Shown here piece after piece: positions 1 to 64,000 of a stretch of 64,000 bases of DNA. The position numbers were made by a program, and so were the translations under genes. The notes beneath the pieces are model-generated. The model searched no databases, was not told the DNA's origin, and saw only the letters and a program-made list of their open reading frames with translations. Position 1 is the first letter of the stretch; each line of letters starts with the position of its first letter. Source of the stretch: Ferrovibrio terrae (lineage in GTDB: Bacteria > Pseudomonadota > Alphaproteobacteria > Ferrovibrionales > Ferrovibrionaceae); contig NZ_CP041636.1 of NCBI RefSeq assembly GCF_007197755.1, forward strand, positions 904,001 through 968,000, given 5' to 3'.

Positions 1-433
1 GATGCAGTTTGTCGAAGCGGCGGGCGCCGTCGGGTGCGCCGAGCCAGGCAACCTCCAGCGCCGGCGCCAGCACGATGCCCAGCACCGGACGGGTGTTCTC
101 GACCAGCGCGATGTTCACCGTGAATTCGCCATTGCGCTCGATGAATTCACGCGTGCCGTCGAGCGGATCGACCAGCCAGAAGGGCCCGCTGCCGACATTC
201 GGCGCCTCGCCGCGTGCTGCCAGTTCCTCGGCCACCACGGGAATATCCGGCGTCAGTGTGCGCAGGCCGGCGAGGATGATGGCCTCGGCGGCATCATCGG
301 CATCGGTGACCGGGCTGCGGTCGTCTTTCGCGCGCGCCGTAAAGGCTGTGGCATAGACCGCCATGATGGCAGCCCCCGCCTGATGGGCGAGCGGCAGCAG
401 GGCCTGTGCAAGCTTGGCGTGGGATTGCGTCAT
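1..433 (-). CDS. cysQ: 3'(2'),5'-bisphosphate nucleotidase CysQ (3' end cut by window edge)
   Basis: Inositol-monophosphatase-fold, Mg-dependent phosphatase that hydrolyses 3'-phosphoadenosine 5'-phosphate made during sulfate assimilation. The first 144 residues are visible and the C-terminus lies beyond base 1. They show the family signatures in order: KDDRSPVTDAD (about residues 36-46), the metal-binding Glu pair at 69-70, and WLVDPLDGTREFI (86-98) followed by NGEFTVNIAL. The start is the ATG at 431-433, giving MTQSHAKLAQ. A DUF3553 gene sits 7 bp upstream on the same strand, so the two are probably co-transcribed. SuhB-type inositol monophosphatase is the alternative, but the DGTREFI-NGEFTVNIAL block is typical of CysQ. 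Confidence 0.88.
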   Translation of the reverse strand, partial: MTQSHAKLAQALLPLAHQAGAAIMAVYATAFTARAKDDRSPVTDADDAAEAIILAGLRTLTPDIPVVAEELAARGEAPNVGSGPFWLVDPLDGTREFIERNGEFTVNIALVENTRPVLGIVLAPALEVAWLGAPDGARRFDKLH

Positions 434-440
434 TGCGGGA

Positions 441-620
441 TCAGTCTTCTGGCGGCTTGGCCGGGCGCAGCATCGCCTGGTCAGTGTTGATCAGACGTTT
501 ACCGGCATGGAGGAAATTGACGGTGACGCGCGCGCCGATCGCCGACTGGACCTGGCCCGGGCCCCAATCGGGCTGCTGCGGGTTTTCCACCCAGTCGCCC
601 GGAACGAACGGTGCCAGCAT
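441..620 (-). CDS. DUF3553 family small protein
   Basis: A 59-residue protein of unknown function. It is built around the DUF3553 core, with PGDWVENPQQPDWGPGQVQS (residues 7-26) and RVTVNFLHAGKRLI (31-44); small free-standing copies are common in alphaproteobacteria, and the same module occurs at the end of some UvrD helicases. I chose ATG 618-620 because the domain begins right after it and a GAGGCG stretch precedes it. A longer frame reaches 947, but its extra part is an Arg/Pro-rich shadow antisense to chpT. It lies 7 bp before cysQ. The role is unknown; a nucleic-acid-associated function is only suggested by the domain's other occurrence. Confidence 0.75.
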   Translation of the reverse strand: MLAPFVPGDWVENPQQPDWGPGQVQSAIGARVTVNFLHAGKRLINTDQAMLRPAKPPED

Positions 621-736
621 GCGCCTCGCCTGATCTGCTTTCGCTTGCGGTTGCCTGTCTGCTGCAGACATTCTAGACAGGGCATGGCCCGACTGCCACC
701 CGCAGGTGGGCTGATTTACGGAGAGAGCGCCCACGC

Positions 737-1351
737 ATGGCCAGCGAAACCACCGACCTTGTCGCCCTGATCTGCTCGCGGCTGTGCCATGACCTGGCCG
801 GCAGCATCGGCGCGGTGAACAACGGCGTGGAACTGCTGGCCGAGGAAACCGACGCGGCGATGCGCGAGGAAGCCATCGGCCTGATCGCGCAGTCGGCCAG
901 CGACGCGGCGCGGCGCCTGAGTTTCTTCCGCCTGGCGCTGGGCTCATCGGGCAGCATGACCGAACCGATGGCCTATACCGAATTCACGCGTGTGGCCAAG
1001 GCGTATTTCGCAGGCGGCAAGCTGAGCCTGCTGCTGCCGGCCACCACCGAGCCGCTGTCCAAGCCGCTCGGCAAGGCGCTGCTGCTCGGCCTGTCGCTGG
1101 CAGCGCAGGCACTGCCGCGCGGGGGCAGCCTCAGTCTTGTGAAAGATGCCAGGGCGTGGCTGATCCGCGCCGAAGGCACCACCCTGCGCTGGACTGACGA
1201 CGTCGCGCTGGGTCTGGGCGATGGCGCAGTGCCCGCCGAGCCTGTTGCAGCCATCGCGCGCTATGCCCGCGACCTTGCCGCCTCAGCTGGCCATCGCCTG
1301 CAGGCCGAGCCGGGCGAGACATCGCTGGTACTGCGCTTCACGGCCAACTGA
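737..1351 (+). CDS. chpT: Histidine phosphotransferase ChpT
   Basis: ChpT relays phosphate from the CckA hybrid kinase to CtrA and CpdR in the alphaproteobacterial cell-cycle pathway. It is a dimeric, HisKA-like four-helix bundle with a degenerate ATPase-like C-terminal domain and no ATP binding. The 204-residue product has the signature LICSRLCHDLAGSIGAVNNG, with His18 as the expected phospho-acceptor. The rest is the weakly conserved ATPase-like fold ending GETSLVLRF. The neighbour is the relay target itself: ctrA lies convergent 62 bp away beyond a shared terminator, which strongly supports the call. The ATG at 737 follows a GGAGAGAG ribosome-binding stretch. Confidence 0.9.
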   Translation: MASETTDLVALICSRLCHDLAGSIGAVNNGVELLAEETDAAMREEAIGLIAQSASDAARRLSFFRLALGSSGSMTEPMAYTEFTRVAKAYFAGGKLSLLLPATTEPLSKPLGKALLLGLSLAAQALPRGGSLSLVKDARAWLIRAEGTTLRWTDDVALGLGDGAVPAEPVAAIARYARDLAASAGHRLQAEPGETSLVLRFTAN

Positions 1352-1362
1352 CGCTGACGGCA

Positions 1363-1395
1363 CAAAAAAAGCCGGCCTCAAGGGCCGGCTTTTTC
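1363..1395. terminator. Bidirectional intrinsic terminator between chpT and ctrA
   Basis: An 8-bp stem (agccggcc / ggccggct) with a short tcaa-type loop, preceded by a run of A and followed by a run of T. Either strand therefore reads as a Rho-independent terminator, ending both convergent genes. Confidence 0.9.
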
Positions 1396-1413
1396 ATATC
1401 TATACGGCGATGA

Positions 1414-2133
1414 TCAGTGCCCGCCAGCCGCCCGCTTGGCGCCGGCCGCCACCGGCTCGACCTGGTCGCGCAGCACATAGCCGCGGCCCCAGACCGTTTC
1501 GATGTAGTTGTCGCCCTCGGTGGCCGAAGCGATCTTCTTGCGCAGCTTGCAGATGAAGACGTCGATGATCTTCAGCTCCGGCTCGTCCATGCCGCCATAG
1601 AGATGATTGAGGAACATCTCCTTGGTCAGCGTGGTGCCCTTGCGCAGCGAAAGCAGCTCCAGCATCGCGTATTCCTTGCCGGTCAGGTGCAGGCGACCGC
1701 CTTCGACCTCGACCGACTTGGCATCCAGGTTCACCGTCAGCTTGCCGGTCTGGATCACCGATTGGGAATGGCCCTTGGCGCGGCGGACGATGGCGTTGAT
1801 GCGGGCGACCAGCTCGTCCTTGTTGAACGGCTTGGTGATGTAGTCGTCGGCACCGAAGCCCAGACCCTTCACCTTCTTGTCCGGCTCGCCCATGCCCGAG
1901 AGAATCAGGATCGGCGTATTCACCTTGGCCGCGCGCAGCTTCTTCAGCACATCGTAGCCGTGCATGTCGGGCAGGTTCAGGTCGAGCACGATGATGTCGT
2001 AGTCATACAGCTTGCCGAGGTCCAGGCCCTCTTCGCCGTATTCGGTGCGATAGACGTTGAAGCCTTCGGCGCTGAGCATCAGTTCGATGCTCTTGGCCAT
2101 GGAAGCGTCGTCTTCGATCAGCAGCACGCGCAT
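1414..2133 (-). CDS. ctrA: Cell-cycle response regulator CtrA
   Basis: OmpR/PhoB-type master regulator of the alphaproteobacterial cell cycle and motility. The protein has 239 residues. The receiver domain (1-120) has the acidic pair IEDD near residues 6-9, the phospho-acceptor Asp51 in [13 protein letters not shown] and the Lys of ITKPF. The winged-helix domain contains [12 protein letters not shown] and a C-terminal winged part ending [14 protein letters not shown] start at ATG 2131-2133 because all CtrA proteins begin MRVLLIEDD; an in-frame GTG four codons upstream is less likely. The C-terminus ends AAGGH rather than in the Ala-Ala pair that Caulobacter CtrA uses for ClpXP turnover. Chpt is the convergent neighbour and fliI is divergent. 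Confidence 0.97.
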
Positions 2134-2222
2134 GGTGCACCCCACGCTTGAAGGTCAGTCTCCGAACTGCGCCGCGAGACGGCCGGATCGGAGTTGGCGT
2201 TTTTCCGCCCGATTCGACGTAG

Positions 2223-2262
2223 TTTACCATTGTTAACAAATGAAGTTAACGCATTTCTTAAC
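2223..2262 (-). promoter_or_regulatory. Cluster of CtrA-type TTAA half-sites upstream of ctrA
   Basis: Within 40 bp lie TTTACCAT (2223-2230), GTTAAC (2232-2237), GTTAAC (2245-2250) and CTTAAC (2257-2262). CtrA recognises TTAA-N7-TTAA. The spacings here are 6, 9 and 8 bp, so none is a perfect box, but the density in an otherwise GC-rich genome and the position 100-130 bp upstream of ctrA suggest autoregulation. Confidence 0.45.
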
Positions 2263-2346
2263 GCATTATTTACACCCGGGCGCGGCCCTGGGTTCCGTGC
2301 TAAAATGCAAGCAAGCGCAGCCCGGCTGCCGGGACTGACGCGGCGC

Positions 2347-2361
2347 TTTACCGGCAGTTAA
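2347..2361 (+). promoter_or_regulatory. CtrA-like box (TTTA-N7-TTAA) upstream of fliI
   Basis: TTTA CCGGCAG TTAA has the exact 7-bp spacing of the CtrA box with one mismatch in the left half-site. It lies 47 bp before the fliI ATG; a further GTTAACC follows at 2389-2395. CtrA control of an early flagellar export operon would fit the known alphaproteobacterial hierarchy. Confidence 0.5.
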
Positions 2362-2408
2362 GGCTTTGACCTGTAGGGTATTTTCTCCGTTAACCCTGTT
2401 GAGGCGCC

Positions 2409-3728
2409 ATGCATAGCCTGCTGATGGATCTGGACCGGATCAAGGACGTGAGCTTCACTGGCCGCGTGACCTCGATCCAGGGCCTGCTGGTCGAGGTGGC
2501 CGGCGTGGAGCGCCATCTGTCCATCGGCTCGCGCGTGCATCTGCAGACCCGCGATCACCGCCAGGTGGAATGCGAAGTGGTCGGCTTCCGCCAGAACCGC
2601 GCCCTGCTGATGCCCTATGGCTCGCTGGAAGGTATCGGCTTGGGCAGCCGCGCCGTGGTGGGCGAAGACCAGCCGGTGATCTATCCCGATGCCAGCTGGC
2701 GCGGCCGCGTCATCGACGGTCTCGGCCGTCCGCTGGATGGCGGCCCGCCGCTGGTGAATGGCACCCGCCCCTATCCTTTGCGCGCCAATCCGCCGCCGGC
2801 CAATTCGCGCAAACGCGTCGGCGCCAAGATCGATCTGGGCGTGCGCTCGATCAACACCTTCATCTCCTGCTGCCGTGGCCAGCGCATGGGCATCTTCGCC
2901 GGTTCGGGCGTGGGTAAATCCGTGCTGCTGTCGATGATGGCGCGCTACACCGAAGCCGATGTCAACGTGGTCGGCCTGATCGGCGAGCGCGGCCGCGAGG
3001 TGCAGGAATTCATCGAGGACGATCTGGGCAAGGCCGGCCTTGCCCGCACCGTGATCGTGGTGGCAACCTCGGACGAACCCGCCCTGGTGCGCCGCCAGGC
3101 CGCCTATATGACGCTGGCGGTGGCGGAGTATTTCCGTGACCAGGGCGCGCAGGTGCTCTGCCTGATGGACTCGGTGACACGCTTTGCCATGGCGCAGCGC
3201 GAGATCGGCCTGTCGGGCGGCGAACCGCCGACCACCAAGGGTTATCCGCCGACCACCTTTGCCGAACTGCCACGGCTTCTCGAGCGTGCAGGTCCGGGCA
3301 CGGAAGACGGCAGCATCACCGGCCTGTTCACGGTGCTGGTCGACGGCGACGACCATAACGAACCGATTGCCGATGCCACGCGCGGTATTCTCGACGGCCA
3401 TATCGTGATGGAACGCGGCATCGCCGAACGCGGCCGCTACCCCGCCATCAACATCCTGCGCTCGATCTCGCGTACCATGCCGGGCTGCAACACCGAGGAC
3501 GAAAACCTGCTGGTGACGCGGGCGCGCCAGCTGATGGCCACCTATGACGACATGGCCGAACTGATCCGGCTCGGCGCCTATCGCAGCGGCTCCGATCCCA
3601 AGGTGGACGAGGCGATCCGCTATCAGCCGATGCTGGAAACCTTCCTCAAGCAGCAGAAGGCCGAGCGCGCCAATCTGGCTTCGGGCTACGAACGGCTGGC
3701 GGAAATCTTCCTGCAGCAGGGCGCGTGA
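2409..3728 (+). CDS. fliI: Flagellar export ATPase FliI
   Basis: Hexameric ATPase of the flagellar type III export apparatus that unfolds and injects rod, hook and filament subunits. It is related to the F1 beta subunit. The 439-residue protein carries Walker A GSGVGKS (165-171), the catalytic-Glu region IGERGREV (191-198), Walker [13 protein letters not shown] (Asp254), and the conserved [18 protein letters not shown] block. The length matches the family. It is followed 14 bp later by fliJ, its regulator, and sits divergent from ctrA, with a CtrA-like box in the shared region. ATG 2409 is preceded by TTGAGGCGCC, a plausible ribosome-binding site. Confidence 0.96.
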
Positions 3729-3742
3729 CGCGGGCCTGACCG

Positions 3743-4180
3743 ATGCGTGGCGTAGGCGGACTGATCCGGTTATGGAAATGGCGGCTCGACGAGCGGCGCC
3801 GCATCGTCGTCGATCTGGAAATCCTGCGCGCCAGCATCGAGCGCCAGATGGCCGCGCTGGATGCCGAACTGGAACACGAGCGCAAGGTGGCGACGCAGAA
3901 TTACACCGCGGGTTTCGGCTTCACGGCGTATCGCCGCATGAACCGCGACCGCCATGCCTATGCCGAAGTGGCGCGTGACCAGACCATCGACCGCATTGCC
4001 GCCGCACAGGAAGAGGTGAACGCCGCTTTCCGCGAGCAGAAAAAATACGAACTGGTGCTTGAGAACTGGGAAAAGCGCGAACGCGCCAAGCAGGAAAAGC
4101 GCGAGCAGGACGAAATGGACGAAGCCGGCCTGCAGGGCTTCCGCCGCCGTCAGGAGCAGGACGGCAAACTGCCGGACTAG
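3743..4180 (+). CDS. fliJ: Flagellar export protein FliJ
   Basis: Small coiled-coil stalk protein of the flagellar export apparatus that couples the FliI ATPase to the FlhA gate and escorts chaperones. The 145-residue product is almost entirely charged helix: LRASIERQMAALDAELEHER in the first half and VLENWEKRERAKQEKREQDE in the second. FliJ sequences diverge quickly, so the call rests on size, coiled-coil composition and its place 14 bp after fliI. The gene ends 4 bp from the end of the convergent EamA transporter gene, with no clear terminator between them. Confidence 0.85.
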   Translation: MRGVGGLIRLWKWRLDERRRIVVDLEILRASIERQMAALDAELEHERKVATQNYTAGFGFTAYRRMNRDRHAYAEVARDQTIDRIAAAQEEVNAAFREQKKYELVLENWEKRERAKQEKREQDEMDEAGLQGFRRRQEQDGKLPD

Positions 4181-4184
4181 CCGG

Positions 4185-5084
4185 TCAGGTCTGCTGTTTC
4201 CGTAGCAACGTGAAGACGCGCCCGTCGATGGCGGCAAGTCCCAGCGCGATTACGCCGAAGCCGGCGAGATGCCGCGGCAGCAGGCTTTCTCCCAGCACCA
4301 GCACGCCCAGCAGGATCGCACTGACCGGCACCAGCAGAGTCACCAGATTCACATTGCTGCCGGCCGCGTTCATGATGCGGAAATAGATCACATAGGCCAG
4401 TGCGGTCGACAGCACGGCAAGACCCGCCAGCGCCGCCAGCACAGGCCAACCCGGAAACGGCAGCCGCCATGGCTGTTCGACCAGCAGCGCCAGCGGCAAA
4501 ATCAGCACGCCCGAGACGATCAACTGTCCGGCGGCCATGACCAGCGGCGCGACGCCGAAGCGCCGGAAGCGACGGCCATAGACGGCGGCACAGGCATAGG
4601 ACAGCGTGGCGAGCAGGCAGGCGCCCTGCGCCAGCAGGTTATCACCGAGCCCGGCCAGCAGGTCCGGTCCCAGCATCACGGCGACGCCGGCCAGCCCCAG
4701 CAGCACGCCGAGGATACGGCCCGGCGTCAGTTTCTCATCCGTGGTGAAGGCATGCGCGACCAGCGCCGTCGAGATCGGCGTGGTGGCATTCAGGATCGAG
4801 GCCAGCCCGCTCGGCATCTGCGCCTGTGCCCAGACAAACAGCGTGAAGGGAATCGCATTGTTCAGAAGCCCCAGGCCAATAAAAGCGAGCCACAGACTGC
4901 TGCCGCGCGGCAGCGCGATCCCCATCCCGCGCAGCACCAGCAACAGCACCAGCATGGCCAGCACGACGCGGGCGGCGACAATGGTGAAGGGTGGCAGCGC
5001 CGTAACGGCGACACCGATGAAAAAGAACGAGCCGCCCCACAGGATCGACAGGGCAATCAACAGCAGCCACGTGCGGGCCGTCAT
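4185..5084 (-). CDS. EamA/DMT-superfamily transporter
   Basis: Inner-membrane drug/metabolite-type transporter with two EamA repeats and about ten membrane segments in 299 residues. The first repeat starts LLLIALSILWGGSFFFIGVA and includes the typical FIGLGLLNNAIPF loop; the second begins near GACLLATLSYACAAVYGRRF and ends LAGFGVIALGLAAI. The substrate cannot be predicted; members export amino acids, drugs or nucleotide precursors. It lies downstream of the large flagellar operon on the same strand (71 bp gap), but nothing links it to motility. Confidence 0.85.
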   Translation of the reverse strand: MTARTWLLLIALSILWGGSFFFIGVAVTALPPFTIVAARVVLAMLVLLLVLRGMGIALPRGSSLWLAFIGLGLLNNAIPFTLFVWAQAQMPSGLASILNATTPISTALVAHAFTTDEKLTPGRILGVLLGLAGVAVMLGPDLLAGLGDNLLAQGACLLATLSYACAAVYGRRFRRFGVAPLVMAAGQLIVSGVLILPLALLVEQPWRLPFPGWPVLAALAGLAVLSTALAYVIYFRIMNAAGSNVNLVTLLVPVSAILLGVLVLGESLLPRHLAGFGVIALGLAAIDGRVFTLLRKQQT

Positions 5085-5155
5085 CCGGGTCTCCGTGCGA
5101 GATACAGGTGATCTAGGGCAATACCCGCAGCCACACTATCCGCAACTTGCGCTTA

Positions 5156-7006
5156 CTATGCTTTGATTTCAGTACTGGGGCCGCGGCTGTCGAGCTCCGG
5201 ACTCGGCCAGAGCAGCGGCTTTTCCCTGTCGTGGAAGCGGAGCGAGCCGGCCATGCCGGTGATCGCCAGCGCCTCTTCAAAGATCGCCGTCACATCGATG
5301 CGGAAGGCCGGGCCGAATTCGGTTTCACTGCGCAGGACCAGGTCGAGCTGCTTGGAGCCGACAAAACCATCGAACTGGATCGGGCCGGTGCTTTCCAGAT
5401 CGAAGTCGATGATGAAGCGCGTCTGCTTCTGGTTCTTCTTCGGGTCCTTGCGGCGACGCATGAAGATCTGGATCGGCTCGACCTTGCCGCCGATCATCAT
5501 CGGCATCACCAGCGCCTGCCAGTCATTGTCACCCTGGCGCTGGTTGAGCTTGCCGAGATCGCGGAAATCGTCATCCAGTTTGTTCAGCAGGTCGGCCCTG
5601 CCGCTCTGCTGCAGCTTGCGCACCGCTTCCGAACCGAGCCAGGCCTGCGCATTGCCCACGGCAGCGGCGGCGATGAACTGCAATGCCGTCGATGCCAGCC
5701 GCGAATTCGGCTGTGGCAGCAATTCGGTCTGCAGTCGCTGCGCCAGTGCGGGATCGGCGGCGCGGATCGCATCCAGCGTGGCCTGCAGATTGGGCCAGCC
5801 GTCATGCAGCCGCGTCAGCACGCCAGCCAGTGGCGCCGGTGTCAACTGTGTCGGCGTTGTCGCCGGCGGCCGCGTGATGCTGCCGAGTGCGAAGGTGATC
5901 TGCGTGCCGGGCGGCAGCGGCTGCGGCAGATTCAGCGACAGCACGCCCTGCGGAGTCGACACCATCACCTGTCCGCCCTGGCCCTGGCCAGTGACGATAC
6001 CGGTGATCGGACCACTCGTGGTCGCCGCGGCCTGCAGGGCGGGTGTCGGTGTCGCCAGAGTCTGTGACAGCGCGGCGGTTGCCTGTGGCAAACCGGCTGG
6101 CGTGGCCGTGGGCAGCACCGGTGGCTGCACGGGTGTCTGCATCTGCGGCGGAGCGGAAGGCTGAGCCGATGGCGGTGGCACGACGGCCTGCGGAAGGCCC
6201 TGCTGCACTGGCACAGAAGAAACAGTGGGCTGCAGGACCGGCGCAGGCGTTGCACTGGATGGCGTCGTCGCCTGCGGCGTGGCGGAGGACGGCAACTGCG
6301 GCGGTGTTCCCGCCGGAACAGTCGGCAGGACGGCGGCTTGGCCCGCGGGTACCGGCGTGGTTGCCGATGCTGCATTGGGCAGAGTGACGGTCTGCACCAC
6401 CACCTGCAGCTGGCTGCCGGCGGGCAATGCAGTTGCACCGGCGTTCGTCGTTGGCGTCAAAAGCACGGCCTGCAGGGTCTGTCCGGCCTGCGGCAACACC
6501 GGCGCGGCTGCAGCAGTTGCCGGCTGCGGCGGCGAAGTGGCGAGCGCGAGCTGTGCCGCCGTCGGTGGCATCGCCTGCGCTGGCATGGGCAGCGGCAACG
6601 TGGTGTTGTTGACGCTGAGCACGGTCGCCTGCTGCGGATTGGCGGGGTTGAGCTGCAGCTTGATCGCCGCATTGAGCGTGGCGAGATTGGCCTGCTCAAA
6701 GGCCTGCGCCAGATTGGTCAGCGCCAGCGTGTTGCCGGCGGCCGTGCGCACCAGCAATGCCGCGGCGTCGCGCGCCACCACCTGCGCCGAGATCTGGCCG
6801 CCCCTGGCCAGTTCGCGCGCGCTGGCGGCAATGTCGGCGGCATCGCCCTGCAGGACGGCAGTGGGAGAGGGCGGCGCCTGTTGTGTCGGCGCAGGCGTGC
6901 CGCCACCCGGCGCCGGTGTCGGCGCGGTTGGCGCAGGCGTTGAGGTAACAGGCGTGTTGCCGGGCATGACCGCCGGCTTGGGTACAACGGGGCCGAGATC
7001 GCTCAC
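5156..7006 (-). CDS. FliK-like, Pro/Ala/Gln-rich flagellar protein (hook-length-control-like)
   Basis: A 616-residue protein at the distal end of the fliF operon. Roughly residues 1-400 are low-complexity, rich in Pro, Ala, Thr and Gln. The last 180 or so are ordered: a helical part (LAQRLQTELLPQPNSRLAST) and a beta-rich end containing TRFIIDFDLESTGPIQFDGF, then LDLVLRSETEFGPAFRIDV. That end resembles the C-terminal domain of FliK, whose beta structure reads out hook length. A genuine fliK lies at 17.6-19.5 kb, so this would be a second, divergent member. GTG 7006 follows GGAGAGG; flhG ends 27 bp upstream. The exact role is inference from position and architecture. Confidence 0.6.
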   Translation of the reverse strand: MSDLGPVVPKPAVMPGNTPVTSTPAPTAPTPAPGGGTPAPTQQAPPSPTAVLQGDAADIAASARELARGGQISAQVVARDAAALLVRTAAGNTLALTNLAQAFEQANLATLNAAIKLQLNPANPQQATVLSVNNTTLPLPMPAQAMPPTAAQLALATSPPQPATAAAAPVLPQAGQTLQAVLLTPTTNAGATALPAGSQLQVVVQTVTLPNAASATTPVPAGQAAVLPTVPAGTPPQLPSSATPQATTPSSATPAPVLQPTVSSVPVQQGLPQAVVPPPSAQPSAPPQMQTPVQPPVLPTATPAGLPQATAALSQTLATPTPALQAAATTSGPITGIVTGQGQGGQVMVSTPQGVLSLNLPQPLPPGTQITFALGSITRPPATTPTQLTPAPLAGVLTRLHDGWPNLQATLDAIRAADPALAQRLQTELLPQPNSRLASTALQFIAAAAVGNAQAWLGSEAVRKLQQSGRADLLNKLDDDFRDLGKLNQRQGDNDWQALVMPMMIGGKVEPIQIFMRRRKDPKKNQKQTRFIIDFDLESTGPIQFDGFVGSKQLDLVLRSETEFGPAFRIDVTAIFEEALAITGMAGSLRFHDREKPLLWPSPELDSRGPSTEIKA

Positions 7007-7033
7007 GCGCCTCTCCGCCCGCTTACGGCAAGA

Positions 7034-7867
7034 TCAGGGCTGCATCGCGACGGGCGCGCGCAGCAGGCTGTTCATCAGGCCTTCGACATCCTCGGCGGCC
7101 TCGCAGGTCGGATGGCGCGTCAGCAGCGGCACCTGGTTGCGGATCGCATCGCGCACCTTGTCGTCACGGCGGATCACACCGGCCAGCGGCGGTGAGTATT
7201 TCAGGAAGTTTTCCGCCGCCTTGTTCAGCTTGGCATAGGTGCGTTCGCCTTCGCGCGTGGTTGGCGCGATATTGATCACCACGCGCACATCGGCGTTGCG
7301 ATCGGCCATGCGGGTCAGCTTGATATAGGCATAGGCATCGGTGAGCGCGGTCGGTTCGTCGTTGGTGACCACCAGCGTGATGCCGGCAACTGCCGAGAAG
7401 GTCCGCACCACGGAATCGACGCCGGCGCCCAGATCGATGATGACGCGGTCATAGCTCTTGGCCAGCTGCATCAGTTCATCGCGCACAACGCTCATGGCTG
7501 GCTGGTCCAGCGTGGCGAGCGAGGCCGAGCCCGACTTGCCGGCGATGATGTCGAAGCCGGCTTCCGACGGCATGATCGCATCGGCCAGGCTGAAGCGGCC
7601 GGCAATCACGCTGCCGAGATCGCGGTCTGGCATCAGGCCGAGCTGGATGTCGACGTTGGCGAGGCCTATATCGCCATCGAACAGCAGCACGCGCTGGCCC
7701 TGGCGCGCGAAGGTATGCGCCAGCGTGACCGAAAGCCAGGTCTTGCCGACACCACCCTTGCCCGAGGCAACGGCGATCACGTTATGCTGGCGCACCGCCG
7801 CAGCAGGATGGCGGACCGGGCGAGCAGGAGAGGACGGCGGAGTCGGCGTCATGGTCATCACGGTCAT
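7034..7867 (-). CDS. flhG: MinD-like flagellar number regulator FlhG/FleN
   Basis: ParA/MinD-family ATPase that limits flagellar number and works with the GTPase FlhF at the pole. The 277-residue protein has the deviant Walker A VASGKGGVGKTWLS (about 33-46, signature Lys36), the switch region LLFDGDIGLANVDIQLG (61-77) and the motif DRVIIDLGAG. It lacks a clear FlrA/FleQ partner in this window; FlbD is the likely flagellar sigma-54 activator here. The ATG overlaps the flhF stop by 4 bp, so the two are translationally coupled. The first 28 residues are Pro/Thr-rich and several alternative ATGs exist. Confidence 0.88.
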   Translation of the reverse strand: MTVMTMTPTPPSSPARPVRHPAAAVRQHNVIAVASGKGGVGKTWLSVTLAHTFARQGQRVLLFDGDIGLANVDIQLGLMPDRDLGSVIAGRFSLADAIMPSEAGFDIIAGKSGSASLATLDQPAMSVVRDELMQLAKSYDRVIIDLGAGVDSVVRTFSAVAGITLVVTNDEPTALTDAYAYIKLTRMADRNADVRVVINIAPTTREGERTYAKLNKAAENFLKYSPPLAGVIRRDDKVRDAIRNQVPLLTRHPTCEAAEDVEGLMNSLLRAPVAMQP

Positions 7868-8943
7868 TCGGCAGCCTTCATGGCGGCGGGTTTCGGGGAA
7901 AAGTATTGCATTTCTTCGGCAGGATCGATAGCGGAGCTGCGGGCATCCGGATCGGCCAGCAGGCGATGCGCGAGACTGAGCGGATCGCAGCGTTCAAAGC
8001 CCTTGCCGATGAACGAGCTGGCGCTGACATCGGCGAAAGCAAGACCGCCGAGATCGGCGGCAGCAATCAGTGCGCCGAGACGGCGTGCCGCATCCAGCCG
8101 TGTGCCGACATAGCGACGCGCGCCCAGCGACACGGCCTGGGCGGCAATCTCGCCACACTCCACGGCATCGGTGCCTGCCGCAAGCACGGCGACCGGCTCA
8201 GCGCCGCTGGCCTGGATCAGCGCCTTGAGTGCCTTGCGCTCGGCGGCGTCATGCAGATTCACGCCGGCAGTATCGATGATCAGCTTCGCTGCATCGGGCG
8301 CCTGGTTCACGACATATTGCAGCTCGCGCGCATCGGCGGCTTCCAGGAAGGGCGCGCTCATCACGCGGCAGAGCGCCGACAGCTGCTCGCCGGCCGCGGC
8401 GCGGCTGACATCGGTGGAAATCAGCTGCACCGGGCGGCGCTCGATCACGCAGCGCGCGGCCAGCTTGGCCGCCACCACGGTCTTGCCGTTGCCCGACGGG
8501 CCGATCAGGATCAGCGGCCGGTTGTCGGTACTGAGGCCCGGGAAGCGATAGGTTTCGTCCAGCGCCTCGGCCAGTGCGCCGATGGCATCGTCGAGGCCGA
8601 CGCGCATCGCCACCTGGGTCAGCCGTTCGGCCACGCGGGCCGGCACGCCATGCCAGCTGAGCGCACCGAGGATCATGTCCCCGGTCTGCTGCAGGTCGCC
8701 CTGACTCGTAAAATCTTCGTCTGGCACGAACAGCCGGCCATTGCCCTGGCCATAGCGCAGCGCCTGCGCTTCCGGCGTGGCGAAATCGTCTTCGCTTGCC
8801 TGTTCGATGGCGGCGGTGATCTCGACGCCGCCGCCGTTGCGGTGCGTGTAGGTCGAGACGATGATCGCCTCATCGCCCAAGGCCTGGCGAACGAGGTCCA
8901 TCGCCTCGGTCATTGTTTCAGCCTGGAAGGTTTTGAGCCGCAT
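7864..8943 (-). CDS. flhF: Flagellar biosynthesis GTPase FlhF
   Basis: SRP-family GTPase that fixes the site of flagellar assembly, usually a cell pole. It has 359 residues. The N-terminal B domain begins MRLKTFQAETMTEAM. The NG domain has the P-loop GPSGNGKT (148-155), the G2-like STDVSRAAAGEQL (about 177-189), G3 DTAG (224-227) and a G4-like TRLD. The P-loop has Ser-Gly-Asn where most FlhF proteins have Thr-Gly-Val, and G4 is TRLD rather than TKLD; both look tolerable. It lies 14 bp after flhA and overlaps flhG. Confidence 0.92.
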   Translation of the reverse strand: MRLKTFQAETMTEAMDLVRQALGDEAIIVSTYTHRNGGGVEITAAIEQASEDDFATPEAQALRYGQGNGRLFVPDEDFTSQGDLQQTGDMILGALSWHGVPARVAERLTQVAMRVGLDDAIGALAEALDETYRFPGLSTDNRPLILIGPSGNGKTVVAAKLAARCVIERRPVQLISTDVSRAAAGEQLSALCRVMSAPFLEAADARELQYVVNQAPDAAKLIIDTAGVNLHDAAERKALKALIQASGAEPVAVLAAGTDAVECGEIAAQAVSLGARRYVGTRLDAARRLGALIAAADLGGLAFADVSASSFIGKGFERCDPLSLAHRLLADPDARSSAIDPAEEMQYFSPKPAAMKAAE

Positions 8944-8957
8944 CTGTCAGCCCATCC

Positions 8958-11078
8958 TCAGATCTGCGCAATCGTCCGAAGCTTGGCCTTCGGATGGATT
9001 TCCTGTTGCGACATCACAACGGTGGCAGGACGGAATCGTTCGATGATCGAGCGCACATAGGGCCGCGCCGTCGGGCTGGTCAGCAGTACCGGCATATGGC
9101 CCTCGGCGGCGAGGCGCTCGAAGGTCTGGCGGACCTGGGTGATGAATTCCTGCAGACGCGACGGCTGCATGCTGAGCTGGCGGTCCTCGCCCTGGCCGAC
9201 CAGCGCCTCGGCGAAATTCTGCTCCCATTGCGGCGACAGGGTCACCAGCGGGATGAAGCCGTCCGGGCTGACATTGGCATTGGAGATCTGGCGCGCCAGA
9301 CGCGAGCGCACATGCTCGGTGATCTGCGTGATGCTCTGGGTATAGCCGCTCGCCTCGGCGATCGCCTCCAGGATGGTGGAGAGATCGCGGATCGAGATAC
9401 GCTCGCTCAGCAGATTCTGCAGCACGCGCTGCACGCCGTTGACGTTGGTGCGGGTCGGGATCACTTCGGTGACCAGTTTCTCGTTGGTCTTCTTCAACTC
9501 GTCGATCAGCTTCTGCGTCTCGGCGAAGCTGAGCAGGTCGGACATGTTGTCCTTCACCACTTCGGTCAGATGCGTGGTGATCACCGTGCCGGGATCGACC
9601 ACGGTATAGCCGCGGAACATCGCCTCGTCACGCATGCTTTCGTCCACCCACATGGCGGGCAGGCCAAAAGTTGGCTCGATGGTCTCTTCGCCGGCCAGCG
9701 CGATGCGTTCGCCACGCGGATCCATGGTCAGCAGCAGGTTCGGCCTGACTTCGCCGCGCGCCGCTTCCACTTCCTTGACGCGAATCACATAGGTCGTGCC
9801 GGGCAACTGCATGTTATCCAGGATGCGCACGCTGGGCATGATGAAGCCCATGTCGATGGCGATCTGGCGGCGCAGCGCCTTGATCTGGTCGGTCAGGCGA
9901 TAGCCGCGCGCGTCGTTGATCAGCGGCAGCAGGCTGAAGCCGAGCTCCAGACGCAGGTCGTCCATCACCAGCGCATTGGTGACCGGCTCATCCAGCGGAC
10001 TGATCGGCGCCGGGGCTGCAGCGGGCGGTACAAAGGCATCGGCGATGACCTTCTGTTCCTGCTTCCAGGCGAGATAGGCCAGGCCGCCGGTCATCAGCGC
10101 CAGGATCATGAAGGGGATGAAAGGCATGCCCGGAATGAGTGCGAAGGCGGCCGACAGAAGCGCCGACATGCCCAAGCCCTTGACCGACGACAGCTGGCGC
10201 GACAGCGCCTTGTCGGTGGTGCCGGTGACACCGCCCTTCGAGACCATGATACCGGCGGCAACCGAGATGATCAGCGCGGGGATCTGCGCCACCAGACCAT
10301 CACCGACCGACAGGATCGAGTAGGTATTGAGCGCTGCGCTGAACGGCATGCCGTTCTGGATCACGCCGATCAGGATGCCGCCGATCAGGTTGATAAAGGT
10401 GATCAGCAGGCCGGCGACGGCGTCGCCACGCACGAATTTCGAGGCGCCGTCCATCGAACCGAAGAAGCCCGACTCGTCTTCCAGTTCCTTGCGGCGGACA
10501 CGGGCAGTGGCTTCGTCGATCAGGCCAGACGACAGATCGGCGTCGATCGCCATCTGCTTGCCGGGCATCGCATCGAGAGTGAAGCGTGCCGACACTTCGG
10601 CAATACGGCCGGAGCCCTTGGTGATGACGACGAAGTTCACAATCACCAGGATGGCGAATACGATGATGCCGATCACCAGGTTACCGCCCATGATGAACTG
10701 GCCGAAGGCCTCGATCACATGACCGGCGGCATCGGTACCTTCATGGCCGTGGCCCAGGATCAGGCGGGTAGAGGCCAGGTTCAGCGACAGCCGCAGCATC
10801 GTGGTGATCAGCAGCACGGTCGGGAAGCTGGAGAATTCGAGCGGCCGGGTGACGAACAGGCAGGTCATCATCACCAGCACGGACGCGGTGATCGACAGCG
10901 CCAGCGCCACGTCGAGCAGCCAGGTCGGCATCGGCAGGATGAGCACCGACAGGATCGCCATGATGCCGATGGCGAGCATGATGTCGCCATGCTGCCCGAT
11001 GCGCAGCCGACTGAACATACCGCCGCCAGCACCGCCTCCTGAGGCGGCCGGAACGTCAGCCGGCAGATTCTCCGCCAT
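8958..11078 (-). CDS. flhA: Flagellar export gate protein FlhA
   Basis: Nonameric export-gate component of the flagellar type III secretion system, and proton-driven engine of export. The 706-residue length is normal. The N-terminal half has about eight membrane segments starting at ILSVLILPMPTWLLDVALAL and contains the conserved cytoplasmic FHIPEP-type region (FTLDAMPGKQMAIDADLSSG, then ARVRRKELEDESGFFGSMDG). The C-terminal half is the soluble ring domain that docks chaperone-substrate complexes. It sits between flbD and flhF in a same-strand run with short gaps, so belongs to the fliF operon. Confidence 0.97.
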   Translation of the reverse strand: MAENLPADVPAASGGGAGGGMFSRLRIGQHGDIMLAIGIMAILSVLILPMPTWLLDVALALSITASVLVMMTCLFVTRPLEFSSFPTVLLITTMLRLSLNLASTRLILGHGHEGTDAAGHVIEAFGQFIMGGNLVIGIIVFAILVIVNFVVITKGSGRIAEVSARFTLDAMPGKQMAIDADLSSGLIDEATARVRRKELEDESGFFGSMDGASKFVRGDAVAGLLITFINLIGGILIGVIQNGMPFSAALNTYSILSVGDGLVAQIPALIISVAAGIMVSKGGVTGTTDKALSRQLSSVKGLGMSALLSAAFALIPGMPFIPFMILALMTGGLAYLAWKQEQKVIADAFVPPAAAPAPISPLDEPVTNALVMDDLRLELGFSLLPLINDARGYRLTDQIKALRRQIAIDMGFIMPSVRILDNMQLPGTTYVIRVKEVEAARGEVRPNLLLTMDPRGERIALAGEETIEPTFGLPAMWVDESMRDEAMFRGYTVVDPGTVITTHLTEVVKDNMSDLLSFAETQKLIDELKKTNEKLVTEVIPTRTNVNGVQRVLQNLLSERISIRDLSTILEAIAEASGYTQSITQITEHVRSRLARQISNANVSPDGFIPLVTLSPQWEQNFAEALVGQGEDRQLSMQPSRLQEFITQVRQTFERLAAEGHMPVLLTSPTARPYVRSIIERFRPATVVMSQQEIHPKAKLRTIAQI

Positions 11079-11113
11079 ACCCTCTTCTCCTCAACCCACG
11101 TGCGACACAGCTA

Positions 11114-12487
<1,374 letters not shown>

Positions 12488-12545
12488 AATCTGCCCCAGC
12501 TTCCCGCTTTAATCAAAAACATCGGCTTCAAACCGGCGCTGCGCA

Positions 12546-12881
12546 TCAGCCGCCGCGGCCGCCCTTGATGATTTCCGTCATGGTCACACCCAGGCGGTCT
12601 TCCACCACGACGACTTCGCCGCGCGCCACCAGCCGGTTATTCACATAGATGTCGATCGCCTCGCCAACCTTGCGGTCGAGTTCGACCACCGCACCGCGCC
12701 CCAGCTTCAGCAGCTGGCTGACCTGCATATTGGCCTTGCCCAGCACAGCCGAGACATGGACCGGAATATCGAACACGGCCTGAAGGTCCGCCGCGGTCCG
12801 TGCCGCATCGGGATCGTCCTCGGCCATCATCCCGCCGCCCTGGCCGAGATCCTTCAGTTCAAGATCGTCACTGTCCGCCAT
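12546..12881 (-). CDS. fliN: Flagellar motor switch protein FliN
   Basis: C-ring component that, with FliM and FliG, sets rotation direction and also docks FliH-FliI. The protein is 111 residues. An acidic N-terminal tail (1-35) leads into the SpoA domain: VFDIPVHVSAVLGKANMQVS, then LLKLGRGAVVELDRKVGEAI and LVARGEVVVVEDRLGVTMTE, all typical of FliN. The gene lies between fliH and flbD on the minus strand, with a 22-bp gap to fliH. No fliM is present in the window. Confidence 0.95.
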   Translation of the reverse strand: MADSDDLELKDLGQGGGMMAEDDPDAARTAADLQAVFDIPVHVSAVLGKANMQVSQLLKLGRGAVVELDRKVGEAIDIYVNNRLVARGEVVVVEDRLGVTMTEIIKGGRGG

Positions 12882-12903
12882 ACTCGCTCACTCCTTGCCG
12901 CGG

Positions 12904-13557
12904 CTATTCGCCGGGCTCCGCCAGCTGCGCCTGCAGCCCGGCCAGATATCGTTCAACCGCCTGGTCGACTTCGTGTTCCAGCGCCGTCTGGCGTCGCTCG
13001 GCCGAACCATCGGCCCAGTTGATGCGGCAATCGGTCGGCGCCATCGTTTCGTCGGGCACCAGCGCCAGCTTGCCGCCGAAGCCCGACTGCGCCATCAGCT
13101 GGTCGATCTTGGCGTCCAGTTGCTGCACCACCGCTTCGGCCGCGCGGATCACCAGGCGCGGCTCGTCGCGCATGTCGTCCATGCAGCGCAGCACCAGCGC
13201 CTCGACCTGATCGAGCGGCTGGCGTTCAATCAGACGGCCCGCCAGCTTGCGCGCAATGGCCACGGCCAGTTCGGTCGCTTCGGCGCTGGCCGCGATGCGG
13301 GCCTGCTGCTGGCCGGCGGCGATTGCCGCCAGCTGCTGCGCGATACTGCGCAGCGCCTGTTCCAGATTCTGCTGATGCTCGCCATACGCGGCCTGCCGGC
13401 CGGCAACCTCGCCCTCGGCGAAGGCGGCAGCCTTGGCGGCATCGACATCCTCGGCGGAGAATTTCGCCGGCGGCGCCTTGGGCGCGTAATTCCGCTCCAC
13501 CTTCGGGCGGCTGCCATCGAAGGGTACGTCGAACAGGAATTTTGCCTTGCTTGCCAT
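12904..13557 (-). CDS. fliH: Flagellar assembly protein FliH
   Basis: Negative regulator and docking partner of the FliI ATPase that tethers it to the C-ring through FliN. It has 217 residues. Residues 35-110 are an Ala/Gln/Glu-rich helix containing small-residue spacing (AAFAEGEVAGRQAAYGEHQQ), as in the FliH coiled coil. The C-terminal part resembles the V-ATPase E-subunit-like domain, with RLVIRAAEAVVQQLDAKI and DCRINWADGSAERRQTALEH. FliH is poorly conserved, so position between fliG and fliN counts heavily. Confidence 0.88.
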   Translation of the reverse strand: MASKAKFLFDVPFDGSRPKVERNYAPKAPPAKFSAEDVDAAKAAAFAEGEVAGRQAAYGEHQQNLEQALRSIAQQLAAIAAGQQQARIAASAEATELAVAIARKLAGRLIERQPLDQVEALVLRCMDDMRDEPRLVIRAAEAVVQQLDAKIDQLMAQSGFGGKLALVPDETMAPTDCRINWADGSAERRQTALEHEVDQAVERYLAGLQAQLAEPGE

Positions 13558-13577
13558 CGTAACTTACGCCGCCATTC

Positions 13578-14591
13578 TCAATAGATAAGTTCGTCTTCGC
13601 CCTTGTTGTCGGCCAGCATGATCTCGCCCTTGGATGCCAGTTCCTTGGCCGTGTTGACCATCAGCATCTGAGCCTCATCGACATCCTTGAGGCGCACCGG
13701 ACCCATCGATTCCATTTCCTCACGCAGCAGCTTGGACGCGCGTTCGGACATGTTGGAGAAGAACAGATCGCGCAGCGTTTCCGACGCACCCTTGAGCGCC
13801 AGGCCGAGCTTGTCCTTTTCGACGCCCTTCAGCAGGGTCTGCACACCGGACGGGTCCAGCTTGATCAGATCCTCGAAGGTGAACATCAGTGCCTTGATGC
13901 GTTCGGCGGCGTCGCGGCTGCGCTCTTCCAGGGCCGCGAGGAAACGCGCCTCGGTGTTGCGATCCAGGCTATTGAAGATTTCCGCCATCATTTCGTGGGC
14001 GTCACGGCGGTTGGTGCGCGCCAGGTTCGACATGAATTCGGTTCGCAGCGTCTGCTCCACCTTGTCGAGCACTTCCTTCTGCACCGCCTCCATGCGCAGC
14101 ATGCGCATGACGACTTCCATCGAGAATTCTTCCGGCAGCGCGGCAAGCACACGCGCGGCATGTTCCGGACGAATCTTCGACAGCACGACAGCGACGGTCT
14201 GCGGATATTCGTTCTTCAGGTAGTTCGCCAGCACGTTTTCGTTCACGTTGGCGAGCTTGTCCCACATGGTGCGGCCGGCCGGACCGCGGATTTCTTCCAT
14301 GATCTGGTTGACGCGTTCCGACGGCAGCGCCTTCATCAGCAGGCGTTCCGTGCTGTCGAAGGTACCGGTCAGTGAACCAGTGGACGAGAAATTGTTGACG
14401 AATTCGAGGAACAGCTTTTCCACGACGTCGGAATTCACCGCGCCGAGGTTGGCCATGTTCTGCGAGATTTCCTTGATCTCTTCGTCGTCGAGCAGCGGCC
14501 AGATCTTGGCGGAATGCTCCTCGCCCAGAGCGAGCATCAGCATGGCCGCCTTGTCGGGCCCCTTCAGCTGACGGAAATCTTTTTCTGCCAT
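13578..14591 (-). CDS. fliG: Flagellar motor switch protein FliG
   Basis: C-ring protein that contacts the MS-ring FliF and transmits torque from the stator. The 337-residue length fits the family. The three-domain architecture is visible: an N-terminal FliF-binding domain ([20 protein letters not shown]), a middle domain with the [13 protein letters not shown] motif followed by [20 protein letters not shown], and the C-terminal torque helix with charged residues, [20 protein letters not shown] and [17 protein letters not shown]. It lies directly downstream of fliF with a 20-bp gap. Confidence 0.96.
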
Positions 14592-14611
14592 AGCGCGCTC
14601 CTAGCGACCTG

Positions 14612-16276
14612 TCAGGCGGCCTGATAGAGCCAGTTGCGGATAATCGACACGGCCTCTTCCGGATGCTTGTCGACGATCTCGCCGATCTTCTTCAAGCTGG
14701 ACGCCTTCACCTGACCTTCGATGCGCGCGATATCGATCATCGATTCGATGCCGGGCGTCGGCGGTGCCATGCCAATATCGGGCGCCGCCGGCAGCTCGGC
14801 GAGCGGCGCGCCGCCCACCACCATCGGCAGGCCCGGCATGGCCGGAGTCAGCATGCCCGGCGGAATGTCTTCGCTATCCTGCGAGGCTTCGAGCACGCGG
14901 CGGATCAGCGGACGCACCACCAGCAGCATGGCCAGCAGACCGAGCAGGACATAGCCGGCGATCTCGCCGATGCGGAACAGTTCAGCCTTGGTCAGTCCGA
15001 GCAGGACCGGCAGGCTGTTCGGATCGATTTCCTCAGGCACGTCGCCCGGCTCGGCGAAGCGCATCGAAACGATTTCCACCGTGTCGCCGCGCTGCTGGTC
15101 GAAGCCGATGGCGCTGCGCACCAGCGCATTGATCTGCTGCATCTCTTCCGGCGAGCGCGCCAGATACGAGCGCTGGCCCGAACCGTCGACCTGCACGATA
15201 TTGTTGACCAGCACGGCCGCCGTGACGCGGCGCATCGTGCCGGCTTCACGCACCTGGGTACGGATCGTCTTGGAGATTTCGTAGTTGACCAGTTCCTCGG
15301 TGCGGTTGCCGCTCGTGGTCGCCTGACTGCCACCCTGGCCCTGCGCTTCCGGCAGGTTGTTGGCGACCGTGACGTTCTGCTGGCCTTCCTGGCTCTGGTT
15401 ATTTTCGGTGATCGTCTGGGTCGAGCGCACCACCTGCTGGTCAGGATTGAACAGTTCCTGGTTGGTGGTGACGCGGTCGAAATCCATGTCGACCGAGATT
15501 TCCGCGCGGATGTTGCCGACGCCGACCGAACGCTCGAGCAGCGCCTCGACATTCTTGCGCAGGCGGTCTTCGATCTGGCGGCGCATGTCGGACATGCGGT
15601 TGGCCGTGGCAGTGGCCGCATCGGGCTCTTCCTGCGTGCCGGCCAGCAGGTTGCCGCGGTCGTCCACGATCGAGATGCGCGACGGCTTCAGATCAGGCAC
15701 CGCCGAGGCGACGAGATTCTGGATCGCGCGGACCTGCGGCTGGTCGAGCCGGCCGCCGCGCGTCTTGACGATGATCGAGGCCGAGGGCTCGCGCTGTTCG
15801 CGGCTGAACACCTCGCGCTTGGGCAGCACCAGATGCACGCGGGCGGTCTGCACCTGCTCGATCGAACGGATCGTGCGGGCCAGCTCGCCTTCCATGGCGC
15901 GCAGATGGTTGATGTTCTGCATGAAATTGGTCGCCGACAGGGCATTGGCCTTGTCGAAGATTTCGTAACCGGCAGCGCCGCCCGACGGCAGGCCGCCTTC
16001 GGCCAGCTGCATGCGGGCCCGCAGCACGCGGTCTTCGGGCACCAGGATCTGCGCGCCGTTGGCGACGATCTGGTAGGGAATTTTCTGAGCTTCGAGGCGA
16101 TTGACGATTTCGCCGGAGGACTGCAGGTCCAGATTGCCGTAAAGCAGCGCCATCTTGGGCTGCGTGACTTTCATACCCAGGAAGACGAAGAAACCGATCA
16201 GAACCGCGGCCGTCGCCGCCAGCATTGCCAGCCGCGCGGGACCAATGTTCCGCATCATGTTCATAATACCGTTCAC
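14612..16276 (-). CDS. fliF: Flagellar MS-ring protein FliF
   Basis: Builds the inner-membrane MS-ring, the first structure of the flagellar basal body. The 554 residues hold two membrane segments, about 16-35 (LAMLAATAAVLIGFFVFLGM) and 440-462, flanking the periplasmic YscJ-like ring modules (MALLYGNLDLQSSGEIVNRL and the ARVHLVLPKREVFSR block). The C-terminus carries the FliG-binding peptide, ending EAVSIIRNWLYQAA. I prefer the GTG at 16274-16276 because AGGGG lies 7 bp before it; ATG 16264 is the alternative. This is the first gene of the large minus-strand flagellar operon, and its upstream region holds a striking nested palindrome. Confidence 0.95.
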   Translation of the reverse strand: MNGIMNMMRNIGPARLAMLAATAAVLIGFFVFLGMKVTQPKMALLYGNLDLQSSGEIVNRLEAQKIPYQIVANGAQILVPEDRVLRARMQLAEGGLPSGGAAGYEIFDKANALSATNFMQNINHLRAMEGELARTIRSIEQVQTARVHLVLPKREVFSREQREPSASIIVKTRGGRLDQPQVRAIQNLVASAVPDLKPSRISIVDDRGNLLAGTQEEPDAATATANRMSDMRRQIEDRLRKNVEALLERSVGVGNIRAEISVDMDFDRVTTNQELFNPDQQVVRSTQTITENNQSQEGQQNVTVANNLPEAQGQGGSQATTSGNRTEELVNYEISKTIRTQVREAGTMRRVTAAVLVNNIVQVDGSGQRSYLARSPEEMQQINALVRSAIGFDQQRGDTVEIVSMRFAEPGDVPEEIDPNSLPVLLGLTKAELFRIGEIAGYVLLGLLAMLLVVRPLIRRVLEASQDSEDIPPGMLTPAMPGLPMVVGGAPLAELPAAPDIGMAPPTPGIESMIDIARIEGQVKASSLKKIGEIVDKHPEEAVSIIRNWLYQAA

Positions 16277-16363
16277 GGCATCACCCCTGCACCAAGGCAC
16301 GCGTTACGGGCTGGTCCCAAACCTGCCCACAGACGCCAAATTAGGTAGCGGGAATGAAGGAGA

Positions 16364-16404
16364 GGTTAACATCCCGGCAAATTTTGCCTACCGGAATGTT
16401 AACC
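16364..16404 (-). promoter_or_regulatory. Nested palindrome upstream of fliF (candidate FlbD/CtrA site)
   Basis: The outer arms ggttaacatcccgg (16364-16377) and ccggaatgttaacc (16391-16404) are inverted repeats with one mismatch in 14. Each carries GTTAAC, a CtrA-type half-site; the two TTAA cores are 33 bp apart, about three helical turns. Between them GGCAAA-T-TTTGCC (16376-16388) is a second perfect palindrome that resembles the GGCA..TGCC core I recall for FlbD ftr elements. It ends about 88 bp before the fliF start. Confidence 0.6.
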
Positions 16405-16444
16405 ACACAAACAGTAATAAAATCAGCTAGTTAATAGGATTTCC

Positions 16445-16789
16445 CTAAAAACTGCGAATCGCCGGATCCCTTAACGTACCGGGGCGGTATTCCTGCAGCC
16501 GGGTGGTGCGCAAACCGGGCAATCCGTGCTGCTCGATGGCCCGCTGCCAGGACTGGAATTCCTCGACCGTTAAGATGTAGCGCTCGCAGGCTTCTTCCAG
16601 CGTCAGCAGGCCGCCACGGACCGCGGCCACAACCTCGGCCTTGCGGCGGATCACCCAGCGTTTGGTATTGGCTGGCGGCAGGGTGTCACGCGTGATCCGC
16701 TGACCTTCGGGCCCGATCACGCTGGTCGGCGCGGCCATCGGGCGCGTCGGGCTGGTCATGGTCTCGATCAGGTTCTGCATGGTCGTCAT
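16445..16789 (-). CDS. sciP: CtrA inhibitor SciP (DUF1153)
   Basis: Small helix-turn-helix protein that binds CtrA-controlled promoters and CtrA itself, and blocks transcription activation in swarmer-phase cells. The 114-residue protein has a variable N-terminus (1-40) and then the highly conserved DUF1153 block: RRKAEVVAAVRGGLLTLEEA, ERYILTVEEFQSWQRAIEQH and GLPGLRTTRLQEYR. ATG 16789 follows GTGAGGCG; an in-frame ATG three codons later is possible. It lies 54 bp after flgD on the same strand, so fliK-flgD-sciP may be one transcript, which would place a CtrA inhibitor under the sigma-54/FlbD promoter. Confidence 0.92.
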   Translation of the reverse strand: MTTMQNLIETMTSPTRPMAAPTSVIGPEGQRITRDTLPPANTKRWVIRRKAEVVAAVRGGLLTLEEACERYILTVEEFQSWQRAIEQHGLPGLRTTRLQEYRPGTLRDPAIRSF

Positions 16790-16843
16790 CGCCTCACGTC
16801 AAAAAAAGCTACTGGAAACAACCGGGAGAGAAGCCAACGCGGC

Positions 16844-17575
16844 TTACGCCGCAGGCTGCTGCTCTTCCTCTTCGTCATCGTTGCTCGGGGCCGCCGGCGC
16901 CGGATAGACCGACACGACTTTCTCGGGCAGGTACTTGTTGCCACCGATGACGAGATACTGCTGGCCATCCACGGTATCGAGCGAGCTGACATAGCCGCGC
17001 GCATAGACCTTGCTGCCTTCGATGGTCTTGCCGCCGCCATCCTTGGCGATGACTTCCAGTTTGTACTTGCCGGCCGGCTGCGCGACGCTCTGGCCGTCCT
17101 TGCCGTCCCAGGCCAGTTCGATACGGCCCTTCGGGAAACCACCGGCGGGCGCGTTCGAGGTCACGGTGCGCACCACTTTGCCCGCGGAATCCAGGATGTT
17201 GTATTTGACACTGGTGGCGCCGGCGGGCAGTTCGTAGGACCAGAAGGCGCTGCCGTCCTGCTGCAATTCCACCTGGTTATCGTCGACATCGACGATCTTG
17301 CCGATGTAGCTCAGGTTGTTGCTGCTCTGCTGCGAGGCGAACATCGCCAGCAGCTTTTCCAGGTTCTTGTTCTGATTGATCGACTGTTCGACCTGACTGA
17401 ACATCACCAGCTGGTTGGTGAACTCTTTCGAGTCCATCGGCGAGGTCGGATCCTGGTTCTTCAGCTGCGTGGTGAGCAGCGTGAGGAAGGTGTCGAAGTT
17501 CTTCGCCAGCGACACGCCGGAAACTTCCGACTGGGTCTGCGGGACGGTGGTGGTTGAGCCTACGCCGGTAACCAT
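16844..17575 (-). CDS. flgD: Flagellar hook assembly (scaffold) protein FlgD
   Basis: Hook cap that directs polymerisation of FlgE and is discarded when the hook is complete. The 243-residue protein opens with the conserved N-terminal region FDTFLTLLTTQLKNQDPTSP-MDSKEFTNQLVMFSQVEQ (about 28-66), which is highly typical of FlgD. The Tudor/FnIII-like C-terminal part includes the conserved GRIELAWDGKDGQ, and an acidic tail ends the protein. It lies 21 bp downstream of fliK. Confidence 0.95.
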   Translation of the reverse strand: MVTGVGSTTTVPQTQSEVSGVSLAKNFDTFLTLLTTQLKNQDPTSPMDSKEFTNQLVMFSQVEQSINQNKNLEKLLAMFASQQSSNNLSYIGKIVDVDDNQVELQQDGSAFWSYELPAGATSVKYNILDSAGKVVRTVTSNAPAGGFPKGRIELAWDGKDGQSVAQPAGKYKLEVIAKDGGGKTIEGSKVYARGYVSSLDTVDGQQYLVIGGNKYLPEKVVSVYPAPAAPSNDDEEEEQQPAA

Positions 17576-17596
17576 GGTGGTTCTCCTTGCGACAAA

Positions 17597-19459
17597 TCAG
17601 ATGCGGATATCGAGCCCGCCGCGTGCGGTGGCAGCCCGTTGTGCGTTGGCAGCAGCAAGCTGCGCCGGATCAGTGTTTGCGCCGGTTTCGGCATACTCTT
17701 CGCCGCCACGATTCTGGTGGCGGCCATTGCCGGCGTCGTTGCCATCGCGGCCTTCATTGGCCTGGCTCTGGTCGCGCAGCGTGAAATTCAGCGACTGCTG
17801 GTCGGTCTTCAGACCGGCATCGCGCAGCGACTGCTCAAGATTCTTCACATCCTGCTGCAGCAGCTGCAGGGTTTCGGGCTTGTCGGCGGCGATCACCGCC
17901 TGCAGACGGCCGTCATGGCCGATTTCCAGCTTGATCTCGACCTTGCCGAGATTGCCCGGATCGAGCTTGATCGAGATCTTGTCGAGGCCTTCGGCAACGC
18001 CCTTCTTGATCTGCACGCCGACCTGTTCGCCAACCGGCACATAGGCATTGAGATGGCGCGCGGCGGTCTGCGTCGCGGCCTGGTGCGTTGCCTGTGTTGC
18101 CTGTGTTGCCTGCGTTGCGGTAGTGGCGCCGATGGTAGCGCTCTGCTGGCCGCTGGTCCCGCTGCTGCTGGCGGTACTGCCGGCCTGCAACGCGATGTCG
18201 TCGGCAGCGGCCTGCAGCAGGGCGGCATTGAACTTGAGTTCTGACGCCGTCGGCTGCGCCTGCTGCTGCAACGCGGCCTGGGCCTGCTGCTGCAACTGCG
18301 CCATGTCGGCGACGGCCTGGTCGTCGTCCTGCATGGCGAACAGCGCGGACTGATCGACCAGCGTCTTCGGCGTTGCCATCACCGTCTGCACATCGACGGT
18401 CACGATCTTGTCGGCCTTGGGCTCGGCTTTCTGCTTCGCCTCGGCCGTCACGGCCGGCTTACCGGCCTGTTCCTGCACCTGCACCTGACCCTGATTCTGG
18501 GCCGTCAGCGCCTGCTGGAGTGTTGCGAAATCTTCTGCCGACACCGTCTGCTGCTGCGAGAGCAACGCAGCGGCACTGGTGTCGGTGGCGGTCTTGATCT
18601 GCGGCTCGGCAGCGCCAGCTGGCAGCGCGGGCTGCGCCACCGCCGGCGCGGCGGCCTTGGCATCGACGGGCTCGGCATCGGCAGCATGGGTCTGCACCGG
18701 CGCGGCCGCCTTGGTCTGCGCTTCGGCAGCGGCGGCCAGCGCGGCAGCAGCGGCTTCTTCGGGCGACAGGACGGAGACAACCGGGACAGTCGCGACAGCA
18801 GCGGCATCAGCAGCCGGCGCGGCAATGGTGGTGACAGCCGCGGCGGCGTCCACCGGCACCACCTGGGTCTGCAGCAGGGCGAGAATCAGCGCGGCATCGG
18901 GAGCATCGGCCACCACCGGCTTGCCGGCATCTTCGGGCAGTGTCTCTTCCGCGGTGTCACCGGCGGCATCCTGTGCCTCCGGCTGTTCGGCCGTCTGCTC
19001 ACCAGTCTGGTCGACCGGCTGGGCAGCGGCATCCTGCTGCGGCGCAGTGGCGGCAGCGTCTTCAGGGGCCTTTTCAGTCTGCTCGGCGACAGGCTTTTCG
19101 GCAGTGTCCTTGGCGGGCTTGGTCTCGGTCCTGGCCGGTGCCTTGCCCTCGCTGGGCTTCTGGGCAGCAGCCGTGTCGCGGGTGTTGGTATCGCGGACAG
19201 TGTCCTTGCGCGGGGCGGGCGTGGTGTTCGGGCGGGTCGAGGCCGGCTCGGCGCGCTCGCGGCGCTCGACCGGGCGGGTTTCGGTGCGCGGCGCGGCCGC
19301 CGCCATGGCGCGCTCGGTCGTCTTCGCCACCGCTTCGCTGCCCTGGCCAAATACAGCGGTCTGCAGCACGCGGGCAAAAGCGTCGGCACGGCTCGAGGGC
19401 TCCTCGGCCGGTTGGCCGTGGGTCGAAGCGAGAGGGCTGTTTACCTGTGCGACTTTCAT
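17597..19459 (-). CDS. fliK: Flagellar hook-length control protein FliK
   Basis: Secreted molecular ruler that measures the hook and triggers the export switch. The 620-residue protein has a long Ala/Gln/Thr-rich N-terminal region (1 to about 500), including an ATQ-ATQ-ATQ micro-repeat encoded near 18,070-18,120. The C-terminal Flg_hook domain reads ISIKLDPGNLGKVEIKLEIG, then the VIAADKPETLQLLQQDVKNL and LRDAGLKTDQQSLNF segments. The start is ATG 19457-19459 with GAGGA 6-7 bp upstream; the open frame extends further but overlaps the promoter. A sigma-54 promoter lies about 30 bp upstream, and fliK leads into flgD and sciP. Confidence 0.9.
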   Translation of the reverse strand: MKVAQVNSPLASTHGQPAEEPSSRADAFARVLQTAVFGQGSEAVAKTTERAMAAAAPRTETRPVERRERAEPASTRPNTTPAPRKDTVRDTNTRDTAAAQKPSEGKAPARTETKPAKDTAEKPVAEQTEKAPEDAAATAPQQDAAAQPVDQTGEQTAEQPEAQDAAGDTAEETLPEDAGKPVVADAPDAALILALLQTQVVPVDAAAAVTTIAAPAADAAAVATVPVVSVLSPEEAAAAALAAAAEAQTKAAAPVQTHAADAEPVDAKAAAPAVAQPALPAGAAEPQIKTATDTSAAALLSQQQTVSAEDFATLQQALTAQNQGQVQVQEQAGKPAVTAEAKQKAEPKADKIVTVDVQTVMATPKTLVDQSALFAMQDDDQAVADMAQLQQQAQAALQQQAQPTASELKFNAALLQAAADDIALQAGSTASSSGTSGQQSATIGATTATQATQATQATHQAATQTAARHLNAYVPVGEQVGVQIKKGVAEGLDKISIKLDPGNLGKVEIKLEIGHDGRLQAVIAADKPETLQLLQQDVKNLEQSLRDAGLKTDQQSLNFTLRDQSQANEGRDGNDAGNGRHQNRGGEEYAETGANTDPAQLAAANAQRAATARGGLDIRI

Positions 19460-19486
19460 GGAATCCTCAATTCGTCGCAGCTTTAG

Positions 19487-19504
19487 AAGCAAGCGCCGGG
19501 CCAA
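19487..19504 (-). promoter_or_regulatory. Sigma-54 (-24/-12) promoter of fliK-flgD
   Basis: On the minus strand TTGGCCCGGCGCTTGCTT matches the sigma-54 consensus (TTGGCACG-N4-TTGCTT) with a single core change. GG (-24) and GC (-12) are exactly 10 bp apart. Transcription would begin near 19,477, about 18 bp before the fliK ATG. The paired FlbD-type palindromes sit about 80-110 bp upstream, as expected for an enhancer. Confidence 0.75.
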
Positions 19505-19579
19505 GTCCCATGATCGAGATAAGTGTATGATTCAGAGATAATATTTCAGAGACGTCGGAGCCCATTGCCCCCGCCGTCT

Positions 19580-19602
19580 TTGCCGGGCGGCAATTTCTGC
19601 CG
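19580..19602 (-). promoter_or_regulatory. Overlapping palindromes, candidate FlbD enhancer (ftr-like)
   Basis: TTGCCG-gg-CGGCAA (19580-19593) is a perfect inverted repeat, and its right arm is shared with CGGCA-atttc-TGCCG (19588-19602). The GGCA..TGCC core is the same as in the palindrome before fliF. The pair lies about 80 bp upstream of the fliK sigma-54 promoter. Confidence 0.55.
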
Positions 19603-19677
19603 GGACCGGAAACCCCAGCCGTACGCCCCCTTGAGGCCGGCCTAGGTCCCGGACTGAAACAGGATTAGACTGGGGTC

Positions 19678-20229
19678 ATGGCGATTCAGCCCGGCAAACC
19701 CTCTGGTGGCGGATCAAGCGCCCCGCCCCGCCCGCTCGCTCCCAAGGCCCCCGCCACGGCGCCCGCGGCGGAGGATGAGGTGGAGCAGCTTGCCCCCAGC
19801 GAACTCGACGACGTCACCCATGCCGAATACCGGCTGCTTTACGATGCCGCCGCCCGCAACGTGCTGTTCGCCAAGCGGCAGCAATGGCGGATGGTGGAGT
19901 ATTTCACCCTGATCGCGCTGGCACTGGTGGCGATCGGCATCGCCGTCCCCTTCGCGCCCGACGTGACGCGCTTCGTCGCCGGATTCTTAAGCTTTGTCGG
20001 CGCCGCCAGTCTGGGCGTCGTTGCCATGCTGCAATCCTGGCAGGGCAACGAACACGCCAAAATGGCATATCTGGCGACCGACTTTTCCAATTTTGCGCGC
20101 AACGCACTGCGCCGCAAGCCAAAGCTCAGCGGTGACATCCACCGCTATCTGATGCTGCTGCTGATGCTGCTGTATATCGTGGTGCTGGACGTCGTCGTGG
20201 TCCGGCTGCTGCTCGATATCGCGCGCTAG
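19678..20229 (+). CDS. Membrane protein with SLATT-like architecture (function unknown)
   Basis: A 183-residue protein, not confidently recognised. A Pro/Ala-rich N-terminus (1-40) is followed by an amphipathic helix (YRLLYDAAARNVLFAKRQQW, 51-70), membrane segments at about 76-93 and 98-118, a polar helix (WQGNEHAKMAYLATDFSNFA, 121-140) and a third membrane segment at 157-178. Helix, two membrane spans, then a helix is the layout of SLATT-domain proteins, which in other genomes act as membrane effectors of nucleotide-signalling defence. No nucleotidyltransferase or SLOG partner is nearby, so that role is speculative. It is divergent from fliK and ends 3 bp from the convergent dioxygenase gene. 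Confidence 0.7.
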   Translation: MAIQPGKPSGGGSSAPPRPLAPKAPATAPAAEDEVEQLAPSELDDVTHAEYRLLYDAAARNVLFAKRQQWRMVEYFTLIALALVAIGIAVPFAPDVTRFVAGFLSFVGAASLGVVAMLQSWQGNEHAKMAYLATDFSNFARNALRRKPKLSGDIHRYLMLLLMLLYIVVLDVVVVRLLLDIAR

Positions 20230-20232
20230 ATT

Positions 20233-21027
20233 CTACGCGAAACTGTAGCTGTCCATCGCCAGCGAGCCATGCGCGAAGCTGGCATGGATGCGTTCGGCCG
20301 GCTGGCCCGGTGTAGCCGCGCCGAGCGCGACGTAGAGCGGCAGCAGGTGTTCGTCGGTCGGATGGTTCTGCGCCGCGAACGGCGCCTGACGGCGATAATC
20401 CAGCAACGCCGCATCGTCGCGCTGCGCCAGCTTCTGCGCCATCCACTCCGCAAACGCAGATGCCCACTCGGCCGGCGGCTGGCTGTCGCTGCGGTCCAGC
20501 AGGCGCAGATTGTGGGTCATCGAGCCGGTCGCCATGATAAGCACGCCGTCATCACGCAACGCAGACAGCGCACGGCCCAGGGCCAGATGATGCGCCGGAT
20601 CGCGCTGCGACTGGATCGAAAGCTGCAGCACGGGAATCTCGGCATCGGGATAGATCAGCGTCAGCGGTGACCAGGCGCCGTGATCGAGGCCGCGCTGTGC
20701 ATCCAGAGCTGCCGCGTAGCCGGCCTCCGCCAGCAGATCGCGAATACGCGCGGCCAGCTGCGGCGTGCCCGGCGCGTTGTAATGCATGCGATAGAGCGCC
20801 GGCGGAAAGCCGTAGAAGTCGTGGATGGTCTCAGGTTGCGCGACGGCGCCGACGGCGGGTTGTGCGGTTTCCCAATGCGCGGAGACGGCGAGGATCGCCT
20901 TCGGCTTTGGCCACAGCGCGGCAGCAGTGCGCAGGAACTGGTGTGCCGGACGATCCGGTTCCAGCGTCAACATGGGCGAGCCATGGCTGATGAAAACAGC
21001 GGGCAGACGTGTGGATGAAGAAGACAT
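20233..21027 (-). CDS. LigB/DODA-type extradiol ring-cleavage dioxygenase
   Basis: Member of the class III extradiol dioxygenase family (4,5-DOPA dioxygenase, YgiD type), a non-heme metal enzyme that opens catechol rings. The 264-residue protein shows the expected His ligands: FISHGSPMLTLE near the N-terminus, AVSAHWET, GLDHGAWSPLTLIYPDAEIP and GSMTHNL. The start is ATG 21025-21027, 8 bp after AGGA; the frame extends 15 codons further without a ribosome site. The physiological substrate is unknown. The next gene upstream is a small unknown protein, then a divergent LysR regulator that is a plausible controller. Confidence 0.85.
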   Translation of the reverse strand: MSSSSTRLPAVFISHGSPMLTLEPDRPAHQFLRTAAALWPKPKAILAVSAHWETAQPAVGAVAQPETIHDFYGFPPALYRMHYNAPGTPQLAARIRDLLAEAGYAAALDAQRGLDHGAWSPLTLIYPDAEIPVLQLSIQSQRDPAHHLALGRALSALRDDGVLIMATGSMTHNLRLLDRSDSQPPAEWASAFAEWMAQKLAQRDDAALLDYRRQAPFAAQNHPTDEHLLPLYVALGAATPGQPAERIHASFAHGSLAMDSYSFA

Positions 21028-21120
21028 CGGAGGTTCCTGCTGCGCCGTCACAAGCAACGGCGCAGCGATCACCTAAGTCAGCGGCAGCTAAGCCGCAAGA
21101 CGTTACCTTGAAGTGCCGCC

Positions 21121-21342
21121 TTACTCGACGGTAACGATCCGGGCCGAGGCCTGCCATTCCGTCGGGCGGAAGGCATTGGCGATGCGGGCGACGAGGCCGT
21201 CGAACAGCGCCTTGTTCGACTCTGCCCGCAGGCTGCTGGCGCGGGCGCGCAGATAGGCCATCTCGTCGGCCGAGATGTAGCGGATCGGCTGGCCGACGGT
21301 CTGGAAGCGGGTTTCAATCTGGGACGTGAGCGACTGTGTCAT
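21121..21342 (-). CDS. Small hypothetical protein
   Basis: A 73-residue basic, helical protein that I do not recognise by name. It contains IETRFQTVGQPIRYISADEM and YLRARASSLRAESNKALFDG, and ends in an amphipathic stretch. ATG 21340-21342 follows GGAAGG; the frame opens 21 codons earlier, but that part would cover the LysR intergenic repeat. It lies between the dioxygenase gene and the divergent LysR gene, so may be a target of that regulator. Confidence 0.55.
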   Translation of the reverse strand: MTQSLTSQIETRFQTVGQPIRYISADEMAYLRARASSLRAESNKALFDGLVARIANAFRPTEWQASARIVTVE

Positions 21343-21400
21343 CGGGGAGGCCTTCCTCTGCTGGGTGGCTATGACCTCAACTCTATGCTGCGTCGCGCTT

Positions 21401-21450
21401 TTCATTAATACAGAGATTTGGCAGTATTTGATGACTGAAATTCATTAATA
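21401..21450. repeat. Direct repeat ttcattaata flanking the LysR promoter
   Basis: The 10-bp sequence ttcattaata occurs at 21401-21410 and again at 21441-21450, 40 bp apart (about four helical turns), in the short AT-rich region just upstream of the LysR ATG at 21462. This looks like an operator pair, possibly for LysR autoregulation. Confidence 0.5.
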
Positions 21451-21461
21451 GGTCGAACACC

Positions 21462-22370
21462 ATGGATCGATACGGCGAAATGCAGGCTTTCCTGCAGGTG
21501 GTGGATCATGGCGGCTTCAGCGAGGCCGCCAAACCGCTCGGCCTGTCGCCGTCCGCGGTCAGCAAGCTGATCTCGCGGCTGGAGGACCGGCTGGGCGCGC
21601 GACTGCTGCAGCGGACCACGCGGCGCGTCAGCCTGACCGCCGAGGGCCGCGTCTATGCCGACCAGGTGCGCGAAATCCTCGCCGATATCGATGCGGTGGA
21701 GGCCAGCGTCGGTGGTGCCGAGGCGGAACCGCGCGGCACCCTGCGGGTCAATGTCGCGCATGGTTTCGGCATGACCCAGGTCGTGCCGCTGCTGCCGGAC
21801 TTTCTCGCGCGCTACCCCAAAATCGACGTGCAGATCACCTTCGCCGATCAGGTGGTCGACCTGGTGGCCGAGGGCGAGGATGTCGGCATCCGCACCGGGG
21901 CGTTACGCGACGAGACGCTGATCGCGCGCAAACTGGGCGAGCACCGTCGCATCATCTGTGCCGCGCCGGGTTATCTGGAAAAATACGGCACGCCGAAAAC
22001 ACCGGAGGATCTGGCACAGCACAACTGCCTGCTGTTCGACGGACCGGAAGGCCTGAACGAATGGCCGTTCCGCAAACCCGACGGCAGCATCGAACGCACG
22101 GCCATCCGCGGCAATTTCCGCAGCAGCAACGGCGATGCGATCTTTCGCATGCTGCTGGCCGGCGTGGGCCTGTGCTACGCCGCCGATTTCGGTATCCGGC
22201 AGGCCATCGAAGAAGGCCGCCTGGTGCCGGTGCTGACCGAACACACCGCCGATATCCTGCGGCCGATCCATGTGGTCTATCCGGCGCGCAAGCATCTGGC
22301 GGCGAAAGTCCGCGCCTTCGCCGATTACCTGGTCGAGTGCTACACGCTCAACCCGCCGTGGAAGATGTGA
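21462..22370 (+). CDS. LysR-family transcriptional regulator
   Basis: A 302-residue LysR-type regulator. The winged helix-turn-helix is at residues 1-60 (FLQVVDHGGFSEAAKPLGLS followed by SAVSKLISRLEDRLGARLLQ), then the linker helix and a periplasmic-binding-like effector domain starting at GTLRVNVAHGFGMTQVVPLL. The sequence belongs to the large DmlR/AaeR-type group. It is divergent from the small unknown gene and the dioxygenase, with a 10-bp direct repeat in the intervening region. It ends 1 bp from the convergent threonine aldolase gene. The ligand is unknown. Confidence 0.92.
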   Translation: MDRYGEMQAFLQVVDHGGFSEAAKPLGLSPSAVSKLISRLEDRLGARLLQRTTRRVSLTAEGRVYADQVREILADIDAVEASVGGAEAEPRGTLRVNVAHGFGMTQVVPLLPDFLARYPKIDVQITFADQVVDLVAEGEDVGIRTGALRDETLIARKLGEHRRIICAAPGYLEKYGTPKTPEDLAQHNCLLFDGPEGLNEWPFRKPDGSIERTAIRGNFRSSNGDAIFRMLLAGVGLCYAADFGIRQAIEEGRLVPVLTEHTADILRPIHVVYPARKHLAAKVRAFADYLVECYTLNPPWKM

Positions 22371-22371
22371 G

Positions 22372-23412
22372 TTACTTCAGCGCGGCAGATGCTGCCTGCA
22401 CAAGCGCTGCCGTGTCGTCGCGGGTCTTGTCGAAGGCGCAGACGAAGCGGTAGAGGCTGTCGGCCTCGCTCCAGGTGTGGAACAGCGCGCCGCGCTTGCG
22501 CATGGCGTCCGCCGCCGCCGCCGGCAGCTGCACGAAGACCTCGTTGGCCTGCACCGGCCAGATGACTTTCGCGCCCGGCAGATTGCCCAGCCCGTCGGCA
22601 AGCTCCCGGGCGCGGGCATTGGCCTCACGCGCCAGCCGCAGCCACAGGCCGTTGTCCAGCATGGCCAGCAGCTGCACCGACAGGAAGCGCGCCTTGGAGA
22701 AGAGATGCGCGCCACGCTTGCGGCGATACAGGAAACTCTCGGCCAGCTCAGGCTTGAAGAAGACCACGGCTTCCACGCCCATCGCGCCGTTCTTGGTGGC
22801 GCCGAAACTGAGCACATCGACACCGGCGCGCCAGGTGAGATCGGCCGGCGCGACATTCAATCCCGCCACCGCATTGGCAAAGCGCGCGCCGTCCATATGC
22901 AGCTTCATGTTATGGCGTTTGCAGCGCTCGGCGATGGCAGCGACCTCATCGACGGAATAGACCGTGCCGGCCTCGGTCGCCTGGGTGATGCTGACGGCGG
23001 ACGGCTGCGGATTGTGCTGCGAACCGGCCCAGCCGAGCGACAGCGCCGCATCGAGCGCCGCAACATCGATCTTGCCATTCTCGCCGGGCAAGGTGACCAG
23101 CTTGGCGCCGCCGGTGAAAAATTCCGGCGCATTGCATTCGTCGGTGACGATATGGGCATCCTGGTGGCAGTAGATCGCGCCATAGCCCGGCGCGATGCAG
23201 CTCAAGCTGAGCACATTCGCCGCCGTGCCGGTGGCCACCGGGAACACCTTGCACTCGTGCTCGAACAAAGCCGAGAAGGCGGCATCGAGTTTGAGACTCC
23301 ACGGATCGGCGCCATAGGACGACACGTCGCCTTTATTCGCCTCCATCAGCGCCGCCATGATTTCGGGCGCCGCGCCGGCCACGTTGTCGCTGCGAAAATC
23401 CATCTTGCTCAA
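22372..23412 (-). CDS. Low-specificity threonine aldolase family (PLP) enzyme
   Basis: Fold-type I PLP enzyme of the threonine aldolase / beta-eliminating lyase family, which cleaves L-threonine or allo-threonine to glycine and acetaldehyde. The 346-residue protein shows MDFRSDNVAGAAPEIMAALM near the start, the catalytic-His region YCHQDAHIVTDE, the KLHMDGARFANAV Asp that binds the pyridine nitrogen, and FGATKNGAMG with the PLP Lys. The ATG overlaps the stop of the JAMM gene upstream by 4 bp. Low-specificity L-threonine aldolase is most likely, but related beta-hydroxy amino acid aldolases cannot be excluded. Confidence 0.9.
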   Translation of the reverse strand: MSKMDFRSDNVAGAAPEIMAALMEANKGDVSSYGADPWSLKLDAAFSALFEHECKVFPVATGTAANVLSLSCIAPGYGAIYCHQDAHIVTDECNAPEFFTGGAKLVTLPGENGKIDVAALDAALSLGWAGSQHNPQPSAVSITQATEAGTVYSVDEVAAIAERCKRHNMKLHMDGARFANAVAGLNVAPADLTWRAGVDVLSFGATKNGAMGVEAVVFFKPELAESFLYRRKRGAHLFSKARFLSVQLLAMLDNGLWLRLAREANARARELADGLGNLPGAKVIWPVQANEVFVQLPAAAADAMRKRGALFHTWSEADSLYRFVCAFDKTRDDTAALVQAASAALK

Positions 23413-23837
23413 TCCTGCCTGATCGCCAGAGGCGTGAAACCGAAGCCCGCACCGGCGGCAACGGCCTGAAAGGCGCGCAGCGGCAGGGCGCGGCCATCAT
23501 GCACCGCCGTGATCAGCCAGACGAGTCCCGGATCGCTCACCATCGCAGCATCTTTTGCGGACGGTTCGTCGCGCCCGTTGGGGTGACTGTGCCAGTGACC
23601 AATTATGCGATTGGTTCCGCCGTTCTCGCGCAGCCTGCGCAGCGTGGCGATATGCACGGCGGGATCGAGTTCGAATTCGCGCTCGGGATCGGTCGAGACA
23701 TTCGCCGCCGGCACGATCTCGGTGACGCGCAAATTGCTGTCGCCGACCAGAAGCGCGCAGGCCTCGCGCGGCCAGGCCGCCTCGCCCAGCTGCGCGAGCT
23801 GCGCCGCCTGTGCCCTCGACAGGCGCAAAGCACTCAT
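23409..23837 (-). CDS. JAMM/Mov34 (MPN+) metalloprotease-like protein
   Basis: A 142-residue, single-domain JAB1/MPN protein with all zinc-site residues. The catalytic Glu lies in WPREACALLVG; the JAMM motif is GHWHSHP followed by SAKDAAM (His-x-His-Pro, then Ser-x-x-Asp). Bacterial stand-alone JAMM proteins remove C-terminal extensions from ubiquitin-like sulfur carriers or process peptides, but no ThiS/MoaD-like gene is adjacent. It overlaps both neighbours by 4 bp (ATGA), so it is translated together with a small membrane protein upstream and threonine aldolase downstream. The start is ATG 23835-23837; the frame runs on to 24224 but the extension is an Arg/His-rich shadow. Confidence 0.85.
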   Translation of the reverse strand: MSALRLSRAQAAQLAQLGEAAWPREACALLVGDSNLRVTEIVPAANVSTDPEREFELDPAVHIATLRRLRENGGTNRIIGHWHSHPNGRDEPSAKDAAMVSDPGLVWLITAVHDGRALPLRAFQAVAAGAGFGFTPLAIRQD

Positions 23838-24193
23838 CGCTCGGTCTTCACCGTCAGGCTGCCGAGCGGCTTCAGCGTCTCGCCATCCAGCGCGTAGAGT
23901 CGCTCGGTGCCATCCGCCAGCCGCACGCGCAGGATGATGCGGTTGCCGGTGGCAAACACCTCGGCCACGCGGCTGTTGCGCGGAATCATGAATTCCAAGT
24001 CCTCGACCGTGACGTTGCGCACGCCAATAGATGAACCTGGCGCCGTGGCGGTGGCCGATGGCGTACGTTTCGGCCCGCCGGTCATGATCAGCACGATCAG
24101 CAGGGTGGCGAGACCGAGGAAGATGACGCCCAGACCGATGACGGTGGCCTTCAACCACCGTATCTTCCGGGTCTCCTGCACATCTTCGCTCAT
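23834..24193 (-). CDS. Small single-pass membrane protein, possibly DUF6476-like
   Basis: A 119-residue protein with one membrane span at about 16-38 (TVIGLGVIFLGLATLLIVLI) and a periplasmic domain of short beta strands, including LEFMIPRNSRVAEVFATGNR and RIILRVRLADGTERLYALDG. I recall similar small alphaproteobacterial proteins carrying a DUF6476 label, but I am not certain. It is the first gene of the coupled trio with the JAMM protease and threonine aldolase, and its 5' end is 30 bp from the divergent rluD. Confidence 0.7.
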   Translation of the reverse strand: MSEDVQETRKIRWLKATVIGLGVIFLGLATLLIVLIMTGGPKRTPSATATAPGSSIGVRNVTVEDLEFMIPRNSRVAEVFATGNRIILRVRLADGTERLYALDGETLKPLGSLTVKTER

Positions 24194-24223
24194 ACCCGCT
24201 CACCCATTTGAGACCGTCTCCCA

Positions 24224-25252
24224 ATGTCCGACATGACCTTTCAAACCCTGCCGCCCGTGCCGCCCGACCAGGCCGGCGAACGGCTGGACCGTTACCTGGC
24301 CGCCGCCATGGCGCTGCTGCCGGGTGCGGACGAGGCGTCTTTGTCGCGCTCGCGGCTCAAGTCGCTGGTGCTCGACGGCCATGTCCATCTGAACGGCGCG
24401 ACGATATCCGACCCCTCCCGCAAGATCAAACCGGGCGAGGTCTATGCCGTGGGCCAGCCCGAGGCCATCGCCGCCGATCCGCAGGCGCAGGATATCCCGC
24501 TGAACGTCGTCCACGAGGACGAGCATCTGATCGTGATCGACAAGCCGGCCGGCCTGGTGGTGCATCCCGCGCCCGGCAGTCCGGACAAGACGCTGGTGAA
24601 CGCCCTGCTGCATCATTGCGGCGACACGCTGTCGGGTATCGGCGGCGTGAAGCGGCCGGGCATCGTGCATCGCATCGACAAGGACACGTCGGGCCTTGTG
24701 GTGGTGGCGAAAAACGATCGCGCGCATCATGCGCTGGCCGCGCTGTTTGCCGAACACGACATCGAGCGCAGTTACGACGCGCTGGTCTGGGACCATCCCA
24801 ATCCGCTGCAGGGCAGCATCGAAGGCCCGATCGGCCGCGACCCGAAAGACCGCAAGCGCATGGCGATTGTCACGCGCGGCGGCAAGGACGCGATCACGCA
24901 TTACGAAACCAAGAAGCTGATCTTCGACGGCAAGGGCCAGCCGGTCTGCGCGCTGGTGCGCTGCACGCTGGAGACCGGCCGCACGCACCAGATCCGCGTG
25001 CATATGACAGCGAAGGGCAATGCGCTGATCGGCGACCCGGTTTACGGCCGCGCCCGCAACCTGCAGCGCTTTCAGCTCGGCGATGCGGCGCGCGCGGCGC
25101 TGCTCGCCTTCAAACGCCAGGCGCTGCATGCCGCCACGCTGGGATTCAAACATCCGGTGACCGGCAAGGCGCTGCGCTTCGAGAGCCCGCTGCCCGAGGA
25201 TTTCGCCAAACTGCTGAAGCTGCTGTCGAGCCAGCGCAACACGCCGCGCTAA
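24224..25252 (+). CDS. rluD: RluA-family 23S rRNA pseudouridine synthase (RluD-like)
   Basis: Isomerises uridines to pseudouridines, in RluD's case in helix 69 of 23S rRNA. The 342-residue protein has an N-terminal S4 RNA-binding domain (about 15-90, SRLKSLVLDGHVHLNGATIS) and the catalytic domain with HRIDKDTSGLVVVAKN, whose first Asp is the catalytic residue. It also has the conserved CTLETGRTHQIRVHM block and the family's C-terminal GDPVYG motif. It is divergent from the trio at 22.4-24.2 kb. Other RluA members (RluC) are possible, but the two-domain layout and length favour RluD. Confidence 0.88.
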   Translation: MSDMTFQTLPPVPPDQAGERLDRYLAAAMALLPGADEASLSRSRLKSLVLDGHVHLNGATISDPSRKIKPGEVYAVGQPEAIAADPQAQDIPLNVVHEDEHLIVIDKPAGLVVHPAPGSPDKTLVNALLHHCGDTLSGIGGVKRPGIVHRIDKDTSGLVVVAKNDRAHHALAALFAEHDIERSYDALVWDHPNPLQGSIEGPIGRDPKDRKRMAIVTRGGKDAITHYETKKLIFDGKGQPVCALVRCTLETGRTHQIRVHMTAKGNALIGDPVYGRARNLQRFQLGDAARAALLAFKRQALHAATLGFKHPVTGKALRFESPLPEDFAKLLKLLSSQRNTPR

Positions 25253-25275
25253 GGCTGACTTTGTAAAAAATCAGA

Positions 25276-25326
25276 TTGAGAAATAGAACAAATGCGGTAC
25301 ATATTATAGGAATATTATCGAGATGA
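25276..25326 (+). promoter_or_regulatory. AT-rich promoter element with LexA-like core, shared with 54.8 kb
   Basis: The sequence runs TTGAGA, then AATAGAACAAATGCGGTACA, then TATTATAGGAATATTATC. Its core GAAC-AAATGCG-GTAC (25287-25301 approx.) is one base off the alphaproteobacterial LexA box (GAAC-N7-GAAC / GTTC-N7-GTTC). About 33 of 40 positions recur on the minus strand at 54,815-54,858, upstream of a GH108-like gene, with GATATC following in both. It precedes the two unknown genes starting at 25,361. Confidence 0.55.
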
Positions 25327-25360
25327 TATCGGCGGCAAGACCGAGGGCGAGCAGGTGGCC

Positions 25361-25573
25361 ATGTTCGAGAAGCAGGGCAAGCATATGACGGCGGAGGAAT
25401 TCCGGCGCAATGCCCGTGAGATTTGCCGCGACGTGATGGAAAAGCTGCGCGACGACTGGGAACGGCGCGGCGAATTGCAGAAGCCGCCATCGAAAACCTC
25501 GCGGGACTATCCCGGCCCGGCAAGCGCACAGCGCGCCCAGAGATTGCGCGACAGCGGAAAGCCACTGCCATGA
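25361..25573 (+). CDS. Small hypothetical protein, first gene of a two-gene unit
   Basis: A 70-residue, highly charged protein that I do not recognise. Its first half is a predicted helix (MTAEEFRRNAREICRDVMEK, then LRDDWERRGEL), and the rest is a Pro/Arg-rich tail ending RLRDSGKPLP. A GTG two codons upstream (25,355) has the better-spaced GAGGG and may be the true start. Its stop overlaps the next ATG by 4 bp, so the two products are made together. Codon use is ordinary for the window, but the promoter region is unusually AT-rich and shares an element with 54.8 kb. Confidence 0.6.
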   Translation: MFEKQGKHMTAEEFRRNAREICRDVMEKLRDDWERRGELQKPPSKTSRDYPGPASAQRAQRLRDSGKPLP

Positions 25574-26295
25574 AGTCACTGCTGTTTTGGCGCAGTCGCG
25601 AGGTCTGCATGATGGAGCGCGACTGGTGGGATTTCGGCTTCGGACTGCAGGATGCCTTCCCCGAGGCGCGTTATTACCGCGAACCGGACCCCGGGAATCG
25701 CAAGGACGACAACGTCACCACGCCGGAGCCGCCGGAATTGCCGATGGTCAGCCACCTCCTGGACACGCAGGTCGGCCCCAGCAGCCGGGTCAAGATGGTG
25801 TTCGATCCGGCATGGCAGCCACAGTGCGAGAAAAGCACCCATGTCTTTCCTCGCCACAATTCGGCCGGCTGGCGCTGGGATTTCTCCGACCCTCCCGCAC
25901 CAAGCGTCACGTTCCGGCTGGGCGGCGGTGTCTATGACGAACCGGTGCCGCATCCTTCGACGGGCGACATCACCTTCTACATCGAGAAGAACAAGGAGAA
26001 TCAGGACCTGGCGGGCCGCTTTTTTCGTATCCTGAACAAGTTCGCAACCAACAAGAAGAACCTTGTCCGCGTGCGTGTGCCAAGCATGGAAGTCACTGTG
26101 CCGGTTGGAACCAAGGGGGCCATCACCACCCAGTGGTGCGGCTATCACGCCATCGAATGGGCGCGCCAGGAACCGAACCGCGTGCTGTTTTATGTGCGCG
26201 CCGGCTTCGGCATCCGGCCAACGGCGGAGGTCAAGCCCTTCGTGCCGCCACCGAAACCGAAGGCGAAAACACCGCGTGAGAAGACTAAAGCTTGA
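25570..26295 (+). CDS. Hypothetical protein, second gene of the two-gene unit
   Basis: A 241-residue protein of unknown function with no signal peptide, membrane span or nucleotide-binding motif that I can see. It is rich in Trp, Pro and aromatic residues (MMERDWWDFGFGLQDAFPEA). The middle looks beta-rich (SVTFRLGGGVYDEPVPHP), followed by IEKNKENQDLAGRFFRILNK and a Lys/Pro-rich tail (PPPKPKAKTPREKTKA). ATG 25,570 overlaps the upstream stop. The 3' end overlaps the tail of the convergent hydrolase gene by 11 bp. Its promoter resembles that of the GH108-like gene at 54.8 kb, hinting at co-regulation. Confidence 0.65.
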   Translation: MKSLLFWRSREVCMMERDWWDFGFGLQDAFPEARYYREPDPGNRKDDNVTTPEPPELPMVSHLLDTQVGPSSRVKMVFDPAWQPQCEKSTHVFPRHNSAGWRWDFSDPPAPSVTFRLGGGVYDEPVPHPSTGDITFYIEKNKENQDLAGRFFRILNKFATNKKNLVRVRVPSMEVTVPVGTKGAITTQWCGYHAIEWARQEPNRVLFYVRAGFGIRPTAEVKPFVPPPKPKAKTPREKTKA

Positions 26296-27271
26296 ACGCC
26301 GCCTTCATCGCGCCTTTCAGCGCCTCCAGCGATTGCGCTTTCACCGCTTCGTCCGGCGCGCCGCTGACGCCGAGCGTCTTGCACGCCGCCAGCGCCTTGC
26401 GTGCATTCTCCACCACCGCCTTGCCGTCGCTGCCGGTCGTAGTCAGCCCTGTGGTCTGTTCCACCCATCTGCGGTCGGCCTGCTCGACGTAAGTGCATTT
26501 GCTGTAATTCTCGCCGTTCGGATAGCTCCAGGGCCGGCCAACGCCATCCCAGCCATGCTGTGCGTTCGGATAGATCACCATATCGACCTTGCTGCCCGCT
26601 GCCCGCATGCGCTCGACCGCGTCGATGCAGCGCTGCGGCCCGACATAGGTATCGGCGCCGCCGATCAGCACCAGCATCGGCGCACCGGTGGTGCGCATGT
26701 TGAGATACATGTTGTCGCAACCCGCGTAAAACGGCACATGCAGCGCGAAACGCGGACCATTCGGCACATGGCGGTTCACCATGATCTGCAGCCCGGTGCG
26801 CATCGCGACCGTGCCGCCCTTGGAAAAGCCGGTGATGCCGATGCGATCCGGATCGAGGCGCGGATGAACTGCGGCCAGTTTCAGCGCATTGAAGGCATCG
26901 GCAATCATGTCGTTGCTCGACACCGTGGTCTGGTCTTCCACCGTGCTTTTCACGCCGCGCGGCGTGAAGCTGTCGGGCACGATCGAGGCGACGCCCATTT
27001 TTGTGAATTCGCGGGCATAGGCATATTCGCGCGTGTTGCTGACGCCGCCGCTGCCATGGTGGATCACCATCGCCGGCATCTTCCCGTTGATGCCTTCGGG
27101 CAGGAACAGCTCGGCCTTCACCGTCACCGGGCCGTTGCGCGACGGGCTGGTGAATTCGAGGATTTCCCGGGTCTGGGCCCGGGCGTCGTTCCGGGCCGAA
27201 CCCGGGGCCAGGGCGACCGTCAGTAGCCAGAGCGCCAACGCGGTTCCCCACACTCCGGCCTTCAGCCGCAT
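26285..27271 (-). CDS. Secreted dienelactone-hydrolase-family alpha/beta hydrolase
   Basis: A 328-residue alpha/beta hydrolase with an N-terminal signal peptide (VWGTALALWLLTVALAPGSA, residues 6-25). It has the oxyanion region AMVIHHGSGGV, the nucleophile elbow GFSKGG (Ser), a later Asp in LIGGADTYVG and the catalytic His in NAQHGWDG. Dienelactone hydrolases usually have Cys at the elbow, so this is more likely a serine esterase. The start ATG 27,269-27,271 (MRLKAG) matches the signal peptide; the frame is open further upstream. A perfect TGTGA-N6-TCACA site lies 31 bp upstream, between this gene and divergent rpoH. Confidence 0.8.
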   Translation of the reverse strand: MRLKAGVWGTALALWLLTVALAPGSARNDARAQTREILEFTSPSRNGPVTVKAELFLPEGINGKMPAMVIHHGSGGVSNTREYAYAREFTKMGVASIVPDSFTPRGVKSTVEDQTTVSSNDMIADAFNALKLAAVHPRLDPDRIGITGFSKGGTVAMRTGLQIMVNRHVPNGPRFALHVPFYAGCDNMYLNMRTTGAPMLVLIGGADTYVGPQRCIDAVERMRAAGSKVDMVIYPNAQHGWDGVGRPWSYPNGENYSKCTYVEQADRRWVEQTTGLTTTGSDGKAVVENARKALAACKTLGVSGAPDEAVKAQSLEALKGAMKAAFKL

Positions 27272-27301
27272 GGCACCCCTCCCCGGAGGTTGCAGTCTTC
27301 C

Positions 27302-27317
27302 TGTGATCACTATCACA
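27302..27317. promoter_or_regulatory. CRP/FNR-family operator TGTGA-N6-TCACA
   Basis: TGTGATCACTATCACA is a perfect match to the palindromic CRP-type half-sites. It lies 31 bp before the hydrolase ATG (minus strand) and 136 bp before rpoH (plus strand), so either gene could be the target. Confidence 0.55.
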
Positions 27318-27452
27318 AGGGAGGGCCGGACTGGCAAGACCGGCCGCACTTCCGCCGTATTTGGCCGCTTTGCTCGGTTGCAAATGAGCGACAAAGCACC
27401 CACATCTCGTTCAGCGCCGGACCCCAAAAGCCCGGCCGGGGGAGTTTCCAAG

Positions 27453-28379
27453 ATGTCTGCCACGTCCAGCCTGCCTGCCCTGTCCTCCATCGAGGGGGGC
27501 CTTTCGCGTTACCTCTCGGAGATCCGCCGGTTCCCCATGCTGGAGCCGCAGGAGGAGTACATGCTCGCCAAGTCGTGGCGCGACCACGGCGATGTCGATT
27601 CGGCGCACAAGCTGGTCACCAGCCACCTGCGTCTGGTCGCCAAGATCGCCATGGGCTATCGCGGCTATGGCCTGCCGGTGGGCGAACTGATTTCCGAAGG
27701 CAATGTCGGCATGATGCAGGCGGTGAAGCGCTTCGATCCCGACCGCGGCTTCCGCCTCTCGACCTATGCCATGTGGTGGATCCGCGCCTCGATCCAGGAA
27801 TACATCCTGCGCTCGTGGTCACTGGTGAAGATCGGCACGACGGCTGCCCAGAAAAAGCTGTTCTTCAACCTGCGCCGCCTGCGCGGGCAGATGAAGGCGA
27901 TCGATGGCGGCCAGCTGACGCCCGACCAGGTGGAGAAGATCGCCACCCAGCTGGATGTCAGCAAGGAAGAGGTCATCACCATGGACCGCCGCCTGGCCGG
28001 TGGCGATGCCTCGCTGAACGCGCCGCTGCGCAATGACGAAGAGGGCGGCGGCGAATGGCAGGACTGGCTGGTGGACGAGACGCCGAACCAGGAAGCCCGT
28101 CTGGTCGAGGGCGACGAGTTCGACAGCCGCAAGCAGCTGCTGGCCAATGCCATGCAGGAGCTGAACGAGCGCGAGCGCGACATCCTGATGCAGCGCCGCC
28201 TGACCGAGGAGCCGACCACGCTGGAAGACCTTTCGGCGCGCTATGGCATCAGCCGCGAGCGCGTGCGCCAGATCGAGGTGCGCGCCTTCGAGAAGCTGCA
28301 GAAAGCCGTGCGCAATGCGGCGCTGGAGCAGGGCATGAGCGGCCAGTCTTCAACCACTCCCCAGCAGCTGCCGGCATAA
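27453..28379 (+). CDS. rpoH: RNA polymerase sigma-32 factor RpoH
   Basis: Heat-shock sigma factor directing transcription of chaperones and proteases. The 308-residue protein has region 2 (LVAKIAMGYRGYGLPVGELI, then FRLSTYAMWWIRASIQEYIL), the RpoH box QKKLFFNLRRL that distinguishes it from other sigma-70 proteins, and region 4 with the DNA-binding helix TLEDLSARYGISRERVRQIE. The start is ATG 27,453, preceded by GGGGGAG; the frame is open much further upstream through non-coding sequence. A strong terminator follows. Alphaproteobacteria often carry two rpoH genes; only this one is in the window. Confidence 0.95.
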   Translation: MSATSSLPALSSIEGGLSRYLSEIRRFPMLEPQEEYMLAKSWRDHGDVDSAHKLVTSHLRLVAKIAMGYRGYGLPVGELISEGNVGMMQAVKRFDPDRGFRLSTYAMWWIRASIQEYILRSWSLVKIGTTAAQKKLFFNLRRLRGQMKAIDGGQLTPDQVEKIATQLDVSKEEVITMDRRLAGGDASLNAPLRNDEEGGGEWQDWLVDETPNQEARLVEGDEFDSRKQLLANAMQELNERERDILMQRRLTEEPTTLEDLSARYGISRERVRQIEVRAFEKLQKAVRNAALEQGMSGQSSTTPQQLPA

Positions 28380-28400
28380 GCCGCAGTCTCTGGCCGAAAA

Positions 28401-28435
28401 AACAAAGGGCTGCGTCTTGCGACGCAGCCCTTTTT
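28401..28435. terminator. Intrinsic terminator after rpoH (bidirectional)
   Basis: A 10-bp stem gggctgcgtc / gacgcagccc with loop ttgc, followed by ttttt on the plus strand and preceded by an A-rich run. It serves rpoH and probably also the convergent GAF-protein gene. Confidence 0.9.
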
Positions 28436-28454
28436 CGTCCGGGGAAAGTTTAAC

Positions 28455-29147
28455 TTACAGAATGTCGTCGTCGAGATCGGCGAAGGGATCGTCCAGCAGC
28501 GGGTCGGCGCCCGACAGCGGCACATCCATATTCAGCGCGTCGAAGGCGGTCTCGGCAGACAGGGCCTGCAGCCAGATCGCGGTCTCGTCCTTGTGGCGCA
28601 GCCAGTTCAGATTCTGCGGCGTGGACCCCATGCCATAGAGCGCGACCGACGGCAGCGCCGGAATGGCAGGCAGGCTATTGCGGCGGACGGCGGTGGCGAG
28701 CGTCTGGGCCAGGTTGCGCAGCACGGTGATGTCGCGCGGACGCCAGTCGGCATCCGAATCCCAGCGCTCGCAGCGGAAGATTGCGGCCGGGTTGTTCTGG
28801 GCATCGACCAGCAGCAGGTCGATACGGGCCTGGATCTTGTCGCGGGTGTCGGAGCTGTCGGAGGGAAGTTCGGGGGCATTCTCGGTCTGCATCGAGGCCA
28901 GGCCCTGCCGGGCGGCATCGAGATAGGCGGCGGTGGCCGAACGCGGGATCACGGCGCCGTCCTGGAAGCGGCCATCGCGGGAATCCAGCAGGCGCTTGCA
29001 GACCATGTCGCCGTTGTCGTCGAAGAACCAGATGCTGACGCGGGTGACCGAGGTGACTTCGATCGCATCGAGGCAGATCGCCTCGCACAGACCGGTCATG
29101 CCGTCCTGGCCGAAATTGAACGAAGCTGCTTCCTGCGTCCTGAGCAT
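28455..29147 (-). CDS. GAF-domain protein
   Basis: A 230-residue cytoplasmic protein with a GAF domain across about residues 10-165: LCEAICLDAIEVTSVTRVSI, WFFDDNGDMVCKRLLDSRDG, and the later ARIDLLLVDAQNNPAAIFRC and RDITVLRNLAQTLATAV segments. No kinase, cyclase or output domain follows; the C-terminal 50 residues are acidic (DPFADLDDDIL). A stand-alone GAF protein probably senses a small molecule or acts as a partner of another signalling protein. It is convergent with rpoH and upstream of nothing obvious. Confidence 0.75.
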   Translation of the reverse strand: MLRTQEAASFNFGQDGMTGLCEAICLDAIEVTSVTRVSIWFFDDNGDMVCKRLLDSRDGRFQDGAVIPRSATAAYLDAARQGLASMQTENAPELPSDSSDTRDKIQARIDLLLVDAQNNPAAIFRCERWDSDADWRPRDITVLRNLAQTLATAVRRNSLPAIPALPSVALYGMGSTPQNLNWLRHKDETAIWLQALSAETAFDALNMDVPLSGADPLLDDPFADLDDDIL

Positions 29148-29292
29148 GAACCCCTCCCGGGTCCGGTGATCTCGATGGACACAGTGTCTGCCAAACCGGC
29201 CGATCCGGGCAGGTTATGGCTCAGTAACGGGCATTAAGATTCGATAACCTGACGCGCGGGGAAGTCGTTGATCGGACTGGATTCTTGCGGAA

Positions 29293-30588
<1,296 letters not shown>

Positions 30589-30613
30589 CTCAACAATCCT
30601 TCACGCGAAACGG

Positions 30614-31786
30614 TCAAAGCGGTTGAACGGTCTTGCCGTCCCACCAATGGCTGCACCCGGCGGCTTTCGCCGCCTTTTTCATATCCGTGCTTTCCTGGTC
30701 CAGCGCCGCCCAGGTGGCATGGCCATCCTTGCGCAGCTTCACGGCCGTGCTGCGCGGCGTGCCGAAGGGCAGATAGACCATCGCGGGTGCTGCCTGCGGC
30801 GGCAGGGCGCGCATGACGCTGTCGAGGTAGAGCGTGAAGCCGGTGGCGGTCTCGCCCGCCGGCGTGACGTAACGCCCGCCACGGCCGAGCTCGCCGCGCA
30901 CATTGCGGGCAAACAGCGTGAACGCAATGCCGGTGTGATATTCGAAGCCACGGAATTCGCCAGGATCGAGCGTGACCAGCAGATCAGGCGCCGCCGCCGA
31001 AACTTCCGCCACCAGCTTGTCCAGATCGCCGACGATCTTCGCCGCCGCATCCGGCAGCTTCAGCTTTTTCAGTCCTTCCAGCGCGGTTTTCGCCGGACCG
31101 GCCAGCGCCAGCAGTTTCAGCAGCGTGGGCGCGGCCGCGCCACCGGCGGCCTTCAGTTCTGCAGCATCCTTGCGGTCCAGCGCGCGGCGGGCGGCTTTGG
31201 CCTGCTTCGGGTCGAGGCCATGGGCCGCGATAATGGCCGGCGCCAGCAGCGGCTGCGTGATATCGAGCGACAGTCCGGCAACGCCGAGTGAAGCGACGGC
31301 TTCGGCGGCCAGCACGGCAACTTCGACATCGGCGGCCAGCGCATCCGCGCCGATCAGTTCGACGCCAACCTGGGCGAACTGGCGCTCGGGCCGCAGCTGG
31401 GTGCCGCGCACGCGCAGCACCTGGCCGGCATAGGCGAGACGCAGCGGACGTACCGCATCCTTCATGCGCGAGGCTGCGATGCGCGCCACCTGCAGCGTGA
31501 TATCGGTGCGCAGGCCCATCATGCGCTGCGACACCGGGTCCATGACGCGAAACATCTGGCCGGCGAGGTCCTGGCCCGACCCGGCCAGCAGGGTTTCCTC
31601 GAATTCGATCAGCGGCGGTTTGACGCGCGCATACCCTTGCGCCGTGAAGCTGGCGATCAGGCGCTCGCTCGCCTGCGCCTCCCATTCGGCGCGCGGTGGC
31701 AGCACGTCACGCAGGCCAGCCGGCAGCAGGCCGGCGGCCGCGTTGCTGTCGCCGTCATTCGCAGGGGTTCGGGAGCGCGTTGCCAT
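30614..31786 (-). CDS. hisZ: ATP phosphoribosyltransferase regulatory subunit HisZ
   Basis: Class II aminoacyl-tRNA-synthetase-like paralogue of HisS that forms the octameric ATP phosphoribosyltransferase with the short-form HisG, the first step of histidine synthesis. The 390-residue protein has motif-2-like QMFRVMDPVSQRMMGLRTDI and RLAYAGQVLRVRGTQLRPER, but lacks the HisS anticodon-binding domain. It also contains EYHTGIAFTLFARNVRGELG and RGGRYVTPAG. No hisG is in the window. HisS is the only realistic alternative and is excluded by the length and the missing catalytic arginines. Confidence 0.92.
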   Translation of the reverse strand: MATRSRTPANDGDSNAAAGLLPAGLRDVLPPRAEWEAQASERLIASFTAQGYARVKPPLIEFEETLLAGSGQDLAGQMFRVMDPVSQRMMGLRTDITLQVARIAASRMKDAVRPLRLAYAGQVLRVRGTQLRPERQFAQVGVELIGADALAADVEVAVLAAEAVASLGVAGLSLDITQPLLAPAIIAAHGLDPKQAKAARRALDRKDAAELKAAGGAAAPTLLKLLALAGPAKTALEGLKKLKLPDAAAKIVGDLDKLVAEVSAAAPDLLVTLDPGEFRGFEYHTGIAFTLFARNVRGELGRGGRYVTPAGETATGFTLYLDSVMRALPPQAAPAMVYLPFGTPRSTAVKLRKDGHATWAALDQESTDMKKAAKAAGCSHWWDGKTVQPL

Positions 31787-31803
31787 GATGGTGGACTATC
31801 CGT

Positions 31804-32580
31804 TCAGCGATGCTTGAAATCAGCTTTGCGCTTCTCGGCAAAGGCACTCATGCCTTCCTTCTGGTCTTCGGTGCCGAAGGTGGAATGGAAGACGCGACGT
31901 TCGAACCGCACGCCTTCAGTCAGCGTGGTCTCATAGGCGCGATTGACCGATTCCTTGGCGATCATCACGATCGGACGCGACAGGCTGCAGATTTTCTCCG
32001 CCGCCTTGATCGCTTCGTTGAGCAGTTCCGCGGCCGGCACCACACGGCTGACCAGACCGGAGCGCTCGGCTTCGTCGGCATCCATCATGCGAGCGGTGAG
32101 GCACATTTCCATCGCCTTGGACTTGCCGACAAAGCGAGTCAGGCGCTGGGTGCCGCCGGCGCCCGGAATGGTGCCGAGATTGATTTCCGGCTGGCCGAAC
32201 TTGGCGGTGTCGGCGGCGATGATGAAATCGCACATCATCGCCAGTTCGCAACCGCCGCCCAGCGCATAGCCGGCCACGGCAGCGATCACCGGCTTGCGGC
32301 AGCGCGCGGCGCGCTCCCAGTCGCGGGTGATGAAGTCTTCCTTGTAGACGTCCATATACGTCTTGGGCTGCATTTCCTTGATGTCGGCGCCGGCGGCAAA
32401 GGCCTTTTCCGAGCCGGTGATGATCATACAGCCGATGTTGTCGTCGGCCTCGAAAGCATCCAGCGCGACCGTCATTTCCTGCATCAGCGCGGCATTCAGG
32501 GCATTGAGCGCCTTGGGACGGTTCAGCGTGATCAGGCCGACCTGGCCGCGCGTCTCCACCAGGATGTTCTCATATGCCAT
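31804..32580 (-). CDS. Enoyl-CoA hydratase
   Basis: Crotonase-family enzyme hydrating trans-2-enoyl-CoA in fatty-acid beta-oxidation. The 258-residue protein is canonical: [20 protein letters not shown], the oxyanion-hole segment [29 protein letters not shown], and the catalytic glutamates in [20 protein letters not shown], ending [12 protein letters not shown]. It lies in the same-strand run mutM-hyp-echA-hisZ-purA, 17 bp before hisZ. EchA/FadB1-type function is likely, but the acyl specificity is unknown. Confidence 0.95.
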
Positions 32581-32605
32581 GACAGTTTCCTCTGGTTTTC
32601 AATGA

Positions 32606-33043
32606 TTATTGCTGGTGCGGTGCCAGTTCGAAGCGCACCGTGAGCGCGCCGTCGCGGCCGACGAAGCCAAGGCGCAGTTGCTCTTTGTCGCGGCGATACT
32701 GTTCGTTGTCCTGCCGGGTCCAGCCGAGTTGCGGCAACGTGGCAGCATAGAACTGGCGCACCGCACTGGCGGTCACCGCACCCTTGGCTTCCGTGCTGGC
32801 GATGCGGCCCGACGGCTTGTCGAACACGGCGGCGGCATCGGCATTTTCCGCCAGACCCGGCATCAACGGGACGTCTTCAGCGATGGAGAGGAAGCCGGCA
32901 GCCGCCTGAGCATCCGAAAGGCTTGCACGAATCCCCGCCAGCGCCAGACCGCCGATGACGACACCGCCCATGAGGGGTGCGACAAGGACGAAAAGTGCAG
33001 CTAGCGCCGGGACCGGGAAAGACCTCCAGCCGGGGCGGAACAT
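32606..33043 (-). CDS. Hypothetical membrane-anchored protein
   Basis: A 145-residue protein of unknown function. Residues 9-33 form an N-terminal membrane anchor or signal (VPALAALFVLVAPLMGGVVI). A soluble, mixed alpha/beta domain follows, with ASAVRQFYAATLPQLGWTRQ, a sequence typical of small periplasmic proteins that carry this 'LPQLGW' motif, and GFVGRDGALTVRFELAPHQQ. The start ATG 33,041-33,043 opens directly on the hydrophobic segment; the longer frame overlaps the end of mutM. It lies between mutM and the enoyl-CoA hydratase gene and may be co-transcribed with them. Confidence 0.7.
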   Translation of the reverse strand: MFRPGWRSFPVPALAALFVLVAPLMGGVVIGGLALAGIRASLSDAQAAAGFLSIAEDVPLMPGLAENADAAAVFDKPSGRIASTEAKGAVTASAVRQFYAATLPQLGWTRQDNEQYRRDKEQLRLGFVGRDGALTVRFELAPHQQ

Positions 33044-33101
33044 GGCCGGGAATTTGGCATCCCGAGGCTGGTTTTGGAAGGCTTGGGCGGGCGGGGAATC
33101 G

Positions 33102-33926
33102 CTACTTCTGGCAGCGTTTGCAGAAGAAAGTGGACCGCCCGGACTGCACGATCCGCTGCACCTTCGATTTGCAGGTGATGCAGGCCTCGCCCTCACGGTC
33201 GTAGACCCGGAACCGGGTCTGGAAATAGCCCAGTTCGCCATCCGACTGCACATAATCGCGCAAGGACGAGCCGCCGGCTTCCACCGCCTCGCCCAGCACC
33301 GCCTTGATGGCGGGCACCAGCAACTCCAGCCTGTCGGCCTTCACTGTGCCGGCCAGCTTTTCGGGGTTGATGCCGGCGCGGAACAGCGCCTCGCAGACAT
33401 AGATGTTGCCAAGACCAGCCACCACGGTCTGGTCCAGCAGGGCCGCCTTCATCGGGGTTTTCTTGCCGGCCAGTGCCGCCGCCAGCACGGCAGGCGTGAA
33501 ATCCGCACCCAGCGGCTCAGGCCCGATTCCCGCCAGCAGCCGGTGTTCGGCGAGCTTCTTTGCCGGCACCAGATCCATCATGCCGAAGCGGCGCGCATCG
33601 TTGAAGGTGACGGCCGAGCCGTCTTCGGTGGCAAAAATCACATGATCATGCGGCCCGATATCGTTGGGCCAGCCGGCGCGAATCACCATGCGGCCCGACA
33701 TGCCCAGATGAATGATCCAGACCAGATCGCCTTCCAGCCGGACCAGGATGTATTTGGCGCGGCGGTCGAGCGTCTCGACCCGGCGGCCCTGGATGGATTT
33801 GGCGAAATTCTTCGGCAGCGGAAAGCGCAGATCGGGGCGCCGGGCCTCGATGCGTGTGATGCGCCGGCCCTCCAGTTTCAGGGCCAGTCCCCGGCGGGTG
33901 GTTTCCACTTCGGGCAATTCAGGCAT
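33102..33926 (-). CDS. mutM: Formamidopyrimidine-DNA glycosylase MutM
   Basis: Bifunctional base-excision enzyme that removes 8-oxoguanine and formamidopyrimidines. The 274-residue protein begins [13 protein letters not shown], with the catalytic N-terminal Pro2 and Glu3, has LGMSGRMVI and the helix-two-turns-helix region [18 protein letters not shown]. It ends with the zinc finger [24 protein letters not shown]. All four zinc Cys are present. It is divergent from ubiE with only 49 bp between the two start codons. Confidence 0.98.
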
Positions 33927-33975
33927 GTCTGTCTCTATACCGTTAAGGGCCCGTTTCGGCTATGGTCTGCCCGCC

Positions 33976-34734
33976 ATGAGCAAGACAGGTTCTGACAGCA
34001 GCGAGACCCATTTCGGCTTCCGCACCGTAGCCGAGACCGAAAAGGCGCGCCTCGTGCGCGGAGTGTTCGATTCGGTCGCCAGCCGCTACGACGTCATGAA
34101 CGACCTGATGTCGGGCGGCGTCCACCGGCTGTGGAAAGCCGCGATGATCGACTGGCTCAATCCGCATGGCGAGATCACCGTGCTGGACGTGGCTGGCGGC
34201 ACTGGCGACATCGCCTTCCGCATTCTGGACCGCGCTCCGCAGTCGAAGGTCATCGTGGCCGACATCAACGCCGCGATGCTGGAACAGGGTCGCAATCGCG
34301 CCATCGACCAGGCGCGACTGGGCCGCCTGACCTGGGCCTGCATGGATGCCGAGAAGCTGGCGCTGCCCGACCGATCGGTGGATGCCTATACCATCGCCTT
34401 CGGCATCCGCAACGTCACCCATATCGAAGCGGCACTCAGCGAAGCCTTTCGTGTGCTGAAGCCGGGCGGGCGTTTCCTCTGTCTGGAATTCTCCACTGTG
34501 CGCAATCCGGCGCTGGCGAAAATCTATGACCTCTACAGTTTCAATCTGCTGCCGAAAATCGGCGGGATCGTCGCCAGCGATGCCGACTCCTACCGCTATC
34601 TGGTGGAAAGCATCCGCCGCTTCCCCAACCAGGAACGGTTCGCCGAAATGATCACGGCGACCGGCTTCCGCAACGTGGCAGTGCGCGACCTCAGCGGTGG
34701 CATCGCCGCACTTCATTCGGCCCGTCGTATCTGA
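33976..34734 (+). CDS. ubiE: Demethylmenaquinone/2-octaprenyl-benzoquinol methyltransferase UbiE
   Basis: SAM-dependent C-methyltransferase of ubiquinone (and menaquinone) biosynthesis. The 252-residue protein has the family signatures [20 protein letters not shown] motif [17 protein letters not shown], the [12 protein letters not shown] acidic loop, [20 protein letters not shown], and the C-terminal [20 protein letters not shown]. The start is ATG 33,976 (MSKTGSD); the frame runs back through mutM's promoter and can be ignored. ubiB follows 13 bp later. Confidence 0.97.
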
Positions 34735-34747
34735 GCTGCTGGACACC

Positions 34748-36310
34748 GTGCTGACCAATCTGCGCCACCTGTTCCGCCTGTTTGCAATTGGCCGCTGCTT
34801 GGCGCGGCACGATGCGCTGTTCCTGCTGCAGCAGGCCCCGGTCGGCGGTACGACCGCGCGGCAGGCCTTGCGCCTGTTCCAGGTGTTGTTCGGACGGCGT
34901 CGTCCGGATCTGCGCGAAGGCGAGCGGTTGGCGGCGGCCCTTGCCGATCTCGGCCCCAGTTTCATCAAGCTCGGCCAGGTCTTGTCGGTGCGGCCCGATA
35001 TGGTCGGCCCGGCGATTGCCGAGGATCTCGGCCGCCTGCGCGACAAGCTGCCGCCGTTTTCATGGGAAGAGGCGCATGCGATCCTGACGGCTGAACTCGG
35101 CGCGCCGCCCGAGCAGCTTTATGCCGATATCACGATCGTACCGGTGGCCGCCGCCAGCGTGGCCCAGGTGCATCTGGCCACCACGTCGATGGGCCTGCCG
35201 GTGGCGGTGAAAGTGCTGCGTCCCGGTGTAGAAGCGGCATTTGCGCGGGACCTCAAACTGTTTGCCTGGCTGGCCGAGACGATGGAGCACCATGTCGCCG
35301 GCATGGCGCGGCTGCGGCCACGCGACGTGGTACTGGCACTGGCCGAATGGGTGTCGATCGAACTCGACCTGCGGCTGGAGGCTGCTGCGGCCTCGGAGCT
35401 GCGCGATAATTTCATCGACGATGCCGATGTGATCGTACCTGCCATCGACTGGCAGCGCACCGGCCGCCGCGTGATGACCGTACAGCGCATCAGCGGTACC
35501 CCGATCGAGGATCGCGCGGCACTGGTGGCTGGCGGTATTGACGTGACAGTGGTGGCCGACCGCGTGATCCGCGTGTTCCTGAAGCAGGCTCTGCGCGACG
35601 GTTATTTCCATGCCGACATGCATCACGGCAACCTGTTCGTGGCCCCCGACGGCCGACTGGAACTGGTCGATTTTGGTATCATGGGCCGGCTCGATCTGAA
35701 GACCCGACGCTTCATGGCCGAGATGCTGGGGGCCTTCCTGACCGGCAACTGGCGCCGCGCGGCTGAAGTGCATTTCGAAGCCGGCTACGTGCCAGCCGAC
35801 CGCAGCGTGGACGCCTTTGCGCAGGCCTGCCGCTCGATCGGGGAACCGATTCTGGATCGGCCGGTAGCCGAAATCTCCGTCGGCCGACTGCTGGCGCAGC
35901 TGTTCCAGATCACCGAGACCTTCGGCATGCAGACGCAGACCCATCTGCTGCTCCTGCAGAAGACCATGGTGACGGTGGAAGGCGTGGCGCGCAGCCTGGA
36001 CCCTGAGATCAATTTCTGGGACGCGGCGCGCCCGGTAATCGAGGACTGGGCGCGCGAGCATATGGGGCCCGAAGCCTATATCCGCGAAACCGCCGGCAGC
36101 ATGATGGATTTCGCGCGCAAGCTGCCGCAGGTGGCACGCGACCTCGAGACGTTGGCCGAAACCACCAAGACGGAAGGCCTGCAGCTCAGTCCGGCCAGCA
36201 TCGCGGCACTTGCCGAGAGTCAGGCGCTGGCCAATGCGCGCCGCCGCCGCCCGCTGCTCTGGGCGCTGTGGACTGTGGCTGCCCTGCTCGTACTGGCACT
36301 GTTCATCTGA
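34748..36310 (+). CDS. ubiB: Ubiquinone biosynthesis protein kinase-like UbiB
   Basis: Atypical kinase/ATPase of the ABC1/ADCK family required for ubiquinone synthesis. With the GTG at 34,748 the product has 520 residues and begins MLTNLRHLFRL, like other UbiB proteins; a GTG at 34,697 would overlap ubiE. It has the KxGQ motif (FIKLGQVLSVRPDMV), the Ala-rich loop AAASVAQVHLA, the VKVLRPGVE Lys, HADMHHGNLFV and the metal-binding LVDFGIMGRLD. One C-terminal membrane span closes the protein (LLWALWTVAALLVLALFI). It probably forms an operon with ubiE. Confidence 0.95.
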   Translation: MLTNLRHLFRLFAIGRCLARHDALFLLQQAPVGGTTARQALRLFQVLFGRRRPDLREGERLAAALADLGPSFIKLGQVLSVRPDMVGPAIAEDLGRLRDKLPPFSWEEAHAILTAELGAPPEQLYADITIVPVAAASVAQVHLATTSMGLPVAVKVLRPGVEAAFARDLKLFAWLAETMEHHVAGMARLRPRDVVLALAEWVSIELDLRLEAAAASELRDNFIDDADVIVPAIDWQRTGRRVMTVQRISGTPIEDRAALVAGGIDVTVVADRVIRVFLKQALRDGYFHADMHHGNLFVAPDGRLELVDFGIMGRLDLKTRRFMAEMLGAFLTGNWRRAAEVHFEAGYVPADRSVDAFAQACRSIGEPILDRPVAEISVGRLLAQLFQITETFGMQTQTHLLLLQKTMVTVEGVARSLDPEINFWDAARPVIEDWAREHMGPEAYIRETAGSMMDFARKLPQVARDLETLAETTKTEGLQLSPASIAALAESQALANARRRRPLLWALWTVAALLVLALFI

Positions 36311-36335
36311 GGCAAAACGCACAGAGATTCTGCAT

Positions 36336-37082
36336 ATGAACATGTACAGATACTGCGCAGGATGGGCGCGATCAAATGCATCGCCCGGTGCCAAGGTGCT
36401 GGATTATGGCTGCGGAGCCGGCACCATCGTTCAGATGATGATCGAAAAGGGCGTGGAAGCTTATGGTTGCGATGTCTTTTACGACGGCGGCGATTACAGC
36501 AGGCGTGTGCCGCCTGTTCTGCTGGAGAATGGCACCATTCGCCGTATGGAAGGTGACCGCATCCCGTTCGAGGACGAGAGCTTCGACCTGATCGTCAACA
36601 ATCAGGTGCTGGAGCACGTTCCTGATCTCGACCTGGTACTGCAAGAGATGGCGCGCGTCCTGAAGCCCGGCGGCAGGGTACTGAGCCTGTTCCCTGATCG
36701 CAGCGTGTGGCGCGAAAGGCATTGCGGCATTCCCTTCCTCCACTGGTTCCCGAAGCTGAGCCGCTCCCGCGTTTACTACGCTTATGCCCTGCGCAGCCTC
36801 GGCCTCGGGCACCACAAGAAAAATAAGCCGAAATGGCAGTGGAGCGAAGACTTCTGCACCTGGCTCGACAACTGGACCTACTACCGCCCGCGTAAAATCA
36901 TCCACGACAATTTCCGCCAGCGCATTGGCACGATCCGGAACCTGGAAGTGCAATGCCTGACCGAGTGGCTGGGGTCACGGGCCTGGCTTGTGCGTTTGAT
37001 GCCAGCCTTCGTCTCCGAACAGATCGTCCACAAGATGGCCTGCCTGGTGTTCGAGACCACCAAGCCGGGCCGGGCCGGCTGA
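36336..37082 (+). CDS. Class I SAM-dependent methyltransferase
   Basis: A 248-residue methyltransferase of the Methyltransf_11 type. Motif I is VLDYGCGAGTIVQMM (about 22-36), an acidic loop follows (YGCDVFYDGGDY), and the catalytic region is FDLIVNNQVLEHVPDLDLVL. A basic, aromatic C-terminal half (RSRVYYAYALRSLGLGHHKK) resembles sugar- or surface-polysaccharide-linked methyltransferases. The substrate is unknown. It begins 25 bp after ubiB but is probably not a quinone gene: base composition is lower in GC than its neighbours, suggesting acquisition. ATG 36,336 is the first sensible start. Confidence 0.8.
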   Translation: MNMYRYCAGWARSNASPGAKVLDYGCGAGTIVQMMIEKGVEAYGCDVFYDGGDYSRRVPPVLLENGTIRRMEGDRIPFEDESFDLIVNNQVLEHVPDLDLVLQEMARVLKPGGRVLSLFPDRSVWRERHCGIPFLHWFPKLSRSRVYYAYALRSLGLGHHKKNKPKWQWSEDFCTWLDNWTYYRPRKIIHDNFRQRIGTIRNLEVQCLTEWLGSRAWLVRLMPAFVSEQIVHKMACLVFETTKPGRAG

Positions 37083-37110
37083 TACGATCAGCACGGCACA
37101 TCATTTTAAA

Positions 37111-37140
37111 AAAGAAAGGGCCAGTTGCCCGGCCCTTTCC
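37111..37140 (-). terminator. Intrinsic terminator downstream of porin 1
   Basis: A 9-bp stem gaaagggcc / ggccctttc (37115-37123 and 37132-37140). On the minus strand it is followed by a run of T, so it ends the porin transcript; the plus-strand T-run is absent. Confidence 0.85.
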
Positions 37141-37162
37141 CGTCTTGCCGTAATGGCCTGAC

Positions 37163-38452
37163 TTAGAAGTCCATGCGAACGCCGACGATGGCGAAATTCG
37201 CCTTGGCATTGTTGTCGGCCTGCGCAGTTCCACCGACGACCGTGCCAGCTGCGATGGCGTCTTCATACTCATACCGGCCGATGCCGCCGAAGCCGAGGAT
37301 GCCGCGCGCAACCTGGTAGGTCATACCGAGCGAGTACCAGGTGTACTCGTCTTCACCGCTGACCGTATTGCCGGCAATGTTACCCTGGTCGGCCTTGGTC
37401 TTGGCGTAGTCGACGCCGACACCGATTGAGCCCGGATTGGTGCCGTTGGTGAGGTAACGTGCACCCGCGGTGTAGACATTGCGCTCGTCATTCGGACCAA
37501 CGCCCATCTCTTCCTTCTTCCAGGCGCCACCGACCTGCACCGACGAACCATCGCCGATGTTGTAGGTCACCGTAGTGCCAACCGCCCAGCCCTCCAGGCC
37601 TTCACTCTTCAGCACGGTGGCCGATCCATTGGCCAGCGTGCCGGCGCTGTTCGCCTCGATGTCGAAGCGGTTGTAGGCACCGAAGACGCCGACATCGAAC
37701 GCACCGAAGGACTCAAGGTAATTAGCGGCGTAGGTGTAGGCGCGCGACACCTGCCCAGCATCGTTGCGGGTGGTGAAGCCGCCGCCGCAGCCGATCTGCG
37801 TCGGCGCCGAGGCGAAGGCGCTGTTGTTGGTCGAGGTCAAGTCCTGGCAGCCATCCGGTGTGTAGGAGACGCCGAGCTGCAAGCCTTTGCCCGCCTTGGA
37901 GCCAAAGTAGCGGTTGGCCGAGGTATAGAGGTTGATGCCGTTGGCATCATCCACCGCGCCGGAGAATTTGGTGAAGTTGCCGCTGGTACGCGCACCGGTC
38001 GGTGCATTGGTGATCGCGATCGAGCCGGTCGGGTCAATGGTGCCATAGCCCGGAATCGCGACAGGCGCGCCAAAGACCATCTTGGAAGCGGCGCGGTCAG
38101 TCGAGCCGATTTCGGCACGACCGATGTCGCTGCGCTCGACATACATATAGGCTTCGTCGATCTGGTCGCCTTCGGTCTCGCCTTCGAGTTCGACACGGCC
38201 ACCAATCACGGTACCGTCAGCCAACACGCCGCGGATGTTGAAATAAATTTCGGCATCCGTTGAGAAGGCGTTGCTCTGACGGCCATTCAGGGTGCGGCTG
38301 TTGTCGAAATCGGCGGCCTTGAAGACCGTGGTGAAGTAGCCGCCAAGAGTCAGGGCGATCGGCACTTCCTTGGTCTGGGCGGAAGCGATGTCGGCGAGGA
38401 ACAGGCCGGCCGTCGCAACCAGGGCAGTCTGGAGCAGGAGCGTCTTTTTCAT
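37163..38452 (-). CDS. Outer-membrane porin (paralogue 1)
   Basis: Trimeric general-porin-type outer-membrane beta-barrel of the alphaproteobacterial kind. The 429-residue precursor has a signal peptide (MKKTLLLQTALVATAGLFLA, cleavage after DIASA). The mature chain opens QTKEVPIALTLGGYFTTVF, runs through alternating amphipathic strands such as AEIYFNIRGVLADGTVIGGR and ELEGETEGDQIDEAYMYVER, and ends on Phe (NFAIVGVRMDF), the usual C-terminal residue for BAM insertion. The next gene upstream is a paralogue with an almost identical signal peptide. Substrate specificity is unknown. Confidence 0.9.
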   Translation of the reverse strand: MKKTLLLQTALVATAGLFLADIASAQTKEVPIALTLGGYFTTVFKAADFDNSRTLNGRQSNAFSTDAEIYFNIRGVLADGTVIGGRVELEGETEGDQIDEAYMYVERSDIGRAEIGSTDRAASKMVFGAPVAIPGYGTIDPTGSIAITNAPTGARTSGNFTKFSGAVDDANGINLYTSANRYFGSKAGKGLQLGVSYTPDGCQDLTSTNNSAFASAPTQIGCGGGFTTRNDAGQVSRAYTYAANYLESFGAFDVGVFGAYNRFDIEANSAGTLANGSATVLKSEGLEGWAVGTTVTYNIGDGSSVQVGGAWKKEEMGVGPNDERNVYTAGARYLTNGTNPGSIGVGVDYAKTKADQGNIAGNTVSGEDEYTWYSLGMTYQVARGILGFGGIGRYEYEDAIAAGTVVGGTAQADNNAKANFAIVGVRMDF

Positions 38453-38740
38453 GTGGGGGGTCCCTTGGGGGTTTGAATTGACCTGTCAGCGCCAAAGCAA
38501 TGACCCACGGCTCACCACGCGACGAAATAAGATCGCCTACTGATTGAAGTCAACGCCGGTCCGGGCCAGTGGCCGGCATTTTTGCTGACGCTGATAGGTT
38601 TCCGGCACGGTGTGGCAAATCGGGCATCCATTCCTGTGTCGACCGTCACAAGGCATAGGACGCATTCATTTGGCGGTCACAATTGGAAACTGCCGGCCAG
38701 CGATGAGGTTCAATGTCCCGAAAGAATTATTACGCCAAAA
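38453..38740. other. Intergenic region between the two porin genes; no gene seen
   Basis: About 290 bp of upstream region for porin 1. It contains a GGGGG-rich ribosome-binding region directly before the ATG and is otherwise featureless to my eye. No convincing ORF, RNA gene or strong -35/-10 pair was found. Confidence 0.5.
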
Positions 38741-38775
38741 AAAGAAAAAGGGCGGGGAAAATCCCCGCCCTTTCC
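38741..38775 (-). terminator. Intrinsic terminator downstream of porin 2
   Basis: An 11-bp stem aaagggcgggg / ccccgcccttt (38747-38757 and 38763-38773) around loop aaaat. The minus strand ends in a long T-rich run, so it closes the porin 2 transcript before the porin 1 promoter. Confidence 0.92.
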
Positions 38776-38794
38776 ATCCAATTCGCGGAGCGAA

Positions 38795-39988
38795 TTAGAA
38801 CGTCAGGTTGATACCGACAACACCGAAGGTCTGGTCGATGTTGCTGGCGGCAGTCGGGTGATCGGTGGTGTCGGACACGCCGACGCCAGCGAAGCCCAGG
38901 ATGCCGGCAGCGACCTGGTAGGTCAGACCGACATGCCAGTATTCCAGGTCGCCCACGCGGGTGGTCGCACCGGAGGAGTTGCTCTCGTTGCGGTCGGCAT
39001 ATTCAAAGCCGATACCGACCGAGCCCGGAGCCGCACCGTTGGTCAGGTAGCGCACGCCGGCTGTCCAGCCCTTGCGCTCACGAACAGCGGTGACGTCTTC
39101 GTTGGTGATCGCGCCACCGAACTGCACCGACGAACCGTCGCCGACGTTCCAGGTGAACAGCGCGCCACCCTGGTAGCCGGTCTCACGGCTGCTCGGGGAG
39201 GTCGCGGCACCGGCGCCAATCACCTTCACGCTGTTATAGCCAGCGTAGAGGGCGACGTCGAACGCGCCGAACGATTCGAGGTAGTTGGCGCCAGCGTTGA
39301 ACTGCTGCTCGAGACCGACAACGGTGTTCGGGGTGAAGAAACCGGTGCCGCAGCCCTGCTGACCGGAAGTCACGGCAGTGGCCGAAGCCGCGCCGCTGGC
39401 CGTGGTCAGATCCTGGCAGTTATCCGGCGCGTAGCCGACGCCGAGCTGCAGGCCCTTGCCCGCCTTCGAGCCGAAGTAGCGGTTCGAAGCGGTGTAGGCG
39501 TTGATGCGGTTGGCATCGTCCATGTTGTTGGCGAAACGCATCAGCGGGGCGTTGTTCACGGCCGAGTATTCCGACTGCACCGTGGTGCTGTAGTTCGGCA
39601 GCGAGTTCGGCGCACCGTAGATCATCTTGGTGGTGGGCGAATCCATCGAACCGATTTCGGTACGGCCGAATTCAGCATGTTCGATGAACATGTAGGCTTC
39701 GTCGATCTGGTCGCCATAGGTGGCGGATTCCAGTTCAACACGGCCACCGATCACGGTGCCGTTGGCGAGGACGCCACGGAAGTTGAAATGGATTTCCGAG
39801 TCCTGCTTGATGCCATGATCGGACTGGCCGCCATTCGGCGAACGGTCCTGCCACTGCAGGAGCTGGTTGTAGTAGCCGCCAACGGTCAAGCCGAGCGGAA
39901 CTTCCTTGGTCTGCGCGTTAGCGATATCGGCCACAAACAGGCCGGCAGCGGCAACGAGCGCCGTTTGCAGAAGCAGAGTCTTCTTCAT
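38795..39988 (-). CDS. Outer-membrane porin (paralogue 2)
   Basis: A 397-residue porin precursor homologous to the neighbour at 37.2-38.5 kb. Signal peptide MKKTLLLQTALVAAAGLFVA is nearly identical to that of paralogue 1; the mature part begins QTKEVPLGLTVGGYYNQLLQ and shares blocks such as TVIGGRVELESATYGDQIDE and NRYFGSKAGKGLQLGVGYAP, including a Cys pair in the loop around DNCQDL. It ends on Phe (GVVGINLTF). The two genes are separate transcription units, because each has its own terminator. A 15-bp perfect palindrome lies in its leader. Confidence 0.9.
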   Translation of the reverse strand: MKKTLLLQTALVAAAGLFVADIANAQTKEVPLGLTVGGYYNQLLQWQDRSPNGGQSDHGIKQDSEIHFNFRGVLANGTVIGGRVELESATYGDQIDEAYMFIEHAEFGRTEIGSMDSPTTKMIYGAPNSLPNYSTTVQSEYSAVNNAPLMRFANNMDDANRINAYTASNRYFGSKAGKGLQLGVGYAPDNCQDLTTASGAASATAVTSGQQGCGTGFFTPNTVVGLEQQFNAGANYLESFGAFDVALYAGYNSVKVIGAGAATSPSSRETGYQGGALFTWNVGDGSSVQFGGAITNEDVTAVRERKGWTAGVRYLTNGAAPGSVGIGFEYADRNESNSSGATTRVGDLEYWHVGLTYQVAAGILGFAGVGVSDTTDHPTAASNIDQTFGVVGINLTF

Positions 39989-40025
39989 TTTCCTCTTTCC
40001 TCTCCCACCGGGATTAGGGTTGCAG

Positions 40026-40040
40026 TGCTAGTCACTAGCA
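40026..40040. promoter_or_regulatory. Perfect 15-bp palindrome upstream of porin 2
   Basis: TGCTAGT-C-ACTAGCA has 7-bp perfect arms and sits 38 bp before the porin 2 ATG. It could be a repressor or activator operator, or a hairpin in the mRNA leader. The remaining 230 bp up to 40,278 is AT-richer than the window average and holds no ORF. Confidence 0.5.
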
Positions 40041-40278
40041 TTGAACAAACAGCCAGACGGGCCGCTGATCGCTGAGGATCAAGCCATTTGCGCCCTACAA
40101 GTGTCAATTAAAGCAGCACTTTCGCCGAGACTTTTGGAACCTGTGTTGCAATTGAGCCACACAAAATCGCCGTGAGTCGATTTTTATCGTTCTAAAACAA
40201 CAATATACCTGCAGGGTACCGACTATGCCGGGGCTGTTGCAGAAACGAAAAGTGTGAAGGGGTGGTTAAAGCCGCGGG

Positions 40279-41169
40279 CTAGCGGCGCACGAGTCGATAG
40301 GCGCGGCCGGATTCCGGCGTGCCGTTTTCGATTCGCAGGGCCTCGTCATGGGTGACAACGACAACGAATCCGGCCCGCTCGGCCAGGTTGCGGATATAGT
40401 CGTCGGTCTGCCGGAAGCGACCGCTGGACCGCAATTCGACCGGCTGCGCCCCTTCCGCCAGCTCGATGGTGAACAGAAGCTCGCCATTCTTGTTAAGATA
40501 TTGATCCGAAATAAAGAATATTTCGTCTAGCTGTCCGATATATATGAATACATCGGTAGCAAGGACGGCGTCGTAGCGGCAGGGCGGACGGCGCAGAAAG
40601 GCATGCGCTTCAGCCTTGTAGAGATGGTCGTAAGCGCCGCGACGGGCCGACTGCTGCAGCATGCGCGGGGCGAGATCGACGCCATCCAGTCGTGCCGCGT
40701 AAGGCTTGAATACCGGCGCATTCAGCCCGGTGCCGCAGCCCAGATCGAGGATTGCCCGACTGCCATCGCGGTCCCAGATTCCTTCGATCAGACCGGCAAC
40801 CATCTGCGGCCCACGATAGTTCAGGGCCGCCAGATGGGCCTCGAAACTCTCGGCATGGCCGTCGAAAACCCAGACGACATAGTCGTCGGGCGCCCTGTCA
40901 GGCACCCGGCTGCCGTCCAGCATATCGACCATATGCCGGATTGCGCCGGATTGCGGCATCAGTGCCAATGCCTGGCGAAAAGCCGCGAGCGCCGCCTGCG
41001 TATCCTTGCGTTCGAGCTGGCACTGGCCAAGCCCGAGCCAGGCCGGGGCGGTTTCCTGCAGTCCGAGCGTTTTACGGTAGATTTCGATGGCCCGGTCGAG
41101 CTGTCCCGCCGCCTGGGCCTGCCAGGCGAGCTGCAAAAGATCCTGCGCCGACTGCATGTTCGAATTCAT
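40279..41169 (-). CDS. TPR-repeat SAM-dependent methyltransferase
   Basis: A 296-residue fusion. Residues 8-85 form two TPR-type helical hairpins (LLQLAWQAQAAGQLDRAIEI, then LGLGQCQLERKDTQAALAAF). The C-terminal 180 residues are a class I methyltransferase with motif I AILDLGCGTGLNAPVFKPYA and motif II-like YDAVLATDVFIYIGQLDEIF. It resembles the predicted TPR-methyltransferases (COG4976). The substrate is unknown. Part of the middle (about 40,480-40,560) is AT-richer than its surroundings. The gene stands alone between porin 2 and the divergent DUF3576 gene. Confidence 0.85.
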   Translation of the reverse strand: MNSNMQSAQDLLQLAWQAQAAGQLDRAIEIYRKTLGLQETAPAWLGLGQCQLERKDTQAALAAFRQALALMPQSGAIRHMVDMLDGSRVPDRAPDDYVVWVFDGHAESFEAHLAALNYRGPQMVAGLIEGIWDRDGSRAILDLGCGTGLNAPVFKPYAARLDGVDLAPRMLQQSARRGAYDHLYKAEAHAFLRRPPCRYDAVLATDVFIYIGQLDEIFFISDQYLNKNGELLFTIELAEGAQPVELRSSGRFRQTDDYIRNLAERAGFVVVVTHDEALRIENGTPESGRAYRLVRR

Positions 41170-41340
41170 GTTCTACCGACTCTGGCCGACTCCGGGTCCG
41201 GCGGGCTTAAGCCCTTTTGCCCGGCCTGACAATCCTGCTAATCCCCCGGCAATTCCACGGTGTACTACTGGCCGGTCAACCGGGCCTGTTATAGACTGCG
41301 CCATCCATTGCTGCAGTATGCGTTTCTGGAGGTTGCCACG

Positions 41341-41928
41341 ATGGCGTCTGTGCGCCCAACCCGTTCCTACCGACGGGATTTTCCGCATCGCGGAGCGATG
41401 CTGGTTTCTGCTTTGGCGGCTCTGCTCGCGCTGGGCGGCTGCGCCGCGAAGGGTGATGGCGAGACCCAGACCTATTACCCGGAAAAGAACCAGTACGGCA
41501 ACTACGACCCGTCCCCCACCGGTCCACGGCAGTCGATCTTCGGCGCCGGCGGCCTTAACCTGCTCGGTGGCAACCAGAAGAAGGATGAAGGCAGTGGCGG
41601 CGGTATCGGCGTCAACAGCTTCCTGTGGCGCGCCACGCTCGACACCGTGTCGTTCATGCCGCTGGTTTCGGCCGACCCGTTCGGCGGTGTGATCATCACC
41701 GACTGGTACACGCCGCAGCAGACGCCGGCCGAGCGCTTCAAGGTGAATGTCTACATCCTCGACCGCGCGCTGCGCGCCGACGGCATCCGCGTCGCGGTAT
41801 TCCGCCAGGTCCGCCAGGGCGACAACTGGGCCGACCAGGCGCCGGCGCCCAACACGGCGGTGAGCATGGAAAACGCCATCCTGCAGCGCGCCCGCGAATT
41901 CCGCATGGAAGCTGAGGCGCGCCGCTGA
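41341..41928 (+). CDS. DUF3576 outer-membrane-type lipoprotein
   Basis: A 195-residue lipoprotein with lipobox LALGGC (Cys at about residue 35) after an N-terminal signal. The DUF3576 domain includes NSFLWRATLDTVSFMPLVSA, DPFGGVIITDWYTPQQTPAE and RFKVNVYILDRALRADGIRV. Members are always near leuS-lptE in alphaproteobacteria, and an envelope-biogenesis role is suspected but unproven. The start is ATG 41,341 with GGAGG 8 bp upstream; the longer frame adds an unlikely N-terminus. leuS follows 48 bp later. Confidence 0.85.
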   Translation: MASVRPTRSYRRDFPHRGAMLVSALAALLALGGCAAKGDGETQTYYPEKNQYGNYDPSPTGPRQSIFGAGGLNLLGGNQKKDEGSGGGIGVNSFLWRATLDTVSFMPLVSADPFGGVIITDWYTPQQTPAERFKVNVYILDRALRADGIRVAVFRQVRQGDNWADQAPAPNTAVSMENAILQRAREFRMEAEARR

Positions 41929-41976
41929 GCGACGCCCCTCCCGAACACCCGCATACGTCTAACACCGGAACCGTTG

Positions 41977-44547
41977 ATGTCCCGCTATAACGCCAAGGCG
42001 GTCGAAACCAAGTGGCAAGCCGCCTGGAACGAACGCCAGGCCTTTCGTGCCGAAGCTGACCCCAAGCGTCCGAAATACTACGTGCTGGAGATGTTTCCCT
42101 ATCCGTCGGGACGCATCCACATGGGGCATGTGCGCAACTACACGCTGGGCGACGTCGTCGCCCGCTACAAGCGCGCCCGCGGCTTCAACGTGCTGCACCC
42201 GATGGGCTGGGACGCCTTCGGTCTGCCGGCGGAAAACGCCGCGCAGGAAAAGAAGATTCATCCCGCCGCCTGGACTTACGACAACATCGCCAACATGCGC
42301 GCCGAGCTGCAGCGCATGGGCCTGTCGCTCGACTGGAGCCGCGAATTCGCGACCTGCCATCCGGGTTATTACAAGTATCAGCAGGAAATCTTCCTCGATT
42401 TCCTCAAGGCCGGTCTGATCGACCGCAAGGAAAGCTTCGTCAACTGGGATCCGGTCGATCATACCGTGCTCGCCAACGAGCAGGTGATCGATGGCCGCGG
42501 CTGGCGTTCGGGCGCCGTGGTCGAGCGCCGCAAGCTGTCGCAGTGGTTCCTGAAAATCACGAATTACGCCGACGATCTGCTCGATGCGCTGCAGACCGGC
42601 CTTGAGCGCTGGCCCGAGCGCGTCAAGCTGATGCAGCAGAACTGGATCGGCAAATCCGAAGGCGCGCGTTTCGCATTTGCGCTGCAGGACCGTTCCGACA
42701 AGGTCGAAGTCTATTCGACGCGGCCCGACACGCTGTTCGGCGCCAGCTTCGTTGCGATTGCCGCCGATCATCCGCTGGCCGCCGAAGCCGCGAAGAACGA
42801 TCCGAAACTCGCCGCCTTCATCGAGGAATGCCGCCAGAGCGGCACGGCGGAAGCTGAACTGGAGAAGGCCGAAAAGAAGGGCTATCGCATCAATATCGAG
42901 GCGGTACATCCCTTCGACCCGGACTGGACCCTGCCGGTCTATGTGGCGAATTTCGTGCTAATGGAATACGGCACCGGCGCGATCTTCGGCTGCCCGGGCC
43001 ATGACCAGCGCGACCTGGATTTCGCCCGCAAATACGACCTGACCGTAAAGGCCGTCGTCGCGCCCAAAGGCCAGGCGAATGTCGAGATCGGCACCGAGGC
43101 TTTCACCGAGACCGACAATACGGTTGCGGTCAATTCCGATTTCCTCAACGGCCTGGATGTGGCGGCCGCCAAGCGCGCCGCGATCAAAAAGCTGGAAGAG
43201 CTCAAGGCCGGAGAAGGCACTGTCACCTTCCGACTGCGCGACTGGGGCGTATCGCGCCAGCGCTACTGGGGTTGCCCGATTCCGGTGATCCATTGCGAGG
43301 ACTGCGGCATCGTGCCGGTGCCGAAGCAGGACTTGCCGGTGCAGCTGCCCGACGATGTCACCTTCGACAAGCCGGGCAATCCGCTGGATCACCATCCGAC
43401 CTGGAAGCATGTGAACTGCCCGACCTGCGGCAAGGCCGCGCGTCGCGAGACCGATACCTGCGACACCTTCGTCGACAGTTCGTGGTATTTCGCCCGTTTC
43501 TGCAGCCCGCGCGCGGAGCTGCCGATGGTGCAGGAAGAAGTCGATTACTGGATGCCGGTCGATCAGTATATCGGCGGCATCGAGCATGCGATCCTGCACC
43601 TGCTGTATTCGCGCTTCTTTACCCGCGCATTGCGCGATACCGGGCATCTGTCGCTGAAAAGCGGCGAACCTTTCGCCGGCCTGTTCACACAGGGCATGGT
43701 CTGCCATGAGACCTACAGGGATGCCTCCGGCACCTGGCTGGAGCCGACCGAAGTGAAGAAGGACAGCGGCAAGGTGGTGCATATCCGCACCAACGAGCCG
43801 GTGACGGTGGGCCGCACCGAGAAGATGTCGAAGTCGAAGAAAAACGTCATCGACCCCGGCCTGATCATCGATACCTACGGCGCCGACACCGCGCGCTGGT
43901 TCATGCTGTCGGACAGCCCGCCGGAACGCGATCTGGAATGGAGCGAGTCCGGCGTCGAAGGCGCCTGGCGCTTCACCCAGCGTTTGTGGCGCCTGGTGTC
44001 CGAACCGCGCGGACCGATCGCCGCCAAAGCGGCAGGCAAGCCGTCCGACTGGCCGCAAGCCGCGCAGGAGCTGCGCCGCGAACTGCACAAGACCATCGCC
44101 GCCCTGACCCAGGATCTCGAGCAGTTCCATTTCAACAAGGCCGTCGCGCGCATCCACGAATTCGCCAATCTGCTGGAAGCCGCCAGGGGCGACGACGCGG
44201 CAACAGCCTGGGCGCGCCGCGAGGCACTGGAATCGCTCGCCAAGCTGATTGGTCCGATGGTGCCGCACCTGGCCGAGGAAATCTGGCAGGCGCTGGGCCA
44301 TGATGGCCTGCTGCTGGAGCAGCCCTGGCCGGTCGCCGATGCCGATCTGGCGCGCGACGAGACCGTCACCATCGCGGTGCAGGTCTCCGGCAAGCTGCGC
44401 GCCACCATCGAAGTGGCGCGCGACATGGCACAACCCGATCTGGAAAAGCTCGCGTTGGCCAACGACAATGTCGTGCGTGCCATCGATGGCAAACCCGTTC
44501 GCAAGGTGATCATCGTGCCGAACCGGATCGTCAATGTCGTGGTCTAG
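41977..44547 (+). CDS. leuS: Leucyl-tRNA synthetase
   Basis: Class Ia aminoacyl-tRNA synthetase that charges tRNA-Leu. The 856-residue protein has the HIGH-type motif as [15 protein letters not shown] (HMGH), the CP1 editing domain in the middle, zinc-ligand cysteines in VIHCEDCG and [10 protein letters not shown], and the KMSKS motif [10 protein letters not shown]. The anticodon-binding and C-terminal tRNA-binding domains are complete, ending [19 protein letters not shown] 41,977 is preceded by a TTG in the same frame. lptE overlaps its 3' end by 14 bp. Confidence 0.98.
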
Positions 44548-45166
44548 CCAGATTCGCACGCTGGCGATCAGCCTGCTGCTGGCTGGCGTTGTGGCCGGCT
44601 GCGGCTTTCGGCCGCTATACAAGCAGACCGGCAATACCGATACGGTGCGGGACTTCTCACAGATCAGCATCGCACAGCCCGAGGATCGTCCCTCGCAGCA
44701 GCTGCGCAACTTCCTGCTTGATAGCTTGACGCCTTATGGCCAGCCGGACCGTCCGCTGTACCGGCTGGAATACCGTCTCACCGAATCGGTCGGTTCGGTG
44801 TTTGTGACCCGTAGCGAGGAAATCACCCGCAACAATCTGCAGCTCAGCGCATCTGTCTCTCTGCGGGATTATCAGACCGGGGCCATCCGGACCTCGATTT
44901 CGGCAAGCAGCCAGGCCTCGTATAACGTGACCTTGGCGGATTACGCCAATCTGGTCAGCGAAAAGAATGCGCGGGAGCGCGCACTGCGTGACGTCGCCGA
45001 GCAGATCCGCCTGCGTCTGGGCAATTACTTCGACCGCCGTCCGGAAATGGAGCGTCGCGCGCTGGAACGGCAGCGGATGGAGGATCAGCGGTTCAACCCG
45101 CAGCCGCCGGCACAGCCGTTACCCGCGGAACAGCGTCCTGAACTGCAGCGCGGTCTGCTGCAATGA
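44534..45166 (+). CDS. lptE: LPS-assembly lipoprotein LptE
   Basis: Outer-membrane lipoprotein that plugs and stabilises the LptD barrel delivering lipopolysaccharide to the cell surface. The 210-residue precursor has the lipobox [15 protein letters not shown] with Cys at about residue 23; 'CGFRPLY' is a hallmark of LptE in this class. It also has [20 protein letters not shown] and [21 protein letters not shown] Gln/Pro-rich tail ends the protein. The gene overlaps leuS by 14 bp and holA by 4 bp, the conserved leuS-lptE-holA order. Confidence 0.93.
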
Positions 45167-46179
45167 AGCTGGCCGCGCGCGAGGTCGAGGGCTTCGTCAA
45201 GCGGCCACGACCTGATATCCGCGCGATACTGCTGTTCGGCAGCGATGCCGGCCTGATCCGCGAGCGCGCCAAGGCCATCGCGCAAAGCGCCTGCCCCGAT
45301 CTGAGTGATCCGTTCCGCGTCGTCACGCTGACCGGCGCGCAGTTGCAGGATGATCCGGCCCGGCTGGCTGATGAAGCGGCCGCGATGGCGCTGACCGGTG
45401 GCCGCCGTGTCGTGATGATCTCCGGCGCTGGCGACCGCAATGGCAAGCTGTTTGCCGGATTCTTCGAGGCCGCGATCGGCGATGCACTGATCGTGGTCGA
45501 AGCCGGCGAACTCACGCCGCGCTCGTCCCTGCGCGTCGCTTTCGAAGACGCCGCCATCGGCGTTGCCCTTGGCTGCTACGCTGACGACAACCGCGCGCTG
45601 CAGGGCCTGGCCGAGGATATGATCAAGGAAGCTGGCAAGAAGATCGCGCCGGACGCCATGGCCTATCTGCTCGACAATCTTGGCGCCGACCGCATGATCA
45701 CGCGCGGCGAGATCACCAAGCTGCTGCTCTACAAGGGCGACGAGGCCACGCCGATCAGCCTGGAAGACTGCGAAGCCGTGATCGGCGACAGCTCCACGCT
45801 GTTCCTGGATGACGCCGCCTTTGCCGCATTCGGCGGCGACTTCAACCACCTGACCGATGCGTTGACGCGCTGCGAAGGCGCCGGTGAATCGCCGGTGGCG
45901 ATTTTGCGCGTGGCGCAGAAGCACGGCCAAAAGTTGCATCTGGCTGCCGCCAGCCGCGAGGCCGGCAATGTGATGGATCCGAAACGGCTGGGCGTGCACT
46001 GGACGCGCAGCGCCGGATTCGAGAAGCAGATGCGCCAGTGGTCGAGCGACCGTCTGATGCGTGCGCTGGAAATCCTCACCGATGCCGAACTGATGGCCAA
46101 GAGCACCGGCATGCCGGCGGCCAGCGCCTGCGGCGACGCCCTGCTGCGCATCGCGCGCGCTGCCCAGGTGAAGCGCTAA
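45163..46179 (+). CDS. holA: DNA polymerase III delta subunit HolA
   Basis: Clamp-loader subunit that opens the beta sliding clamp. The 338-residue protein begins LAAREVEGFVKRPRPDIRAI and has the DNA_pol3_delta features ILLFGSDAGLIRERAKAIAQ, LLDNLGADRMITRGEITKLL and a C-terminal helical collar domain (RLMRALEILTDAELMAKSTG). Length fits. Translation is coupled to lptE by a 4-bp overlap, and the gene ends directly against the convergent WD40 gene, sharing no spacer. Confidence 0.94.
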   Translation: MKLAAREVEGFVKRPRPDIRAILLFGSDAGLIRERAKAIAQSACPDLSDPFRVVTLTGAQLQDDPARLADEAAAMALTGGRRVVMISGAGDRNGKLFAGFFEAAIGDALIVVEAGELTPRSSLRVAFEDAAIGVALGCYADDNRALQGLAEDMIKEAGKKIAPDAMAYLLDNLGADRMITRGEITKLLLYKGDEATPISLEDCEAVIGDSSTLFLDDAAFAAFGGDFNHLTDALTRCEGAGESPVAILRVAQKHGQKLHLAAASREAGNVMDPKRLGVHWTRSAGFEKQMRQWSSDRLMRALEILTDAELMAKSTGMPAASACGDALLRIARAAQVKR

Positions 46180-47220
46180 TCACTCACCGAAATCGAGGAT
46201 GCCGGCCGAGCCGTCTTCGCCGCCGGCGATCAGGTAACGGCCGTCGCGGCTCCAGGTCAGCGCCGTCACCGGAGAGCGACCGAGCTGTTCCATGTCGATA
46301 CTGGTTTCATCATTCACGCGTCCGAGCTTGATCAGGCCGTTCACGTCGCCTGACGCCACCATGCCCAGTCGCGGATGGAAGGCAACGGCGGTGACGACGG
46401 CGCCGCGATTGAGCTCCATCGGCGCGGTGCCCATCGGGCCCTTGCCCTTGCAATCCCACACCACCACCACTTCGGCGCCCGAGGTGGCGAGCCAGCGGCC
46501 ATCCTTCGACCAGCTCAGACTGCGCGGCTTGTTCGGATAGCCGCTCATGCGCATATCGGCGCTGTCCGACAGCCGCCAGCCATGCATCTCGTTTTCCTGC
46601 GTCGCCGTCATGACGAACTTGCCGTCCGGCGACCAGGTGACCGTGAGATGCGAGCTTTTCCAGTTCAGCCGCTTGGCCGGCTGGGTTTCCGCCTTGCACC
46701 ACCACAACGACACGCCGCCGTAATGCGACACCGCAAAGCGCTTGCCTTTGGGATTGAAGGCCAGCCCGGTGACCGTGCTGGGATGATCGTCGAAGGTGGC
46801 CACCGGTTCGCCGCGTGCATTCAGCAGGCCGACGCGCTTGCCGGCGCCATACACGATGCCGCCTTCGGAGACCGCAAGCTGTTCGATCCATTTGCGCGGC
46901 ACCGTTGCCAACTCCTGGCCCTCGCCGCTCACCGTCGTCAGCATCAGACGGCCGTCATCGCCGCCGGAGACGAAGCCTTCGCCATCGGGCGCGGCGGCCA
47001 GGCACAGCAGCGTGGCATCGGGATGCGCGATCAGCCGCCGCGTGGTTTCGGCCTCCGGATTGTCGAACGGCCGCAGCGCGATCGAACCGTCGCCCAGGCC
47101 GAAGCCGGCATGGCCGGCAGATTCAGCGGAGGCCACGGCCACCACGCCAGACTTGAACTGCCAGAGATAGGCCCGGAATCCGATCTGCGCGCCGGGTGCT
47201 GCGGTCTGTGCGGTCGACAT
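46180..47220 (-). CDS. WD40-repeat protein (partner of CobW-type chaperone)
   Basis: A 346-residue protein made of WD40-like blades, each carrying the A/S-x-x-G-x-x-x-x-S-G-G-D pattern; examples are CLAAAPDGEGFVSGGDDGRL, LTVTWSPDGKFVMTATQENE and ALTWSRDGRYLIAGGEDGSA near the C-terminus. No catalytic domain is present. Its start overlaps the CobW stop by 1 bp (TGATG), so the pair is translationally coupled; a cobW-WD40 pair is recurrent in alphaproteobacteria and suggests that it helps zinc or other metal trafficking. That function is inference from context. ATG 47,220 is chosen over a site four codons upstream. Confidence 0.82.
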   Translation of the reverse strand: MSTAQTAAPGAQIGFRAYLWQFKSGVVAVASAESAGHAGFGLGDGSIALRPFDNPEAETTRRLIAHPDATLLCLAAAPDGEGFVSGGDDGRLMLTTVSGEGQELATVPRKWIEQLAVSEGGIVYGAGKRVGLLNARGEPVATFDDHPSTVTGLAFNPKGKRFAVSHYGGVSLWWCKAETQPAKRLNWKSSHLTVTWSPDGKFVMTATQENEMHGWRLSDSADMRMSGYPNKPRSLSWSKDGRWLATSGAEVVVVWDCKGKGPMGTAPMELNRGAVVTAVAFHPRLGMVASGDVNGLIKLGRVNDETSIDMEQLGRSPVTALTWSRDGRYLIAGGEDGSAGILDFGE

Positions 47221-48359
47221 CAGGCGCGGCAACCCTCAAAGCCCTTCTGCAGGGCGTCGCGATCCAGCTCACGGCCGATGAAGACCAGCCGCGAGAAGCG
47301 GTCTTCGTCGCTGCGCCAGTCGCGCTGGAAGTCGCCGTCCTTGATCATATGCACCGCCTGGAAGACGAAGCGCTTGTCGCTGCCCTTGAAATCCAGGATG
47401 CCCTTGCTGCGCAGGATGTCCTGGCCCTGGGTGGCCAGCAGTTCGCTGATCCAGGCATCGAATTTGCGCGAATCGACCGGCGTGTCGAGCTTGAGCGACA
47501 CGCTCTTGACGGTGGTGTCGTGGATGCTGTCGCCGTGATCGTGGCCGCAATGTTCGTCATGCACATGGCCGGCTTCGCCATGCGCCGGATTGTGATGATG
47601 GCCGTGATCATGCCCATGGTCATGATGGTGGTGATCATGGCCACAATGGTCGTCATGCACATGCCCGGCTTCGCCATGCGCCGGATTGTTCTTCAGGAAA
47701 TCCGGCTCGAGATCGAGGATGCGGTTGAGGTCGAAGGCGCCGCGGTCCAGCACCTTGTCCAGCGCGACGTCGCAGCGGGTCGCGTGATGGATCTGCGCGA
47801 AACGATTGACGCTGCGGATACGGCGCTCGACCTCGGCCAGTTCGGCCGGGCTGACCAGATCGGTCTTGTTCAGCACGATCACATCGGCAAAGGCGATCTG
47901 TTCTTCCGCTTCGCGGCTGTCCTTCAGGCGCGCCGGCAGATGGCGCGCATCCACCACGGTCACGATGGAATCGAGGCGCGCGCGGCGCGACACGTCGTCA
48001 TCGACAAAGAAGGTCTGCGCCACCGGGCCGGGATCGGCGAGGCCGGTGGTTTCCACCACGATGGCATCGAAACGATCCTTGCGCTTGAACAGGCCCTCGA
48101 TGATGCGGATCAGGTCGCCGCGCACGGTGCAGCAGATGCAGCCGTTGTTCATTTCGAAGACTTCTTCATCGGCATCCACGACCAGCTCGTTGTCGATGCC
48201 GATTTCACCGAATTCATTGATGATGACGGCGTATTTCTTGCCGTGATTCTCGGTCAGGATGCGGTTCAGCAGGGTGGTCTTGCCGGCACCCAGATAGCCG
48301 GTCAGAACGGTGACGGGCGTCTTGCTGAAATCGGCCGAGGAAGGCAATGACTGCGACAT
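47220..48359 (-). CDS. CobW/COG0523-family GTP-dependent metal chaperone
   Basis: G3E P-loop GTPase that delivers metal, most often zinc under starvation, to client proteins. The 379-residue protein has Walker A GYLGAGKTTLL (21-31), the metal-binding CxCC motif NNGCICCTVR (71-80), Walker B ETTGLADP, and the NKTD guanine motif. A His-rich loop (about 225-280) contains two near-identical 20-residue copies, each with NPAHGEAGHVHD followed by HCGHDH. The CobW_C domain follows. A palindrome resembling a Zur site lies 28 bp upstream, which would fit zinc-responsive expression. Confidence 0.9.
   Translation of the reverse strand: MSQSLPSSADFSKTPVTVLTGYLGAGKTTLLNRILTENHGKKYAVIINEFGEIGIDNELVVDADEEVFEMNNGCICCTVRGDLIRIIEGLFKRKDRFDAIVVETTGLADPGPVAQTFFVDDDVSRRARLDSIVTVVDARHLPARLKDSREAEEQIAFADVIVLNKTDLVSPAELAEVERRIRSVNRFAQIHHATRCDVALDKVLDRGAFDLNRILDLEPDFLKNNPAHGEAGHVHDDHCGHDHHHHDHGHDHGHHHNPAHGEAGHVHDEHCGHDHGDSIHDTTVKSVSLKLDTPVDSRKFDAWISELLATQGQDILRSKGILDFKGSDKRFVFQAVHMIKDGDFQRDWRSDEDRFSRLVFIGRELDRDALQKGFEGCRA
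47532..47687 (-). repeat. Tandem duplication inside the CobW His-rich loop
   Basis: Two 60-bp copies, 47,628-47,687 and 47,532-47,591, encode residues 225-244 and 257-276. They differ in a few bases (Asp/Glu in one position) and are separated by a 12-residue spacer of His/Asp. It is a recent in-frame duplication enlarging the metal-binding loop. Confidence 0.85.
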
Positions 48360-48386
48360 AAGCGGATATCTCCGGCCGGTCCGGCC

Positions 48387-48398
48387 ATGCTATTGCAT
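48387..48398 (-). promoter_or_regulatory. Zur-like palindrome upstream of cobW
   Basis: ATGCTATTGCAT is an imperfect palindrome with the ATG..AT..CAT pattern of alphaproteobacterial Zur boxes. It lies 28 bp before the cobW ATG. The match is short, so this is a candidate only. Confidence 0.3.
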
Positions 48399-48478
48399 TG
48401 TGGAATTTGGGCGTAACCATAGTGGCCTGAAGATTGAAGTCCAGCCTTCCGGGCCGCGTTGCCAAGTGTCAGAAACTC

Positions 48479-49015
48479 ATGACGAAAAACCGTGCCACCT
48501 ACAGCCTGACCCTGCCCAGCCCACTGGGCTCGCTCACCGTCTTTGCCACCAGCCAGGCCATCGTGAAGCTGGATTGGGGCGGCCGGGGTGCCCAGAAGGC
48601 CTCCTGGTCGGCGGATACCGACACGCCGCCCGAGGCCCAGGCCCTGCTGGATGAGGCCGGCCGCCAGCTGGCGGCCTATTTCGCCGATGGCAAAACCAGC
48701 TTCGACCTGCCGCTCGATCCGGCCGGCACCGAATTCCAGCAGGCCGTGTGGGATTTCATGCTGGCGATTCCGGCCGGACGCACGCGCAGCTATGGCGAAG
48801 CCGCCAGCGCCGTGGGCACCGGCACGGCGGATGCCCGCGCGGTGGGCAGCGCCTGCGGCGCCAATCCGATCCCGGTGATCATCCCCTGCCACCGGATTCT
48901 CGCGGCGGGCGGCGATGCCGGCGGCTATTCCGGCAAGGGCGGGCTGGAGACCAAACGCTGGCTGCTGCGCCATGAAGGCGCTTACGTTCCCTCGGAGCAG
49001 GTCAGCCTGTTCTGA
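48479..49015 (+). CDS. ogt: Methylated-DNA-[protein]-cysteine S-methyltransferase
   Basis: Suicide DNA-repair enzyme that removes methyl groups from O6-methylguanine. The 178-residue protein has an N-terminal ribonuclease-like domain and the DNA-binding and active-site domain: TEFQQAVWDFMLAIPAGRTR, YGEAASAVG, then the catalytic IPCHRIL (acceptor Cys). It ends GLETKRWLLRHEGA. It lacks the Ada regulatory half, so ogt is the better name. ATG 48,479 is chosen; the frame continues upstream without a ribosome site. It is divergent from cobW. Confidence 0.93.
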   Translation: MTKNRATYSLTLPSPLGSLTVFATSQAIVKLDWGGRGAQKASWSADTDTPPEAQALLDEAGRQLAAYFADGKTSFDLPLDPAGTEFQQAVWDFMLAIPAGRTRSYGEAASAVGTGTADARAVGSACGANPIPVIIPCHRILAAGGDAGGYSGKGGLETKRWLLRHEGAYVPSEQVSLF

Positions 49016-49133
49016 TTTTCCCCAAATTGATTTCCGGGGCGTAACCTGCTTTCACGGTCACCGCTCTGTCGGTTGCCGCACCGCGCCGCCCTGCCTAATG
49101 TTCTTCCCGGTTTTCAGACAGGGAGAGAGCGCA

Positions 49134-49832
49134 ATGGCAAAGACGGTCACGATCAATGCCCATGATGGCGGCAGCTTCAGCGCCTATGTGGCGGGAGACC
49201 AGAATGTCAGCAAGGGGGGCCCTGGCATCCTCGTCATCCAGGAAATCTTCGGCATCAACGAAGTGATGCGCGACATCTGCGACGACCTGGCCGCGCAGGG
49301 CTATGTCGCGCTCTGTCCCGACCTGTTCTGGCGCCAGGAACCCGGCGTCGACATCACCGACAAGACGAAGGAACACTGGGACAAGGCATTTGCCCTGTTC
49401 GGTGGCTTCAATGTCGATCTCGGCATTGCCGACCTGAAGTCGTCGCTGAGCGCTTTGCGCCAGCTGACCGGCGGTAAGGTCGGCACGGTCGGCTACTGCC
49501 TCGGCGGCAAGCTGGCTTTCCTGATGGCGGCGCGCAGCGACGTGGATGCCGCCGTCTCCTATTACGGCGTCGGACTGGCCGACCATACCGGCGAAGTGGC
49601 GAATATCAAAAAGCCGCTGCTGATGCATGTCGCCACCGAAGACAAGTTCGTACCCAAGGACCAGCAGGCCAAGGTGAAAGCCGCCGTGGCCGGAAATTCC
49701 AACGTGACGCTGCACGAATACCAAGGCAACGACCATGCCTTCGCCCGCGTCGGCGGCGAGCATTACGACCAGGCGGCCGCCTACGCTGCGAATACGCGCA
49801 CGGCCAATTTCTTCAAGTCGCACCTTTCCTGA
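49134..49832 (+). CDS. Dienelactone hydrolase family protein
   Basis: A 232-residue cytoplasmic alpha/beta hydrolase. It has the family signatures GILVIQEIFGINEVMRDICD, the nucleophile elbow GYCLGG with the Cys typical of dienelactone hydrolases, and the Asp and His in ATEDKFVPKDQQ and YQGNDHAFAR. True carboxymethylenebutenolidase activity is possible, but most single genomic copies have unknown substrates. ATG 49,134 follows GGGAGAGAGC. Ogt lies upstream, and quinone oxidoreductase starts 25 bp downstream. Confidence 0.9.
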   Translation: MAKTVTINAHDGGSFSAYVAGDQNVSKGGPGILVIQEIFGINEVMRDICDDLAAQGYVALCPDLFWRQEPGVDITDKTKEHWDKAFALFGGFNVDLGIADLKSSLSALRQLTGGKVGTVGYCLGGKLAFLMAARSDVDAAVSYYGVGLADHTGEVANIKKPLLMHVATEDKFVPKDQQAKVKAAVAGNSNVTLHEYQGNDHAFARVGGEHYDQAAAYAANTRTANFFKSHLS

Positions 49833-49857
49833 TCGAACAAGAGAAAGCCCAGATACA

Positions 49858-50832
49858 ATGGTTCACGCGATCCGCATTCACGCACCCGGTGGCCCCGAGC
49901 AGATGAAATGGGAAGAGGTTGAGGTCGGCGCGCCCGGCCCCGGCCAGATCCGGCTCAAGACTACCGCTGCCGGCCTGAATTACATCGACACCTATCATCG
50001 CACCGGCCTGTACAAGCTGCCGCTGCCGCTCACGCTTGGCATGGAAGGCGCAGGCACCGTCACCGCCGTGGGCGATGGCGTGACCGACATCAAGGTCGGC
50101 GATCGGGTCGCCTATGCCTCGGCGCCGCTCGGCTCGTATTCGGAAGAGCGCCTGATGCAGGCCGACCGCGTCGTCGTGCTGCCGCAGGGCATATCCGACC
50201 AGACCGCCGCCGCCATCATGCTGAAGGGCATGACAACCGAGTATCTCGTGCAGCGCACCTACAAGGTGAAGCCGGGCGACACCGTGCTGTTCCATGCCGC
50301 CGCAGGCGGCGTGGGCCTGCTGTTCGGCCAGTGGGCCAAGGCGCTGGGCGCCACCGTGATCGGCACGGTGGGCAGCGAGGACAAGGCGAAACTGGCCAGG
50401 GCGCATGGCTACGATCACATCATCAACTACCGCACCGAGAACTTCGCCGAGCGCGTGAAGGAACTCACCAAGGATGCCGGTGTGCCGGTCGTGTATGACG
50501 GCGTCGGCAAGGATACCTGGGCCGGCTCGCTCGACTGCCTCTCGCCCTTCGGCCTGATGGTCAGCTTCGGCAATGCCTCGGGTCCGGTGCCGCCCTTCGA
50601 GATCGCCACGCTGGCCGGCAAGGGCTCGCTCTATGTGACGCGCCCTACGCTGGTCACCTATACGGCCAAGCGAGCCGATCTGGTCAATTCGGCCAAGGCG
50701 CTGTTCGACGTGGTGTCGAGCGGCAAGGTGAAGGTGGAAGTGCCGCAGACCTATGCACTGAAGGATGCGGCCAAGGCACATGCCGACCTGGAAGCGCGCA
50801 AAACGACCGGCTCGACACTGCTGCTGCCGTAA
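49858..50832 (+). CDS. Quinone oxidoreductase (zinc-free MDR, NADPH-dependent)
   Basis: Medium-chain dehydrogenase/reductase of the QOR type that reduces quinones with NADPH. The 324-residue protein has no structural or catalytic zinc cysteines. The N-terminal GroES-like domain contains GLNYIDTYHRTGLYKLPLPL and GMEGAGTVTAVGDGV; the Rossmann fold has FHAAAGGVGLLFGQWAKALG and the nucleotide-binding GTVGSEDKAKLARAHG. It is 25 bp after the dienelactone hydrolase gene, so probably co-transcribed. Confidence 0.93.
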   Translation: MVHAIRIHAPGGPEQMKWEEVEVGAPGPGQIRLKTTAAGLNYIDTYHRTGLYKLPLPLTLGMEGAGTVTAVGDGVTDIKVGDRVAYASAPLGSYSEERLMQADRVVVLPQGISDQTAAAIMLKGMTTEYLVQRTYKVKPGDTVLFHAAAGGVGLLFGQWAKALGATVIGTVGSEDKAKLARAHGYDHIINYRTENFAERVKELTKDAGVPVVYDGVGKDTWAGSLDCLSPFGLMVSFGNASGPVPPFEIATLAGKGSLYVTRPTLVTYTAKRADLVNSAKALFDVVSSGKVKVEVPQTYALKDAAKAHADLEARKTTGSTLLLP

Positions 50833-50837
50833 GTCAT

Positions 50838-50965
50838 TCGTCGTCCCGGCGAAAGCGGGACCCCCGTCTTTCCGTCGGGCTGGATGCCCGCCTTCGCGGG
50901 CATGACAAGGTAAATAAAGGCCGTCACCCCGGCCAAGCGCAGCGCGAGCCGGGGTGATGATCCTT
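50838..50965. repeat. REP-like intergenic palindromes
   Basis: Three hairpins in a row: tcccggcgaaagcggga, atgcccgccttcgcgggcat, and caccccgg..ccggggtg. Such GC-rich palindromes (with aaagcggga-type cores) recur between genes in many proteobacteria. There is no ORF. They separate the oxidoreductase gene from sbtA and may also end its transcript. Confidence 0.7.
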
Positions 50966-51020
50966 GAGAATGGCCCTGAGCCTTTCGCCGCCGCGCGGCC
51001 TGCGCCATGCTGCTGTCCTC

Positions 51021-52007
51021 ATGACCGAGCTTCTGCATCTCGCCGCCGGCAACCTGCTGTCGCCGATGATCCTGGCCTTCGTGCTGGGCGCGGTCGCAGC
51101 CTTTGTCCGCTCCGATCTGGAAATCCCCGAAGGCGCCGCCAAGGCGCTGGCGATCTATCTGATGTTCGCCATCGGCTTCAAGGGCGGCGTCGCCATGCAT
51201 GCCGCCAGCGGCTGGGCACTGGCCGGCGCGATCATGGCCGCTCTCGCGCTCAGCCTGGCGCTGCCGCTGATCGCCTTCGTGCTGCTGCGCGGCGTGTGGC
51301 AGCAGAACCGCACGAACGCCGCGGCCATCGCCGCGCATTACGGATCGATCAGCATCGTCACCTTCGTGACGGCCGCCGAATTCCTGCGCAGCCGCGACAT
51401 TCCGTATGAAGGCTACCTCGTCGCCATGACGGCTGTCATGGAAACGCCGGCGATCCTGATCGGCCTGATGCTGGCAGGAGGGCAGAAGAGCCCCGGCATG
51501 CCGGATCGAACCAGCGAACGCGGCGCGCTGTTCCGCGAGGTGCTGGTGAACGGCTCGGTGATGTTGCTGATGGGCGGCTTCGCCATCGGCTGGATCACCG
51601 GCGATGCCGGGCTGGCCAAGATCAGGCCTTTCGTCGCCGACCTGTTCAACGGCGCGCTCTGCATCTTCCTGCTCGATATGGGTCTGGTCGCCGTGCGCCA
51701 GGGCCGCGCCGCACGGCAGTTCCCCAAGGCGCTGATCCTGTTCGGTCTGGTCATGCCGCCGATAGGCGCGACCTGTGGTTTTCTCGCGGCGGCCGCACTG
51801 GGCCTAAGCGCGGGTGGCGCCATGCTGCTGGCCGTACTGGCCGCATCTGCGTCGTATATCGCCGTGCCGGCCGCCATGCGACTGGCGCTGCCGGCGGCCA
51901 ATCCCTCGCTGTCGGTGACACTGGCGCTGGCGATCACTTTCCCGTTCAATGTCGCCATCGGCCTGCCGCTCTACCTCACCGTGGCGCAGCGGCTGTTCGG
52001 AGGCTGA
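51021..52007 (+). CDS. sbtA: SbtA-type sodium-dependent bicarbonate transporter
   Basis: Inner-membrane permease of the SbtA family, originally the high-affinity Na+/bicarbonate symporter of cyanobacteria. The 328-residue protein has about ten membrane segments with an inverted repeat, including the signature IYLMFAIGFKGGVAMHAASG, AIAAHYGSISIVTFVTAAEF and the C-terminal ASASYIAVPAAMRLALPAAN. The start is ATG 51,021; an upstream in-frame ATG belongs to the REP region. The very next gene is a PII-like SbtB, the usual regulator. Whether it takes bicarbonate here is inferred from family and pairing. Confidence 0.88.
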   Translation: MTELLHLAAGNLLSPMILAFVLGAVAAFVRSDLEIPEGAAKALAIYLMFAIGFKGGVAMHAASGWALAGAIMAALALSLALPLIAFVLLRGVWQQNRTNAAAIAAHYGSISIVTFVTAAEFLRSRDIPYEGYLVAMTAVMETPAILIGLMLAGGQKSPGMPDRTSERGALFREVLVNGSVMLLMGGFAIGWITGDAGLAKIRPFVADLFNGALCIFLLDMGLVAVRQGRAARQFPKALILFGLVMPPIGATCGFLAAAALGLSAGGAMLLAVLAASASYIAVPAAMRLALPAANPSLSVTLALAITFPFNVAIGLPLYLTVAQRLFGG

Positions 52008-52008
52008 C

Positions 52009-52314
52009 ATGGCACATCCGCGCAAGAAGATCGAGATCATCGTCGAAGCGCCACTGCAAAAGCCGGTGCTGGACTGGCTGTCGGCCCAGGGCGTGAAGGG
52101 CTGGAGCCTGTTTCCGCGCGTGATCGGCGGCGGCAAACATGGCGAACGCAGCGGCGACGACATCACCCGCGCCTTCGACAATGTGATGATCGTGGCGGTG
52201 GCCACCGAGCCGGTGGCACGCGTCGTGCTGGATGGTTTCCACACCCGCTTCGCCGATGCGGTGGCGGTGGTCTACATCTCTGATGTCGAAGTCTCGCGCG
52301 CGGATCGTTTTTGA
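52009..52314 (+). CDS. sbtB: PII-like regulator SbtB
   Basis: A 101-residue protein of the PII-like SbtB group that binds adenine nucleotides (cAMP, AMP, ATP) and modulates SbtA. It shows IEIIVEAPLQKPVLDWLSAQ, then SLFPRVIGGGKHGERSGDDI in place of the PII T-loop, and NVMIVAVATEPVARVVLDGF. It has no C-terminal CGPC redox hairpin. It begins 1 bp after the sbtA stop. A PII-like protein with an unknown partner is the alternative. Confidence 0.82.
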   Translation: MAHPRKKIEIIVEAPLQKPVLDWLSAQGVKGWSLFPRVIGGGKHGERSGDDITRAFDNVMIVAVATEPVARVVLDGFHTRFADAVAVVYISDVEVSRADRF

Positions 52315-52316
52315 TC

Positions 52317-53057
52317 ATGACCAAGCTTCCGGTCGATACCAAATCCCCCGCGCAGCAGGCCCGCGCGGTGGCGCGCGCCTGCAGGACCGCCAGCCTGGCG
52401 ACGACGATGAGCGGTCAGAACGGGCAACCTTACGCATCGCTGGTGCTGGTGGCCTTTGACCATGATGCGGCGCCGCTCCTGCTGATCTCGCGGCTGGCCG
52501 AGCATACCAAGAACCTGATCAGCAACGACCGCGCGTCGCTGCTCTGCGACGGTACGGCCGGCTTCGCCGAACCTCTGACCGGCCCGCGCGTGTCGCTGCT
52601 CGGCCGCGCGGTGAAGACCGAGGATCCGCGCCACCGCGCCCGTTTCCTGGCGCGGCATCCCTCGGCCGAAATGTATGCCGGCTTCGGCGATTTCGCCTTC
52701 TATCGGCTCGCCGTCGAGCGCGCGCATATCGTGGCCGGCTTTGGCAAAATCCACTGGCTCGACGATTATACATACGCTGGCGAATCCGACAGGCTGATCG
52801 ATGCGGAAGCCGGCATCCTCGAACATATGAACGCCGACCATGCCGATGCCGTGCAGCTCTATGCTTCGAGGCTGCTCGGCCGTGCCGGCGATGGCTGGAG
52901 CCTGTGCGGCATTGATGCCGAAGGCTGCGACCTGATCAGGGCCGATGAAGACCATGGCGGCGAACTGGCGCGGTTGAATTTCGGCAAGACGATTGCCACC
53001 GCCGAAGACGCCCGCATCGAACTGGTGCGGCTGGTGAAGCAGGCGCGCAACGCATAA
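52317..53057 (+). CDS. HugZ-like / DUF2470 FMN-binding split-barrel protein
   Basis: A 246-residue protein with a pyridoxamine-phosphate-oxidase-like split barrel (residues 15-150, CRTASLATTMSGQNGQPYAS and LLCDGTAGFAEPLTGPRVSL) and a C-terminal DUF2470 domain (LIDAEAGILEHMNADHADAV). This architecture matches the HugZ family, which includes heme oxygenases in some pathogens, and also untested general flavoproteins. ATG 52,317 follows a weak site 2 bp after sbtB. Heme degradation here is possible but unproven. Confidence 0.8.
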   Translation: MTKLPVDTKSPAQQARAVARACRTASLATTMSGQNGQPYASLVLVAFDHDAAPLLLISRLAEHTKNLISNDRASLLCDGTAGFAEPLTGPRVSLLGRAVKTEDPRHRARFLARHPSAEMYAGFGDFAFYRLAVERAHIVAGFGKIHWLDDYTYAGESDRLIDAEAGILEHMNADHADAVQLYASRLLGRAGDGWSLCGIDAEGCDLIRADEDHGGELARLNFGKTIATAEDARIELVRLVKQARNA

Positions 53058-53099
53058 CCGCTGCGCCGGACGGCGCGATCTGCTAGGCTCGCCGCAATC

Positions 53100-53636
53100 A
53101 TGCGCATCGCCCTGCTGGCAACACACCTTCTTATGATCGTCCTGCCCGGCCTTGCGGTGGCGCAGGGCAATGACCCCATGCTGCTGCCTCCAGATTCGCC
53201 GGGCGTGTGGCGCAGGATGACGCGCGACGACGCCACCACCACCAGTCGCTGCGTCGGCAACCCGGTGACACCGCTTTGCGCCCTTGAGACCTATCTCGCC
53301 TGCTTCGTGCGGCGCCAGCCGGAACTCTGCGACATGGTGGGAGCCGGCATCCGCCCGATCATGAGTGTGGTCCCGCCCGCCGACAAGCGTGAGGAATATC
53401 GCCTGATCTATACCCGCCGGCCCTCGCCGCTCGACCCGATCGACCGCAGCACCGAGGGCAACATGAAGCCGCAGCCAGGCGATGTGGTGATCGCCTACAT
53501 GGTCCGGAGCTGTTACGGCGACGTGGATGACCAAACCGCCTGCCGCAAGGTTGAGAATGACCCGCCCTATGTTCACATGCTGCGCAAGCAGGGTGACTTC
53601 TGGGTCTATGCCTACCGGTTTCGGGCGCGCTTCTGA
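53100..53636 (+). CDS. Secreted hypothetical protein
   Basis: A 178-residue protein with an N-terminal signal peptide (LLATHLLMIVLPGLAVAQG, cleavage near residue 22). The mature domain has eight cysteines, in pairs such as TSRCVGNPVTPLCALETYLA-C and RSCYGDVDDQTACRK, suggesting disulfides in the periplasm. I do not recognise a family. It is convergent with the GH108-like gene, 8 bp apart. A role in binding or inhibiting something extracytoplasmic is only a guess. Confidence 0.7.
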   Translation: MRIALLATHLLMIVLPGLAVAQGNDPMLLPPDSPGVWRRMTRDDATTTSRCVGNPVTPLCALETYLACFVRRQPELCDMVGAGIRPIMSVVPPADKREEYRLIYTRRPSPLDPIDRSTEGNMKPQPGDVVIAYMVRSCYGDVDDQTACRKVENDPPYVHMLRKQGDFWVYAYRFRARF

Positions 53637-53644
53637 TTCTTTCG

Positions 53645-54778
53645 TCAGCGCCTCCACGCGCCCGGGCGCGTGCGGCTGATGCGATCGATTTCACCGGGCG
53701 TCCATTCCTTCGCCTTGAGACGCGACTCGACGATGGCAGTCTGCAGCGCATCGCGCAGCTTCGGATCATCGCTGGCCTTTTTCAGCGCTGCGAAGCTCTG
53801 CGGACCCATGCCGCCATCGGCCTTGATCGCCGGATCGATGCCCGAATCGTAGATCGCCTCCTGCACAAATGTCATCCCGCCGCTGCTGCCATGCATGAAC
53901 ATGGCATCGGCAACCGCATGGGCGAGATCTGGATCGAGCTGCTCCAGCGCTTTCGCGCCGCCGACATGGCGGAAACCCTGATCGAGATAGGCGCGATAGA
54001 CCTGCACCTGCTGGTCCGGCGTCAGATCACCCGGCTTCACATCCTTGGGCAGACCCGGCAGCAGGCCTTTGCCCTGCATGTCCTGCAGTGTCGTCTCGGT
54101 GATGCCGCCGACAGCCGTGCCGTTCGGGTCACGCACGCGCCCACCTTCTTCGGCATAGATGCGGCCAATGGCCGTGCCCTGTGACGGCTGACCGGGCAAT
54201 TGCCGCTGGATCGCCGACTGGCTGTCGGTCCAGACATCCTTGTTTTCCGGCTTCAGGAAGAAGTCGCGCTTGTGGCCAGGCACCGGCATGAATTCAGATT
54301 GGGGCATCGGTTTCTGCTGCGGCATCGGCGCAGGAGCCTGCGGCAGCGCATCTGTCTGAACTGAGTTGGCCTGGGCCAGCTGTATCTCGTCCTCCGCGTC
54401 GCGCGGCTGCTGCCAGTAGTCGTCCACCTGCTGTGGCGTCAGCGCCGGGCGGTTTTTCAGATGGCTGCCACTCTGCTGCTGCAACAGATGCAGCGTCTCG
54501 CCCACGCCATTCTGGGCCACGCGGCCCTGCACCATCGGCAGCAGCAGGCCGTCGGCCTCCAGGCCGTTGTCCTTCTGCAGATTGGTGATCGCGCGGGTCA
54601 GCCCGTCGCCCGGCCAGCCGGTCGGAATGCCGGGCGCCGGCAGATCGAGATAGCCGGCATCGGCCAGCAGGGTCTGCGCCTTGATCACGTCGTCGCGGCC
54701 GTTGTCGCCGTTGCGGCCGACCGAGCCGCCGAAGCTGAACAGGTTGTCGAAGAAATTCTCTTTTGAAAGCAATGACAT
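53645..54778 (-). CDS. GH108-like peptidoglycan hydrolase with peptidoglycan-binding N-domain
   Basis: A 377-residue protein. Residues 28-80 look like a PG_binding_1 repeat (VIKAQTLLADAGYLDLPAPG, then GDGLTRAITNLQKDNGLEAD). A Gln/Pro linker (140-165) joins a C-terminal domain with EEGGRVRDPNGTAVGGITET (210-229), close to the GH108 catalytic motif (EGG-x-DP-x-GG-x-T), and the C-terminal GH108 region with AVADAMFMHGSSGGMTFVQE and DGGMGPQSFAALKK. No signal peptide is visible. GH108 enzymes are typical of phages, so it may be a phage remnant or a lysis gene. ATG 54,776-54,778 (MSLLSK) is used. Confidence 0.7.
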   Translation of the reverse strand: MSLLSKENFFDNLFSFGGSVGRNGDNGRDDVIKAQTLLADAGYLDLPAPGIPTGWPGDGLTRAITNLQKDNGLEADGLLLPMVQGRVAQNGVGETLHLLQQQSGSHLKNRPALTPQQVDDYWQQPRDAEDEIQLAQANSVQTDALPQAPAPMPQQKPMPQSEFMPVPGHKRDFFLKPENKDVWTDSQSAIQRQLPGQPSQGTAIGRIYAEEGGRVRDPNGTAVGGITETTLQDMQGKGLLPGLPKDVKPGDLTPDQQVQVYRAYLDQGFRHVGGAKALEQLDPDLAHAVADAMFMHGSSGGMTFVQEAIYDSGIDPAIKADGGMGPQSFAALKKASDDPKLRDALQTAIVESRLKAKEWTPGEIDRISRTRPGAWRR

Positions 54779-54807
54779 GAGGAATCGGCCTCCGCTGGCG
54801 CAAGTTG

Positions 54808-54863
54808 ATATCGAGTGACAATATTCCTCTATTATGTACCATATATGTTCTATTTTCAAGATC
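54808..54863 (-). promoter_or_regulatory. AT-rich promoter element of the GH108-like gene (copy of 25.3 kb element)
   Basis: On the minus strand: TTGAAAATAGAACATATATG, GTACATAATAGAGGAATATT, then GTC and GATATC. It contains GAAC-ATATATG-GTAC and matches the 25,276-25,326 element at about 33 of 40 aligned bases. It overlies a likely sigma-70 promoter, so a LexA-like or phage-type repressor could act here. Confidence 0.55.
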
Positions 54864-54875
54864 AAATCGCGGACA

Positions 54876-54918
54876 TAAAAAGACCCGCCGGCCGGGTGGT
54901 CCCGGTCACGGCGGGTCT
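54876..54918 (-). terminator. Intrinsic terminator after metQ
   Basis: A perfect 10-bp stem agacccgccg / cggcgggtct (54,881-54,890 and 54,909-54,918), enclosing a second small stem, with TTTTT on the minus strand. It ends the met operon. Confidence 0.92.
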
Positions 54919-54969
54919 GGGCGTTCGCATCTGGGGAGGACTTACGATACGGACGGCAGTCTCAGATGC

Positions 54970-55761
54970 TTACCAGGCGGTGACGACAGCCTTCTGGTAC
55001 TTCTGCTCAACGAAAGCCTTCACCTCGGCCGACTGATAGGCCTTCACCAGACGGGCATATTCCGGCTTGTCCTTGTCTTGGGTCCGCACGGCGATGATGT
55101 TCACATACGGCGCCTTGGCGCCTTCGCTGGCGATCGCATCCCTCGTCGGCGAGAGACCAGCCGGCAGGGCGTAGTTGGTGTTGATCGCGGCGGCATCCAG
55201 TTCGTCCAGCGCACGCGGCAGCTGGGCGGCGTCGAGCTCGACGATGCGGACCTTCTTCGGATTGTCGATGATATCCAGCGGCGTCGCCTTCAGGCCGGCT
55301 TCTTTCCTCAGCTTGATCAGGCCAGCCGATTCCAGCACCAGAAGACCGCGACCGCCATTGGTCGGATCATTCGGGATGCCGACGCGCGCGCCAGCCGGCA
55401 GATCGGAAAGCTGCTTCACCTTCTTGGAATAGACGCCCATCGGGAAGTTCACGGTGTAGCCGATGTTGACCAGCTTGTAGCCGCGATCCTTGATCTGGGC
55501 TTCCAGGTACGGCAGGTGCTGGTAGGAATTCACATCCAGGTCGCCGGCATTCAGCGCGGCATTCGGCTGGATATAATCGCTGAATTCGACGATCTGGATT
55601 TTCAGGCCATCCTTTTCGGCGACCTTCTTCACCACTTCGAAGATTTCAGCATGCGGACCCGCAGTGACGCCGACCTTGATCGGCTTGTCCTGAGCAAGGG
55701 CCGGAGAGGCAACAAGCGCCGCGAGAGCGAGGAGGGCAAGAGAACGACGAGTGACAGACAT
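54970..55761 (-). CDS. metQ: Methionine ABC transporter substrate-binding protein MetQ
   Basis: NlpA-family periplasmic binding protein for D/L-methionine. The 263-residue precursor has a Sec signal (ALLALAALVASPALAQD), the mature chain beginning IKVGVTAGPHAEIFEVVKKV, and conserved YIQPNAALNAGDLDVNSYQH and IPNDPTNGGRGLLVLESAGL. There is no lipobox Cys, so unlike E. coli MetQ it is soluble in the periplasm. It is the last gene of the SAM-II-controlled operon. Confidence 0.95.
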   Translation of the reverse strand: MSVTRRSLALLALAALVASPALAQDKPIKVGVTAGPHAEIFEVVKKVAEKDGLKIQIVEFSDYIQPNAALNAGDLDVNSYQHLPYLEAQIKDRGYKLVNIGYTVNFPMGVYSKKVKQLSDLPAGARVGIPNDPTNGGRGLLVLESAGLIKLRKEAGLKATPLDIIDNPKKVRIVELDAAQLPRALDELDAAAINTNYALPAGLSPTRDAIASEGAKAPYVNIIAVRTQDKDKPEYARLVKAYQSAEVKAFVEQKYQKAVVTAW

Positions 55762-55793
55762 GGTTTTTCCTTTTCTGGGGAGGCTTTGTTGAA

Positions 55794-56447
55794 TTAACGA
55801 TGACTGAGCTTGCGGACCAGGCGGTCGCCCGCCGACTGCACGCCCTGAACGAAGACGATCAGCACCAGCACGACGGCGAGCATCACTTCGGGCAGGAAGC
55901 GCTGGTAGCCGTAGCGGATGCCGATATCGCCAAGACCGCCGCCGCCGACCGCGCCCGCCATGGCGGAGTAGCCGATCAGGCTGACGAAGGTGATGGTGAG
56001 GCCTGCCACGATGCCGGGCAGTGCCTCGGGCAGCAGGACTTTCACCACGATCTGCAGCGGTGTGGCGCCCATGGCATCGGCCGCCTCGATCAGGCCGCTT
56101 GGGACTTCGCGCAAAGCGGTTTCCACCAGGCGGGCGATGAAGGGGATGGCTGCAATCGTCAGCGGCACGATGGCGGCGGCGGTACCGATCGAGGTGCCGG
56201 CGACCAGGCGCGTGAAGGGAATGATCGCCACCATCAGGATGATAAAGGGCGTGGAGCGCGCCGCGTTGATGGCGAGGCCGAGCACGCGGTTGGCCGTCAG
56301 GTTTTGCAAAATCCCGCCGCGATCGGTCAGGATCAGGATGACACCGAGCGGAATGCCGAACAGTGCCCCGATGCCGCCGGACACGCCGACCATCACCAGG
56401 GTTTCAATCAGGCCGTCAAACAGCAGCGCGATCAATTGCGACGACAT
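55794..56447 (-). CDS. metI: Methionine ABC transporter permease MetI
   Basis: Inner-membrane permease of the MetNIQ importer. The 217-residue protein has five membrane segments and the EAA loop that docks on MetN ([20 protein letters not shown]). The start is ATG 56,445-56,447 ([13 protein letters not shown]) with GAGGA 8 bp upstream; an earlier ATG at 56,462 is weaker. It overlaps the end of metN by 32 bp, so translation is coupled. Confidence 0.95.
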
Positions 56448-57468
56448 CTTCGAGTTCCTCAACAGTGAGCTGTTTGCTGGCGAGATAGGATTTGGCGGCG
56501 ATCAGTTTCGCCTCGTCGCCACGGGCCTGCACCACCATGACGCCGAAGGGGCGGCCCTGAATTTCATCGATGCGGCCATGCAGGATGTTCAGGTCAAGTC
56601 CGAGATTGCGCGACAGTTCGGCGATCACCGGCTCGTCGGCATGCGGCCCGGTGAACAGGATGCGCCACAGGCGGGCATTTGGAGTCGGCTGGGCAGTGAG
56701 ACGCTTCTGCAAAGCCGGCGGCAGGTCGAAGCCGATCAGGTCGGCGACGAAGCTGCGCGTGGTGACATGCTGCGGCCGGGTAAAGACCTCGAAGGTCTCA
56801 CCCTGCTCGATGATGCGACCCTGCTCCATCACGGCGACGCGGTCGGCGATCTCCTTGACCACCGCCATCTCATGCGTGATCAGCACCACAGTCAGATTGA
56901 GGCGGTCGCGGATATCCTTGATCAGGCGCAAAATCTGCTCGGTGGTTTCGGGATCGAGCGCCGAGGTGGCCTCGTCGCAGAGCAGCACCTTCGGATCGGT
57001 GGCGAGCGCGCGCGCGATACCGACGCGCTGTTTCTGGCCGCCCGACAGCTGTGCCGGATATTGCCCAGCCTTGTCTGACAGCCCCACCAGCTCCAGCAGC
57101 GGCTCGACCTTCGCCTTGATGGCCGCCTTCGACTCGCCACGAAGTTCCAGCGGCAGCGCGACATTGTCGAACACGGTGCGCGCCGACAGCAGATTGAAAT
57201 GCTGGAAGATCATGCCGATGTCGCGCCGCGCCGCGCGCAGCTCGGACGACGACAGCGCCGTCAGCTCGCGGCCGGCAACGATCACCTTGCCCTCGGTCGG
57301 ACGCTCCAGCAGGTTGATGACGCGGATCAGCGTCGACTTGCCCGCACCCGAGCGGCCGATCACGCCGAAGATTTCACCCGGGTTGATGGTCAGGCTGACA
57401 TTGCGCAAGGCTTCGACACCGCCTGAAGCCGTGACGAAGCGCTTGGTGAGATTCTGTAACTCGATCAT
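56416..57468 (-). CDS. metN: Methionine ABC transporter ATP-binding protein MetN
   Basis: ATPase of the methionine importer. The 350-residue protein has Walker [11 protein letters not shown]-loop IFQHFNLL, signature [15 protein letters not shown], Walker [15 protein letters not shown] and H-loop ITHEMAVV. The C-terminal 80 residues form the NIL domain, which binds methionine and trans-inhibits transport. It is preceded by the small-gene pair (6-bp gap) and followed by metI with a 32-bp overlap. Confidence 0.97.
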
Positions 57469-57474
57469 GACCTG

Positions 57475-57744
57475 TTAGCGATCAAAGGGGAGGAAACTCA
57501 GCGCCAGCAGATCGCCGCCGCCATGCCAGTCCGGCGGCAACGCCAGCGGATCGGCCAGCGACGCGGAGTCGCTGGGCCACAGATGGCTGTTGTCGTTGCT
57601 CGCAGGCTTGGCGGCGGCGAGCCGGTCCGGCGTCACGAAAGCGCCGAAGGCCGCCTGCAGGCGGTCGGCGATCGAGATACGCCGGCCGCGCTCGTGACGG
57701 GTCACCTGCACAGGTGCATCGATAATGATCTGTGTGCGAGTCAT
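57475..57744 (-). CDS. Small hypothetical protein in the met operon (89 aa)
   Basis: An 89-residue protein of unknown function that I do not recognise. The N-terminal half is basic and has VQVTRHERGRRISIADRLQA, the middle contains AKPASNDNSHLWPSD, and the tail is Pro/Leu-rich (DWHGGGDLLALSFLPFDR). ATG 57,742-57,744 is used. It lies 6 bp before metN and 4 bp after the next small gene, so it is translated from the same mRNA. It may be a regulatory or accessory peptide; no evidence distinguishes these. Confidence 0.55.
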   Translation of the reverse strand: MTRTQIIIDAPVQVTRHERGRRISIADRLQAAFGAFVTPDRLAAAKPASNDNSHLWPSDSASLADPLALPPDWHGGGDLLALSFLPFDR

Positions 57745-57748
57745 GGCA

Positions 57749-57949
57749 CTACCTCCAGGCATGGGTGAACTGGTTGTCGTTGGCAGCTAAAGCACGCGCC
57801 GCACGCTCGGCATCGGCGGTGCGACGAAAGAGCTGCTGCTCGATGGCATTAAACTGCGGCGCGGCGGCGAAGAAGCGGAAGCCGCCGCGTTCGCGGACAA
57901 CCACACCGGCGGCCTCGCCGGCCGCCTCGATCAGATAGGCTTCACTCAT
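57749..57949 (-). CDS. Small hypothetical protein in the met operon (66 aa)
   Basis: A 66-residue protein of unknown function, first structural gene after the riboswitch and leader peptide. It has EAAGVVVRERGGFRFFAAAP, then FNAIEQQLFRRTADAERAAR, and ends AANDNQFTHAWR. The ASNDN/AANDN motif occurs in both small proteins of this operon. GGAG lies 7 bp before ATG 57,947-57,949. A perfect 7-bp hairpin (gccgacc-agc-ggtcggc, 57,964-57,980) directly precedes the ribosome-binding site. Confidence 0.6.
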   Translation of the reverse strand: MSEAYLIEAAGEAAGVVVRERGGFRFFAAAPQFNAIEQQLFRRTADAERAARALAANDNQFTHAWR

Positions 57950-58000
57950 GGGATACTCCGTTGGCCGACCAGCGGTCGGCACTTAAGTCGCTAAAAGGGG

Positions 58001-58022
58001 TGACGGCAGAAAGCTGCGGTCA
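58001..58022 (-). promoter_or_regulatory. Terminator-like hairpin overlapping the leader-peptide stop
   Basis: On the minus strand TGACCGCAG-cttt-CTGCCGTCA forms an 8-bp stem with one mismatch, then CCCC and TTTT. Its 5' arm begins with the leader's TGA stop, and the outer GTCGCT / AGCGAC arms (58,022-58,027 and 57,987-57,992) overlap the leader's last codons. This is the geometry of an attenuator; the CCCC spacer makes termination weak. Confidence 0.4.
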
Positions 58023-58061
58023 GCGACAACAACAGAGGATGGATTTGCGCATAGGGGTCAT
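58020..58061 (-). CDS. Candidate cysteine-rich leader peptide (13 aa)
   Basis: ATG 58,059-58,061 opens MTPMRKSILCCCR and stops at TGA. Three consecutive TGT Cys codons lie just before the hairpin. A GGAG lies 9 bp before the ATG. It sits between the SAM-II riboswitch and the first structural gene of the met operon, so it could report cysteine (or met-precursor) supply by ribosome stalling. The frame is short and could be coincidence; codon clustering and position are the only evidence. Confidence 0.4.
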   Translation of the reverse strand: MTPMRKSILCCCR

Positions 58062-58117
58062 GGGTCTCACTCCGAACATCTCCGGGCCCACGACCGACAG
58101 ACACCGAGGTCTGCGCC

Positions 58118-58172
58118 GTGGCGCTTTAGCATTGGTGCGCGGTGCAAGCTGCCCTTCAAATCCCGCGATCCG
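58118..58172 (-). promoter_or_regulatory. SAM-II (SAM_alpha) riboswitch upstream of the met operon
   Basis: On the minus strand stem CGCGG (58,163-58,167) and CCGCG (58,138-58,142) enclose GATTTGAAGGGCAGCTTGCA; downstream is ATGCTAAAGCG. The order stem, GAUUU-A, UUGCA, stem, GCUAAA is the conserved core of SAM-II, which forms a pseudoknot around S-adenosylmethionine. Placement ahead of metNIQ, with a -35/-10 promoter upstream, fits control of methionine uptake. Confidence 0.8.
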
Positions 58173-58206
58173 GTCCGTTGGCTTTTTGCCGGGACTGGAT
58201 GATCCC

Positions 58207-58235
58207 TATATTCCACACATAGATAAGAAAGTCAA
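58207..58235 (-). promoter_or_regulatory. Sigma-70-type promoter of the riboswitch-met operon
   Basis: On the minus strand TTGACT (58,230-58,235) and AATATA (58,207-58,212) are 17 bp apart in an AT-rich stretch. Transcription would start near 58,200, about 30 bases before the riboswitch. Confidence 0.6.
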
Positions 58236-58333
58236 TTTAATTGTACAGTTAGTTATGCAAATAAAACTAAACTCACACGCAAAGAATGCATAGCTCATGG
58301 CCAAGCGCTACGGCTTGAGTGAGTCATGTATCT

Positions 58334-58468
58334 GAAAAACTTTGTATTTTCCGGAGAAAGTTCGGTCGGGTCGGCCCGCCAATGCCCCATTCTGACGGAC
58401 CGACCACGAACCTCATCACGACCAGCAGAGTGATGAGGCCGACCTAAAAACCGCACCGGGGTGCGATG
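58334..58468 (-). ncRNA. Candidate structured RNA downstream of a Fur-like promoter
   Basis: Between the promoter at 58,475-58,502 and an AT-rich terminator-like hairpin (aacttt / aaagtt, 58,338-58,362) lie a perfect 9-bp stem cctcatcac / gtgatgagg (58,411-58,438) and outer GGTCGG/CCGACC pairings. No protein reading frame of the region looks real. A shorter hairpin with T-run at 58,446-58,465 could stop transcription at once, which weakens the idea. Confidence 0.3.
58446..58465 (-). terminator. Terminator-like hairpin downstream of DUF2000
   Basis: On the minus strand CGCACC-CC-GGTGCG followed by GTTTTT. It lies 67 bp after the DUF2000 stop and may end that transcript, or cut short any RNA from the Fur-like promoter. 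Confidence 0.5.
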
Positions 58469-58474
58469 CCGGTA

Positions 58475-58502
58475 AGTATATGCGAATGATTTGCAATTAC
58501 AA
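58475..58502 (-). promoter_or_regulatory. Fur-like box within a sigma-70-type promoter
   Basis: On the minus strand TTGTAA (58,497-58,502) and TATACT (58,475-58,480) are 16 bp apart. The spacer is TGCAAAT-C-ATTCGCA (58,481-58,495), a near-palindrome like Fur boxes. The promoter points away from the DUF2000 gene, into the structured region 58,334-58,468. Confidence 0.45.
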
Positions 58503-58531
58503 GTCTCATTTCGCAGCGCCTGCACTTTTTG

Positions 58532-58939
58532 TCAGGGATGCAGTTTCAGTCCCTTGAGCGCCTTATCCACGGCCTTGCGCTCGCCATGCACGGCGAGCCC
58601 GACCCAGCTCTGCGCGGCCACATCGCCTTCGGCAAATACGGCGCGATTGGCGGCGTCATGCCCGGTGGCAAACATCGCCTCGACATACGGCACGACGACA
58701 AGCTCCTGCTCGATGGCGCGGCCATGCGCTTTCTGTAAATCCGTCAGTGCTCCTGCAAAAACCAGAATCGGCTGGCCGCACATCGCCCCGTAGCGCCGGC
58801 CGGCGGCATCGACATACGCCTCGCCGATGCAGGCAGGCACGGCGGCGGCAATCCCGCTGGCCAGAAAGGCCGTGACGTTGAGCTTCTGCCATTGCGCGAG
58901 ATCCTCGCGCACGACGATGGCGATCTTGGTGGTGAACAC
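58532..58939 (-). CDS. DUF2000 family protein
   Basis: A 135-residue protein of the DUF2000 family (COG4954), a small enzyme-like fold with unknown function. It shows FTTKIAIVVREDLAQWQKLN, NVTAFLASGIAAAVPACIGE, and a compact C-terminal half with AMFATGHDAANRAVFAEGDV. It lies 40 bp after an AraC-type regulator on the same strand and is probably regulated by it. A role in peptide or amino-acid metabolism is suggested by some annotations but unproven. Confidence 0.8.
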   Translation of the reverse strand: MFTTKIAIVVREDLAQWQKLNVTAFLASGIAAAVPACIGEAYVDAAGRRYGAMCGQPILVFAGALTDLQKAHGRAIEQELVVVPYVEAMFATGHDAANRAVFAEGDVAAQSWVGLAVHGERKAVDKALKGLKLHP

Positions 58940-58979
58940 TGGTCTGCATCCTTGCTTCGTTATGAAGCCGAGGATGCCG

Positions 58980-59834
58980 TCAGGCCGCCTGCGGGTCTGG
59001 AAGATTTGTGCAGATGCGGCGATAGGCCGCCGGCGTCATGCCGAAGGCACGGCGGAACCAGCGCCCCAGATGGCTCTGGTCGGCGAACCCTGTCGCTGCC
59101 GCCACCGCAGCCGGCGTCTCGCCACGACTGAGCAGGAAACGCGCGCGGTTGAGGCGGCGCTGCACCAGATAGGCATGCGGGCTGAGGCCATAGGCCGCTG
59201 AAAACGCGCGGGTCAGACGAAACCGGTCGGTGCCGGCGGCAAGCGCCAGCTCCTCCAGGCCGAGATCGCCGTCGAAGCCGGCATCCATCGCCTCGCGCGC
59301 CAGTTTTGCCACGCGTGGTGCGCGACCGGGTTTGTCAGCCGGGGCACCAGCAAAACGCTGCGCCAGCAGGGCAACGACATGATCGAGTGCTGCATCGCAG
59401 GCCATGCGATTGTCGGGGGCAGAAATCTGCCGGCGCGCCATGCGCACGGCCTGCGCCAGCGCCGCGTCATCATCCAGTGTGCGCGGAAAATGGAAAACGG
59501 CCTCGCCGGTCTGTCGCCCGGCATAGAGCGACGCACTCTGCTGCAGCCAGGCCGGATCGAAATACAGCATCGCGTAGGTGAAGCCGTCGGCGGCACAGGC
59601 CTCGCCATCATGCGTCTCGCCCGGCTCCATGAAAATCATGCGGCCGGGCGTGCTGCGATGGATTTCGCGCCGGCAGCGGAACTGCTGCACGCCCTGTTCG
59701 GTGACGCCGATCAGCACCTGATCGTGGAAATGCGGATCGTAGGCATGGGCATGGAACCGGGCACGCACGGCCTCGGTGCCGCTCTGTGCATCGCGGGCGA
59801 AATCGAACCAGTCGTTGGTCTGGGTCTGCGCCAT
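58980..59834 (-). CDS. AraC-family transcriptional regulator
   Basis: A 284-residue regulator with an N-terminal cupin-type effector domain (AraC_binding, FHAHAYDPHFHDQVLIGVTE and MIFMEPGETHDGEACAADGF) and a C-terminal double helix-turn-helix (LGLEELALAAGTDRFRLTRA and GETPAAVAAATGFADQSHLG, then RWFRRAFGMTPAAYRR). It is 40 bp upstream of the DUF2000 gene on the same strand. The ligand is unknown. Confidence 0.9.
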   Translation of the reverse strand: MAQTQTNDWFDFARDAQSGTEAVRARFHAHAYDPHFHDQVLIGVTEQGVQQFRCRREIHRSTPGRMIFMEPGETHDGEACAADGFTYAMLYFDPAWLQQSASLYAGRQTGEAVFHFPRTLDDDAALAQAVRMARRQISAPDNRMACDAALDHVVALLAQRFAGAPADKPGRAPRVAKLAREAMDAGFDGDLGLEELALAAGTDRFRLTRAFSAAYGLSPHAYLVQRRLNRARFLLSRGETPAAVAAATGFADQSHLGRWFRRAFGMTPAAYRRICTNLPDPQAA

Positions 59835-59842
59835 ACCTTCCC

Positions 59843-59925
59843 CAATTTCGCTCCGCCCTCACCCTCCCGCTTCGCGGGTCCCTCCCTCTCCCACTCCATG
59901 GGAGAGAGTTGGGATGAGAGGGTCT
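59843..59925. repeat. Intergenic palindromic repeats
   Basis: Two GC-rich hairpins: cccgcttcgcggg (59,867 area) and ctctcccactccatgggagagag. The 'ccctcaccctcccgcttcgcggg...gggagag' type recurs in many proteobacterial genomes as an intergenic palindrome. No gene is present in the interval. Confidence 0.6.
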
Positions 59926-59933
59926 CTCTTTCC

Positions 59934-60479
59934 TTACTTGATCACGCCACAGGCGACGCGGCCGGCGCCACCGCCGAGCGGGGCCGGCGTATCGCTGTAA
60001 TTGTCGCCGCCGGCATGGATCATCAGCGCCTTGCCAACGAGATCACGCACCTTCAGCTGCGGTGCCACCACCGGCAGCGTGGCGGTGCCGTCCGCATTCA
60101 CCACCAGCGGCGGCAGATCGCCCTTGTGGCCGTCCCTGGCATGCGGGCCATGATGCTTGCCGGTCTTGTTCGGGTCGTAATGCCCACCGGCCGCCATGCC
60201 CGGCGCGGGCCGGCCATCGGCGCCCGGCGCCACGCCGCAATCACCCTTTTCATGCAGATGGAAACCGCGCGGCCCTGCCGGCTGGCCGATCTGCTTCAGG
60301 TCGGGCGTCAGCAGCAGGCCCTGCGGCGTGTCCTTCGCCACGATGGTGCCCAGTGCCATGCCGGTGCCATTGGCGGAAATGGCGTGGATCGGGATGCTTT
60401 TTTCCGCCGCCAGCACGGCTGGCGCCGCAGCAAGGAGGGCGAAGCCGGTGACGGCTGTGGTCAGCAAGATGCGGCGCAT
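59934..60479 (-). CDS. sodC: Periplasmic Cu/Zn superoxide dismutase
   Basis: Converts superoxide in the periplasm. The 181-residue precursor has a signal peptide (RRILLTTAVTGFALLAAAPA), then the mature domain with copper ligands in GFHLHEKGDCG, the zinc-loop HYDPNKTGKHHGPHARDGHK and the late copper His in LMIHAGGDNYSD, plus GGAGRVACGVIK with the disulfide Cys. ATG 60,477-60,479 follows AGGAGAAACGCC. A hairpin (gtccc-ataaaaa-gggac) lies 75 bp upstream. Confidence 0.95.
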   Translation of the reverse strand: MRRILLTTAVTGFALLAAAPAVLAAEKSIPIHAISANGTGMALGTIVAKDTPQGLLLTPDLKQIGQPAGPRGFHLHEKGDCGVAPGADGRPAPGMAAGGHYDPNKTGKHHGPHARDGHKGDLPPLVVNADGTATLPVVAPQLKVRDLVGKALMIHAGGDNYSDTPAPLGGGAGRVACGVIK

Positions 60480-60580
60480 GGCGTTTCTCCTGTCAGGGTG
60501 TGCTCCACAGACAAACCGAGTAAAGCCGCAAAAAGGTCCGGACTGCAGCAAAATAGTCCCATAAAAAGGGACCTGTAAAA

Positions 60581-60610
60581 GAAAACGGGCGGGGTTTGCT
60601 GCCCCGCCCG
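60581..60610 (-). terminator. Strong intrinsic terminator of rho
   Basis: A perfect 9-bp stem cgggcgggg / ccccgcccg (60,586-60,594 and 60,602-60,610) with loop tttgctg, followed on the minus strand by TTTTCTTTT. The rho gene thus ends by a Rho-independent mechanism. Confidence 0.95.
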
Positions 60611-60638
60611 TGAACGTCTGGCCTGATTGGCTGACCGA

Positions 60639-62000
60639 TCAGGTATTCATCGAATCGAAGAAGTCCGCATTGGTCTTGCTGTGCTTGATCTTGTCGAGCA
60701 GGAACTCCATCGCGTCCTGGCCGCCCATCGGCATGAGGATGCGGCGCAGCACCCACATCTTGGCCAGCACACCCTTGTCGACCAGCAGTTCTTCCTTGCG
60801 GGTGCCCGACTTGGTGATGTCGATGGCCGGGAAGGTGCGCTTGTCCGACAGCTTGCGGTCGAGGATGATTTCCGAGTTACCGGTACCCTTGAACTCTTCG
60901 AAGATCACTTCGTCCATGCGCGAACCGGTTTCGATCAGCGCGGTGGCAATGATGGTGAGCGAGCCGCCCTCTTCGATATTGCGGGCGGCGCCGAAGAAGC
61001 GCTTGGGCTTCTGCAGCGCGTTGGCGTCCACGCCACCGGTCAGCACCTTGCCCGACGACGGCACCACGGTGTTGTAGGCGCGGGCCAGACGCGTGATCGA
61101 ATCCAGCAGGATGACGACATCGCGCTTGTGCTCGACCAGGCGCTTGGCCTTTTCCAGCACCATTTCGGTGACCTGCACATGGCGGCTTGCCGGCTCGTCG
61201 AAGGTGGAGGAAATCACCTCGCCCTTCACGGTGCGCTGCATGTCGGTGACTTCTTCCGGACGTTCGTCGATCAGCAGGACGATCAGATAGACTTCCGGAT
61301 GATTGTGACTGATGGCATGCGCAATATTCTGCAGCAGCATCGTCTTGCCGGTGCGCGGCGGCGCCACGATCAGCGCGCGCTGGCCCTTGCCCTGCGGCGA
61401 GATCAGGTCGATGACGCGGGCAGAGACATCCCGTTTCGGACCGCCGGAGATGATCTTCTCGGTCTTGCTGCTGCCGCTGCGGCTCTTGAGCGTCGAACCC
61501 TTCACGGCTGGCGCTGCGGCTGCCGCCGGCGCCTCTTCCTCGGCGATCTGCGGCAGTTCCATGCGCAGGCGTTCGGTCGGATAGAGCGGCGTCAGATTGT
61601 CGAAATGCACCTTGTGGCGCGTCTGCTCGGGGTCTTCGTAATTGATCGTGTTGACCTTGAGCAGCGCGAAGTAGCGTTCGCCGTCCTTGGGCGCGCGGAT
61701 CGTGCCCTCGATGGTGTCGCCAGTGCGCAGGCCGAAGCGGCGGATCTGGTTGGGGCTGACATAGATGTCGTCGGGGCCCGGCAGGTAATTGGCCTGGGCG
61801 GAGCGCAGGAAGCCGAAGCCGTCCTGCAGCACTTCCAGCACGCCCTCGCCGGTGATTTCAACCTCGCGGTCGGCCAGCTGCTTGAGGATCGCGAACATCA
61901 TGTCCTGCTTGCGCAGGGTGGATGCGTTCTCGATCTGCAGCTCCTCGGCGAAGGCCAGCAGGTCGGTGGGGGATTTGGTTTTCAGTTCCTGAAGATTCAT
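60639..62000 (-). CDS. rho: Transcription termination factor Rho
   Basis: Hexameric RNA helicase that ends transcription at Rho-dependent sites. The 453-residue protein has the N-terminal Rho_N helix-extended-loop-helix ([20 protein letters not shown]), the cold-shock-like RNA-binding domain ([20 protein letters not shown]), and the RecA-type core with Walker [11 protein letters not shown], Walker [17 protein letters not shown] and the Q/R-loop. An Ala-rich insert of about 30 residues ([20 protein letters not shown]) between the domains is longer than in E. coli Rho (419 residues). Confidence 0.97.
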
Positions 62001-62296
62001 GGACTCGTCGACTCAGGCTGGAGCGGATGTGTTTGGGAGATTTGGGCGCCGGTTCCAGAGAAGACGGAATGGCAGCCATGGAAGGGAGGTGGTGCGAGCC
62101 GCCCGCGCAGGTTCCGCATGATGAACTGTAATTTAAAAAGTGCGGAAGGTGTGCCTGAACGGCCCCGGCCCGAAAGAAGATTGGGCCGCTGTTTAAGCGA
62201 AATACCAATGCGCCGCGGATAAGTCAAGGGCGGGCGCCGCGATCAGCAGCCACCCGCCCTGTAACAAAATAGCGACCGGAAGTTCAACCGGCCGGA
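62001..62296. other. rho leader and hupE 3' intergenic region; no gene seen
   Basis: The 296-bp interval holds the rho promoter and leader and, near hupE, an 8-bp inverted repeat (agggcggg / cccgccct, 62,227-62,260). I see no coding frame with normal codon use. Confidence 0.5.
62199..62227 (-). promoter_or_regulatory. Sigma-70-type promoter of rho
   Basis: On the minus strand TTGACT (62,222-62,227) and TATTTC (62,199-62,204) are 17 bp apart. It would give a leader of about 190 nt before the rho ATG, long enough for autoregulation. No ORF was seen in the leader. Confidence 0.5.
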
Positions 62297-62908
62297 TCAG
62301 CCAACGATATTGGCGACCAGGAAGAAGGTACCGACCGCCACTACGCAAGCGCCAGCGACCCGACGCAATTGCAGCGTGGGGGCGGCATTGCGCGACGCCA
62401 GGACGCGCCAGGCGAGCGCCGCACCGGCTGCGATGATGTACTGCGTCAGCGCCAGACCGCCGAGATAGGCGACCAGCGGCGTCGGCTCGGCGCCGATGAT
62501 GGCTTCGGCCAGCGCATGGCCATGCAGCAGGCCGGCGAGGCCGAGGATGGCGGCGAACAGGCCGTCGCCTATGTCCTTGCGGCTGATCAGCAGGGCACCC
62601 ATCAGCACGACGGAACCGGCGATCAGGTATTCACCACCGGGCAGATCGACCGACTGGATATGCAGCAGCGAGCCGATGAAGGAGCCGATCACGAAAGCGG
62701 CCGGCAGGATCAGGCCACGGGCGCGCGGCGCGGCCAGCAGGCCGGCGGCGATGATGAAGACGAAATGATCGAAACCCAGCACCGGATGGCCGAAACCGGA
62801 CAGCAGGCCTTCCATCATCGTGGACGGGGTCTTGCCGCCCATCGGGTGATGCGCCAGCGCGGGCGCGGCCGCAAGGAAAGCCGTGAGGCCGACAACCAGA
62901 CGCAGCAT
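62297..62908 (-). CDS. hupE: HupE/UreJ family protein
   Basis: A 203-residue inner-membrane protein with a signal-like N-terminus (LRLVVGLTAFLAAAPALAHH) and six membrane spans. The family signatures are GFGHPVLGFDHFVFIIAAGL and GLAGLLHGHALAEAIIGAEP (His/Asp motif typical of HupE). Members act as nickel or cobalt permeases near hydrogenase or urease genes; none is visible here. Its neighbour is a divergent copper-type locus, so a different metal role is possible. Confidence 0.88.
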   Translation of the reverse strand: MLRLVVGLTAFLAAAPALAHHPMGGKTPSTMMEGLLSGFGHPVLGFDHFVFIIAAGLLAAPRARGLILPAAFVIGSFIGSLLHIQSVDLPGGEYLIAGSVVLMGALLISRKDIGDGLFAAILGLAGLLHGHALAEAIIGAEPTPLVAYLGGLALTQYIIAAGAALAWRVLASRNAAPTLQLRRVAGACVVAVGTFFLVANIVG

Positions 62909-62933
62909 GGGATACCTCCAAGAAACGATGAAC

Positions 62934-62957
62934 CTAAGTCCTCGGCGGACTTGGGCA
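62934..62957. promoter_or_regulatory. Hairpin in the divergent hupE / DUF2946 region
   Basis: cctaagtcc-tcggc-ggacttggg is a 9-bp stem with one G-U pair, located 26 bp upstream of hupE and 150 bp before DUF2946. It may be an operator or a small leader structure. Confidence 0.35.
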
Positions 62958-63111
62958 ATATTGAAGCGACCGGGCCATGGATCAGATCATGAGAATCGAC
63001 CGCCGAATGATCCCAGGACCTTAAAAGCCGTGGACTGCTGCGTCAAATGGCCACCCCGGAGGAGTTGCCGGGTGGAAATGGCTGGTCTTGCGGAAGCCGC
63101 CCGCCAAAGGT

Positions 63112-63573
63112 ATGCGTACAGACATGTTGTCCCGCCGCCCCATAGCCCGCTCCCGGGCTGCCGGCCTGACGCGCCCAAACTTGGCGCGTCTGGCCGCGCT
63201 GCTGGCGTTGTTTGCGCTGACCTTCCATGGCCTGCTGCCGCTGACCCAGCAGGTGGCCCGCCAGGTGCAGGCCGCCAACGGCATCGAGCAGATCGTGCTC
63301 TGTTCGGCGCTGGGCTTCCGCACCATTGCCATGAAGGACGGCGCGGCAGTCGATCCCGACCCGGCCAAAAGCTCCAGGATCAGCGAGTCCTGCCCGGTCT
63401 GCCTGTCCTTTGCCGGGCTGCAGCCGGCCGTCCTGCCGCCCGTCGCCGCCGAACCGGCGCAGCCAGTTCTGGCCGTCACGGTGCTTTATGGGGCCGCCAG
63501 CAGCAGCACGCTGGCCCAGGCGCAGCATCCGTCACAGCAGGCCCGCGCACCCCCCATTCTCTCCCTCACCTGA
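63112..63573 (+). CDS. DUF2946 family protein (copper locus)
   Basis: A 153-residue membrane-anchored protein with one hydrophobic segment (LAALLALFALTFHGLLPLTQ) and a conserved Cys-rich loop (SESCPVCLSF). DUF2946 genes in proteobacteria accompany YcnI and other copper-uptake or copper-resistance genes. YcnI follows here 43 bp later, which supports the role. ATG 63,112 is used; ATG 63,124 or TTG 63,088 are alternatives. Confidence 0.75.
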   Translation: MRTDMLSRRPIARSRAAGLTRPNLARLAALLALFALTFHGLLPLTQQVARQVQAANGIEQIVLCSALGFRTIAMKDGAAVDPDPAKSSRISESCPVCLSFAGLQPAVLPPVAAEPAQPVLAVTVLYGAASSSTLAQAQHPSQQARAPPILSLT

Positions 63574-63616
63574 TCGACGCCACCTTTTCGTTTTCAGGAT
63601 TTCGGGGAGCCATCCC

Positions 63617-64000
63617 ATGTCGACCACCATCCGCTTTGCAGGCGCAGCCGCGCTTGCCGTTCTAAGCCTGTCCACCGCGCTGCCAGCTGCAGCGCATATC
63701 GTCGCCGATCCCGCCGAGGCGAAGCCCGGCAGCTATTTCCGCACCGCTTTGCGTGTGGGTCATGGCTGCGGCGGCGGCAAACCGACCACGGCAATCCGCG
63801 TGACCATCCCCGAGGGCGTGGTCAATGCCAGCGCGCAGCCCAAGCCGGGCTGGGAGATCAGGGTCGAGACCACCAAACTGGAAAAGCCGGTCGATGCCGG
63901 CCATGGCCGCATGACCGATACCGTGGTCAGCGCGATCAGCTGGAGCGGCGGCAGCCTGCCGAATGAGCAGTTCGACGAATTCGGCCTGGTGCTGAAGCTG
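63617..64000 (+). CDS. ycnI: YcnI/DUF1775 family copper-binding protein (3' end cut by window edge)
   Basis: First 128 codons of a periplasmic YcnI-domain protein. It begins with a signal peptide (GAAALAVLSLSTALPAAA), and cleavage after AAA would leave His as the mature N-terminus (HIVADPAEAKPGS). In the family this His and a Trp form a copper site. GHGCGGGKPTTAIRVTIPEG and WEIRVETTKLEKP follow. ATG 63,617 is preceded by GGGGAG. It is the second gene of a DUF2946-YcnI copper locus that continues past the window. Confidence 0.9.
   Translation, partial: MSTTIRFAGAAALAVLSLSTALPAAAHIVADPAEAKPGSYFRTALRVGHGCGGGKPTTAIRVTIPEGVVNASAQPKPGWEIRVETTKLEKPVDAGHGRMTDTVVSAISWSGGSLPNEQFDEFGLVLKL

What the first reader, a model, noticed from the sequence alone, without database searches (positions are those of the whole stretch)
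25276..25326. A 45-bp promoter element shared by two unlinked accessory loci
The region before the unknown gene pair at 25.4 kb and the minus strand before the GH108-like gene at 54.8 kb share an AATAGAACA..GGTACATA..AGGAATATT..TC element with about 33 of 40 matching bases, followed by GATATC in both. The core GAAC-N7-GTAC is one base off the alphaproteobacterial LexA box. This points to co-regulation, perhaps SOS or a phage-type repressor.
Basis: seen in the sequence. Interest (0 to 1): 0.7.

Follow-up and report, generated by a model that had tools for sequence, protein, structure and literature searches.

The report
LexA-like promoter of toxin-like gene family
Two separate loci in this bacterium share the same promoter switch because both belong to one family of cell-wall-binding, toxin-like genes, and the switch most resembles the one that turns genes on after DNA damage.

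Summary
Elements A (25283-25316 +) and B (54820-54853 -) match at 31 of 40 bases; the best other 40-mer in the window reaches 22. The 4.26 Mb genome (relatives' records are mostly titled Ferrovibrio) has four copies within 3 mismatches, none for the reversed pattern.

The loci are related. B and copy C encode proteins sharing an N-terminal peptidoglycan-binding module; A keeps only a C-terminal remnant of such a protein plus its partner gene. In loci found by protein, 10 of 13 module hits have GAAC-N7-GTAC/GTAT upstream, 70-73 bp before the ATG in 8 of 9 well-anchored genes. The box lies between a TTG-type -35 and a TATAAT-like -10, as an operator should.

LexA is the best candidate: recA carries GAAC-N7-GTAC in 5 of 5 readable promoters of three sister genera, and a module homologue in another genus has GAAC-N7-GAAC. 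Against this, 0 of 8 own-genus recA promoters have the GTAC box, and the genome's 23 core sites, 18 of them placed alike in congeners, lie beside genes that I did not recognise as repair genes. Directional GTTCG decamer arrays precede many. GATATC is coincidence. Binding and induction are untested.

The parts
25276..25281 (+). Putative -35 (TTGAGA) of promoter A, 18 bp before the -10
   Evidence: read; a TTG-type -35 can be read in 12 of 14 aligned promoters (by eye)
25283..25316 (+). Extended element, copy A
25286..25300 (+). LexA-like box GAAC-N7-GTAC, copy A
25300..25305 (+). Putative -10 (CATATT), overlapping the last base of the second half-site
   Evidence: read; inference
25361..25573 (+). 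A1, 70 aa: C-terminal remnant of a C1-type protein (the homologous stretch begins at 25319, before the ATG; 56% identity to C1 residues 403-481)
25570..26295 (+). A2, 241 aa: intact partner (immunity-like) gene; 64% identical over 222 residues to the partner of the C1 orthologue in a Ferrovibrio MAG (L083)
54820..54853 (-). Extended element, copy B
54836..54850 (-). LexA-like box GAAC-N7-GTAC, copy B
54854..54859 (-). Putative -35 (TTGAAA) of promoter B, 17 bp before the -10
   Evidence: read; inference
54831..54836 (-). Putative -10 (CATAAT) of promoter B
   Evidence: read; inference
53645..54778 (-). B, 377 aa: peptidoglycan-binding N-terminal module plus endolysin-like C-terminal part

Best explanation
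The element is the repressible sigma-70 promoter of a small family of peptidoglycan-binding, toxin-like genes. A LexA-type box (GAAC-N7-GTAC) fills the spacer and touches the -10, so a bound repressor would block RNA polymerase; the best candidate repressor is LexA, which would make the genes DNA-damage inducible. The family pairs one N-terminal module with different C-terminal parts: endolysin-like (B), or a putative nuclease followed by a partner gene (C and L017 types). Locus A is a decayed copy that kept the promoter, a C-terminal scrap and the partner gene, as expected if the partner is an immunity gene. Shown: the promoter family, its position, the gene relationships, the box at recA of sister genera. 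Inferred: -35/-10 assignment, LexA as the binder, damage induction, nuclease and immunity functions, release or delivery.
For: Ten of 13 N-terminal-module hits in the 12 loci found by protein search carry the box upstream; at -70 to -73 in 8 of 9 well-anchored genes, -82 in the ninth. 14 aligned promoters: AGAACA in 14, GTAC in 10, GTAT in 3, GTCT in 1, TTG-type -35 in 12 by eye (rows other than A and B were picked with GAAC-N7-GT). recA: GAAC-N7-GTAC in 5 of 13 readable promoters, all 5 outside the own genus. lexA: GAAC-N7-GAAC at 16 of 16 starts read. Sister genera: of 8 loci fetched with GAACA-N6-GAACA (79 core sites counted there), 2 precede SplB-like radical SAM genes, 1 a comM-like gene, 1 lies about 0.7 kb before an imuB-like gene; that these are LexA targets elsewhere is recalled. 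One more, L160, lies before a homologue of the module (44% over 61 residues, E 2e-10). Core motif 23 in own genome, 1 reversed. Partner gene kept beside a truncated first gene at A, L023 and L082. C-terminal model: EcoRI Z 8.4 (rmsd 4.4, 125 aligned), Hjc 6.6, VRR_NUC 5.9.
Against: The second half-site is not the canonical GAAC. 0 of 8 readable own-genus recA promoters have GAAC-N7-GTAC. uvrA has no box in 15 of 17 readable promoters, the own genome included. Core sites of this clade lie beside rpsD, secG, a threonine synthase-like gene, a DNA methyltransferase and others, and at L070 clearly between convergent genes (names by eye, gene picks mechanical); in 19 further congener loci I recognised no repair gene. 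In an 864-kb sample no imuB, comM or SplB gene was found, so own-genome SOS boxes beyond lexA and recA stay unseen. L020 and two L083 hits lack the box. The AGGAATATT block beside the box is not explained by LexA. The nuclease model has mean pLDDT 57.6, and unrelated lumazine synthase scores Z 7.7; the partner model (pLDDT 55.6) matches nothing informative.
Confidence: 0.6

Rival explanations
1. The box is bound by another GAAC-recognising regulator or chromosome-organising protein peculiar to this Ferrovibrio clade, not by LexA; the toxin-like genes are only part of its targets.
For: Core sites are frequent in five genomes (23, 31, 25, 16, 16; reversed controls 1-6) but not in five other congeners (3-8; controls 1-5). 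Many lie at housekeeping-type genes, one clearly between convergent genes. Directional GTTCG decamer arrays: 11 of the 15 listed have a box within 320 bp on the 3' side, 0 of 15 on the 5' side. Box places are shared between species (18 of 23) and spacer bases are more alike than flanks in 55 pairs (233/330 against 862/1870; unrelated site pairs 0.39).
Against: GAAC-N7-GAAC is the published alphaproteobacterial LexA motif (passages of PMC12700426, PMC3323433, PMC2248561) and is at lexA here; recA of sister genera has the GTAC form. No candidate regulator was identified.
Confidence: 0.27
2. The likeness of A and B is only shared descent: the promoter was copied along with the gene family and is an ordinary constitutive sigma-70 promoter with no operator.
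For: All four extended copies belong to loci of the family or of its relics; AGGAATAT follows subtype, 8 of 14 promoters.
Against: The box keeps its distance while the sequence between it and the ATG differs; it also occurs without the family at loci shared between species, with the spacer better conserved than flanks; AGAACA is not a known sigma-70 contact (recalled).
Confidence: 0.1
3. A phage or prophage repressor operator.
For: B has endolysin-type matches (phrog_315, E 6.8e-9; NF040573, E 1.2e-4 but 22 bits against a cut-off of 240).
Against: No relatives of the N-terminal module in viral contigs; element hits there look like chance.
Confidence: 0.03

Closest known systems
Alphaproteobacterial LexA (SOS) box GTTC-N7-GTTC / GAAC-N7-GAAC
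   Same: GAAC first half-site, 7-bp spacer, position across the promoter core; the GTAC form is at recA of three sister genera
   Different: Second half-site GTAC/GTAT/GTCT; conserved AGGAATATT block downstream; many clade sites not at recognised repair genes. A full-text search for GAACN7GTAC and four similar spellings found no paper
Nuclease colicins and S-type pyocins with immunity genes (recalled)
   Same: Toxin-like gene followed by a partner gene that is kept when the first gene is lost; damage-type promoter box; possible nuclease end
   Different: N-terminal peptidoglycan-binding module instead of receptor and translocation domains (recalled for colicins); no toxin or immunity model matched C1/L083/L086, A2 or C2 in the Pfam, PADLOC and NCBIfam scans made (L083 has a weak Cas11a match, E 0.0043, taken as chance); release unknown
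Phage-type GH108 endolysins
   Same: B: weak Glyco_hydro_108 and PG_binding_3, phrog_315, NF040573 matches
   Different: GH108 and PG_binding_3 hits of B below Pfam's gathering scores; N-terminal module shared with paralogues without lysin matches

Membership tests
Canonical alphaproteobacterial LexA box | Direct repeat GAAC-N7-GAAC | tested here: not met
   A and B read GAAC-N7-GTAC; 10 of 14 family promoters GTAC, 3 GTAT, 1 GTCT. Described as LexA-like variant, not filed as a canonical box
LexA regulon (variant box allowed) | Same box at recA or lexA of the organism or close kin | tested here: inconclusive
   GAAC-N7-GTAC at recA in 5 of 5 readable promoters of three sister genera, 0 of 8 in the own genus; lexA canonical
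LexA regulon (variant box allowed) | Box overlaps the promoter core | tested here: met
   Box between TTG-type -35 and TATAAT-like -10 (hexamers assigned by eye, start sites not mapped)
LexA regulon (variant box allowed) | LexA binding and damage induction | not testable with these tools
   needs EMSA/ChIP and RNA-seq
Polymorphic toxin / bacteriocin with immunity | Shared N-terminal module with different C-terminal domains | tested here: met
   B endolysin-like; C and L017 types other
Polymorphic toxin / bacteriocin with immunity | Known toxin domain | tested here: inconclusive
   no family model; low-confidence model resembles PD-(D/E)XK nucleases
Polymorphic toxin / bacteriocin with immunity | Partner gene retained where toxin is lost | tested here: met
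   A, L023, L082; protection itself untested
GH108 lysozyme | Pfam Glyco_hydro_108 above gathering score | tested here: not met
   B: 17.8 bits against 21.2

The most novel reading that the evidence does not exclude
In one Ferrovibrio clade a LexA-like box has spread into a genome-wide set of a few dozen intergenic sites, many preceded on one side by arrays of a 10-bp GTTCG unit, forming an undescribed composite cis-element that ties toxin-like cassettes to housekeeping genes; the array units repeat the GTTC half-site about once per helical turn and may load or titrate the same protein.
Probability: 0.3. Interest if true: 0.75.

Novelty: new variant of a known kind. Interest (0 to 1): 0.5.

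Why it matters
It turns two lines of similar sequence into a testable prediction: a family of cell-wall-binding toxin-like genes in a little-studied alphaproteobacterial genus is held by a variant SOS-type operator, as colicins are held in enteric bacteria (recalled). The clade-wide set of sites beside housekeeping-type genes, with directional decamer arrays, asks whether the SOS regulon was rewired there or whether a second GAAC-binding protein took the site over.

Tried and rejected
GATATC as part of the element: rejected, out of register and not conserved.

Phage operator: no relatives of the N-terminal module in viral contigs; the element's two viral hits lie in AT-rich sequence without other likeness.

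Mobile repeat: rejected as the main account, because sites keep their places between species while flanks diverge. A's own site is an exception: the homologous loci L174 and L217 have a site, but not at the projected place (about 280 bp instead of 37 bp from the rluC-like gene), so I do not claim that it is orthologous.

A first conservation count (spacer 191/246, flanks 710/1394) used relatives that I had picked, leaving out several whose site looked different; one search repeats it with all 55 pairs and is the one quoted.

Own-genome SOS genes as a yardstick: 800 kb in 40 stretches plus the window held no imuB, comM or SplB gene by tblastn. GAAC-N7-GAAC and GAAC-N7-GTAC are not enriched over other spacings in that sample.

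Structures: both AlphaFold models are weak; the partner gene's matches are uninformative.

Full report
OBSERVATION. The two elements are real and at the stated places: 31 of 40 bases identical, next best 40-mer in the window 22. Searching the whole genome (window = C1:904001-968000 of 4,264,634 bases) with the extended pattern at up to 3 mismatches gives four places: A, B, C (898040-898073, 5.9 kb left of the window) and D (248541-248574), none for the reversed pattern. Three of the four lie within 61 kb. Of 18 genomes of the family searched with a slightly looser pattern, 4 have a match, all in the same genus; the one in G008 has 3 mismatches.

WHAT THE LOCI ARE. B (377 aa) and the gene after C (C1, 484 aa) share an N-terminal module (54% identity over C1 residues 1-124; alignment) holding Pfam PG_binding_1 above its cut-off. 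Their C-terminal parts differ: B has weak GH108, PG_binding_3 and endolysin matches; C1 matches no further Pfam family. C1 is followed by C2, 251 aa. The 'unknown gene pair' at A is A1, homologous only to C1 residues 403-481 (56% identity), and A2, 64% identical over 222 residues to the partner of the C1 orthologue in a Ferrovibrio MAG (L083). So A is a deletion relic: promoter, C-terminal scrap, intact partner. Two other loci show the same: L023 in a congener (72-aa remnant plus partner) and L082 in this genome (partner with a short MSLQ-type start). D has the promoter but neither module nor partner was found there; its locus aligns with L023 (1655 bases), so D looks like the last step of the same loss. 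Retention of the partner is what an immunity gene would show; this is inference.

THE PROMOTER FAMILY. Going by protein rather than by DNA, I found the module in this genome and in 6 loci of named MAG contigs, 4 titled Ferrovibrio and 2 Alphaproteobacteria. In the 12 loci of these two calls there are 13 module hits, of which 10 have the box upstream; L020 and two further hits in L083 do not. In C, B, L017 and L083-L088 the box lies at -70 to -73 from the ATG in 8 of 9 and at -82 in one; in L019, which looks frameshifted near its start, it lies about 55 bp before the nearest ATG. Some MAG loci are the same genes as those seen by pattern (L083/L025, L084/L022, L088/L026), so the counts are not fully independent. 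Fourteen promoters aligned: AGAACA in 14; second half GTAC in 10, GTAT in 3, GTCT in 1; by eye, TTG-type -35 in 12 (CTG in D and L019) and a TATAAT-like -10 17-19 bp on, whose first base is the last base of the second half-site. That overlap may explain GTAT and GTCT: they make the -10 start with T. AGGAATAT is in 8, TAGGAT(T/C)AAA in 4; the role of this block is unknown.

IS IT LEXA? The published alphaproteobacterial motif is GTTC-N7-GTTC or GAAC-N7-GAAC (passages seen in PMC12700426, PMC3323433, PMC2248561). This genome has one clear lexA, with GAACCTCATTAGAAC upstream. A lexA relative was found in 16 of 18 family genomes; all 16 starts that I read have GAAC-N7-GAAC. recA is split: outside the genus 5 of 5 readable promoters have GAAC-N7-GTAC (G014, G015, G016, G004, G003; three genera), within the genus 0 of 8, although AGAACATATGGGGTC or AGAACATATACGGGGTT stands before the start in 7 of these 8 (L049 differs), and L050 has GAAC-N7-GAAC further up (L048 and L057 could not be read, L059 is partial and was not scanned). 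uvrA: 15 of 17 readable promoters have no box; G004 has GAACGATTATAGTAC and G014 GAACATCCCGCGAAC (L106 unreadable). In sister genera I fetched 8 loci with GAACA-N6-GAACA, of 79 core sites counted there: two lie before SplB-like radical SAM genes, one before a comM-like gene, one about 0.7 kb before an imuB-like gene, one before mraZ, one (L160) before a homologue of this family's module; at L196 and L200 I recognised nothing. So LexA is the natural candidate, and the homologue in another genus with the canonical box is the most telling single link.

WHAT DOES NOT FIT. The core GAACA-N6-GWACA occurs 23 times in this genome against 1 for the reversed pattern. Besides the family's promoters the sites lie near rpsD, secG, folP-, threonine synthase-, methyltransferase- and TfoX-like genes (names by eye, not from family models), and at L070 between convergent genes; at L061 and L075 the picture is similar but one flanking ORF is doubtful. 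The sites are old: 19 of 23 loci have a homologous congener locus that carries a core site, 18 of them at the projected place in the same orientation (75 congener loci, most but not all of the sites counted in G008, G010, G012 and G013, plus two of G006). These loci were fetched because they carry the motif, so this shows shared position, not the rate of loss. In 55 such pairs the six spacer bases are more alike (233/330) than flanks (862/1870), and than spacers of unrelated sites (0.39). Counts are high in five genomes (own 23, G008 31, G010 25, G012 16, G013 16; reversed 1-6) and low in five other congeners (3-8; reversed 1-5). Thus either the LexA regulon grew in one clade or another protein uses a LexA-like site.

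ARRAYS. Many sites are preceded by arrays of (G/C)TTCGNNNNN. The array pattern has 159 matches and none reversed; 100 rows were listed, forming 15 arrays. Of these 15, 11 have GAACA-N7-WACA within 320 bp on the 3' side and none on the 5' side. The window, and so A and B, has no such array. I did not search papers for these arrays.

FUNCTION OF THE PROTEINS. A model of the C1-type C-terminal region (mean pLDDT 57.6) has its best matches among restriction-type nucleases: EcoRI Z 8.4, Hjc 6.6, PaqCI 6.1, VRR_NUC 5.9, with unrelated lumazine synthase at 7.7; Z below 8 may mean little. This is a lead only. The partner model is too weak to use.

VERDICT. A real, conserved, family-wide promoter with a LexA-like operator; SOS control likely but untested; the wider site set and the arrays are the more unusual part.

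Noticed in passing
own genome, e.g. L107, L066, L067, L069, L072, L139-L141 (L013:5471-5580 -): Arrays of a 10-bp unit (G/C)TTCGNNNNN, about 4-15 copies; 159 pattern matches and 0 reversed; 11 of 15 listed arrays have a GAACA-N7-WACA box within 320 bp 3' and none 5'.
   Followed up: partly
L019 (G000:C1:1441862-1442167 -): A family member whose N-terminal module is read in a different frame from its likely start: apparent frameshift near the 5' end.
   Followed up: no
L020 (G000:C1:895039-895266 -); L024 and L187 in congeners: A divergent PG-binding subfamily: inverted AGAACATAATAGGAATAT before L020, and boxes between such genes and an exporter-like (RhtB-type, by eye) gene.
   Followed up: partly
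L172 (G008:C5): GAACAAATCAAGAACA about 75 bp from the start of a transposase-like gene (IS1595-like by eye), beside decamer arrays.
   Followed up: no
L199 (G003:C13): GAACATAAATAGAACA about 235 bp upstream of mraZ.
   Followed up: no
own-genus recA promoters L044-L047: A conserved GGAATATTCCATAAATATC overlaps and follows GAAC-N7-GAAT upstream of recA, recalling the AGGAATATT block of the element.
   Followed up: no
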